Assembly: GCA_002786715.1 (NCBI GenBank) | Contig: PCTW01000023.1 | Span: 1,244-34,100 of the forward strand | Source of the DNA: Bdellovibrio sp. CG22_combo_CG10-13_8_21_14_all_39_27 | Lineage (GTDB): Bacteria; Bdellovibrionota; Bacteriovoracia; Bacteriovoracales; Bacteriovoracaceae | Direction: 5' to 3' | Length of the DNA: 32,857 bases | Shown here: piece by piece, positions 1 through 32,857 of the stretch | Numbering within the stretch: position 1 is the stretch's first letter | Layout of the letters: the number at the start of each line of letters is the position of its first letter | Program-made: the position numbers and the translations under genes | The notes under the pieces: model-generated | The model's database searches: none | What the model saw: the letters and a program-made list of their open reading frames with translations, nothing else | Told to the model about the DNA's origin: nothing

Positions 1-714
1 TTGTTAACTGATTCCAGCTTTCAAATCAATACCAGCGATATGAGGAAAAGATTTGAGAATTCCATGCAGGCGGTTAGTTCTCAGATCGCTCAATGGGTTT
101 TGACGAGATCAATTGTAATCAATTCTCATAACTATCAAGTGGTAAGAGAAGATATTATGGCCTTGCGTGAAGTTAAAGATAAATTTAAAACGGCCAATGT
201 TGAGAGAATATTTAAAGAATTATTAAATTACGACGATTCTCGAATGAATAATGATTTTGCAAATGCCATTGCTGGTAATATTTCAATACAACCTCAAGAT
301 ACTAATCATCTCGCCAATTATTACAAATCGTTAGAAAGTGTTCGCCAAAATGTACTCTCTATTGAAGCAGATAAGCTTTTAATAAAGAATATACTATTCC
401 TACTTTTTCCAGATGAGTTGCTAGAGGATGATTTTGTAAGAGCATTTTTAAATGGTGATAATGGAATTATTGGAAAAGAGCAGCTCTACTCAAAAGCCTT
501 ACAAAATGAGGGATATAATTATAATTTTAGAAGTTTATATGAGGGGAGAATCCTTGACTCTGGTGATCAAAAGGATTGGTTGGATCAAAGGATCGATATA
601 TTCAGCTCAGAAATCAAAAGATTAATTCAGAATCATAAAGTAGATTCGAACCCACTTCCAGCTCCGCTTAGAGACATGGAAATTCAATTTACTAACGTAG
701 GTGACTTACTATGA
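1..714 (+). CDS. Hypothetical protein, probably 5'-partial
   Basis: The frame is open from the first base. The apparent TTG start lies at the window edge, so the gene may begin upstream. The visible 237 residues are hydrophilic, rich in Asn, Asp, Lys and Leu, and mostly helical in appearance. I see no signal peptide, membrane segment or motif I recognise. The stop codon overlaps the start of the next gene by four bases (ATGA at 711-714), so the two are probably translationally coupled and may act together. The neighbour is a secreted ankyrin protein, which does not itself reveal a function here. Function unknown. Confidence 0.75.
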   Translation: MLTDSSFQINTSDMRKRFENSMQAVSSQIAQWVLTRSIVINSHNYQVVREDIMALREVKDKFKTANVERIFKELLNYDDSRMNNDFANAIAGNISIQPQDTNHLANYYKSLESVRQNVLSIEADKLLIKNILFLLFPDELLEDDFVRAFLNGDNGIIGKEQLYSKALQNEGYNYNFRSLYEGRILDSGDQKDWLDQRIDIFSSEIKRLIQNHKVDSNPLPAPLRDMEIQFTNVGDLL

Positions 715-1862
715 ATTTAAAATTGGTAACTTTTTTAATCTCTTTTATTTCCTTAAGTGCATTTGCTGATCTTCCAACTGAATGTGGCCCCCTATTTCAA
801 GATAATATTAATTTGGTTGCAACAGACATAAACGCTTACACTGCAAAAATGTCCCAATTGGAGACATCCCATTTGGAAGCTCTAAATTCATGCCTCATCG
901 TAAGAATGGCGCAGCAACAAAATTTTTTCAATGAGAAGGCTTTTGAAAACTTAGTTTCACTAGGAGTTGCATTAGATGACTTAGGACCTGGTGGTAACTT
1001 GTATACTCATATTGGACCCTTTTGGGCCTATGGCCGTACGCGATCGATCATGAGTGAATCTAGTCGTTCTCAAATTTTTAGCAAGCTTGTGCTAAGTTTA
1101 GCAAAGGCTACTGATTCTCAACATTACAGAGTCTTAAGAGTCTTTATTGATTCAATTCAAACCCTCGATTTAGATGAACTCTATAAAATGGTTAACGGCG
1201 GTTTAAAAATTAAATTTAGTAATGAATTCTTGTCTTCTTTTCAAAATATTTCTTCTGTTATTGAATCACTTGGTTTGGGGTTATTTCAAAATTATGATTC
1301 AAACTTAAAAGAGAAATCTCAGTTGATCTTTGATTTCTTTGCCCAAAAAGGAATAAATGCTAACTATAAAACAGCCATGTCAAAAAGCCCTTTTGACCTT
1401 TGCAATAAGATGAATTATGACAATAATAAAGTATACTTATTAAAATTGGCGAAACTCGTGCTTGAGCAAGGAGGAGACCCAAAATTTCGTTTAGAGAATG
1501 GTTTTCAACCATATGAAGATGCTGTTGATAATAATATGCCTGAATTGGTTGATCTCTATGATTCGATCATCAATGAGCAATCACAGGATGGTGGTTTAAA
1601 CGATAATTGGTTTAATAGCGCAAAAAATGGTGATCTTGAAATTTTGAAAAGCTTATTAGATAAAGTTGATATTAATATACAAAATGACCTTGGTGAAACG
1701 GCTCTCATCGTTGCTGCATCTATGGGGCAACTCGAAGTTGTAAAATGCCTTATCCAAAATGGGGCAGATAAAGATGTCACAGATATGTTTGGATCCTCAG
1801 CCTATGATATGGCAAAACTCAATGGCCATATTCTCGTTGTTCAATATTTCGAAAAATTATAG
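711..1862 (+). CDS. Secreted ankyrin-repeat protein
   Basis: The 383-residue product starts with a signal peptide (Lys at position 4, hydrophobic core, SAFA-D cleavage near residue 19), so it should leave the cytoplasm. The C-terminal 90 residues carry ankyrin repeats: the stretch around residues 305-380 contains GDLEILKSLL, then GETALIVAASMGQLEVVKCLIQ and a final partial repeat ending in NGHILVVQYF. The middle is helical and may hold degenerate repeats, for example near residues 230-290. Ankyrin repeats bind proteins, and the partner is unknown. The start overlaps the previous stop by four bases. A weak hairpin follows the stop. Confidence 0.85.
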   Translation: MNLKLVTFLISFISLSAFADLPTECGPLFQDNINLVATDINAYTAKMSQLETSHLEALNSCLIVRMAQQQNFFNEKAFENLVSLGVALDDLGPGGNLYTHIGPFWAYGRTRSIMSESSRSQIFSKLVLSLAKATDSQHYRVLRVFIDSIQTLDLDELYKMVNGGLKIKFSNEFLSSFQNISSVIESLGLGLFQNYDSNLKEKSQLIFDFFAQKGINANYKTAMSKSPFDLCNKMNYDNNKVYLLKLAKLVLEQGGDPKFRLENGFQPYEDAVDNNMPELVDLYDSIINEQSQDGGLNDNWFNSAKNGDLEILKSLLDKVDINIQNDLGETALIVAASMGQLEVVKCLIQNGADKDVTDMFGSSAYDMAKLNGHILVVQYFEKL

Positions 1863-1872
1863 CTAAGGAACT

Positions 1873-1906
1873 AGCACAAGGGCCATTATCATAAGATTTT
1901 TGTGCT
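1873..1906 (+). terminator. Possible weak hairpin terminator
   Basis: AGCACAA (1873-1879) pairs with TTGTGCT (1900-1906) across a 20-base loop, followed by a moderately T-rich stretch. It lies between the ankyrin gene and the convergent SET-domain gene. The long loop and broken T-run make this a weak call. Confidence 0.3.
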
Positions 1907-1937
1907 TGCTTCATTTTTCAACTAGATAGAATCGTTC

Positions 1938-2525
1938 CTATTTGGGTTTCTGGTCGTTCACAGAGAGATATTTATTTTTATCCCCATCAAGATAGAGAGT
2001 GAGTTGCTGTAAAATATCCTCAGGGATAAGAGACCAAAGGGGCTGAGCAACTGAGCGAGTCTTTCCTAAAGCTTCTGTAATTTGAAGATCCCAATTGCGA
2101 GCGCATTCTTCAAAATTGGCGATATCGATGCCATTGCGACAATTCTTTTTTTCACATGAAAAAATCATGTGATGACCAGTGGAGATTACTCCGTAGTCGG
2201 TAGTAATTTCCTCGCCTTTTTGAATATCGCTAACGGCAATATCAAACCCGTACCCGGTTGTGAGGGTGTTGGGCCAGCAACAATGGTTCATGTATTTTCC
2301 AAAATCCCAACAAAGAACGAGTTTTCCCTCTGGGGAATTGTAGGCGTACTTATCTAAGACTGTTCTATAGGGTTCTGTTTTAAATTTGGGATTATCGGGA
2401 TCGAGGATTATATCGAGTTGATCGTTGACGAATGTGATCGTACCCTTTGGAATAAATTCTTTTGCAAATAGCCCATAGCCTTTTTCATTCGATACCCAAC
2501 GAAGCAGAGCAGTTGAAATGAGCAT
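1938..2525 (-). CDS. SET-domain protein (putative protein lysine methyltransferase)
   Basis: This 195-residue protein carries the hallmarks of the SET domain, which moves a methyl group from S-adenosylmethionine to a lysine. GYGLFAKEFIPKGT at residues 17-30 matches the N-terminal GxG motif. NHCCWPN at 80-86 matches the NHSCxPN pseudoknot motif, with Cys replacing Ser. KGEEITTDYG at 103-112 matches the second motif with its catalytic-site Tyr. Cys124 and Cys129 resemble a reduced post-SET region. No signal peptide is seen, so it is probably cytoplasmic. A GAGGA ribosome binding site lies 8 bases before the ATG. The substrate is unknown; bacterial SET proteins may act on own proteins or on host proteins. 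Confidence 0.85.
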   Translation of the reverse strand: MLISTALLRWVSNEKGYGLFAKEFIPKGTITFVNDQLDIILDPDNPKFKTEPYRTVLDKYAYNSPEGKLVLCWDFGKYMNHCCWPNTLTTGYGFDIAVSDIQKGEEITTDYGVISTGHHMIFSCEKKNCRNGIDIANFEECARNWDLQITEALGKTRSVAQPLWSLIPEDILQQLTLYLDGDKNKYLSVNDQKPK

Positions 2526-2649
2526 GCAAAAAATCCTCTATTTTTTCAATTCTGATTCTGCTCAAAGACAAAAGCAAGAGGAAAATATTGGAAGTCTCAT
2601 TAAAGGCTGATATTCTAAAATTACAACTTTATTAATTCGGAGATTTTTA

Positions 2650-2988
2650 ATAATTACTCCAATCATCATTTGCTTTTTCGCCTTCCTTTCCTACAGCACC
2701 TATAACTACATCAGTTATCAAGAGAGCATACGTAATCACAGTAACTTTTATATCTACGGCCTGATTTTAGCGATCCTGTCGAATTTACTATGGTTATATG
2801 GAGTTAAAATACTGAATAACAAAGTGCAAATCTTTTGGTTGGGTATTTCCTTTGATGTCATAGTAACAATAAGTTCTATCCTCATTCCGGTTTTATTTTT
2901 TGGGCTTCGGTTTAATAAGATCACATGGGTAGGAATTGCGTTACTATTGTTAGGTATTTTCTTAATTAAAGAGTTTGGGGTTGATTGA
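2650..2988 (+). CDS. Small multi-pass membrane protein, SMR/DMT-like, no canonical start codon
   Basis: An open frame ending at TGA 2986-2988 encodes about 112 residues with four strongly hydrophobic segments. The pattern resembles the small multidrug resistance/DMT fold, including a C-terminal stretch LFFGLRFNKITWVGIALLLL, which is typical of that group. No ATG, GTG or TTG occurs in frame between the upstream stop (2608-2610) and the first membrane segment. A GGAG at 2639-2642 sits 7 bases before ATA 2650 and 10 before ATT 2653, which could be rare starts. The alternatives are a mutated start or a fragment. The Lys/Ile-rich coding pattern continues right to the ribosome site, so I favour a real gene. 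Confidence 0.5.
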   Translation: MITPIIICFFAFLSYSTYNYISYQESIRNHSNFYIYGLILAILSNLLWLYGVKILNNKVQIFWLGISFDVIVTISSILIPVLFFGLRFNKITWVGIALLLLGIFLIKEFGVD

Positions 2989-3018
2989 CCCATTTGGACT
3001 CAATATTTAGAGGCCGCT

Positions 3019-4242
3019 ATGAAAGTAAGTGAAAAATGTATACTCCCATGTGGGGCTGTTCTGCCAAATCGATTGGCCAAGTCGGCGATGAGCGAGAATA
3101 TGGCAAATCCAGTTTTCTATCCCGGTCAAGCATTCTACCAAGCTTATAAAACTTGGGTCGAAGGAGGGACTGGTCTTTGCATCTCTGGCAATGTGATGAT
3201 TGATTCCAGATATCTTGGTGAAGCGAATAATGTTGTCATTGAAAAAGGCTTGGATAACAGTTTAGAGCTCAAGCATTGGGCCAGCGCTACCCAGAATTCA
3301 CAGGCTCATATTTGGATTCAGCTAAACCATCCGGGAAAGCAAACCCCAAAATTTTTAACTAAAGAGCCGGTGGCTCCCTCTTCTTTGGCACTCATTCCAC
3401 CGCTGGATAAAATGTTCAACAAGCCCCGTGAGCTCACTGAATCTGAGATTCTTGATATCATTGAACGTTTTGGATACGCCGCTAAAGTAGTTAAAGAGTC
3501 TGGATTTCAAGGTGTGCAAATTCACGGTGCGCACGGATACCTAGTGTCACAATTCTTATCTTCTCGTCATAATCAGCGCAAGGATCAATGGGGAGGACCC
3601 ATTGAGAATCGAATGAGATTCGTCCAAGAAGTTTATAAAGAAATCAGAAAAAATGTAGGTCCAAGCTTTCCGATTGGGATCAAATTAAATTCTGCAGATT
3701 TCGGCAAAGGGGGATTTACACATGAAGAGGCAGTCTTGGTCGCAAAATCGTTATCGGACTTAGGTATTGATCTGATAGAACTCTCGGGAGGCTCTTACGA
3801 AGCCCCCGTAATGACTGGAGCAAAAATAAAAGAGAGCACTCAAAAAAGAGAAGCCTATTTTTTAGAATACGCGGCTGCGATAAAAAAAGTTATTAAATGT
3901 CCTTTGATGGTTACAGGTGGATTTCGAACTGGAGAATTTATTCATACAGCTTTAGAAGAAGGCAATCTTGACATTGTAGGTCTTGGGCGCGCGCTCTGCT
4001 TGAATCCTGAATTTAGTAAACAGGTTATGGCCGGTGAAAAAGTGGTGAGTGACGTACATCCTCTTTCCAGTGGATTTAAAGTTGTTGATGCCATTTTTCC
4101 CTTAGAGATCATTTGGTACACGATGCAAATTCATCGTATGGGAGCTGGAAAAAGACCAAAACCTAAAGCAGGTGTTTATAGTTCCATTCTTCATTCGGCG
4201 ATGGATATCGGTGTTCAAAGCATAAAAAGAGTTCGATCTTAA
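3019..4242 (+). CDS. Old Yellow Enzyme-family NADH:flavin oxidoreductase
   Basis: The 407-residue product is an FMN-dependent TIM-barrel ene-reductase of the Old Yellow Enzyme/2,4-dienoyl-CoA reductase N-domain type, which reduces activated C=C bonds with NAD(P)H. Visible family marks are NRLAKSAM near residue 17, QLNHPGKQ at 101-108 (flavin contact), and HGAHGYLVSQFLSSRHNQR from residue 169 with the substrate-binding His pair. These are followed by the DQWGGPIENRMRF motif and a late TGGFRT phosphate-binding loop near residue 299. It lacks the Fe-S and FAD domains of the larger dienoyl-CoA reductases. It heads a likely operon: a GGAG site and the next ATG follow 10 bases after its stop. The natural substrate cannot be told. 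Confidence 0.92.
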   Translation: MKVSEKCILPCGAVLPNRLAKSAMSENMANPVFYPGQAFYQAYKTWVEGGTGLCISGNVMIDSRYLGEANNVVIEKGLDNSLELKHWASATQNSQAHIWIQLNHPGKQTPKFLTKEPVAPSSLALIPPLDKMFNKPRELTESEILDIIERFGYAAKVVKESGFQGVQIHGAHGYLVSQFLSSRHNQRKDQWGGPIENRMRFVQEVYKEIRKNVGPSFPIGIKLNSADFGKGGFTHEEAVLVAKSLSDLGIDLIELSGGSYEAPVMTGAKIKESTQKREAYFLEYAAAIKKVIKCPLMVTGGFRTGEFIHTALEEGNLDIVGLGRALCLNPEFSKQVMAGEKVVSDVHPLSSGFKVVDAIFPLEIIWYTMQIHRMGAGKRPKPKAGVYSSILHSAMDIGVQSIKRVRS

Positions 4243-4252
4243 AGGAGATTTA

Positions 4253-4789
4253 ATGCAACAAATGAATGTCATGTATCTGACGATCTATGAGCTAAGCTTA
4301 TCTTTAGTTTTCTCCCTCATCACAACTTATTTTGCGACCGTCTTTATGAATAAGTTTGTCCTTTCAAAGCCAGTTGAATGGTTTATTAAGGAAAAACATA
4401 AGTCAGGATGTCTGATTAGTGGAGCCCTAATTTTAAGTGTTCTCTATTTAGTAAGAGGAAGCATTTCCGAATCTACGACGGCCTTACAAAGTTTGCTTAT
4501 CTCTCACAACGGATTCTCGTTGAAAATCTTGGGAATTGCCTTTATCTATTTTCTGGTCTTTTATACGATGACTTTTTTCATCAGCTTCGTGATTCTTTTT
4601 TTAATCTCAGAAATTTACAGAAAAATGATGGCTCCAATTGATTTTGATATTGAAATTGAAAAGAAAGATAATCTCGGTCTTTCCATGTTTCTCGTTTGCA
4701 TTCTTTTTAGCATTATTCTTTTTATAGAAAAACCTTTAAACCATTTTATTGGAAGTTTGGTCTTTCACGAATATCTCGATAAACTATAA
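4253..4789 (+). CDS. Four-helix integral membrane protein (DUF350-like?)
   Basis: This 178-residue protein has about four transmembrane segments, near residues 10-32, 52-70, 92-120 and 142-162. The second half, with EIEKKDNLGLSMFLV before the last helix, resembles the membrane-dipping pattern of DUF350 proteins, and the first half could be a divergent copy. That resemblance is by eye only. A strong AAAGGAG site precedes the ATG, and its stop shares one base with the ATG of the next gene (TAATG at 4787-4791), so it is coupled to the secreted transglutaminase-like protein. It could anchor or export something for that partner. Function unknown. Confidence 0.7.
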   Translation: MQQMNVMYLTIYELSLSLVFSLITTYFATVFMNKFVLSKPVEWFIKEKHKSGCLISGALILSVLYLVRGSISESTTALQSLLISHNGFSLKILGIAFIYFLVFYTMTFFISFVILFLISEIYRKMMAPIDFDIEIEKKDNLGLSMFLVCILFSIILFIEKPLNHFIGSLVFHEYLDKL

Positions 4790-5820
4790 TGAAGAAAGTT
4801 TTATACATTTCTCTATTGATAAGCTCTTCTTCAATGGCGATTGAGCCAATGGAGTATGCTAAAAAACCAGACATCACGACTAAAAGTGAAGTCGTAGGTG
4901 ATATGATCTATTTCAATATGGGGTTTAAAGACTTAAACGGTGAGTATCAAGAATGGATCTGGAATGATGACTACCGCAAGTTGTCTGAGAAATCGCGCCA
5001 CTTTGGCCTTCCTATACGCGATCCCAATGATTTGAAATTTTATGATAGTGAATTACCAAGTGCTTTGTACCAGCATCATCCGGAATTGGGAGTTATTCCC
5101 GACTACAGCGCCCTCGTCTCATTTTATTATGATTCTGTAACACCTCTTTATAATTCGTGGAATACTTATGTTACAAAGCATGGACTTGATGAAAGGCAGT
5201 CTCTTGAATTGCTCCTGCGCTTTTTTCAAGATTATCCCTATGGAGTTCCGCCAGATGTGATCGACAATCGACTCGTGAAAGGTCTTTTTGTTCCTCCTTT
5301 GGCCCTACAAAATGGATGGGCCGATTGTGATTCAAAGTCTCTCTTTATGGCTACGGTTCTTGCACACAGTTCCGTGTTTAAAAATAAAGTGGCAATGATT
5401 TTAGTTCCAGGACATGCCTTTTTAGGTATTGAAATTCGCTCTCAGGTTTATGATGAAAAATATGAGTATCGAAATCGCTACTTTGTTGTTGCTGAGCCTA
5501 CAGGACTTAGTCGAACTCCTTTGGGTCGCAAAAATTCTCCTTATTCAAGATTAATTGGAATTGTCCCTATATCATCATCAATATCATCGGAACCTTCAAC
5601 TGGCACATCTGCTCCAACATTGGCGAAAGAACTTACTAATAAAGATTGTCCTGATGGCGGACTATTGCTGGATTATTTTTCTAAACTCGAAAATGCCAGA
5701 ATTCAAATGTGTGGTATTCGAGTAAACGGTCAGTTTGTTAAGCATGGACCTGAAGTTCGCTATAATGATCAAGGCCAAGTCATTTCCAAAAGTATCTTCA
5801 AGAATGGGACTAAACTTTAG
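4789..5820 (+). CDS. Secreted transglutaminase-like cysteine protein with MORN/YwqK-like tail
   Basis: A short signal peptide (residues 1-17, ending SSSSMA) is followed by about 320 residues. The middle has a transglutaminase/papain-like triad: Cys180 in GWADCDSKS, His209 in PGHAFLG, and Glu236 in VVAEPTG. The ADCDSKS context is typical of transglutaminase-like peptidases and amidases. The last 40 residues have the form GxFVKHGPEVRYNDQGQV, a MORN/YwqK-type repeat. It is the last gene of the operon from 3019 and ends exactly where the convergent ABC permease gene ends. It probably acts in the periplasm on protein or peptidoglycan cross-links, but the substrate is unknown. Confidence 0.75.
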   Translation: MKKVLYISLLISSSSMAIEPMEYAKKPDITTKSEVVGDMIYFNMGFKDLNGEYQEWIWNDDYRKLSEKSRHFGLPIRDPNDLKFYDSELPSALYQHHPELGVIPDYSALVSFYYDSVTPLYNSWNTYVTKHGLDERQSLELLLRFFQDYPYGVPPDVIDNRLVKGLFVPPLALQNGWADCDSKSLFMATVLAHSSVFKNKVAMILVPGHAFLGIEIRSQVYDEKYEYRNRYFVVAEPTGLSRTPLGRKNSPYSRLIGIVPISSSISSEPSTGTSAPTLAKELTNKDCPDGGLLLDYFSKLENARIQMCGIRVNGQFVKHGPEVRYNDQGQVISKSIFKNGTKL

Positions 5821-7524
5821 TTAAGGGGCTTTTGATCTTTGTTGTGCTGAATTTTCAAAAGCTTCCGGTTCAAAATAAACTTTAGGATTACTAATATACT
5901 CAATACTATCCATTCCTGCGGCATTGATGGGATTTCTTGCCAAATAGAATCTTGGACATTTTATCTGTTGTGAGTATGAAAGCTCGTTAAATTGTTTGAT
6001 AAATTCAGAGCTGTCACCGGGGCAATCAACTTTTTTAAAAGAAAAATTTTTGGCACTTAGTTGATAAAGCTCATCTATTTTTGCCAGGGCTCCTTGATAA
6101 AGGGAAATTGTAATGAATAAACTTTGATACTCTAATGGCTCTTTATTACTGGCTGCTTTGATAAGTGAGTCTGTGAGATCGTAGGTCGGGTAATAACGAG
6201 AAAGGATTAATCCACAATATCTTGGCATCGGTTGATCTGCATTTAAAAAAATTTTAATTTCATCTTCAGAGAGTTTTTTATGACTAACATGCCAGCAAAG
6301 ATCGTAATTAAAGTATTTATACTTTAGCGAGTAGTCGTTTAGAAATTTAATGGCTTTAGTGTTCTCAAAATGACTAAAGTTAATATACTTTAATTTTTCC
6401 GTAAAATGGTAGCTCGCTTTATCTGACATGAACTCAGCGAGATCAACCTGATTTGCATCTAGCTGATAAATAATTTTCTGATCTTGTTTAAAAGTGTCAA
6501 AATTCTTTTTCTGATAGGGAGCCTTTAAAATACTTTTTAAAAGACGTGTGGGATCTTGACCATCAACGGCCAATAAGAGATCGATATCAACATTGTTTGA
6601 TGAAGATTTATTAAGTTCATCTTGTAATTCTTGTTCAATGCTTGGAGCAAAAAGACCAAGGTAATGATAGGCATCTATTCTTTTCAAAATTGGGTTCTGA
6701 CTGTCGAGTGAGTAATTATAGGTCATGATAGCAAATGTTGAATTTGAGATGATGACATAAGCTAGAATTGAATAAAGAATTATCTTTGCGCGTTTTGATT
6801 CATCAATAATCGTTACACAAGTCGATTTCCAAATCGCAGCGGACATTAAGGAAATAACAAAAATAATGTTCATTGGTGAAAACAACTTATCGATTTGCAT
6901 CGCAAATAAGAGTAATACAAATGCCACTCCTAATAGAATTTGAATGCTTCGTTGCTTATCAGGATTAAATCTTAGATTTTGATTATTTAATTGCGTAAAA
7001 ACATTGATCTGACGAGTATTCTGAATAGAAATACTAATGCCAAGGATTAATAGAATACAGGCATTGAGTCCCGCCAAAACTTGAACATTTAATTTTGCAT
7101 AGGCATTACTCAGCCCAGTCACAATATCTGAAAAACTAAATTCAATTGTACTTGGCCAATCTAAATGGAATGTTTTGTATGAAATAAAGTAACTAATAAA
7201 TGCTAGAACAATAATTGATATAAAAAATGCAAAGTAGGAGTAAATAGAAATAAGGAGATTAATTCCAATTAATTTTAATTTACTATAAGGTAAACTAAGC
7301 ATCCAACTAATATTTGTACCCATAATTTGCTTTGAGTAGACCAAGCTTAAAATGATTCCGATAAATGTATAGAGACTTATTACTGATGCATATATATCTT
7401 CGGGTTTAGGATTAAAAAGAATGATTAAACCTAAGTTAATAATTATGGTTAGTGTAAGAGCTTTTCCAATCCCTATGTTAATATATTTCATAAATGGCAA
7501 GATGAGCTTCATAAGCTTATTCAT
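5821..7524 (-). CDS. ABC transporter permease (ABC-2-like) with large soluble domain
   Basis: The 567-residue protein begins with about six hydrophobic segments over residues 15-255 (for example 20-37, 45-62, 75-110, 150-165, 195-250). About 310 mostly hydrophilic residues follow, with helical TPR-like spacing. It lies directly downstream of the ATPase gene and overlaps it by 8 bases, so the two form one exporter. The soluble tail, rich in Tyr, Lys and Asp, is unusual for an ABC-2 permease and may be periplasmic or cytoplasmic. Gene order (ATPase first, then permease) resembles the YtrB/EcsA class. The cargo is unknown. It ends base-to-base with the convergent gene at 5820. Confidence 0.8.
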   Translation of the reverse strand: MNKLMKLILPFMKYINIGIGKALTLTIIINLGLIILFNPKPEDIYASVISLYTFIGIILSLVYSKQIMGTNISWMLSLPYSKLKLIGINLLISIYSYFAFFISIIVLAFISYFISYKTFHLDWPSTIEFSFSDIVTGLSNAYAKLNVQVLAGLNACILLILGISISIQNTRQINVFTQLNNQNLRFNPDKQRSIQILLGVAFVLLLFAMQIDKLFSPMNIIFVISLMSAAIWKSTCVTIIDESKRAKIILYSILAYVIISNSTFAIMTYNYSLDSQNPILKRIDAYHYLGLFAPSIEQELQDELNKSSSNNVDIDLLLAVDGQDPTRLLKSILKAPYQKKNFDTFKQDQKIIYQLDANQVDLAEFMSDKASYHFTEKLKYINFSHFENTKAIKFLNDYSLKYKYFNYDLCWHVSHKKLSEDEIKIFLNADQPMPRYCGLILSRYYPTYDLTDSLIKAASNKEPLEYQSLFITISLYQGALAKIDELYQLSAKNFSFKKVDCPGDSSEFIKQFNELSYSQQIKCPRFYLARNPINAAGMDSIEYISNPKVYFEPEAFENSAQQRSKAP

Positions 7525-8380
7525 TGGCGAATTCTCCCTCCGTTAAGAAAATGAAGACTTCTCCAAGATTCGGACCTGAATGATCGATAAAAGCTTTCAT
7601 GCTTTCTGAGAGATAGCGAGGCTCTATAAGATAATTGTTTTGTTCAAGTCCATCGAGCCCCAGGCTAAAAAGGGCTGGATGATGTGGAACAGGTTTGGTG
7701 TCTTGATCTTTAAGCTTGATGAAAGATTTAAAAAGCTCTGATTTTTTTCCCTGGTAGAGAAGGCGTTTATCTTTAATGATAATCAAATCAGTTGTTTCTT
7801 TGTGGACTTCAGTAATAATGTTTGTGGTCAGTACTACTGTGCCACCAGATTTGGTAATCTTTGCCATCTCTGTAAGAAAAAAAGCTCGGGCCTTATAGTC
7901 GAGCACGGAGGTGATTTCATCGACAAAAAGCAATTTTGGTTTTTGCGCCAACGCAACGAGAAGAAATAGTTGCATCTTTTGGCCCCTGGAGTAATCATTG
8001 AATTTTTTACTTAAATCTAGCTTGCGATGATTATTTAAGTATTCAAAGTATTCCTGGTCCCAATCATCAAACTGAGTAGCATAGGTTTCAATAAATGTTT
8101 TAACATTGAGTCCAAGTCCGATACTCATATTCTCACTGACATAGGCAATTTGCGATCGCTTTTCTTTTAAATCCTCACCTAATGGAACTCCAAAGATTTC
8201 AGCTTCGCTCTTATCTTTAGTAACACGACCAGAAAGGACGTTTAATAAGGTCGACTTTCCGGAACCATTGAGACCCAACACTGTATAGAAGCGACCTTCT
8301 TCAATATTGAAAGAGGCATTTTCGATAACAAGGTTTTGCCAATACCGCTTGTAGATATTCAGCGCTTTTATAATCGTCAT
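7517..8380 (-). CDS. ABC transporter ATP-binding protein
   Basis: This 287-residue ATPase has Walker A GLNGSGKST at residues 36-44, signature YSRGQK at 130-135 and Walker B KLLFVDE at 149-155 with catalytic Glu155. A D-loop SVLD follows. Two positions depart from the classical consensus. The Q-loop reads YVSE, with Glu rather than Gln, which is common in the YtrB/EcsA-like group. The switch-histidine position reads TTNII, with Asn187 in place of His. The C-terminal 70 residues are an extension after the nucleotide domain. It drives the permease encoded just downstream with an 8-base overlap. Confidence 0.9.
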   Translation of the reverse strand: MTIIKALNIYKRYWQNLVIENASFNIEEGRFYTVLGLNGSGKSTLLNVLSGRVTKDKSEAEIFGVPLGEDLKEKRSQIAYVSENMSIGLGLNVKTFIETYATQFDDWDQEYFEYLNNHRKLDLSKKFNDYSRGQKMQLFLLVALAQKPKLLFVDEITSVLDYKARAFFLTEMAKITKSGGTVVLTTNIITEVHKETTDLIIIKDKRLLYQGKKSELFKSFIKLKDQDTKPVPHHPALFSLGLDGLEQNNYLIEPRYLSESMKAFIDHSGPNLGEVFIFLTEGEFANE

Positions 8381-8588
8381 AAGAGGACTCTATTTTAAAG
8401 GACACTTCACTTTATGCTCATGATATTTCACATCGGTTGATTTAAAGGGGTAGATAACTGAAATTATGTAGGTTAAGAAGATTTTAACTATTGGATGACT
8501 GCCCATTTCTTGAGTGTTTAATGATTAGACTCCGACTATTTATTCAACAAATGAGTTTTTCTAACCCCTCAAAATGACATAAAAAAAG

Positions 8589-8604
8589 TGGCACTACCTT
8601 TGCT
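8589..8604 (+). promoter_or_regulatory. Sigma-54 (-24/-12) promoter
   Basis: The site TGGCACTACCTTTGCT matches the sigma-54 consensus TGGCAYR-N4-TTGCW at all but the R position, with exact -24 GG to -12 GC spacing. Transcription would start about 8615, with the ATG at 8645 and an AAGGGGAG ribosome site between. The 200 bases upstream would hold activator sites. Two similar blocks in inverted orientation, TTTAAAGGGGTAGA near 8440 and CTAACCCCTCAAA near 8560, are candidates. Confidence 0.7.
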
Positions 8605-8644
8605 TATTAGTTCTGTAATTAAGTATTAAAAAGGGGAGTTCACT

Positions 8645-9136
8645 ATGAAGACATTAATTTCAACTATCGCTTTATTCGCATTTTCTTTAAGCCTTCAGGC
8701 AGCTGAGTTTTCTTGTAAAATTCCAGACATTGATGGCATGAAAGGAACGACCTTTACCGTATCTTTAGGTTTAGATACTGATACTTTTACAGGCCTTGAA
8801 GATGAGCCATTGAAAAGAAATCCAACTAGAGAAGATCGTATGCGTTGGAATATTCTAGAAATATCTGGCTATGTTGTTGTTATAGATGCTCATAAGCAAA
8901 AAATGGAAATTTCTAAAGATGGTAAAATTGAAAAAGAAGTACAGTTAACATGTGAAAACGTTGATGAAGCGGAATTTGAAGAAATAAGCATGCTTAATAC
9001 ACCGGGAAAGCTTGAGGCAATGGGTGGCTACTACTCAGAAAATGATCGCATTGCTGATGACAGTCGTTCGATTGATGGTGCCTTCTTCGAATCACAAGGT
9101 GGCGGCAGTTCTCAAGGTCATTCAGTTAATAAATAA
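8645..9136 (+). CDS. Small secreted protein of unknown function
   Basis: The 163-residue product has a clear signal peptide ending LSLQAA-E near residue 20. The mature part is acidic and contains two cysteines (FSCKIP near residue 24 and LTCENV near residue 101) that could form one disulfide. It ends in a Gly/Ser-rich tail (GGGSSQG). I do not recognise the family. An AAGGGGAG site gives a strong start. The gene is monocistronic: it is preceded by a sigma-54-type promoter and followed by a good hairpin terminator, so it should be made only when a sigma-54 activator is on. Confidence 0.85.
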   Translation: MKTLISTIALFAFSLSLQAAEFSCKIPDIDGMKGTTFTVSLGLDTDTFTGLEDEPLKRNPTREDRMRWNILEISGYVVVIDAHKQKMEISKDGKIEKEVQLTCENVDEAEFEEISMLNTPGKLEAMGGYYSENDRIADDSRSIDGAFFESQGGGSSQGHSVNK

Positions 9137-9146
9137 TCAATCACTC

Positions 9147-9180
9147 AAGAGCAGATCGTAACAGGTCTGCTCTTACTTTA
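9147..9180 (+). terminator. Intrinsic terminator
   Basis: AAGAGCAGA (9147-9155) pairs perfectly with TCTGCTCTT (9166-9174) over a 10-base loop, followed by ACTTTATT. It lies 10 bases after the stop of the secreted protein gene and can also serve the convergent gene ending at 9244. Confidence 0.8.
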
Positions 9181-9243
9181 TTCAAACAAACCAAATTTTT
9201 TCAATGTTTGACATCGGGCTTTTGTTGTTACCCAGTTATGGTG

Positions 9244-10224
9244 TTAAATCTCATTAAAATGGACGGAAAATTTAAACGAGCCAGGTTCAAAATAATCAAG
9301 GGCTTTACCATCGACTTCAGCATAAGGGTACATGAGATAGTTGATGGGTTGATCTTTTTGTGGGGGAGCAAGAACGATTCCGCGACCGCCATGCTTGAGA
9401 GCGACTCTGTATTGGTCTACTGAACCAAAATAATATTCACGTAATTCTTTTACTTCAGAGAGTTCTTTCTTTTCAGTAAGCATATACTTGCGAACATCTG
9501 AAGGGTCGACAGGAACCCAGCCTGTTCCTGGTAAAAAGAATTCTGCCCAACAGTGATAACCACCTGTCATATCCTGATCATTTTTCTTTCCTAAGCGGAG
9601 ACCAAAAACTTCGCGTGAAGGTACGCCTACGGCACGGGCCATAGAAACGTAAACTGAGCTTAAGTCAGCACATTTTCCACTCAGTTTTGTAATGGTTTGT
9701 TCAACAATTCCTACTCCACAACCACGAACATCAGGATCGCGCTTTGTATTCATAACAACCCAATCATAAATGGCCCGCGCTTTACCAAGGATGGTATTTT
9801 CGTTCTTAGCTGCTTGCTCTGCAATCTCTTTAATTTTGCCGTCAGTTGGTATGAACTTTGAAGGGGCAAGAAAAGGTTTAATATCTTCGGGAATGACCTC
9901 TCCTTTACTTTTCAAATTTGTAAATCGTATTTCACGAGATTCGACATCAAAATTGAACGTAAGTTTTTTTGAATTATTATTTTTGTCCCACTCTGCATGA
10001 ATGTATTCAGATTGTCCGACAGGAGCTCCATTTATTGCCACTGAAGAAATTTTTTGGTTATCACTACTTACAGGCTTAAGAATCCAGACTTCAGCATTTT
10101 TATTTTTCGAGCTCTCAGACAGATCAATATTGATGGAAACTCGTCCTGACCTTATTTTTGGTTCGTTTTTTTCGACACAGGAAAATGTCGTTAAAAGGAT
10201 AATTGCCAATAGAATCTTGTTCAT
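9244..10224 (-). CDS. Transglutaminase-domain lipoprotein
   Basis: From ATG 10224, behind a GAGAGA site, the protein is 326 residues. I prefer this start over an upstream ATG at 10275 because it places the hydrophobic signal first (KILLAIILL then TTFSC, lipid Cys16). The catalytic triad of the transglutaminase core is clear: Cys185 in GKCADLSS, His224 in GYHCWAEF and Asp240 in VPVDPSD. The N-terminal 110 residues are probably a beta-sandwich of the type often found before this core. It is probably attached to a membrane facing the periplasm, working as a protease or amidase. It is divergent from the zincin-like lipoprotein gene. Confidence 0.88.
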   Translation of the reverse strand: MNKILLAIILLTTFSCVEKNEPKIRSGRVSINIDLSESSKNKNAEVWILKPVSSDNQKISSVAINGAPVGQSEYIHAEWDKNNNSKKLTFNFDVESREIRFTNLKSKGEVIPEDIKPFLAPSKFIPTDGKIKEIAEQAAKNENTILGKARAIYDWVVMNTKRDPDVRGCGVGIVEQTITKLSGKCADLSSVYVSMARAVGVPSREVFGLRLGKKNDQDMTGGYHCWAEFFLPGTGWVPVDPSDVRKYMLTEKKELSEVKELREYYFGSVDQYRVALKHGGRGIVLAPPQKDQPINYLMYPYAEVDGKALDYFEPGSFKFSVHFNEI

Positions 10225-10263
10225 TTCTCTCTCGTTTTTATAATTGATTCTCTTTATTACACC

Positions 10264-10279
10264 ATTTTTGATCAAAAAT
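10264..10279. promoter_or_regulatory. 16-bp perfect palindrome
   Basis: ATTTTTGATCAAAAAT is a perfect inverted repeat about 40 bases upstream of the transglutaminase start and in the divergent region shared with the next gene. It is AT-rich and could occur by chance. It is a candidate operator for a dimeric regulator. Confidence 0.35.
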
Positions 10280-10287
10280 CCTCAGAG

Positions 10288-10303
10288 ATTTGGCATGTCA
10301 AAT
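10288..10303. promoter_or_regulatory. Imperfect palindrome similar to the MarR operator
   Basis: ATTTGGCATGTCAAAT is an inverted repeat broken at one symmetric pair. Its core TTGGCATGTCAA differs by one base from TTGACATGTCAA, the core of the palindrome on the MarR start codon at 22129-22146. It lies in the divergent region of two lipoprotein genes and could be a second target of that regulator. Confidence 0.35.
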
Positions 10304-10425
10304 AGGCAATCATTTCGAGATTACAGATGCTTGCAGAGATTACTTAAAACAATATGTCTCTCATGTTTAAATAAATTCAACGGTCTACCGATACAGACTC
10401 AGGGCTTTCATTTGAGGTTAAGGTT

Positions 10426-11316
10426 ATTAATTTTAGACTATTAACACTATTGATTCTTTCTTTATTCACTCTCAGCTGTGTTACTGATCAGAGTGATTTT
10501 TCTGATGCAATGGACGCTTCTATTGGAGATCAGAAAAATCCAGCTGCTGCTAGGGCCGCCGATCGATTAACCAAAGGTAATAACGGCGGAAGAACTCTAC
10601 CGGATGGACTTCAATTCTCGAGAGAAGTTAATAATATTGGTGGAGATATTTGTCCTGAATGTGCTTCTGCAAGAGCAAATGCTGGAGGAGATGTTCCCGC
10701 AAGTCGTAGCGGTGGCAATGGAAAAGATCCCAAGTATCAAGTCTCTCTTCGAAATTATCCAGGACCTTCAAAGGGTTGTATTCCTGTGTCAAAAGTTTCA
10801 GTATCACAAGCACGTAATCTCATGGCATCCCAAAATATTTCAATTCAAAATGCCAATGACTTAGAAGTCAGAACTCTTGGTGCCGGTCTGATGAGAATTC
10901 AACAATTGAATGGCGGTCCTCTAAGTACGGGGATGGGACCGAGAATAAAAGGCGGCCCTTATCCTTTTATTATTCGTAGTGGAGTCGAATCGAGTGGGCA
11001 GCGCTCAGATCATATCCAAATTATGAAAAAGAAGTCAGAAAGTGTCGTTCAATACGTTCACGAGTATGGACACTTGGTCGGCAATAACGGTGGCTATGCC
11101 GCTTACAACTCTTATACGGGTGGTAGTAAGTGTCATATTACGAACTATGCCATGAGTAGTGGTAACGAACAATTCGCTGAAGTTTTTGGTGCCTTCGTCA
11201 CTGAACCTTCATCGCTTCTTAATAACACTCGCTCTCCGGCAGCTTGTAAAAAAGCCTATGAGTTCTTTGCAGGTAAGTTTTTTAAGAATGGCGATCGTGT
11301 AAAAGAATGTCTATAA
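10426..11316 (+). CDS. Putative zinc-metallopeptidase lipoprotein (HEYGH)
   Basis: The protein ends with a zincin-like core: YVHEYGHLVG near residue 213 of the TTG-started form, and then NEQFAEVFGAFVTEP, whose Glu could be the third metal ligand. The N-terminus is Gly/Asn-rich and probably unstructured. Four further cysteines may form disulfides. The first standard start in frame is TTG 10450, but this gives a signal peptide with no positive charge. Reading from ATT 10426, eight bases after GAGG, gives a textbook lipoprotein signal with Asn-Phe-Arg, then a hydrophobic run to TLSC. I therefore extend it to 10426. Substrate unknown. The next gene starts 6 bases later. Confidence 0.75.
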   Translation: MNFRLLTLLILSLFTLSCVTDQSDFSDAMDASIGDQKNPAAARAADRLTKGNNGGRTLPDGLQFSREVNNIGGDICPECASARANAGGDVPASRSGGNGKDPKYQVSLRNYPGPSKGCIPVSKVSVSQARNLMASQNISIQNANDLEVRTLGAGLMRIQQLNGGPLSTGMGPRIKGGPYPFIIRSGVESSGQRSDHIQIMKKKSESVVQYVHEYGHLVGNNGGYAAYNSYTGGSKCHITNYAMSSGNEQFAEVFGAFVTEPSSLLNNTRSPAACKKAYEFFAGKFFKNGDRVKECL

Positions 11317-11322
11317 TTCCTT

Positions 11323-12423
11323 ATGATATACAACGACTTTAAACTTGAGCGCTATTTTGCTCAATATGAATTCACGGCCAAGTATCTTCTCTCCTCAAGT
11401 GATTGCGAATCGATGTCCATTTCTGATCTCTTAGCTTACTCATCAGGTAGTCTAGATGAGTTACAAAAAGTATGGCTGGGTTACTCCGAAAGCAAGGGGC
11501 ATCCTGTGCTTCGAACTCAAATTGCACGGACCTATCAATCAATGAGCGAGGGCAATATCCTCGTGCATAGTGGGGCTCAAGAAGCTATTTTTAATTTTGT
11601 ACATAGTTTTTTGAATACCGACGATCATATCATCGTTCTCAAGCCAGCATATCAATCACTGTTCTCATTAGCTGAAGATCGAGGATTGAAAGTTGATTCA
11701 TGGAAGTTTAAGGAGAAACCAGAAGGTTGGGAACTTGATTTGAATGAATTAAAATCTTTAATCAATTCAAAAACAAAAGCCATCGTCGTTAATTTCCCTC
11801 ATAATCCTACAGGATTTAATCCAAGTCTTGAAATGTTCACGAGTATTATTGAAATTTGTCGAGAACAAGATTTATATCTTTTTTCGGATGAAGTTTACCG
11901 AGGACTTGAGTATCAAAGTGAAACTTTACCTGCCGCTTGTGATCTTTATGAAAAAGCAATTTCTCTTGGTGTTTTATCTAAAGCACATGGTCTTGCTGGA
12001 TTGAGAACAGGATGGATTGCAACTCAATGTGAAGCTGTCTTGGAGAAAATGGCCCGCTTTAAGGATTTCACCACTATCTGCCATAGTGCACCTAGCGAGT
12101 TCTTAAGTATTATCGCACTTGAGCATCAAGAGAAAATTATTGAGAGAAATAAAAATATTATTAGAAAAAATCTAGCATTTGCTTCTGATTTTTTTCAAAA
12201 ACACAGCAATGTTTTTGATTGGAAACCTCCGATGGCAGGACCAATTGCTTTTATAGGATTAAAAACAGAGAGTTCAGATGACTTTTGCAAACGAATGATT
12301 GAAGAACAAAGTATTATGATTCTTCCAAGTTCTGTTTACGATTCTGGGCAAAAGCATATTCGAATTGGCTTTGGAAGACTGAATTTCATCGAAATACTTA
12401 GTCATTTGGGCAATTTCCTTTAA
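11323..12423 (+). CDS. PLP-dependent aminotransferase, class I/II
   Basis: The 366-residue protein is a fold-type I aminotransferase that swaps an amino group between an amino acid and a 2-oxo acid. The PLP-binding lysine is Lys220 in LSKAHGLAGLRTGW, with Arg228 binding the substrate carboxylate. Asn161-Pro162 in NFPHNPTG and Asp189-Glu190-Val-Tyr contact the cofactor. It is cytoplasmic. The ATG lies 6 bases after the preceding stop with no clear ribosome site, so translation may depend on coupling. The length is near the short end of the aspartate aminotransferase-like family. Substrate specificity cannot be read. Confidence 0.92.
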   Translation: MIYNDFKLERYFAQYEFTAKYLLSSSDCESMSISDLLAYSSGSLDELQKVWLGYSESKGHPVLRTQIARTYQSMSEGNILVHSGAQEAIFNFVHSFLNTDDHIIVLKPAYQSLFSLAEDRGLKVDSWKFKEKPEGWELDLNELKSLINSKTKAIVVNFPHNPTGFNPSLEMFTSIIEICREQDLYLFSDEVYRGLEYQSETLPAACDLYEKAISLGVLSKAHGLAGLRTGWIATQCEAVLEKMARFKDFTTICHSAPSEFLSIIALEHQEKIIERNKNIIRKNLAFASDFFQKHSNVFDWKPPMAGPIAFIGLKTESSDDFCKRMIEEQSIMILPSSVYDSGQKHIRIGFGRLNFIEILSHLGNFL

Positions 12424-12467
12424 TTGCTCAATGACATAATCGAGTCAATTAAGTCATAATACTTTCA

Positions 12468-13580
12468 GTGGAAAATAAAAAATATTGGCATAAAACTCTT
12501 CAACCTTATACTGAAAAATCTGTGCTCATTGCTGCGTGGCAGCTGTGTAACACTATTATTCCGTTTATGTTGCTTTGGTATTTTTATGCCCAAACAATAA
12601 ATTATTCACTTTGGTTGGCCGTTCCTTACGGAATTCTGATGTCCTTCTTTGTCTTGCGTGCTTTTGTCTTAATGCACGATTGTGGACATGCTTCTTTTTT
12701 TGAAAATAATAAAGCGAATAAATTTTTTGGCTATCTGCTTGGAGTAATGACTGGAATGCCTCAATATGTTTGGTCAAAAAATCATGCATACCATCACATT
12801 ACAAATGGTGATTGGGAAAAATATCACGGACCCCTCAATATTATTTCTACTAAAGAGTTTTCCAAGCTTACCAAGTCTCAGCAGAAGCGCTATGCCATTT
12901 TACGCAAAGCTGGCTTTGCTTTATTAGGAGGATTTCTTTATGTGCTCTTCAATCCTCGTTTCAATTGGATCATTGGATCAGTCATATTCTTCTTTCAGAT
13001 TTTGAAATCATTACTAACTCCAAAATCCAATACCATTTTGCTCATTAAAGAATGTAAATCCAAATTTTGGAAAACTCCTCGCGAGTACATCCACCAATGT
13101 TTTAACAATCTCACTCTCTTGCCAATATGGTATTTCATGATTCAGTGGCTTGGAGCAGGGCCCTTTTTCTTAGTTTATGTGATTGCTTTATCCGTTTCAG
13201 GTGGTCTTGGAATTATTTTTTTCACAGTTCAACATAACTTTGAACACTCTTATGCATCTAACACTGCCAAAGTGGATTATTTTAGAGCTGCTCTTGAAGG
13301 GACAAGCTACCTTAAAATGCCCTTCTGGCTCAATTGGTTTACTGCTGATATTGCTTTTCATCATATTCATCATTTATCGACTTGTGTTCCCAATTATCGA
13401 CTTAAGAAGTGTCACAAAGAACTTGAAAATCTGTTTACTAAAGTTAAAAGAATAAAGGTGAGTGAGATATTCAATGCGGGGAAATATATTCTGTGGGATG
13501 AAGATAATGAAATGTTGATTTCAATAGACGAATTTCAAATGGAAAAGGCGGTTGATATGTCTGCGGCTCTAGCAAACTAA
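12468..13580 (+). CDS. Membrane fatty acid desaturase
   Basis: The 370-residue membrane protein belongs to the di-iron fatty acid desaturase/hydroxylase family. It shows all three histidine boxes: HDCGH at 70-74, HAYHH at 106-110, and HHIHH at 298-302, plus QHNFEH at 255-260. Hydrophobic pairs lie near residues 20-65, 150-185 and 220-255. It should add a double bond to an acyl chain using oxygen and reduced electron carriers. The GTG start has no strong ribosome site. A gap of 44 bases separates it from the aminotransferase, and the next small gene starts 5 bases after its stop. Confidence 0.92.
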   Translation: MENKKYWHKTLQPYTEKSVLIAAWQLCNTIIPFMLLWYFYAQTINYSLWLAVPYGILMSFFVLRAFVLMHDCGHASFFENNKANKFFGYLLGVMTGMPQYVWSKNHAYHHITNGDWEKYHGPLNIISTKEFSKLTKSQQKRYAILRKAGFALLGGFLYVLFNPRFNWIIGSVIFFFQILKSLLTPKSNTILLIKECKSKFWKTPREYIHQCFNNLTLLPIWYFMIQWLGAGPFFLVYVIALSVSGGLGIIFFTVQHNFEHSYASNTAKVDYFRAALEGTSYLKMPFWLNWFTADIAFHHIHHLSTCVPNYRLKKCHKELENLFTKVKRIKVSEIFNAGKYILWDEDNEMLISIDEFQMEKAVDMSAALAN

Positions 13581-13585
13581 ATTTA

Positions 13586-13882
13586 ATGAACAAGAAGATC
13601 ACATTTAAAGAATTTGCAATATTTATACAAGTCGGCAAACCCGATGATGCCGCCATGGCGTTGTCAGTTATTCTTGATCTAGACGATGATGTCGCTGAGA
13701 AGGCCACTCAGTTTTTTATTTCAAGATTAAAAGAAGATTCTAATATGTTTGCAAAACTTATGAATTTAAGAATTCAGGTCGAACAATCAGAGAACTCTGC
13801 TATGCAAACGCTTATGGAATGCTTTGACTTTTCTGGACCTCAATTAATCGAAGCTATGCACGTTTTAAAAACAATTGTTTAG
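13586..13882 (+). CDS. Small hypothetical protein
   Basis: This is a 98-residue acidic, all-helical-looking protein with no signal peptide and no cysteine pattern. The repeated Ala/Leu/Asp helices (for example DDAAMALSVILDLDDD) suggest a HEAT/ARM-type or helical-bundle domain, but I do not recognise the family. It follows the desaturase by 5 bases, probably in the same transcript. Its last four bases overlap the end of the convergent 936-residue gene. Confidence 0.7.
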   Translation: MNKKITFKEFAIFIQVGKPDDAAMALSVILDLDDDVAEKATQFFISRLKEDSNMFAKLMNLRIQVEQSENSAMQTLMECFDFSGPQLIEAMHVLKTIV

Positions 13883-16689
13883 TACGATAAGTCTGTACCC
13901 AGAAAGAATCCATAGACTCCCTTATTGGTTTTCATCTTATAAGAATAGCGAATTCCGAAATTCAAGGGAAGAATTCTGAAAAATTTAGATTCGAATTCCA
14001 ATTCAGCGCCATAGCTGTTGAGAGTGTCATTTCGAAATCGAGATTCAATTCTGGTGCTATCAAAGAAGAGAGTTGAAGTCAGTCTTCTCAAATAGGTAAA
14101 TCCACTAATCGCAAGATCGGGATAAGCTAGTGGGAATAGGTAATTTCCAGAGATTTTATTAAAACGTGAAACTGCCGCGTAGCTGTAGCCGCGAGAAAAT
14201 GCATATCCTTGAGCGCTACTAGCATTAGAAACAAATTGATAAGCAGTTCTAGTGTCTTTTTGTTTTTCCGTCGTATAAGAAAATAAAAAACCATCGTTGT
14301 TAAAGAAACCAGGAGTTGTTGCTTTGGTAAAACCAAAAAAACGATAAGAAGAATAGGCTTTGTTTTTAGAACTGTCAGCATCATCATAGGCCATAAGTAA
14401 GCTGAAGGAAATTGGAGACTGTATTGATCTTGGTTTGAGATCCTTCGCGATTGTAAAACCCATTGCTCCACTTTTTACTTTAAACGATCGACTTTCATAC
14501 TTAATATTAACATTCGTTTCATTGTAATCACTTGTATCTAAGTAACTCATACCGCCTTGAGCGTAAGCTTTGAGAGTATAAAGACCTCTTCCATAGATAT
14601 AGGGAATCGTCATATTGAGACCGACATCTTTTTCAGTAAACTCTAGGTCATTGGGGTATGAGTAAGGTTCTACTGAACGTTCTCTCGATTCAGCATTAAT
14701 ATTGAAAATAGGGTAGTATTTTTTAATATCAAGGCTGAAGCTTCCATAATTTTTTTTCTCTTCAGAGTCTCTGCCAATTGCACCTCGAATTCCAAGAGTC
14801 CCGAGATAATTGTCAGTTACAGCTGAGAGCTCTAAACCACGTCCTCCAAAAAAATTCCATGAGTGGGGAATAAATAACCGAGAATCGAAATGACCATAGT
14901 TCTCAGCTTGATATTTATCTTTATTTTTTGTGTAAAGCTCCGTTTGATTATCAAAAGATTGTAGAGGAAATTGGTTGTAATTATCAGAGGGAGAGTCGCT
15001 TAAATAATTAAAGTCCACAAGGGCTTGAGAGGAGATAGAGCTACATTTACTTACTGGTACACTTGAAACGTGTGATCCGTAAGAATCTTGTTCACTAAAA
15101 TATAATGTGTTCCCGTCTGAGAAAGGTGAAGCTGCTCCAATCTTAACATTGGTACACTGTTCTAACTTGTTAGCATTGAGACGAAAGATATTGATATAAC
15201 CTTTGTATTGGGCTTCGAAGAAGATACTTCCTTTTGAATCAACACTTAAGGCATATATATTATTACGAGATGAAGGTAAAAGAACTTGAGATGAGTGATT
15301 TGTTAAATTTATTTTTTGAATTGATTTAAATCCTCTTTTGTCATTGAGAATCGCGACAACTTCATTATCAGTAAGATAGTGAGCTTCACTTACTTTATAA
15401 TCTTTCATATGAATTTCTCTTAGCGTGTTACCACTAAGGTCGAGTTCGACTATGTTCCATTGCTGATTTTCATTAAAATGAGTACTTATTATTTTATCAG
15501 CACGGGAATTGAGATGAGGGTTGTAGTATCGCTCTTGGTCGGTAATTTTTGTTTTATCTCCAGTGTTTAGCTCCACAAGAAAGATATTAGATGCTCCACG
15601 ATATCCATAGCGATGGTGGGGTTGAAGTTCTGTATAGACTGCTTTGCCTTTGGAGACACTAAACTGATTAAATTCTTTATAAAAGGGAAGATCAAGAATC
15701 TTTTCGGTTGAGACTGCCGATTTTTTTTGGATTGACCAGTAATCTTCTAGATCTTTGTGTAAATAATAAAAAGAATCACCATCTTTTTGAGGATAAAGGT
15801 TTTCTCTAAACTCAATCTTTGAAATTTTTGTGGAACTATCATTCTTCCAAGTGTTCTTGAGTTCATTCATTGTTTCTTGATAGAATTCAAAAAAATCAAC
15901 GCCAGAAATTTCTTTAAACGCAGAATAGAATCGCCATGGATGAGGTGATCCAATAACCTCTTGAACAACCTTCGCCCAGAAATTCTGACCAAACTTTTTT
16001 GTTGCACTTGAAATTAATATGTAGCCATAGACATAATGGCTTGGAAGTTGGGTATGATATGTACCATTAACAAACTGTTCGTAACTAGGAATTTCGTCAC
16101 TTAAAATAAGGGATTTAAGTCTTGCCAGAAAGTAGGGGGATCTTCCTCGACCAGCGTCGGTATATTTGGTCTCCGCCCAAACAGCATCACCTTCTAAAAA
16201 CCAAGGTTGTAGGCCCGTATAAAGTACAATTTGTCGCCCGTAATCACCGAAAAGAAGATTGGCAATACTGACAAATCCGCCATCATAGAAATCGAATTGG
16301 TTAACATGTCTGTATTCATGGATTGCTAGTGTCTGATACCATTCTGAACTTCCAACAAAGTTAGAAAATGAAGAGGAGCTAAACCACTCACTTCTTCTTG
16401 GGCCCATCGTTACGAAACCGTTTGGTGCAGCGACTTCGGGTCTTATGATCAGCGTAAACTGTTGAGGCTTTGCGATAGAATAGGTTTGTCCAACATATTG
16501 TGAATAGTGTTCAATTAAATTGGCCACATAAACAGAATCATTTTTCATATAGTCAGGATAAATGAGTTTTACATAATCATTAGAAATGGTCTTCCATTCC
16601 AATGACGATGAGCTTTGATTGGTGTCCAAGCCTTGGCAATAGACTTTCATTGTTACAAGTAAGCTCAAAGAGAAGATGAACATTTTCAT
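13879..16689 (-). CDS. Peptidase-MA-like / beta-propeller / outer-membrane barrel protein
   Basis: A signal peptide (about residues 1-18) is followed by a gluzincin-type head. His124-Glu125-x-x-His128 lies in LAIHEYRHVNQ and Glu166 in WFLEGDAVWAE, the order expected of peptidase MA-like domains. Residues 300-580 show TolB/WD40-like propeller repeats. The last 320 residues alternate polar and aromatic residues as in a beta-barrel, ending in a terminal tyrosine (LGTDLSY), as expected for outer-membrane insertion. An AAGGA site lies 6 bases before the ATG. The likely place is the outer membrane, with a zinc-peptidase and propeller on one face. It could handle surface proteins. Function is inferred only. 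Confidence 0.85.
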   Translation of the reverse strand: MKMFIFSLSLLVTMKVYCQGLDTNQSSSSLEWKTISNDYVKLIYPDYMKNDSVYVANLIEHYSQYVGQTYSIAKPQQFTLIIRPEVAAPNGFVTMGPRRSEWFSSSSFSNFVGSSEWYQTLAIHEYRHVNQFDFYDGGFVSIANLLFGDYGRQIVLYTGLQPWFLEGDAVWAETKYTDAGRGRSPYFLARLKSLILSDEIPSYEQFVNGTYHTQLPSHYVYGYILISSATKKFGQNFWAKVVQEVIGSPHPWRFYSAFKEISGVDFFEFYQETMNELKNTWKNDSSTKISKIEFRENLYPQKDGDSFYYLHKDLEDYWSIQKKSAVSTEKILDLPFYKEFNQFSVSKGKAVYTELQPHHRYGYRGASNIFLVELNTGDKTKITDQERYYNPHLNSRADKIISTHFNENQQWNIVELDLSGNTLREIHMKDYKVSEAHYLTDNEVVAILNDKRGFKSIQKINLTNHSSQVLLPSSRNNIYALSVDSKGSIFFEAQYKGYINIFRLNANKLEQCTNVKIGAASPFSDGNTLYFSEQDSYGSHVSSVPVSKCSSISSQALVDFNYLSDSPSDNYNQFPLQSFDNQTELYTKNKDKYQAENYGHFDSRLFIPHSWNFFGGRGLELSAVTDNYLGTLGIRGAIGRDSEEKKNYGSFSLDIKKYYPIFNINAESRERSVEPYSYPNDLEFTEKDVGLNMTIPYIYGRGLYTLKAYAQGGMSYLDTSDYNETNVNIKYESRSFKVKSGAMGFTIAKDLKPRSIQSPISFSLLMAYDDADSSKNKAYSSYRFFGFTKATTPGFFNNDGFLFSYTTEKQKDTRTAYQFVSNASSAQGYAFSRGYSYAAVSRFNKISGNYLFPLAYPDLAISGFTYLRRLTSTLFFDSTRIESRFRNDTLNSYGAELEFESKFFRILPLNFGIRYSYKMKTNKGVYGFFLGTDLSY

Positions 16690-16740
16690 ACACTATCCTT
16701 ATCTTTCATTTATTTAAATTCTATCTTGAATTGCGCAGGT

Positions 16741-16786
16741 GCGTGATACTTTTTTATGGGTTTTTGCATCATAAAAAAGTTCACGC
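16741..16786. repeat. Dispersed inverted repeat, copy 1
   Basis: The left arm GCGTGATACTTTTTTAT (16741-16757) pairs with ATAAAAAAGTTCACGC (16771-16786), 16 bp with one bulged base. The left arm is almost identical to that of a second copy at 30858-30917. It lies between divergent genes (start at 16689 on minus, 16830 on plus). A T-rich tract follows, so it may also fold as a terminator-like hairpin. Confidence 0.7.
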
Positions 16787-16829
16787 TTTTCTCTCTTTAC
16801 TGTAAAATGTCTTCATTAGGAGATTTACT

Positions 16830-17393
16830 ATGGATGATGAAAAGTTTGGACCACTTTCATTTCTTGTAGGAGAGTGGGAAAGCAAAGGATGGACAGGAGA
16901 AAATAAAGCACTAGATCCTGACCGCGAAGAAGAAAATACAAAATTCAGACAAATCATGAGTTTCACCCCAATTGATGATGTCGAAAATCATGAGCAAGTT
17001 CTTTGTGTATTGAGATACAGCACAACGGCTTGGGAAGAAGGAGATGAGAATCCTTTTCATGAAGAAGTAGGATATTGGATTTGGGATGCCGAGAATAAGC
17101 AAGTCATGAAAAGTTTTATCGTACCTCGTGGCATTAGCGTTAATGCCGGAGGAACTTCAACAGAAACGGCCAAATCTTTTAAAGTTCAGGCTAAAGTTGG
17201 CAGTGATACTTATAGTGTTGCTTCTAATCTCTTTCTTGATCGTGAATTTAAAACACTTCAATATGATCTTGAGGTGACTCAGTTAAATGAGCAGACATTT
17301 CGTTATAGTGAAGATACTCAAATTAAAATGAAAGGTCGTCCCGAAATTTTTCATCACACTGAAAAGAATACGATGGTTAAAATTCATAAATAA
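16830..17393 (+). CDS. Nitrobindin-like heme-binding beta-barrel protein
   Basis: The 187-residue protein resembles the FABP-like/nitrobindin family (DUF1794): GPLSFLVGEWESKGWTG at the N-terminus, a central HEEVGYWIW strand, GISVNAGG near residue 107, and HHTEKNTMVKI at the end. Such barrels bind b-type heme and can bind or isomerise NO and peroxynitrite. The usual proximal ligand is a histidine in the last strands, and His173/His174 are candidates. There is no signal peptide, so it is cytoplasmic. An AGGAG site sits before the ATG, and a secreted beta-helix protein gene follows after 10 bases. Confidence 0.75.
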   Translation: MDDEKFGPLSFLVGEWESKGWTGENKALDPDREEENTKFRQIMSFTPIDDVENHEQVLCVLRYSTTAWEEGDENPFHEEVGYWIWDAENKQVMKSFIVPRGISVNAGGTSTETAKSFKVQAKVGSDTYSVASNLFLDREFKTLQYDLEVTQLNEQTFRYSEDTQIKMKGRPEIFHHTEKNTMVKIHK

Positions 17394-17403
17394 AGGATTA
17401 TGT

Positions 17404-17853
17404 ATGAAAATTTTTATTGTTTTAGTTACTTTGTTCACATTGAATTTCTCTCAAGCGGCAAATCTTCCCTGCGAAGGAGAGAAAGGTGATTACTTTGTTA
17501 ATGCCAACGGTGAACCTGGTGGATTCGTTGCGGAAAATGCAATTGTGGATACGACCGTTTACCTTGGAAAGAATGTTCAAATTTGTGGCCATGCCATGAT
17601 TCTTGATCATGCTCAAATTACAGGCAACGCCATTGTTAAGGATTATGCAAAGGTGTACCATTCGGCAAAAGTTTTTGGAAATGCTATCGTATATGAAAAT
17701 GCCGAGATTTATGAAAGAGCTGGTGTTTGGGAAAATGCTCGAGCTTATGGGAACTCAAGAATCTATGGATTTGCCGGCTTGAGAGGAAATGTCAGAGTTT
17801 ACGGTGTGGCCCGTATGTATGATGCTACATATTCGAGCGGAGTTTATTATTAA
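17404..17853 (+). CDS. Secreted left-handed beta-helix (hexapeptide-like) protein
   Basis: A signal peptide (residues 1-18, ending FSQAA) precedes a 130-residue domain built from repeated N-A-x-[IV]-x-x-x-A-x-[IV] units. The repeats from residue 41 onward (for example GNAIVKDYAKVYHSAKVFGNAIVY) are of the LpxA/hexapeptide-transferase type. No acetyltransferase catalytic His is obvious, so it may be structural. It lies 10 bases after the nitrobindin-like gene, with its own GGA site, and 6 bases before the next gene, so all three may form one transcript. Confidence 0.75.
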   Translation: MKIFIVLVTLFTLNFSQAANLPCEGEKGDYFVNANGEPGGFVAENAIVDTTVYLGKNVQICGHAMILDHAQITGNAIVKDYAKVYHSAKVFGNAIVYENAEIYERAGVWENARAYGNSRIYGFAGLRGNVRVYGVARMYDATYSSGVYY

Positions 17854-17859
17854 TTAAAG

Positions 17860-18105
17860 ATGTCTGATTGTTGCAAACCCCATCCCTCTCAAATGAAGCC
17901 TGACGATAAATCAGGTTTCATTTGTTTTTGCTTTCAATATTCCAAAGAGTCTCTACTTGAGGCAATCCGAGAAGAAAGAGAAAATGAATTCATCAAGAAT
18001 TTACAAATGAGAATGAAAGACCCCGGATGCTTTTGTGAAAGGGCCAATCCATCAGGAAAATGTTGTTTAGCAGATATTCACAGGTTTATAGAGCTCAATA
18101 AATAG
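17860..18105 (+). CDS. Small Cys-rich protein, BFD/CopZ-N-like (Fe-S or metal binding)
   Basis: The 81-residue protein has eight cysteines: a CC pair at 4-5, CFCF at 22-25, then CFCERANPSGKCC around residues 57-69. The CxC...NPSGKCCL form resembles BFD-like [2Fe-2S] domains and the N-terminal zinc/[2Fe-2S] domain of CopZ-type chaperones. It should be cytoplasmic. It follows the beta-helix gene by 6 bases and could serve metal delivery or electron transfer. The family assignment is from the cysteine pattern alone. Confidence 0.7.
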   Translation: MSDCCKPHPSQMKPDDKSGFICFCFQYSKESLLEAIREERENEFIKNLQMRMKDPGCFCERANPSGKCCLADIHRFIELNK

Positions 18106-18151
18106 GTTCGCGATGATATTCTTAAAATCAAGATCATTAAGAAGAGAACGT

Positions 18152-18904
18152 TTATACAATTGAATTGTTGCTTTTTAAAGAGGTCTTCTTAACCAAAACG
18201 GCTAACGCAACAACTGTTAGTGAAGCGAGAAGATGTTTAATTGTATGGCCGCTGATCATTTGATGAGTGAATTCAAAAATTTTAATATCAGAAAATTCTG
18301 TAATCTTTGCGAGAAGATAAAACAATAGTCCATAGGCAAGTGGAGCTTTTTCAACTTTTGAAGAATCGAAAAGAAAAACAACAAAGGGAATGACTACGAG
18401 TGGAATTGCTTGAACATAAAAATAGAGTCTCAAATCATCATAAGCTGCCCAATAGAAAACACTAATAGCCCCAAGAGCAACGAGTCCTGGTAGTAAATAC
18501 TTTTCCCATGCCTGAGAAATGCACATCGAAAGTAGGGCCGACAATACACCCATGAAACCAATAGTGAGTGGCAGACGATCCCAAATCAAAGTTTGATTGT
18601 TAGGATTATAGTGATAATAGGCTGAGCCAATGCCGACAAGAAAAACACCGAGGAAGGCGACAAACCAAGATTTGCGAGCAACCTCAGTTGGATACTTCGC
18701 CCAAAAAACGAGACCCAGAATTCCAAAAATACTAAAAGGGAGATTGGATAAAACATCGAAGGAGTTTTGAATTCCAAATAGTGGACGCTTGTCCGCAAAA
18801 TTATGGTATTCCAATCTTTGGGGGTAAGGGGCAAAAAAGAAGATAGAGAAAAAGCCCAAAAGGACTACAGAGAGTAGGATCAGTTTTTTTGTATTTTCAT
18901 TCAT
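18152..18904 (-). CDS. Ceramidase-like (alkaline ceramidase/CREST) membrane protein
   Basis: From ATG 18904 the product is 250 residues with about seven membrane helices. Family marks of the CREST alkaline ceramidases are the N-terminal NFADKRPLFGIQNSFDVLSN, YYHYNPN with His98, LIWDRLP with Asp109, and SGHTIKHL with His220 and His224, the likely zinc ligands. It would cleave an amide bond of a ceramide-type lipid, or a related lipid in bacteria. I choose this start because the family motif begins soon after it. A longer frame to 18979 adds 25 residues with no family match. It is divergent from the C92-like gene. Confidence 0.85.
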   Translation of the reverse strand: MNENTKKLILLSVVLLGFFSIFFFAPYPQRLEYHNFADKRPLFGIQNSFDVLSNLPFSIFGILGLVFWAKYPTEVARKSWFVAFLGVFLVGIGSAYYHYNPNNQTLIWDRLPLTIGFMGVLSALLSMCISQAWEKYLLPGLVALGAISVFYWAAYDDLRLYFYVQAIPLVVIPFVVFLFDSSKVEKAPLAYGLLFYLLAKITEFSDIKIFEFTHQMISGHTIKHLLASLTVVALAVLVKKTSLKSNNSIV

Positions 18905-19043
18905 GGTCCTATTATGACAAAGCTTCGAAATCACGAATAGAAGGAAATTGTTGATCTCTTTGACAGTGTCTAAACACAAGAAATTCGAGCCGCTAGAAAG
19001 TTTAGCAAAATCAATGCTTTATGCGAGTAAAAGGAGAGCTTTT

Positions 19044-19059
19044 TGGTATGTTCCTTGCA
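19044..19059 (+). promoter_or_regulatory. Sigma-54 (-24/-12) promoter
   Basis: TGGTATGTTCCTTGCA fits TGGYAYR-N4-TTGCW at every defined position except C/T at the Y before A, which is allowed. It has the exact -24 GG and -12 GC spacing. Transcription would start about 19070, 27 bases before the ATG at 19097. It is one of two such sites in the window, each before a secreted-protein gene. Confidence 0.7.
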
Positions 19060-19096
19060 TTAGTATCCCTAATTAGATCAAAACCAAGGCTGAGCT

Positions 19097-20848
19097 ATGT
19101 TTAACGGAACAGAAATGTTGAAGATTTTCTTTTATATTTGGAGTCTTTGCCTTCCTACAATTTTAAAGGCCCAAGTGGATTTTGAGAGGTCAAATGATGC
19201 GATTCTTGGTCTTCTCGAATTCACTGAAGAAGCTCAGAAGTGGCGCAGCGACTTTAGATCTAAGACGAATCAAATTAAATTGTACATGCAGCAACACGAC
19301 TCTAAGATTCAATCAGGTCAATACCTCAATATGCAAGAGTTGGCCGAATATTATGTCTATAAAATTCATCACCCCTTAAATGAGATTGTTGAAGGTAAAG
19401 AAAATTTTTTATTGTTTGATGACTTCTTTGAAATTCAGACTCAAGTTCCGACTAACGTTACTACGGCCTATCGTAAACAAAAACTCAAATATATCATGAT
19501 GAGAGAAGATCGTTCTCGAATCAAATTCAAAACTGTAAAAGTAAAAAAATATTCTGTAAATCCATTTGATGAAAAAGGGCAGTTGCTCATGAGAAGTTTT
19601 AAGCTTCAATTAGCAGCCAAACTTTTGCTAGTCGATAATTACATGCTCGCCCTCTCCGGAATTCTTGACGATACATATTTGAGAAGAACTCTTCTTTGGG
19701 ATCTCGAAGTAGAGCATGTGGATGTTAAAAATACTTTATGGAATACTTGGAAATCATTTTATCACGACTATCAAAATCCAAGAGATCTATATCAAGCGCA
19801 CGATATTATCGCTCATGTTAAGCATCTTGAATCGTTGACTCCCTTTGTTCATGGTAAGGACAAGTATTTTGACGCCCTTGATGAATTGATAGATCGCTCA
19901 ATCATCTGGAAACTCGCCGCTGAAAGAAAAGATTCATTTAATTTCTTCAAAGAGACTTCGGCAAGAATGGCATTGATGAATGCTCGTCAGAGAGACCAAG
20001 TCGGAGAGATTGCCGAAGATGTTCTTTATAGTGGTTCGAAAATTTTTGGAAATATCGCCGGTTCTTTTTATATTGGAAAGGGAAAGCTTTATAATATGAC
20101 TGATGATGAATTAGATGAGATGTCGAAAAATGCCCGCGCTCTTGACGTAATGTTTGATAAAACAGGATTTAGATTAACGGATAGTTTTATCCCTGGGCAC
20201 TTCACCCATGCTGCTGTTTGGTCAGGAACAGAAGAAGAACTAAAAGATTTAGGTGTTTGGGATGAGCTCCCAGCTCTTTATAGAAGAGCTCAACGAAATT
20301 ATAATTATAAGGGTCCTGATTTTCAAACCGCGATTAGAAGCAATCACAACATTATAGAAGCTCTGCGCCCGGGGGTTCAAATTAATACATTAAGACACTT
20401 TATTGATATTGATGATATTGCTTTTTTAAGACCTAAAACCTGTGAAAGTGAAAAGAGCGAATTTGGTACTGATGGAAATCCAAAATGTTTAACCAAAGCT
20501 ATGAAAAAAAGAAATTTAATCGAAGCCTTCAAGCAAATTGGAAAAGAGTATGACTTCAATTTTGATGTGAATACGCGAGATCGAATCGTTTGTTCAGAAT
20601 TGGTTTATCGAACATTTCTGGATACTAATTTTGACACAGAGAAAACAATGGGAAGACACACCATAATCTCTGATCAGATTATTCCAAGAGCTGACGATCC
20701 AGAAGATCTGATGTACCCTGTTCTTCTTATTATTAATGGAGTTCGAATTACCGACTCTGTCGATGAGATGCAGGCTGTCTTAAAAATTCTCAAAGATGAA
20801 AATTATGTAGAGTTTGAAAGACGTACTGGAATTTCATCTAAGTACTAG
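19097..20848 (+). CDS. Secreted YiiX/C92-type papain-like amidase or peptidase
   Basis: The 583-residue product starts with a signal-like region (residues 7-26) and ends with a circularly permuted papain-like domain of the YiiX/YaeF C92 group. It shows GHFTHAAVW with His371, then RIVCSELVYRTF with nucleophile Cys499. In this family the His precedes the Cys in sequence, as here. The N-terminal 330 residues are largely helical and unassigned. These enzymes act on amide bonds in lipids or peptidoglycan-derived compounds. The CAAGG before the ATG is a fair ribosome site. It sits behind a sigma-54-type promoter and is divergent from the ceramidase-like gene. Confidence 0.8.
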   Translation: MFNGTEMLKIFFYIWSLCLPTILKAQVDFERSNDAILGLLEFTEEAQKWRSDFRSKTNQIKLYMQQHDSKIQSGQYLNMQELAEYYVYKIHHPLNEIVEGKENFLLFDDFFEIQTQVPTNVTTAYRKQKLKYIMMREDRSRIKFKTVKVKKYSVNPFDEKGQLLMRSFKLQLAAKLLLVDNYMLALSGILDDTYLRRTLLWDLEVEHVDVKNTLWNTWKSFYHDYQNPRDLYQAHDIIAHVKHLESLTPFVHGKDKYFDALDELIDRSIIWKLAAERKDSFNFFKETSARMALMNARQRDQVGEIAEDVLYSGSKIFGNIAGSFYIGKGKLYNMTDDELDEMSKNARALDVMFDKTGFRLTDSFIPGHFTHAAVWSGTEEELKDLGVWDELPALYRRAQRNYNYKGPDFQTAIRSNHNIIEALRPGVQINTLRHFIDIDDIAFLRPKTCESEKSEFGTDGNPKCLTKAMKKRNLIEAFKQIGKEYDFNFDVNTRDRIVCSELVYRTFLDTNFDTEKTMGRHTIISDQIIPRADDPEDLMYPVLLIINGVRITDSVDEMQAVLKILKDENYVEFERRTGISSKY

Positions 20849-20854
20849 GTTTAC

Positions 20855-21545
20855 ATGAAGCATTCTGAAAATCCACCGCATTTCAAGAATTGGATTCCTA
20901 AGAGCAGCTGTTTTAGGTGCCAATGATGGGATTATCTCAACATCAAGTTTAATCATTGGAGTTTGTTCTTCTGGTGCTGAACAAAATCAAATTTTAACTG
21001 TTGCTATCGCTGGCCTTGTGGCCGGTGCTCTTTCAATGGCCGCAGGAGAATATGTCTCTGTAAGTTCACAGTCTGATACTGAAAAAGCAGATATCGAACG
21101 TGAAAAAAAAGAGCTTTACGAAGAACCTGAGCATGAACTCCAAGAACTAACGGGGATTTATATCAAACGAGGTCTTCAACCTGATCTAGCAAAACAAGTT
21201 GCCATTCAACTCACAAAGCACGACGCACTTGATACACATATTCGTGATGAGTTAGGCATACTTGAAGTTCATAAAGCGAATCCATTAACGGCTTCATTCG
21301 CATCGGCATTAACATTTGCGATTGGCGCCCTATTGCCCGTTTTAGTTGTTTATTTTTCTCCGCTTTCAAAATTAATCTTCTTAGAATCATTATTCACTTT
21401 GATCTTTCTTTTTGTCATGGGTGGTGTCGCTGCCAAATCAGGTGGAGCACCTTTTATCAGGGGAGCTCTTCGAGTTGTTTTTTGGGGGGCAATTGCTATG
21501 GGATTTACTTCTCTTGTCGGAAAACTGTTCAATGTCACTGTCTAA
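20855..21545 (+). CDS. VIT1/CCC1-family transporter with apparent 5' frameshift
   Basis: The C-terminal part is a clear VIT1/CCC1 (iron/manganese) transporter: LRAAVLGANDGIIST, then AAGEYVSVSSQ, a charged linker and two membrane helices near the end. The family N-terminus reads in frame back to a TGA at 20856-20858, but no standard start is in that frame before GTG 21018, well inside the domain. ATG 20855, five bases after AGG, encodes Met-Lys-His-Ser-Glu-Asn. Skipping one base near 20873 joins it to HRISRIGFLRAAVLG, exactly as in the family. So there is one extra C (or a +1 shift). ATT 20862 is a less likely alternative start. Confidence 0.7.
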
Positions 21546-21555
21546 AGGTAATGGA

Positions 21556-22089
21556 ATGCAAGATGTTATTGATTTTTGGTTTAAGGAAATTGATCAAAAA
21601 AAATGGTGGGTGAAAAACCTCCCATTTGACCATGAGATTCAATCGCGTTTTGGAAGTATTCATAAAGCAGCAAGTGATAATGAACTGAGTTCGTGGAGAG
21701 TAAGTCCACTAGGTCGTCTCGCTGAAGTGATCGTTCTTGATCAGTTTTCCCGAAACATCTATCGTGGCTTACCTGAATCTTTTGCCAGTGATCCATTGGC
21801 CCTTAAACTGGCGCAAGAAGCTGTCTCAATAGGGGCAGACAAAGAGTTAGAGCAAATCCAAAAACTTTTTCTTTATATGCCTTATATGCATAGTGAATCT
21901 TTGGAAGTTCATGACCAAGCCCTAAAGCTTTTTGAAGATTTAGGATTAGAGTCAAATTTAAAATTTGAATATGCCCATCGAAATATTATTTTAAAATTCG
22001 GGCGTTATCCCCACCGCAATGAAATTCTGGGGAGAGAATCTACGCCTGAAGAGCTGATCTTTTTGTCTCAACCTGGTTCATCATTTTAG
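21556..22089 (+). CDS. DUF924-family protein
   Basis: From ATG 21556 the protein is 177 residues and carries the DUF924 pattern: DVIDFWFKEIDQKKWW at the N-terminus, LGRLAEVIVLDQFSRNIYRG in the middle and FEYAHRNIILKFGRYPHRN near the C-terminus. DUF924 proteins are all-helical, TPR-like and of unknown function, often annotated as putative transmembrane or cytosolic. I choose this start because an AAGG site lies 7 bases before it. A longer frame reaches back into the upstream transporter gene. It follows the transporter stop by 10 bases and is followed by the MarR gene. Confidence 0.85.
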   Translation: MQDVIDFWFKEIDQKKWWVKNLPFDHEIQSRFGSIHKAASDNELSSWRVSPLGRLAEVIVLDQFSRNIYRGLPESFASDPLALKLAQEAVSIGADKELEQIQKLFLYMPYMHSESLEVHDQALKLFEDLGLESNLKFEYAHRNIILKFGRYPHRNEILGRESTPEELIFLSQPGSSF

Positions 22090-22101
22090 TTCTTAATCCT
22101 A

Positions 22102-22130
22102 TTGACTGAAATCTGAAACAAGAGTAATTA
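22102..22130 (+). promoter_or_regulatory. Candidate sigma-70 promoter for the MarR/MFS operon
   Basis: TTGACT (22102-22107) and TAATTA (22125-22130) are separated by 17 bases. The -10 is weak. If used, transcription would begin close to 22137, the ATG itself, so the message could be leaderless. That fits the lack of a ribosome binding site. Confidence 0.4.
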
Positions 22131-22146
22131 GTTGACATGTCAACTA
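22129..22146. promoter_or_regulatory. 18-bp perfect palindrome on the MarR start codon (operator)
   Basis: TAGTTGACATGTCAACTA is a perfect 18-bp inverted repeat, centred on the CATG that contains the ATG of the MarR gene (22137-22139). The GTTGA...TCAAC halves resemble MexR-type MarR operators. Binding here would cover the -10 region and the start, so autorepression is expected. Confidence 0.75.
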
Positions 22147-22553
22147 TCTCTATTCTAGAACATTTTGGATCTATCCGCCGAATTCTCAATAGGCTTTGTT
22201 TGTCACAGTTGACTGATCTTAAGCTCAGTGTTCAACAAATGATAATCTTAAGATACTTAGGCAAGTACAGAGAAGCTAATATGGCCTGCATCGCAGCTGC
22301 GATTGGTAGCGATAAGGCTTCAGTCACGAGAATGATAACATCGCTTGAAAAATTAAAACTTGTAAGCAAGAGTTCCCTTCCTGAAGATGCCAGACAAACA
22401 ATCTTGAGATTGACTTTTAAATCTCAAAAACTTATTCCACAAATAAATGAAATATATCAAAACTTAGCGACTTCATTAGTCGCTGGATTAAACAATAAAG
22501 AGCAAGAAGTATTCTTAGAACTTCTTTTAAAAATCGAGAGCAGTTTTGATTAA
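22137..22553 (+). CDS. MarR-family transcriptional regulator
   Basis: The 138-residue protein has the winged-helix MarR fold. Helical N-terminal residues lead into the recognition region NMACIAAAIGSDKASVTRMITSLEKLKLV and the wing SLPEDARQTILRLT, then the C-terminal dimer helix. MarR dimers usually repress efflux genes until a drug-like ligand binds. No ribosome site precedes the ATG; the start is set by a palindrome and possible leaderless transcription. It overlaps the efflux gene by 8 bases, forming a regulator-pump operon. Confidence 0.92.
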   Translation: MSTISILEHFGSIRRILNRLCLSQLTDLKLSVQQMIILRYLGKYREANMACIAAAIGSDKASVTRMITSLEKLKLVSKSSLPEDARQTILRLTFKSQKLIPQINEIYQNLATSLVAGLNNKEQEVFLELLLKIESSFD

Positions 22554-23964
22554 AGAAGATGTAAACAAAGTTGGAGTTGTCGTTACGTTGATGATCGGAA
22601 CGCTTATGGCCGCTCTCGATATGAGCGTAGTGAACGTTTCCATTCCTGCAATGATGGAACAATTTCATTCGACAGTGAGCCAAATAGAGCTTGTTGTCAG
22701 CTCCTATATGATTGGTTTTGTAATCGTTATGCCGATGACCGATTGGCTAAAAAATCGTTTGGGCTATTATAAATTATACCTCTACTGTCTAATCGTATTT
22801 ATCATTGGTTCCCTTCTTTGTGGAATAGCTTGGTCTTTACCCATTCTCGTAGCTGCGCGAATCGTTCAAGCCTTTGGAGGTGGAGCGCTAACTCCCGTTG
22901 CCATGGCCATTTTGGCGACTTTATTTGATGAGAAAGAACGAGGTAAAGTACTAGGTCTATGGGGACTTGGAGTTGTTGTTGGCCCTGCTTTTGGTCCAAC
23001 TATCGGTGGAATGTTAACTGAAAAATTTGGCTGGCCTTCAATTTTCCTGATAAATATTCCGATTGGCCTCACAGGAATTTTTCTTACTCAGAAATATTTA
23101 AGGGCCACTGACAAGGAGAAAATAAGAAAGATCTATCCTTTTGATTGGTCAGGATTCCTGTCATTCACTATTTTACTCGTAAGTTTTTTTTCCTTCATTG
23201 GTTCCATTCATAACATTGAAAAAAAGAGCACTTTAGAAATAACGCTATCGCTAATGACCATTTTTGTTTCACTAGGAGTCTTTTTAAAAGTTGAACTAAC
23301 CAAATTAAATCCAATGATCAATTTAAAGTTGTTTAACAACTTGGGATTCTTCTCATGTATAACGGTTACTTTTTTGCGATCGATCACTCTTTATGGCGGA
23401 ATGTTTCTTATTCCTCTTTATTTGCAATTGGTGATGAATTATTCTGAAACGAAAAGTGGCATACTGATGTTTCCAGGAACTGCGTTTGTTGCTGCTTTCA
23501 TGCCATTTGCAGGGAAGTGGGCAGATCGTTTTGGTCCCACTCGTATTTCTGTAATTGGTCTGATTATTCTAGCGCTTGCCATGTATCTCTTTTCAACCAT
23601 GGGTTTTGAATCTAATGAAGTATCAATCCTGGCAAGAATGTCACTGAGAGGAATTGCCTTAGGCTTAGTCGTTGCTCCTATCACCGTCGCGACCATGAAT
23701 GCCGTTAGTAAAGATCAATTTGCATCAGCATCTGCTTTTAATAGTATTATTCAACAAATTGGCGGAGCATTGGGAGTTGCTGTTCTCGCCATCGTTCAAC
23801 AGCATGTCAAATTAAGTCAAATCTCACTTCATGCACTAAGCCCAATTGCAGCAGAGCTTAAGGGGATTTCCTTTTCTTTTAGAATTGCATTTGTCATCAT
23901 TTTAGTTTCACTAGTGCCATGTTTCTTTATTTCCAAAAAAGAAACCCTGGTTCGGCTGCGTTAG
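22546..23964 (+). CDS. MFS drug efflux transporter (DHA2/EmrB-QacA type)
   Basis: The 472-residue membrane protein has about 14 predicted helices and the marks of the DHA2 drug:H+ antiporters. The first is LMAALDMSVVNVSIPAM in helix 1, where Asp is the usual proton site. The others are motif A DWLKNRLGYYKLYL and motif C GLGVVVGPAFGPTIGG. It should export toxic compounds across the inner membrane using the proton gradient. It starts at TTG, overlapping the MarR gene by 8 bases, so it is translationally coupled to it. Its stop lies inside the hairpin that terminates the convergent PepSY gene. Substrates are unknown. Confidence 0.93.
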   Translation: MIKEDVNKVGVVVTLMIGTLMAALDMSVVNVSIPAMMEQFHSTVSQIELVVSSYMIGFVIVMPMTDWLKNRLGYYKLYLYCLIVFIIGSLLCGIAWSLPILVAARIVQAFGGGALTPVAMAILATLFDEKERGKVLGLWGLGVVVGPAFGPTIGGMLTEKFGWPSIFLINIPIGLTGIFLTQKYLRATDKEKIRKIYPFDWSGFLSFTILLVSFFSFIGSIHNIEKKSTLEITLSLMTIFVSLGVFLKVELTKLNPMINLKLFNNLGFFSCITVTFLRSITLYGGMFLIPLYLQLVMNYSETKSGILMFPGTAFVAAFMPFAGKWADRFGPTRISVIGLIILALAMYLFSTMGFESNEVSILARMSLRGIALGLVVAPITVATMNAVSKDQFASASAFNSIIQQIGGALGVAVLAIVQQHVKLSQISLHALSPIAAELKGISFSFRIAFVIILVSLVPCFFISKKETLVRLR

Positions 23965-23977
23965 AACCAAACCAGGG
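23945..23977 (-). terminator. Intrinsic terminator of the PepSY gene
   Basis: CCCTGGTT (23945-23952) pairs with AACCAGGG (23970-23977), and the minus-strand transcript then reads a T-rich run (23935-23944). The stop codon of the MFS gene (23962-23964) lies in the loop, so the structure overlaps the convergent gene. Confidence 0.75.
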
Positions 23978-23985
23978 GAGACTCA

Positions 23986-24255
23986 TTAATCATCTTCGAT
24001 TTCTGATTTTACAACACTTGCATCTACAGGGTTAAAGTAAACTTCTACACTTTCTCCTTTTGCATTTTTACCGTAGATTTCATAACAACTTCCAGGTTGT
24101 TTGAACTTCTTAATAATATAGCCTTCTTTACTCACTTTCTCTTTGAAGGCCTCCTCTGTCATCCATTTACTTTTAGGCTCTTCGGTACAATTTTTTTTGG
24201 CAAAAGCTGAACTACCCCATAAGCACATAACCGTAACTAAAAGAATCTTTTTCAT
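23986..24255 (-). CDS. Secreted PepSY-like protein
   Basis: The 89-residue product has a signal peptide (ending SSAFA-K near residue 19). Its mature domain matches the PepSY fold: WMTEEAFKEKVSKEGYIIKKF, then SCYEIYGKNAKGESVEVYFNPVDASVV. Two cysteines may form a disulfide. PepSY domains often lie beside b-type cytochromes and may modulate enzymes or redox partners. It is divergent from the cytochrome b561 gene, both with near-identical GGAGAAAAT ribosome sites, so the two may share control. Confidence 0.85.
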   Translation of the reverse strand: MKKILLVTVMCLWGSSAFAKKNCTEEPKSKWMTEEAFKEKVSKEGYIIKKFKQPGSCYEIYGKNAKGESVEVYFNPVDASVVKSEIEDD

Positions 24256-24327
24256 ATTTTCTCCTTTGAAAATATTTTGTTGAACCTATGTAAATATCGT
24301 TTCTTTTTACAAAACTTTAAATGGGCA

Positions 24328-24343
24328 AATGCCTTAAGGCATT
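24328..24343. promoter_or_regulatory. 16-bp perfect palindrome
   Basis: AATGCCTTAAGGCATT is a perfect inverted repeat in the divergent region between the PepSY and cytochrome b genes. It is a good operator candidate for a dimeric regulator, possibly the LuxR-type protein encoded two genes downstream. Confidence 0.6.
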
Positions 24344-24398
24344 GTAAGTGCAAAAATAGTTACTTTGTCCTATGTCAAAATACGAAATTTTAGAGCCT

Positions 24399-24419
24399 AA
24401 TAAGTGTGAGAAACTTATT
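24399..24419 (+). promoter_or_regulatory. Hairpin just before the cytochrome b ribosome site
   Basis: AATAAGT (24399-24405) pairs with ACTTATT (24413-24419) across 7 bases, directly before TTTGAGGAG and the ATG at 24433. It could affect translation or act as a second operator. Confidence 0.4.
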
Positions 24420-24432
24420 TTGAGGAGAAAAT

Positions 24433-25152
24433 ATGAATCAAGAAAAATCAATCTCTTATGACCTCCCTTTGAGAATCTTTCATTTTCTGTTTGCAGTGCT
24501 TTTTATTACATCATTCTCTATCGCAAAATTTGTTGATGACGAGAGCATTTTGTACACCTTCCATATGATCTCTGGAATTTTAATGACATTTATTATTATT
24601 CTAAGAGTTTTTTGGGGATTTTTTGGGAGTAAATTTTCAAAGTTTAGCTCTTTTCAATTAAAACCCAGTCTCCTCGTCAAATATTTGAAATCGATCGTTA
24701 TTGGTGAAAGCAAGAGATATTTAGGACATAATCCTGCATCGAGCTATGCGGCAATTGCGATGTTTCTCTTAACAATAGCTCTCTTTTTATCGGGTTTATT
24801 TATGGTAAAAGGAGTGAACAAGCATTTCTTTGAAGAAGTTCATGAGTTATCTGCTAATACATTTATAGTTCTTGTTATTGTGCATATTGCAGGTGTTTTA
24901 TTTCATCAGTTTAGGCATGACGATGGTTTAATCACTTCAATGTTTAATGGGCAGAAAAATGCCGTTTTTGGGGAAGTTGGAATTTCGTCAACAAAGAGAT
25001 TTGTAGCGTTTCTTTTTATCGCATTGTTCGTTATGTTTTCACTTTATTTAAAAATGAATTTTAATTTTGAGAAGCAAAGTTTAAATTTATTTGGAACGCA
25101 TTTGCAGCTAGGTGAAATTGAGAATGCTCAGGATCATGATGATGATGATTAA
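24433..25152 (+). CDS. Cytochrome b561-family membrane protein
   Basis: The 239-residue protein has four core helices and heme-ligand-type histidines at 17, 44, 137 and 151, matching the cytochrome b561/Ni-Fe hydrogenase b-subunit family. GHNPAS (residues 98-103) is a conserved loop in this family, and a fifth helix is near residue 190. The C-terminus ends in a His/Asp-rich metal-binding-like tail (DHDDDD). It should carry electrons across the membrane between a quinone pool and a partner. It is followed 12 bases later by a membrane-anchored LuxR regulator, and its divergent neighbour is a PepSY protein. Confidence 0.88.
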   Translation: MNQEKSISYDLPLRIFHFLFAVLFITSFSIAKFVDDESILYTFHMISGILMTFIIILRVFWGFFGSKFSKFSSFQLKPSLLVKYLKSIVIGESKRYLGHNPASSYAAIAMFLLTIALFLSGLFMVKGVNKHFFEEVHELSANTFIVLVIVHIAGVLFHQFRHDDGLITSMFNGQKNAVFGEVGISSTKRFVAFLFIALFVMFSLYLKMNFNFEKQSLNLFGTHLQLGEIENAQDHDDDD

Positions 25153-25164
25153 TGGAGTTTATGC

Positions 25165-25695
25165 ATGAATAAGAAAGAGCGAAATTTTGTCTCTATTGTT
25201 TTGATTGGGATTTTTATCCTAACTGCTCTTGATCTCATTACTGATACTCGAGAAGGGGTCCCTTGGTGGCATTTGGTATTTGAAGCAAGCGTAGGAATAT
25301 TTGCCTTAGTTGGTGTTTACTTCTTATTAAAAGGTAATTTTACCTTGAAGCAATCTCTTGATGTAGAAAAAAAACTGTCTAGTAAGCTTCTTGAAGAAGC
25401 ACAAGCATGGAAAGAACAATCAAAAAAATATCTTGATGGACTTGGTGATTCTATCAATGCACAACTCGATAGATGGAATCTAACTCCTTCTGAAAAGGAT
25501 GTCGCCTTATTGCTTATAAAAGGATTTAGTCTAAAGGAAATCGCAGAATTGCGTTCGACGGCCGAGAAAACAGTTCGTGCTCAATCAACGGCCATTTATG
25601 CAAAATCAGGAGTTGCGGGAAGACCTCAGTTAGCAGCTTTCTTTCTAGAAGATTTATTAATGCCCCGAGATGTCGATAATTTTAACCAGCAATAA
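25165..25695 (+). CDS. Membrane-anchored LuxR-type HTH regulator
   Basis: The 176-residue protein has two membrane helices (residues 9-27 and 38-58), a coiled-coil-like linker (70-100) and a C-terminal LuxR/FixJ-type DNA-binding domain. LTPSEKDVALLLIKGFSLKEIA near residue 111 and EKTVRAQSTAIYAKSG are the family marks. There is no receiver or PAS domain, so signals probably come through the membrane part, plausibly from the cytochrome encoded just upstream. It would bind DNA as a dimer, possibly at 24328-24343. A TGGAGT site precedes the ATG. Its 3' end overlaps the convergent HutD gene by 39 bases. Confidence 0.85.
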   Translation: MNKKERNFVSIVLIGIFILTALDLITDTREGVPWWHLVFEASVGIFALVGVYFLLKGNFTLKQSLDVEKKLSSKLLEEAQAWKEQSKKYLDGLGDSINAQLDRWNLTPSEKDVALLLIKGFSLKEIAELRSTAEKTVRAQSTAIYAKSGVAGRPQLAAFFLEDLLMPRDVDNFNQQ

Positions 25696-26205
25696 AGGTG
25701 CATTGAACTTGATCATTGTAGAGTCATTCTCATATTCTGGTGTTATTAAATGAGAATAATGAGAGTCTAAATCAAAGACAAAAAAAGAATCATTTTTTTT
25801 ACATTGTAAGAGAAGGGAATTACTTTGTCGTTTGTCTAAGTAACTCACTTCAACTATAAAATGGTCCCTCTTCCAAAAAACATTAAAATCAGTAATTTCA
25901 CCTTCAATAAGTTCAGCATAAATATTCTCTTCGCCAAGGAATGTGATCGGTTGGAAGTTTTTGTTAATAATGACATCTCCCGTCGCTTTCCCCAACTTCA
26001 TTCCTTTGCCTGATAAAAGACTGAGGGAGCGATCGTAGTTGGGAAATATGGAAAAAGGTCCAGAAGAGCGAACATCGGCAACTGAAATTCGCCATAACCA
26101 TTGACCCGCCTGATCGAGTTGCACCATGAGTTCCCGAGTTGTGCCACCGCCATTTTTCCATGGCATTGAAACATATTCTTCAGGGGTCATGAACCGAACT
26201 TTCAT
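25657..26205 (-). CDS. HutD/Ves-family protein
   Basis: This 182-residue cupin-fold protein has the HutD signature MPWKNGGGTTRELM near residue 14, WRISVADVRSSGPFS and FPNYDRSLSLLSGKGM. HutD proteins occur with histidine utilisation genes, but no other hut gene is present here, so its role is open. It overlaps the upstream MAPEG gene by four bases, forming a pair. Its C-terminal coding region overlaps the LuxR-type gene by 39 bases on the opposite strand. Confidence 0.88.
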   Translation of the reverse strand: MKVRFMTPEEYVSMPWKNGGGTTRELMVQLDQAGQWLWRISVADVRSSGPFSIFPNYDRSLSLLSGKGMKLGKATGDVIINKNFQPITFLGEENIYAELIEGEITDFNVFWKRDHFIVEVSYLDKRQSNSLLLQCKKNDSFFVFDLDSHYSHLITPEYENDSTMIKFNAPLLLVKIIDISGH

Positions 26206-26603
26206 ATGGCATTGATGAGAAACATTATTCCAACGATGACGACACCTGTGAAATAGGCGGAGGCCCTTTTGATGACATTATTGCCACCCAGATGAATTAA
26301 GCTATGAACGATTCTCGAAATGACGAAAACGATGGCAAGTCCAATTACCAAGCGACTTGTTTTTTGCTGCTGAATTGTGAGGAGACAAACAATGAGGAAT
26401 AATATTGGAATTTGAAATTGATTGTTAAAATGATTCTGAATAACCTTGAGGTAATCAGGTGTTTCGCCAGTGTATGCTCTGAAATGTGAAGTTCTGATTT
26501 CGTTACGTAGAACTGCCTGCTTGCGTTTGTTAAACATATAAAACATATAGGCGACTATATAAAAATAATAAAGGGTCATTATGATAATAAGAGAACGATC
26601 CAC
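26202..26603 (-). CDS. MAPEG-family membrane protein
   Basis: The 133-residue protein has four membrane helices and the MAPEG pattern: NHFNNQFQIPILFL near residue 57, then SRIVHSLIHLGGNN with Arg and His, followed by a final helix pair. MAPEG proteins are trimeric glutathione-dependent or related membrane proteins of eicosanoid and detoxification metabolism. In bacteria the substrates are mostly unknown. The HutD start overlaps its stop by four bases (ATGA), so the two are coupled. Confidence 0.85.
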   Translation of the reverse strand: MDRSLIIIMTLYYFYIVAYMFYMFNKRKQAVLRNEIRTSHFRAYTGETPDYLKVIQNHFNNQFQIPILFLIVCLLTIQQQKTSRLVIGLAIVFVISRIVHSLIHLGGNNVIKRASAYFTGVVIVGIMFLINAI

Positions 26604-26660
26604 AATCTTGTCCTGTTAAGTGTTTCTTGATACCTTTTAATTCTATATGAGGAGGAGCAT

Positions 26661-26999
26661 TTGGAGAAGCTTGAAATAATAGATGATATTTTAGGGGAAG
26701 GAAAAGATATTTCAAGAGGAGCTCTCTGCACCGTTCATTATGAAGGGACTTTAGAGGACGGAACTGTCTTTGATTCTTCTTTCAAAAAAAATAAGCCCTT
26801 TCAGTTTGTCTTTGGTACTGGCCGAGTTATCAAAGGTTGGGACCAAGGTTTAGTTGGCATGAAAGTTGGCGGTAAGCGCACTTTAAAAGTACCTTCTGCG
26901 CTTGCTTATGGCGAAAGAGCGATCGGCGACATTATTCCAGCGCATTCCAATTTAATTTTCCAGGTTGAGCTTTTGGAAGTTCTAACACGCGATCCATAA
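26661..26999 (+). CDS. FKBP-type peptidyl-prolyl cis-trans isomerase
   Basis: The 112-residue protein is a single FKBP domain with no signal peptide, so it is cytoplasmic. It carries VHYEGTLEDGTVFDSSF, then GTGRVIKGWDQGLVGMKVGG, LAYGERAIGDIIPAHSNLIF and VELLEV, the full family pattern with the active-site aromatics. It speeds proline isomerisation during protein folding. A GGAGGAG site lies just before the TTG start. The last 68 bases overlap the end of the convergent secreted-protein gene. Confidence 0.95.
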   Translation: MEKLEIIDDILGEGKDISRGALCTVHYEGTLEDGTVFDSSFKKNKPFQFVFGTGRVIKGWDQGLVGMKVGGKRTLKVPSALAYGERAIGDIIPAHSNLIFQVELLEVLTRDP

Positions 27000-27450
27000 A
27001 GGGATCGAGGTCCGGAAGATAGACACTCTCAACTTCAAATTTGGATGTATCAAGAATAATTCTGATTGGTTTAGAATCTGAAACAAGTTCAAAAACAGCT
27101 TCTATATATTTCGCTAATTGATCACATAGCTCATGATTTGAAATTTTAAAATTCCCGACCGAAATGCGCATGACATTTTGGAAGATAAAATAAGAAGCTC
27201 GTTTTGTCTCAGCGAGTCCCATTCTTTCTGAACAAACTAATGTATGAGTAGCGCCAGTATCAGAGATGAGATCAAAAACATAATGGGCAAGTGGGGAGAG
27301 ATAATTGCTTTGAGGTTCCGCTTTAATAATTTTGATGGAAATTTTTTGACGATAGGGCTTTTGAAGATAGACTTCAGTGGCGAAAGCTCGAACGGAGCTA
27401 AAGGTGAGATAGATTATTAAAGCGGATATCACTTTCCTCTTAAGGATCAT
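26932..27450 (-). CDS. Secreted hypothetical protein
   Basis: The 172-residue product starts with a signal-like stretch of about 24 residues (MILKRK, then a hydrophobic core ending RAFA). The mature part has no motif I recognise. It contains two cysteines (TLVCSER near residue 78 and HELCDQL near residue 109). Its last 23 codons lie on the opposite strand of the FKBP gene. The reading frame is long and well coded, so I accept it despite the overlap. Confidence 0.65.
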   Translation of the reverse strand: MILKRKVISALIIYLTFSSVRAFATEVYLQKPYRQKISIKIIKAEPQSNYLSPLAHYVFDLISDTGATHTLVCSERMGLAETKRASYFIFQNVMRISVGNFKISNHELCDQLAKYIEAVFELVSDSKPIRIILDTSKFEVESVYLPDLDPFMDRVLELPKAQPGKLNWNALE

Positions 27451-27512
27451 GTATCCACTTTAACAATCAAATCAAGAAACCGAGTCAATTCTAAGTCAAC
27501 TTTTAGTTAAAC

Positions 27513-28019
27513 TTAGCGACAGTTCCCAAATTGAGCAGAGACAACTCGCGTTGTAGAATCCGAATTAAAAAGACTTACACTGAGTACCCGAGTTTCTCTA
27601 TTATACAGAACCCTTATTTGCTTACCTGAAGTTCTTTCAGAAAGAGAGCCATAGTAATTATGTATTGAAGATACTGGGTCGTTCGTTTCAATTTCAACTC
27701 CATTGACTGTGACAATATATTCGGCCAGTTCAACGTCTTTGTTGAGATCAATAGACGGGGAAATATGATAGTCGCTATTCTTACCCAAAAAGTATTCGCG
27801 ATTCTTTACATAACCAGTGTCTTCTGTGAGCAAATGATGAATAGCTTTTTTGCTGAGATTCAACTTTTGAAAGACAGAACCCGTTGCTTGGTAATCATGG
27901 CCAATCGTAATTGAAGCTCCATCACAGTCCATGATTCTTACATCGTCAAATCCTCTCGCTTGAGCGTTTTGAAAAGTAACAGTTAAGAGCGTAAGGGCGA
28001 TCATTAAATTCTTTTTCAT
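27513..28019 (-). CDS. Secreted hypothetical protein
   Basis: From ATG 28019, preceded by a strong GGAGGA site, the product is 168 residues and begins with a signal peptide (KKNLMIALTLLTV, ending QNAQA). The mature part has one cysteine near the N-terminus (IMDCDGASI) and one at the C-terminus (FGNCR), so a terminal disulfide is possible. I do not recognise the family. It is divergent from a LysR regulator gene, which commonly controls its divergent neighbour. An upstream ATG at 28061 adds 14 residues with no signal character. Confidence 0.8.
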   Translation of the reverse strand: MKKNLMIALTLLTVTFQNAQARGFDDVRIMDCDGASITIGHDYQATGSVFQKLNLSKKAIHHLLTEDTGYVKNREYFLGKNSDYHISPSIDLNKDVELAEYIVTVNGVEIETNDPVSSIHNYYGSLSERTSGKQIRVLYNRETRVLSVSLFNSDSTTRVVSAQFGNCR

Positions 28020-28078
28020 AAAATCCTCCGTTTGGTTGGTTTGATGGGAGGAAAATAGCACTTATCTAAAATAAATAA

Positions 28079-28099
28079 AGTATATTAAATTCAGTATAT
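28079..28099. promoter_or_regulatory. Direct repeat in LysR divergent region
   Basis: AGTATAT occurs at 28079-28085 and again at 28093-28099, 14 bases apart, between the secreted-protein gene and the LysR gene. AT-rich repeats on one face of the helix are typical of promoter or LysR sites, but this may be chance. Confidence 0.3.
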
Positions 28100-28118
28100 A
28101 TGTTAGAATAATTCACAT

Positions 28119-28943
28119 ATGATTAACCCCAACCATCTTAAATACTTCTACGACTCTTGCTCTTTTAATAGCGTTTCAAAGGCTGCTGAAGTCAATAAGG
28201 TGTCCCATTCGGCAATAAGTCATGCGATTAAATCAATTGAAAACCAACTCAATGTAGAGCTTCTCAAGCACGGGAAGAAGAAATTTGAGCTGACGGAGCA
28301 AGGAAAGACCCTCTTTCAGCATTCCAATCAGCTCTTTGATAGTTTTGAAATCTTGAAGAACGCCCTGAGCTCAGATTCAATAGAGCTCAGCGGACAATTA
28401 AAACTAGGACTCTCGCACTCAACTTCGATAGGATTTATGAACGATTATATTGGTCGATTTGTAAATCTTCATTCTCAAATCGAACCAAGAGTTATGATTG
28501 GAAACTCAAAGTCACTTGAGCTTCTCTTGAATTCGCGCGAGATAGATTTAGGCTTTGGTCTCGAAGATGGAAGCTTGGCCCAATTTGAAAGAAAATCTCT
28601 ATTGAAAGGTCGCTTTGTTTTAGCTGCTTCTAAGAGATATAAAAAAGGGGATACATTTATTGTGGGCGATAAAGGTTTTGAAATTACTGCTCTTAATGAT
28701 CACCACCGAAAGCTTAAAAAAAGGGTTCATACTATAGTCGTTCAAAGTTGGGCCATTAGTGCTGACCTGGCTCAAGACGGAGTAGGGGTGGCGCTTATTC
28801 CCGATTTTGTATTGGCGAAGCATAGAGACAGTCTGGTTCAAGTCATGAGCGAAGTGCGATTACCCAAGTATGATCTTTGCGCCTTTTATCGTTCCTATAA
28901 TGCCTTATCTCCTGTCGCCAGAAAGTTTTTGAGTGACTTTTAG
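28119..28943 (+). CDS. LysR-family transcriptional regulator
   Basis: The 274-residue protein has an N-terminal winged helix (SFNSVSKAAEVNKVSHSAISHAIK at about residues 16-39, then ENQLNVELLKHGKKKFELTEQGK) and a C-terminal periplasmic-binding-like effector domain ending near residue 270. The effector domain is slightly shorter than usual for the family (about 290-300). It probably controls the divergent secreted-protein gene and itself. No clear ribosome site precedes the ATG. Confidence 0.9.
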   Translation: MINPNHLKYFYDSCSFNSVSKAAEVNKVSHSAISHAIKSIENQLNVELLKHGKKKFELTEQGKTLFQHSNQLFDSFEILKNALSSDSIELSGQLKLGLSHSTSIGFMNDYIGRFVNLHSQIEPRVMIGNSKSLELLLNSREIDLGFGLEDGSLAQFERKSLLKGRFVLAASKRYKKGDTFIVGDKGFEITALNDHHRKLKKRVHTIVVQSWAISADLAQDGVGVALIPDFVLAKHRDSLVQVMSEVRLPKYDLCAFYRSYNALSPVARKFLSDF

Positions 28944-28974
28944 TCCTCACTTGATTCTTTTTTCTTTTTCAATT

Positions 28975-29040
28975 ATGATGGCCAGTATGAGTATTGAATT
29001 CTTCAACTCTATTCAAGTTTCACTTTTCACCACCCCTTAG
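28975..29040 (+). CDS. Putative leader peptide of the threonyl-tRNA synthetase gene
   Basis: A 21-codon ORF with two ATGs at 28975 and 28978 (a third in frame at 28987) ends ...TTC ACC ACC CCT TAG. So two threonine codons stand just before proline and stop. This matches an attenuator leader peptide for a threonine-related gene. No strong ribosome site is seen, which lowers confidence. The stop lies in the hairpin ACCCC-TTA-GGGGT (29032-29044). Confidence 0.5.
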   Translation: MMASMSIEFFNSIQVSLFTTP

Positions 29041-29133
29041 GGGTTATTCATTTTTTTGAGTCTCTAAAGACTCGATTCAAAATATTTAATTTTTAATATA
29101 AATCCATTCAAAGGTTTAACCTTTTGAATTTTT
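29032..29133 (+). promoter_or_regulatory. Attenuator with competing hairpins before thrS-like gene
   Basis: Hairpins are ACCCC/GGGGT (29032-29044), GAGTCT/AGACTC (29058-29073) and the terminator-like 29106-29129. TTTTGAGT (29054-29061) can pair with ATTCAAAA (29075-29082), and ATTCAAAA can also pair with TTTTGAAT (29122-29129), the 3' arm of the terminator. So two folds exclude each other. The SD GAGG (29138-29141) follows. Confidence 0.6.
29106..29133 (+). terminator. Intrinsic terminator-like hairpin in the leader
   Basis: ATTCAAAGG (29106-29114) pairs with CCTTTTGAAT (29120-29129) with one bulged T, followed by five Ts. It is 14 bases before the ATG of the synthetase gene, so it can stop transcription before the gene. 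Confidence 0.55.
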
Positions 29134-29146
29134 AATTGAGGTTTTT

Positions 29147-30319
29147 ATGAAAAACGAATTCGATCATCGAGTTCTCGGGGCGAAGTACGACTTATTCTCT
29201 TTCTTTGATGAGGGACCGGGATTTCCCGTTTGGCATGATCATGGATTGAGAATTAAAAATGCATTGATTCATTATTGGCGAAACGTGCACAAAAAAAATG
29301 GCTATAAAGAAATAGAGAGTCCTCTTTTGCTTGATAAAGAACTATGGAAAATTTCTGGTCATTGCGATTATTTCGAAGAGAATATGTTTTTTTCATCCGT
29401 GGAAAAACGAGACTTCGCGATCAAGCCCATGAGCTGCCCTGGAGCAATACTGCTTTTTAAGCAAAAGAAGCGTTCTCATGCAGAATTGCCACTGCGATTT
29501 TGCGAGCTAGGACACGTACATCGCAATGAGAATTCAGGATCGCTTCATGGCTTGCTGCGAGTGAGATCTTTCGTTCAGGATGATGCCCACATCTTTTGCC
29601 GTGAAAGTGATCTTCTTTCTGAGATCAAATCCATTATCTCTCTCATTAAGGAGATTATGCAGCATTGTGAATTAAGTGATTTCCACTTTGAGCTATCGTC
29701 AAGAGGAGAAAATAAGGAATCTTTCTTGGGTAATGATCAAGAATGGAAAATGGCAGAAGATAAGCTTAAGCAAGCCGTTTCAGAATCTGGATATCAATTA
29801 ATCGAAAGACCTGGGGAAGCAAAATTTTATGGACCTTCACTCGATCTTCATATTAAAGACATTCACGGAAAAAATTGGCAGTGCTCTTCTATTCAACTCG
29901 ACTTCAACCTTCCCAATCGTTTTAAGCTTCATTACTTTGATGAACACCAAAAAAAACAGGTTCCTTATATGATCCATCGAGCGATCTTTGGTTCACTCGA
30001 GAGATTTATTGCCATTCTCCTTGAAAATTTTGGTAAGCGTTTACCTCAATGGATGCATCCCGTGAGATTTAAGATTCTCTCTCTCTCAAGTAAAGAGGCT
30101 GACTATGTGAAGATTATTGCTTCAAAACTTAGAGAACAAAGTATTAACTTTGAAGTTGATTTAAGTGAACTTCCGCTCAAAGAAAAGTTAAAGAAATGTT
30201 ATGGTGAGTGTGTCCATTCAGTCATTATAGTAGGAGGAAAGGAAAAGGCTGAGCAAAAAATTGTTATAAAAGAATTAAAAAGTGGTGAAGAAAAAAGCAT
30301 TTGCTTGAACGAATTATAA
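29147..30319 (+). CDS. Threonyl-tRNA synthetase-like protein without TGS and editing domains
   Basis: The 390-residue protein is a class II threonyl-tRNA synthetase core. Motif 1 region: ESPLLLDKELWKISGH; motif 2: LRFCELGHVHRNENSGSLHG; motif 3: HRAIFGSLERF. The three zinc ligands are kept: Cys in MSCPG, His in QDDAHIFC and His in YMIHRAIFG. The C-terminal 90 residues form the anticodon-binding domain. It lacks the N-terminal TGS and editing domains of the usual 640-residue enzyme, which normally clear Ser-tRNA(Thr). It may be a second copy, a resistance variant or a tRNA-like-modification enzyme. A leader attenuator precedes it. A GAGG site is 5 bases before the ATG. Confidence 0.9.
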   Translation: MKNEFDHRVLGAKYDLFSFFDEGPGFPVWHDHGLRIKNALIHYWRNVHKKNGYKEIESPLLLDKELWKISGHCDYFEENMFFSSVEKRDFAIKPMSCPGAILLFKQKKRSHAELPLRFCELGHVHRNENSGSLHGLLRVRSFVQDDAHIFCRESDLLSEIKSIISLIKEIMQHCELSDFHFELSSRGENKESFLGNDQEWKMAEDKLKQAVSESGYQLIERPGEAKFYGPSLDLHIKDIHGKNWQCSSIQLDFNLPNRFKLHYFDEHQKKQVPYMIHRAIFGSLERFIAILLENFGKRLPQWMHPVRFKILSLSSKEADYVKIIASKLREQSINFEVDLSELPLKEKLKKCYGECVHSVIIVGGKEKAEQKIVIKELKSGEEKSICLNEL

Positions 30320-30853
30320 AGCATCAGAACATGTTGTTCGGAGGAGCTTGTATTCAGTTTCACGACTTAAACCGGGATCGCCTTCAGGTATTTGACGAGA
30401 ATCGATTATATGCAAAGTATCGGGATTTTCTAAGGTCCAAGTTGAACTGAGCATCATTTCAAAATCAACACCTGTTGTGCGATCTTTTAATTGGCCATTA
30501 AATTGATAGCTAAAAGAATCAGCAGAGAGAGGAGTCACAGTTCCTCGATCGAGAAAGACGGCAACATAATCGTAATGAGGTCCGATGGTTCCTGGAATAG
30601 GAGTGGGACCAATTTTCTGAAAAAGGAAACCTTGAAGAGTTGGAACATCTGAGCCATTGATGTCGGTAATATAGCGAGCAAAGGGTGTGATGACGAATTG
30701 CTTAAAGCGCGGATCGCGAGAATGATTGGTTGGAGCTGGTTGACCATTCCATTCAAGAGTTTCCCAACAACCTTTGTAATTTTCAAAGAACGATGTGTGA
30801 TCAATAGCATAGGCATTGATTGAAAAAATAAAAGCAAAGACTAACATTTTCAT
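30314..30853 (-). CDS. Secreted hypothetical protein
   Basis: I take ATG 30853 as the start because the 179-residue product then begins with a signal peptide (MKMLVFAFIFSINAYA-I). An upstream in-frame ATG at 30919 reads through the inverted repeat and is unlikely. The mature part has a likely beta-rich fold (FFENYKGCWETLEWNG at the start) and two cysteines (GCWET and TTCSD) that may form a disulfide. The family is unknown. The gene overlaps the synthetase end by 6 bases and has no normal ribosome site, because the inverted repeat starts 4 bases upstream of the ATG. Confidence 0.75.
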   Translation of the reverse strand: MKMLVFAFIFSINAYAIDHTSFFENYKGCWETLEWNGQPAPTNHSRDPRFKQFVITPFARYITDINGSDVPTLQGFLFQKIGPTPIPGTIGPHYDYVAVFLDRGTVTPLSADSFSYQFNGQLKDRTTGVDFEMMLSSTWTLENPDTLHIIDSRQIPEGDPGLSRETEYKLLRTTCSDAL

Positions 30854-30857
30854 AGGT

Positions 30858-30917
30858 ACGTGATACTTTTTTGTGGGCTTACGCACAAGGTGCATCTGCC
30901 CATAAAAAGTATCACGC
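30858..30917. repeat. Dispersed inverted repeat, copy 2
   Basis: The left arm ACGTGATACTTTTTTGTGGGC (30858-30878) pairs with GCCCATAAAAAGTATCACGC (30898-30917) with a bulge and a mismatch. The loop holds its own small stem GCAC/GTGC (30883-30893). The arms share about 16 bases with copy 1 at 16741-16786. It lies between divergent genes, 5 bases from one start. Confidence 0.75.
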
Positions 30918-30980
30918 ACTTAGAATGGACTAGCTATCTCGTTGAATTTAAAATGATGCTATTGAACAGAGGAGTTTTTG

Positions 30981-31550
30981 TTGAAAATTTATATTCCTGC
31001 ACATTTTAAGATTAATGATCTCGAAGTCATTGCTCAATTTATAACAGAGAATCCCTTTGCGACTTTGATTTCAGGCAATCACTTTATCACTAAAATCCCC
31101 ATGCTCGCAAAAAAAGAAGGAAACTCATTTGTTCTCGAAGGCCACATGGCCCGCGCTAATCCCCATGTCCTCCACTTGAAAACCAATAAAGAATTATCCG
31201 TTCTTTTTGATGGCCCTCACTATTATGTTTCTCCACTTCTCTATGAAGATCCGACCAAGCAAGTTCCTACTTGGAATTATTCGAGCGTGCTTGTGAATGG
31301 AGTGGTCGAAATCATCGAAGATTCACAATGGTTAAAGAATTCAGTCTTTGAAATGGCCGATCATTTGGAGAAGACGACAGCGTGGAAAGAGAAAGTCGAT
31401 ATTGAACTGGTTAACAAACTCTCAAATGCTATTTCAGGTCTCAAAATAACCGTCACTGATGTTCAAGCTAAATTTAAGCTTAGCCAAAATCGTTCCGCTC
31501 AAGATCGGGCGAGGGTATTGGAAATGGCGAGCCTAAGTACTCAAAAATAA
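30981..31550 (+). CDS. PaiB-like FMN-binding regulator/split-barrel protein
   Basis: The 189-residue protein matches the PaiB family: IYIPAHFKINDL at the start, FATLISG, EGHMARANPH, TWNYSSVLVNG and a C-terminal QAKFKLSQNRS...DR motif. PaiB proteins are FMN-binding split-barrel proteins described as negative regulators of sporulation and protease genes in Bacillus; the role here is not known. A GGAG site lies 6 bases before TTG 30981; another TTG at 30978 is possible. It is divergent from the secreted-protein gene. Confidence 0.88.
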   Translation: MKIYIPAHFKINDLEVIAQFITENPFATLISGNHFITKIPMLAKKEGNSFVLEGHMARANPHVLHLKTNKELSVLFDGPHYYVSPLLYEDPTKQVPTWNYSSVLVNGVVEIIEDSQWLKNSVFEMADHLEKTTAWKEKVDIELVNKLSNAISGLKITVTDVQAKFKLSQNRSAQDRARVLEMASLSTQK

Positions 31551-31577
31551 TGGTTTTTTAGAAGTAAATTAAGAAAA

Positions 31578-31610
31578 GCTCCCGCTGCTTCGTAGTCACT
31601 ATGAAGGAGC
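31578..31610 (+). promoter_or_regulatory. Hairpin that sequesters the sigma-factor ribosome site
   Basis: CTTCGTAG (31588-31595) pairs with CTATGAAG (31599-31606) over a three-base loop, with one G-U pair. GCTC (31578-31581) can extend it with GAGC (31607-31610). The ribosome site AAGGAG (31604-31609), 5 bases before the ATG 31615, is inside the stem. Confidence 0.55.
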
Positions 31611-31614
31611 ACTT

Positions 31615-32118
31615 ATGAGGTTTGTAATGGATAAGAAGACATGGTTTCAAGCAACGATTAGAGATCAGCAGGGTAGGCTCATTCGCTATACCCAGAAAAT
31701 TGTTATCGATGAGTCGAATGCGAAAGACGTGGTTCAAGATGGGTTTATTAAGTTGTGGGGACAGGACTATCCTGAATCCAAAGAATTGGTTCCGCCATGG
31801 CTCTATCGCGTTTGTCGAAATTTAGCGATCGATCATTATCGACGCAGTAAAAAGTTCACCACGATCGAAGAGGCTGAACTGACTTTTGAATTCCTAGGTA
31901 GCGAAGAAGAAAAATTGATGAACAAAGAAGTTTTTCAGGCACTAAAGTCACTTCCAAAGAAATCTTGTGAAGTGATGATCCTCACTTTTCAAGAAGGCTT
32001 AAGTTACAAAGAAGTCGCCGAAGTGACGGGACTAACAGTTTCTCATGTGGGGGTGATTCTTCATCAGTCCCTCAAAGTGATCAAACAAAAAATGAATACG
32101 GAGTTCGGCCATGAATAA
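31615..32118 (+). CDS. ECF-type RNA polymerase sigma factor
   Basis: The 167-residue protein has region 2 (DVVQDGFIKLWGQ, PWLYRVCRNLAIDHYRR) and region 4 (LPKKSCEVMILTFQEGLSYKEVAEVTGLTVSHV), without regions 1 and 3, as in ECF sigma factors. It should redirect RNA polymerase to a small set of promoters once its anti-sigma partner lets go. It overlaps the next gene, whose product begins with an anti-sigma-like region, by 8 bases. A stem may hide its ribosome site. Target promoters are not visible here. Confidence 0.92.
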   Translation: MRFVMDKKTWFQATIRDQQGRLIRYTQKIVIDESNAKDVVQDGFIKLWGQDYPESKELVPPWLYRVCRNLAIDHYRRSKKFTTIEEAELTFEFLGSEEEKLMNKEVFQALKSLPKKSCEVMILTFQEGLSYKEVAEVTGLTVSHVGVILHQSLKVIKQKMNTEFGHE

Positions 32119-32857
32119 ATTAATCGATGATCCAAGAATTACTCTCTATGCCTTGGGGCAATTATCCCCAGAAGAAGAAAAGGAGTTGGTTATGGAAATC
32201 AATAACGATCAGGAAACGCTCGCAGAAATAGAATCGATCAAACGAACAGCAAATCTTTTAAGTAAAGAAATGAACGTGAATGCACAAGCTCGATTGGAGC
32301 CGGAGCGAATTGAAGAAATTTCGAAAGTTTATGCTAAGAAAAAATTAAAATGGATGGGAGTTTTTGCGACTCTGGCCTGTAGTGTGCTTATTCTTATTGT
32401 TTCACGTGAACAAACTGGAATTGGAGATCAAAAAATATCATTGAAGAAAGAAATCGCAAAAATGGATAGATTAGAAGAAATGGAGTCTGAGGAAATTGCG
32501 ATGAATGATGCCGACTATTCGGCCAAAGTTGGACGAGCTGCTCCTGCCAAATCAAAAGGTTTAGCCTTTGGCGGCGCTCGCCAGAATATCATGGATAAGA
32601 GATCAGCAGAGATGCCGGCTTCTGCTCCCCCCCAAGCGTTTGAAGAAGGTTATAACACTGAAACTTACGATCATGTGGAGTTGAATGATTTCTTGAGAGC
32701 AATTGAACATCCGCTTTCTACTTTTTCAAGCGATGTCGATACCGCTAGCTATGCCAATACCCGTCGCTTTTTAAATCAAGGACAATTGCCACCTAAAGAA
32801 TCGGTTCGAGTGGAAGAGTTTGTGAATTATTTTGATTATGGCTATGAAGCGCCAAAG
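32111..32857 (+). CDS. Anti-sigma-like / VWA (YfbK-type) protein, 3' partial
   Basis: The visible 249 residues start with an anti-sigma-like helical region (RITLYALGQLSPEEEKELV) and have one membrane helix near residues 78-97. A linker follows, then HPLSTFSSDVDTASYANTRR and GQLPPKESVRVEEFVNYFDY, the pattern that precedes the VWA domain in YfbK proteins. The gene runs off the window, so the VWA domain is not seen. It overlaps the sigma gene by 8 bases and is probably its membrane-bound partner: a cytoplasmic anti-sigma part and an extracytoplasmic sensing part. Confidence 0.88.
   Translation, partial: MNKLIDDPRITLYALGQLSPEEEKELVMEINNDQETLAEIESIKRTANLLSKEMNVNAQARLEPERIEEISKVYAKKKLKWMGVFATLACSVLILIVSREQTGIGDQKISLKKEIAKMDRLEEMESEEIAMNDADYSAKVGRAAPAKSKGLAFGGARQNIMDKRSAEMPASAPPQAFEEGYNTETYDHVELNDFLRAIEHPLSTFSSDVDTASYANTRRFLNQGQLPPKESVRVEEFVNYFDYGYEAPK

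Follow-up and report, generated by a model that had tools for sequence, protein, structure and literature searches.

A short leader ORF ending in Thr codons, directly upstream of a gene for a core-only threonyl-tRNA synthetase (ThrRS), is probably a ribosome-mediated attenuator that senses charged tRNA-Thr and controls this spare enzyme. The window referred to below is the whole stretch of DNA that was analysed, 32,857 nt in length, and the features of the leader and gene are listed in Table 1. An initial annotation of the window had proposed a leader-peptide attenuator with Thr codons for the ThrRS gene, and comparison gives that proposal strong support. Searching 369 Bdellovibrionota genomes by homology and with covariance models gave us 35 distinct leaders, and in all 35 a core-only ThrRS gene is directly downstream and a Thr codon is at the start of a hairpin over the stop codon (hairpin A). 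The comparison with relatives that had been suggested as a check finds the leader ORF, the Thr codons and the hairpins conserved across the 35 leaders, with hairpin C:D covarying where it could be aligned.

Table 1. Features of the Thr leader and the core-only ThrRS gene (positions in the window)
Feature	Position	Strand	Basis
Predicted -35 box TTGATT of the leader promoter	28951..28956	+	Promoter scan; a TTGA-type -35 aligns in most relatives
Predicted -10 box TATGAT, 7 nt before the leader ATG	28974..28979	+	Promoter scan; relatives
Leader ORF MSIEFFNSIQVSLFTTP*, 17 codons	28987..29040	+	Length and Thr-rich end conserved in 35 leaders
Putative regulatory Thr codons ACC ACC	29029..29034	+	Conservation in 35 leaders
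Hairpin A (1:2), ACCCC-TTA-GGGGT, stop codon in loop	29032..29044	+	Near invariant in leaders
Linker following hairpin A, U-rich and free of G; RNA polymerase may pause here	29044..29057	+	Base profile of 35 leaders
Hairpin C:D, UUGAGUCU-CUAA-AGACUCGA	29056..29075	+	Covariation; position-fixed shuffle test
Hairpin E:F upstream of the ribosome-binding site, resembling a terminator in the window	29106..29129	+	Folding; relatives
Shine-Dalgarno GAGG of the ThrRS gene	29138..29141	+	Sequence; SD-like motif in front of 32/35 ThrRS genes
Core-only threonyl-tRNA synthetase, 390 aa	29147..30319	+	NCBIfam TIGR00418; Pfam PF00587 and PF03129; alignment with the genome's own full-length ThrRS
Coding-start hairpin GAAUUCGA-UCA-UCGAGUUC	29156..29174	+	Shuffle test; relatives

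The ThrRS of the window consists of the class II core and the anticodon-binding domain, and its TIGR00418 match scores 428 bits against a cut-off of 384. TGS and editing domains were not found in it by Pfam or in alignment with the full-length ThrRS of the same genome, the N-terminus being that of the catalytic core. In the same alignment the Cys/His/His positions, which we take to be the zinc ligands from those of E. coli ThrRS, appear to be retained. A full-length ThrRS is also encoded in the window's genome, and one was found in 15 of 16 other genomes checked. In G023 and G089 the housekeeping ThrRS has likely been replaced, since it shares no more than 40-41% identity with the full-length enzyme of the window's genome, while for most relatives in the family the figure is 68-76%. 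Two loci, L077 and L087, have an intact leader and a core-only ThrRS gene broken by a frameshift, explained either by faulty assembly or by a dispensable gene that is decaying. Among plasmids and phages there was no relative of the window ThrRS at 60% identity or above.

Leader ORFs range from 16 to 27 codons and are mostly of 17 or 18. In the window the initial annotation had read an ORF at 28975-29040 ending ACC ACC CCT TAG, and the frame and its ending are as it described, but translation most likely starts at the ATG at 28987, because the ATG at 28975 lies inside the predicted -10 box and 17 or 18 codons is the usual length. A -10 match of at least 4/6 is present 5-9 nt before the leader start in 29 of 34 loci, as against 1-5 of 34 at nine control offsets, and only one leader (L037) is preceded by an SD-like motif. 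This spacing and the near absence of SD-like motifs lead us to predict that the leader mRNA is leaderless with the AUG at its 5' end, and for the window we infer a transcription start at or near A28987.

With regard to the Thr codons, the codon before the one that starts the hairpin is also a Thr codon in 33 of 35 leaders. Thr codons near the hairpin are confined to positions -5 to 0, where further ones occur at -2 to -4 and hardly any beyond, and ACC makes up 54 of the 71 Thr codons upstream of the hairpin (76%) versus 20% in the genes of the window. Two adjacent Phe codons had been put forward as another possible signal; Phe is not conserved across the leaders, and the signal indicated is Thr. 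The Pro before the stop codon is replaced by Leu, His or Arg in relatives, and the stop codon itself is shifted downstream in L089, L100, L102, L106, L108 and L127, the hairpin being retained in both situations. As Pro and stop position vary while the hairpin stays, it is, on the sequences compared, the RNA hairpin and the Thr codons that are conserved, and not the peptide.

Hairpin A, which was not mentioned in the initial annotation, is the best-conserved element of the leader, with the shared form ACCC..GGGU at the stop codon. It is almost invariant and covariation is therefore of little use there; the inner pair is altered yet still paired in L077 (U-A), L078 (U-G) and L127 (G-C). The hairpin overlaps the last Thr codon, so a stalled ribosome would open it. 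In the linker that follows, G is at 6% or less at positions 1-13 and T is at 57-77% at positions 8-13 over the 35 leaders, and hairpin and linker together may resemble a hairpin-stabilised pause site.

Further structure is present downstream. The 203-nt leader as a whole is more stable than its dinucleotide shuffles (z -3.5, 0/200). C:D begins 11-17 nt after GGGG in 19 of 22 leaders, and the C:D stretch is well above position-fixed shuffles over the 35 leaders (Fisher p 4e-20), the value for the promoter region being 0.14. In a sample of six hand-registered stems 97% of C:D pairs are standard and 5 of 6 pairs are changed on both sides, compared with 17-42% paired in slid controls. Many relatives have a hairpin at about the position of E:F (Fisher p 5e-8), usually without a U-tract. 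It ends within a few nt of the ThrRS Shine-Dalgarno in many loci (29106-29146 in the window; L033, L076-L079, L088 and L091). Most loci have another hairpin inside the ThrRS gene, 10-40 nt from its start codon, which is also above shuffles (Fisher 2e-11), and between L076/L079 and L086/L100 an Arg and an Ala codon change together (CGC/GCG and CGG/GCC) with the pairs kept.

The leader is linked exclusively to core-only ThrRS genes. Searches of genome contigs and of the order gave orthologues of the window ThrRS at 64-68% identity, and three genomes have a group at 45-48%; in every one of these the leader ends in Thr codons and its hairpin spans the stop codon. Leader and hairpin were made into a covariance model, which was updated twice with new members. 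This model extended the set to another genus and two other families, and the leaders that it found are all directly before a second subfamily of core-only ThrRS. Its E-values are approximate, and each model enlarges the very family from which it was made, so that an independent test of a hit is given by the gene that follows it: in the last search all 27 genome hits with E <= 1e-3 precede a core-only ThrRS. In one family 15 of 15 genomes with the short ThrRS carry the leader, including two missed by the model. Within the genome of the window the exact hairpin word is found a single time, at the ThrRS leader, and where it was hit elsewhere in the order without the ThrRS there is no Thr-run leader. 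Candidate occurrences of the leader motif at other genes in the order were rejected, none having a Thr run, and the weak model hits L080, L081, L083, L084, L105 and L111-L113 were judged to be chance. Several of the 35 leaders come from metagenome assemblies. One more leader, L082 in G102 (MMKEIRHSFIHASTTTP*), is typical in hairpin and promoter and has no ThrRS open frame downstream; it is an orphan or the remnant of a lost gene, and was left out of the count of 35.

The codon cluster, its place at hairpin A and the nature of the target gene all point to a ribosome that reports the charging of tRNA-Thr. We envisage that RNA polymerase would start at the leader AUG and a ribosome would load directly on this 5' AUG. 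With ample Thr-tRNA the ribosome would pass the Thr codons and terminate, hairpins A and C:D would form, and the spare ThrRS would be kept low. With Thr-tRNA short, mainly the ACC-reading isoacceptor, it would stall at the Thr codons beside hairpin A and hold that hairpin open, the downstream RNA could then take up a permissive state, and the spare ThrRS would be made. Stalling, the direction of control and a transcriptional readout are all parts that we infer. The readout may be hairpin-stabilised pausing, probably with Rho or pairing of GGGG with the C arm (B:C) in some lineages. At its most general the proposal is of a phylum-wide Bdellovibrionota class, with a leaderless Thr leader ORF, a spare core-only ThrRS and no intrinsic terminator, in which the hairpin at the stop codon would hold RNA polymerase at a G-free U-tract, leading to a pause or to termination by Rho, unless a stalled ribosome opened it directly; this we offer tentatively, as a possibility that may well prove wrong. 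We keep three readouts in view, namely control of transcription by pausing or Rho, antitermination of the classical kind, and control of translation, because GGGG:C pairing is neither specific nor universal, terminators are not general and ribosome position has no appreciable effect in the window.

Classical 1:2 / 2:3 / 3:4 attenuation with an intrinsic terminator, in which a stall would release GGGG for pairing to the C arm, so that termination is avoided, seems to us rather unlikely. GGGG-C arm pairing is good in L033-L035, L077, L078, L086 and L088, and in these, L035 excepted, C:D is lost or more than halved when a ribosome is stalled on the upstream Thr codons; the terminator-like hairpins of L037, L044 and L045 reach p 0.02, and the GGGG-C arm complementarity is directional (15 of 19, p 0.019). 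However, terminator-like sites are above shuffles in only 4 of the 35 leaders, C:D usually has no adjacent U-tract, the B:C pairing is not specific in a permutation test (p 0.21), and in several lineages, for example L099, L100 and L127, the C arm is not complementary to GGGG at all. For the window the initial annotation had described a switch of this general kind between alternating complementary segments. Its words are all present, namely TTGAAT (28994), ATTCAA (29011), TTTTGAGT (29054), ATTCAAAA (29075), ATTCAAAGG (29106) and TTTTGAAT (29122), and the alternating ATTCAA/TTGAAT segments are not conserved in relatives. Neither energetics nor relatives favour ATTCAAAA as the switch between terminator and antiterminator: the antiterminator D:F (29075-29082 with 29122-29129) is worth -1.7 kcal/mol against -6.7 for the terminator E:F, and A, C:D and E:F together give -22.3 kcal/mol against -4.5 for the alternative fold. 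The terminator-like hairpin at 29106-29129 does exist, but is barely above chance (p 0.05-0.10). Folding with the ribosome at the stalled and finished positions, which had been recommended, alters C:D or the Shine-Dalgarno in some leaders, and in the window there is no appreciable change and no switch.

With control at translation, it would be ThrRS translation and not transcription that is set, by the leader ribosome together with a hairpin on either side of the ribosome-binding site, E:F before it and the gene-start hairpin after it. The excess over shuffles of hairpins near the Shine-Dalgarno and within the first 45 nt of the gene fits with this, as does the finding that the gene-start hairpin keeps its position between clades in which its sequence is unrelated, but gene-start structure could stem from coding constraint and the predicted accessibility of the Shine-Dalgarno is independent of ribosome position (mean 0.36-0.38 in all ribosome-bound states), and we regard it as improbable. 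Feedback in which the ThrRS protein binds its own leader RNA, on the model of the E. coli thrS operator and with the ORF incidental, would account for a regulated gene that encodes ThrRS and for several conserved hairpins. Against it, conservation is centred on in-frame Thr codons and a predicted leaderless start, no Thr anticodon (GGU, UGU, CGU) was seen by eye in any hairpin loop, and in the window and 20 loci no Rfam family, T-box included, reached its gathering score on the leader; we think it highly improbable. It would be equally surprising if the leader peptide itself were active or the ORF a chance by-product of the promoter: Ile at -9 and an aromatic or hydrophobic middle recur in the first ten leaders, but only Met and the Thr codons are common to all leaders, and Pro, length and C-terminus vary.

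If attenuation by Thr-tRNA charging is the correct reading, a duplicated ThrRS without its own proofreading domain, in predatory bacteria, is tied to a specific sensor, charged tRNA-Thr, and such control predicts when cells would accept a non-proofreading ThrRS. It would also extend leader-peptide control of synthetases to threonine and to Bdellovibrionota. In the open-access literature we found no description of Thr leader-peptide control of ThrRS across Bdellovibrionota, nor of any attenuator in Bdellovibrionota, and a prior prediction may exist in subscription papers.

The leader peptide of E. coli thrL, in front of thrABC, carries Thr codons as does the leader of the window; the target gene differs, and the leaders described here have no Rfam match. 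In Anabaena a second ThrRS, T2, is impaired in editing, induced by low zinc and helped in trans by the full enzyme (PMC4787780). It resembles the system proposed here as an additional, conditionally induced ThrRS whose editing is impaired and which accompanies a full enzyme, and differs in its induction by low zinc, the zinc-ligand residues appearing to be kept in the window ThrRS. To our knowledge there is no Thr leader for Anabaena T2. In the case of Sinorhizobium meliloti trpL the AUG of the leader ORF is the 5' end of the transcript (PMC7298713), as we predict here; however trpL serves a biosynthetic operon and has a classical terminator. The leader ORFs of Mycobacterium cys genes have regulatory codons near the stop codon and no conserved terminator, with Rho suggested (PMC1262725), and are thus similar in having control codons by the stop codon and in lacking a conserved terminator, but they concern cysteine and biosynthetic genes, and no conserved hairpin over the stop codon was reported there. 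The closest in target are the known attenuators of synthetase genes, E. coli pheST/pheM and Streptomyces trpS and leuS (PMC1262725), where again a leader ORF with codons for the cognate amino acid precedes an aminoacyl-tRNA synthetase gene. The system of the window differs from these in amino acid and enzyme, in its predicted leaderless leader, in the hairpin that overlaps the stop codon, in having no general intrinsic terminator, and in having a spare core-only enzyme as its target.

Follow-up and report, generated by a model that had tools for sequence, protein, structure and literature searches.

Results

The window, which here means the whole stretch of 32,857 nucleotides that we analyzed, carries on the plus strand (29147..30319, ATG start) a gene for an editing-less threonyl-tRNA synthetase (ThrRS) of 390 amino acids. 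The sequence-only reading had described it as a ThrRS core of 390 residues lacking both the TGS and the editing domain, and this was confirmed with Pfam, NCBIfam TIGR00418 and an alignment with the E. coli enzyme. The Pfam domains are tRNA-synt_2b (residues 85-295) and HGTP_anticodon (residues 310-390), and neither TGS nor tRNA_SAD has a Pfam match in the 390 residues. The protein scores 428 bits against TIGR00418 (thrS), for which the cut-off is 384, with a match that covers only profile positions 170-557 of 565, and its N-terminus aligns with residue 238 of E. coli ThrRS. All zinc ligands had been read as kept, and C334, H385 and H511 of E. coli are indeed found by alignment as Cys97 (29435..29437), His148 (29588..29590) and His277 (29975..29977), all on the plus strand. 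The catalytic residues are intact as well: R363, Q381, D383, Y462, Q479 and Q484 (E. coli numbering) are conserved, and K465 is replaced by Ser. When the 33 short forms found in the phylum (see below) were aligned, the three zinc ligands and the catalytic residues R363, D383 and Y462 were intact in every one; the N2 editing domain of bacterial ThrRSs is absent from the short form. Solved structures that were found by sequence as relatives are ThrRSs, many of them with chains of about 400 residues. A structure prediction made from eight sequences gave a mean pLDDT of 69, with part of the core below 50, and was not used.

The anticodon-binding domain (residues 310-390; 30074..30316, plus strand) is present, as had been claimed, but it is diverged and lacks residues that full-length enzymes keep. 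Its HGTP_anticodon score is 33 bits, compared to 70 bits for the full-length ThrRS of the same genome. N575 and R609, which we take to be residues that read the anticodon of tRNA(Thr), are kept in 1/33 and 6/33 short forms, respectively, and in 6/6 of the full-length enzymes compared, whereas E600 is kept in all 33 short forms. As the former two positions have mostly been lost, tRNA reading by the short enzymes may be different from normal, and recognition of tRNA(Thr) may be changed.

A second ThrRS, of 583 residues, is encoded in the same genome (4.08 Mb in 97 contigs, 99.8% complete), and the short gene is therefore an extra copy, as had been proposed. According to Pfam, the 583-residue enzyme has a tRNA_SAD domain and no TGS domain. 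Since TGS is missing from both ThrRSs of the genome, only the loss of editing is special to the short one. All four editing residues tested (H73, H77, C182 and H186) are present in the full-length enzyme. The idea of a paralogue would have failed if the short form were the sole ThrRS and editing had been lost clade-wide; this does not apply here, because a ThrRS with editing residues is also present. Free-standing editing proteins of the ThrRS/AlaRS type were not found: the only two tRNA_SAD matches of the genome lie in long frames, one of 599 residues, which is the full-length ThrRS, and one of 873 residues, which by its length would be AlaRS.

Upstream of the short gene, on the plus strand, a promoter-like sequence, TTGATT-N17-TATGAT (28951..28979), lies 7 nt before the ATG of a leader open reading frame (ORF) of 17 codons, MSIEFFNSIQVSLFTTP followed by a stop codon (28987..29040). 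The leader contains the tandem threonine codons ACC ACC at 29029-29034, and its stop codon, TAG, is at 29038-29040. Three hairpins can be drawn on this strand. H1 (ACCCC-UUA-GGGGU, 29032..29044) has the beginning of the stop codon in its loop and is followed by a U-rich stretch; H2 (UUGAGUCU-CUAA-AGACUCGA, 29056..29075) occurs at the same position with a different sequence in relatives; and H3 (TTCAAAGGTTTAACCTTTTGAA, 29107..29128), whose conservation was judged by eye, lies just upstream of the ribosome-binding site and start codon of the short gene (TTGAGGTTTTTATG, 29136..29149).

A leader ending in threonines, typically 17 codons long, precedes all 33 short thrS genes examined. A fixed leader rule, which was drawn up only once the first leaders were known, matches before 32/33 short thrS genes (the one missed, in G253, has a leader with a GTG start) and before 0/65 full-length thrS genes, with 3 more of the latter skipped because of short flanks. 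It matches 0/1650 dinucleotide shuffles and 0/4 phage short thrS genes. In 32 leaders (G163 is left out of these counts), all threonines lie within the last nine positions, where they make up 96 of 288 residues, compared to none of 272 elsewhere; adjacent threonines are found in 30 and at least three threonines in 22 of the 32. Leader codons outside H1 also specify threonine, and these include ACT, ACA and ACG. The occurrence of proline and the position of the stop codon vary (TTR, TTL, ITH, TTPRG and other endings), whereas the threonines and the hairpin are constant, which argues that the threonines are not a mere by-product of the hairpin. In 27/32 leaders, a -10 element is found 4-9 nt upstream of the start codon, compared to 14% at random positions; 22/32 have both a TTG -35 and a TAnnnT -10 element, an arrangement seen at 2% of randomly chosen positions in the same DNA. 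This placement just before the start codon suggests that the leader ORF begins at or near +1 and is probably translated from a leaderless transcript.

The leader also served to find further genes. Among 368 genomes of the phylum, 21 have a match to the pattern ACCACCCCNTAGGGGT, and none has more than one. Twenty of these matches precede a short (or broken or contig-cut) ThrRS gene, namely, 17 short genes already counted and 3 further ones that are short, broken or cut, and an earlier form of the pattern led to the first gene (in G102) of what is called group B below, when this group was not yet known. Beyond the 33 genomes, G177 (broken), G187 and G252 (cut by a contig end) were found through the leader. 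The remaining match, which we counted against the specificity of the pattern, is an orphan leader, MMKEIRHSFIHASTTTP followed by a stop codon, with a promoter-like sequence (G039:C83, 22680-22695, minus strand; L056/L134/L152). There is no ThrRS within 1.5 kb of it, and it looks like the relic of a lost short thrS gene.

The sequence-only reading had placed a threonine attenuator before the gene. Both a threonine-codon-rich end of the ORF and a hairpin over the end of the leader were found. H1 is present, by inspection, in all 33 short-gene leaders. H2 is present in 28/33, with 27 different stems starting 22-29 nt after the start of H1, and as a simple hairpin it is missing in 5/33. Its mean folding energy is -7.5 kcal/mol, compared to -1.4 for shuffles, which suggests that the pairing has been kept and the sequence has not. 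RNAalifold on a MAFFT alignment returned only two pairs because H2 is not aligned by sequence, and H2 was then tested per sequence. The 187-nt upstream RNA of the gene in the window folds better than shuffles (z -2.3). Directly after H2, no canonical terminator with a U-run was seen; there is one terminator-like match, formed by H1 and its U-stretch, where shuffles give a mean of 0.9. No conserved mutually exclusive (alternative) pairing was seen across the leaders. The sensor half of the putative attenuator is thus well supported by the leaders themselves and by the further genes that their pattern located, but the output half is not. A T-box leader of the thrS/thrZ type or another known RNA family was rejected, as Rfam gave no match at gathering scores in the window and no T-box-type fold in 28900-29200 up to an E value of 5.

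To survey the phylum, 368 genomes were searched with a thrS model, and the 48 with more than one match or with a lone short match were followed up. Only separate second genes were counted as short; contig-edge halves and split full-length genes (G214, G271, G363, G320, G307 and similar cases) and the broken gene of G177 were left out. Counted in this way, and with the genome of the window included, the short ThrRS occurs as a second copy, with a scattered distribution, in 33 genomes from 18 genera and four families of the Bdellovibrionota, of which the Bacteriovoracaceae are part: 14 genomes in f1, the window's family (14/129 genomes), 13 in f6, 1 in f16 and 5 in f20. A full-length thrS gene, or pieces of one, was also found in 32 of the 33 carriers, the exception being G163, a genome that is 77% complete. 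Several loci are duplicates of genomes in this set (L037, L038, L040 and L041 are G023, G164, G121 and G055, respectively, L041, from Bacteriovorax sp. BSW11_IV, being the same DNA as the copy in G055), and L039 stands for G163. In G177 (L129, L130, L160), the short thrS gene behind the leader is split in two, with some 390 kb between the parts and the C-terminal one on the opposite strand, as would be the case after an inversion (or through misassembly). In G180 (L108), the start of the short gene is out of frame with the remainder, and this copy may be decaying.

The closest relatives of the window's protein, with 45-68% identity, are likewise second copies of the short kind, encoded in genomes of the same family. 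A tree of 100 cores, made with a quick method, divides the short forms into two groups, A (10 sequences, including that of the window) and B (23 sequences), and full-length enzymes lie between the two. A constraint that unites all short forms was rejected (p-AU of 1.7e-5; a 35-row tree with 17/33 short forms, also made with a quick method). The phylogeny thus points to more than one origin of the short ThrRS, in at least two lineages, although long branches limit the trust that can be placed in the tree. The full-length ThrRS of G023 (L042/L048) falls within the group B branch, and the short one of this genome belongs to group A. In group A, K465 is replaced by Ser or Ala and A460 by Lys, and neither change occurs elsewhere among 42 aligned sequences. 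The window's protein is 37% identical to E. coli ThrRS and only 32% identical to its own full-length partner, and a recent duplication of the genome's own thrS gene was therefore rejected.

A phage origin was also rejected. ThrRS cores without TGS or editing domains, in frames of 389-398 residues, do occur on contigs of large phages and other viruses (L072, which is the same as L142, L073 and L074; contigs of 288 kb and 636 kb with an identical protein, and of 115 kb and 20 kb), but in the tree these group by themselves, close to E. coli, and they have no leader. Conversely, the leader pattern is found on 38 viral contigs, none of which has a ThrRS.

The neighbours of the short thrS gene in the window encode a LysR regulator, a protein without a family, an FMN_bind_2 protein and an ECF sigma factor. 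No neighbour family is common to more than 5 of 32 loci, and an operon or cassette was rejected on this ground. The gene of the LysR-family regulator (28119-28943) lies directly upstream in the same direction and is not conserved beside short thrS genes elsewhere. A 936-residue protein encoded at 13879-16689 of the window has a relative of 46% identity close to the short thrS of L043/L041, in another arrangement.

Discussion

The N2 editing domain is described as a part of bacterial ThrRSs (PMC4267643). Here, within one phylum, at least two ThrRS lineages that lack this domain have been retained as second genes, each behind the same threonine-codon leader. As far as genome comparison can tell, a conserved second ThrRS without proofreading, set behind such a leader, is real. 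What appears to be new is the combination of threonine-codon leader, promoter and hairpins before all 33 short genes and before none of the 65 full-length thrS genes. In the open-access literature, searched by titles and the starts of abstracts and including few subscription papers, we found nothing on a ThrRS leader or on an editing-less second ThrRS in the Bdellovibrionota. A core with only a tRNA-binding domain is also described for the yeast mitochondrial ThrRS (PMC4267643); that enzyme is mitochondrial, whereas the one described here is a bacterial second copy beside a full-length ThrRS.

We consider it probable that the short ThrRS is an inducible back-up threonyl-tRNA synthetase, with trans-editing by its full-length partner. 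The element before the short thrS gene is, as predicted from its sequence, a leader ORF with tandem threonine codons near the end and hairpins in the region of the stop codon, and regulation of the gene by the level of Thr-tRNA is most likely. When Thr-tRNA(Thr) is scarce, through a shortage of threonine or a failing housekeeping ThrRS, a ribosome would stall on the threonine codons of the leader and cover the 5' arm of H1, so that H1 would stay open and expression of the short gene would go up. When Thr-tRNA is plentiful, the ribosome would finish and leave, H1 and H2 would fold, and little of the short enzyme would be made; the hairpins may act through transcription termination, through translation or through decay. 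Once induced, the short enzyme would restore Thr-tRNA(Thr), and its full-length partner would clear misattached serine from tRNA(Thr) in trans, as in the T1/T2 pair of Anabaena. This proposal is supported by the SAD domain and editing residues of the partner enzyme and by the strict association of the leader with the short genes. It is weakened by the anticodon-domain positions that have mostly been lost and by the lack of a terminator after H2 and of alternative pairing in the leaders, together with the leaders in which H2 is absent. It is also weakened by the distribution of threonine synthase. No thrC match above the cut-off was found in the genome of the window, but thrC is present in 4/14 carriers and in 21/115 noncarriers of the family (Fisher p of 0.47). 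Carriers are thus not enriched for its absence, and threonine auxotrophy was rejected as the reason for carriage.

The proposed leader control resembles that of thrZ in Bacillus subtilis and of a hisS paralogue in bacilli. ThrZ is a full-length enzyme, and its gene is under T-box leader-RNA control that is linked to threonine starvation. It is therefore also a second ThrRS under leader-RNA control, but the leader there is a T-box and here a translated leader peptide. The thrZ gene is described as a leader-controlled second ThrRS gene in PMC3997798. In bacilli, a histidine leader peptide is described before hisZ and a hisS paralogue (PMC2965389). This is likewise an amino acid-codon leader before a synthetase paralogue, but it concerns another amino acid and another phylum, and it came to light through premature terminators, for which there is no clear counterpart here. 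The closest parallel for the editing part of our proposal is Anabaena, for which two ThrRSs are described (PMC4787780): the inducible T2 (thrS2) edits poorly, and Ser-tRNA(Thr) is edited for it by T1 subunits. The full-length enzyme in our genome, with its four editing residues, has what the partner in such a pair needs, and by analogy the Ser-tRNA(Thr) errors of the short enzyme are probably cleared by it. However, according to the same report, T2 has retained its editing domain in an impaired form, and low zinc induces it via Zur, whereas the short ThrRS has no such domain and most likely responds to Thr-tRNA. The loss of editing in a stress-induced synthetase may be tolerated through the trans-editing of a partner, or it may be useful in itself.

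Alternatively, the short enzyme may be an inhibitor-insensitive spare ThrRS that works when a borrelidin- or obafluorin-like inhibitor blocks the housekeeping enzyme, with the leader sensing the loss of Thr-tRNA; we think this unlikely. Extra ThrRS copies are described as having this role in obafluorin producers (ObaO; PMC11252418, PMC10619133). ObaO is also a second copy, but its gene is part of a biosynthetic cluster and its Gly463 is replaced by Ser, the change that is described as making it insensitive to obafluorin (PMC11252418). Neither is true of the window's ThrRS: we saw no such cluster in the window, there are no conserved neighbours among 32 loci, and Gly463 is unchanged in 33/33 short forms. 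Leu489, described as a site of borrelidin-resistance mutations (PMC4389257), is changed in 23/33 short forms, all of them in group B (Ser in 22/23, Gln in 1/23), but, like Gly463, it is unchanged in 10/10 members of the window's group. Gly459 is replaced by Ala in 33/33 short forms, and in the window's group Ala460 is replaced by Lys and Val338 by Ile, which would fit this alternative, but some of the substitutions are also present in full-length enzymes (Ala459 in that of G023 and Phe493 in that of the window's own genome). The comparison of inhibitor-contact residues thus did not find the published resistance markers in the window's group. Of the sequence-only reading as a whole, the extra copy and the threonine leader stand, whereas resistance of this copy to obafluorin or borrelidin is not supported and is kept here only as a rival.

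It is also conceivable, but quite improbable, that the paralogue has changed its RNA partner, so that it activates threonine and charges another set of tRNAs or another acceptor. The loss of N575 and R609 in most short forms, the low HGTP_anticodon score and the replacement of K465 in the window's group only would all agree with this, but E600 and the domain as such have been kept, and a leader of threonine codons fits an enzyme for tRNA(Thr) best. A more speculative view, for which we see only a slim chance, is that Bdellovibrionota switch deliberately to an error-prone ThrRS when threonine is exhausted. In that case, the leader would sense the missing Thr-tRNA, the editing-free enzyme would load serine as well as threonine onto tRNA(Thr), and the substitution of serine for threonine would keep translation going; if true, the loss of editing would have been selected, which could explain two separate lineages behind the same leader. 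Hardly any credence can be given to an ordinary decaying duplicate with no role of its own, which would suit the scattered presence in the family and the damaged copies of G180 and G177 but not the intact zinc and motif residues, the open frames kept at 45-68% identity within the group or the leader conserved across four families.

The leader is an RNA element without an Rfam match, as searched here, and would be a convenient reporter of Thr-tRNA status in predatory bacteria; the carriers are some of the relatives of such bacteria.
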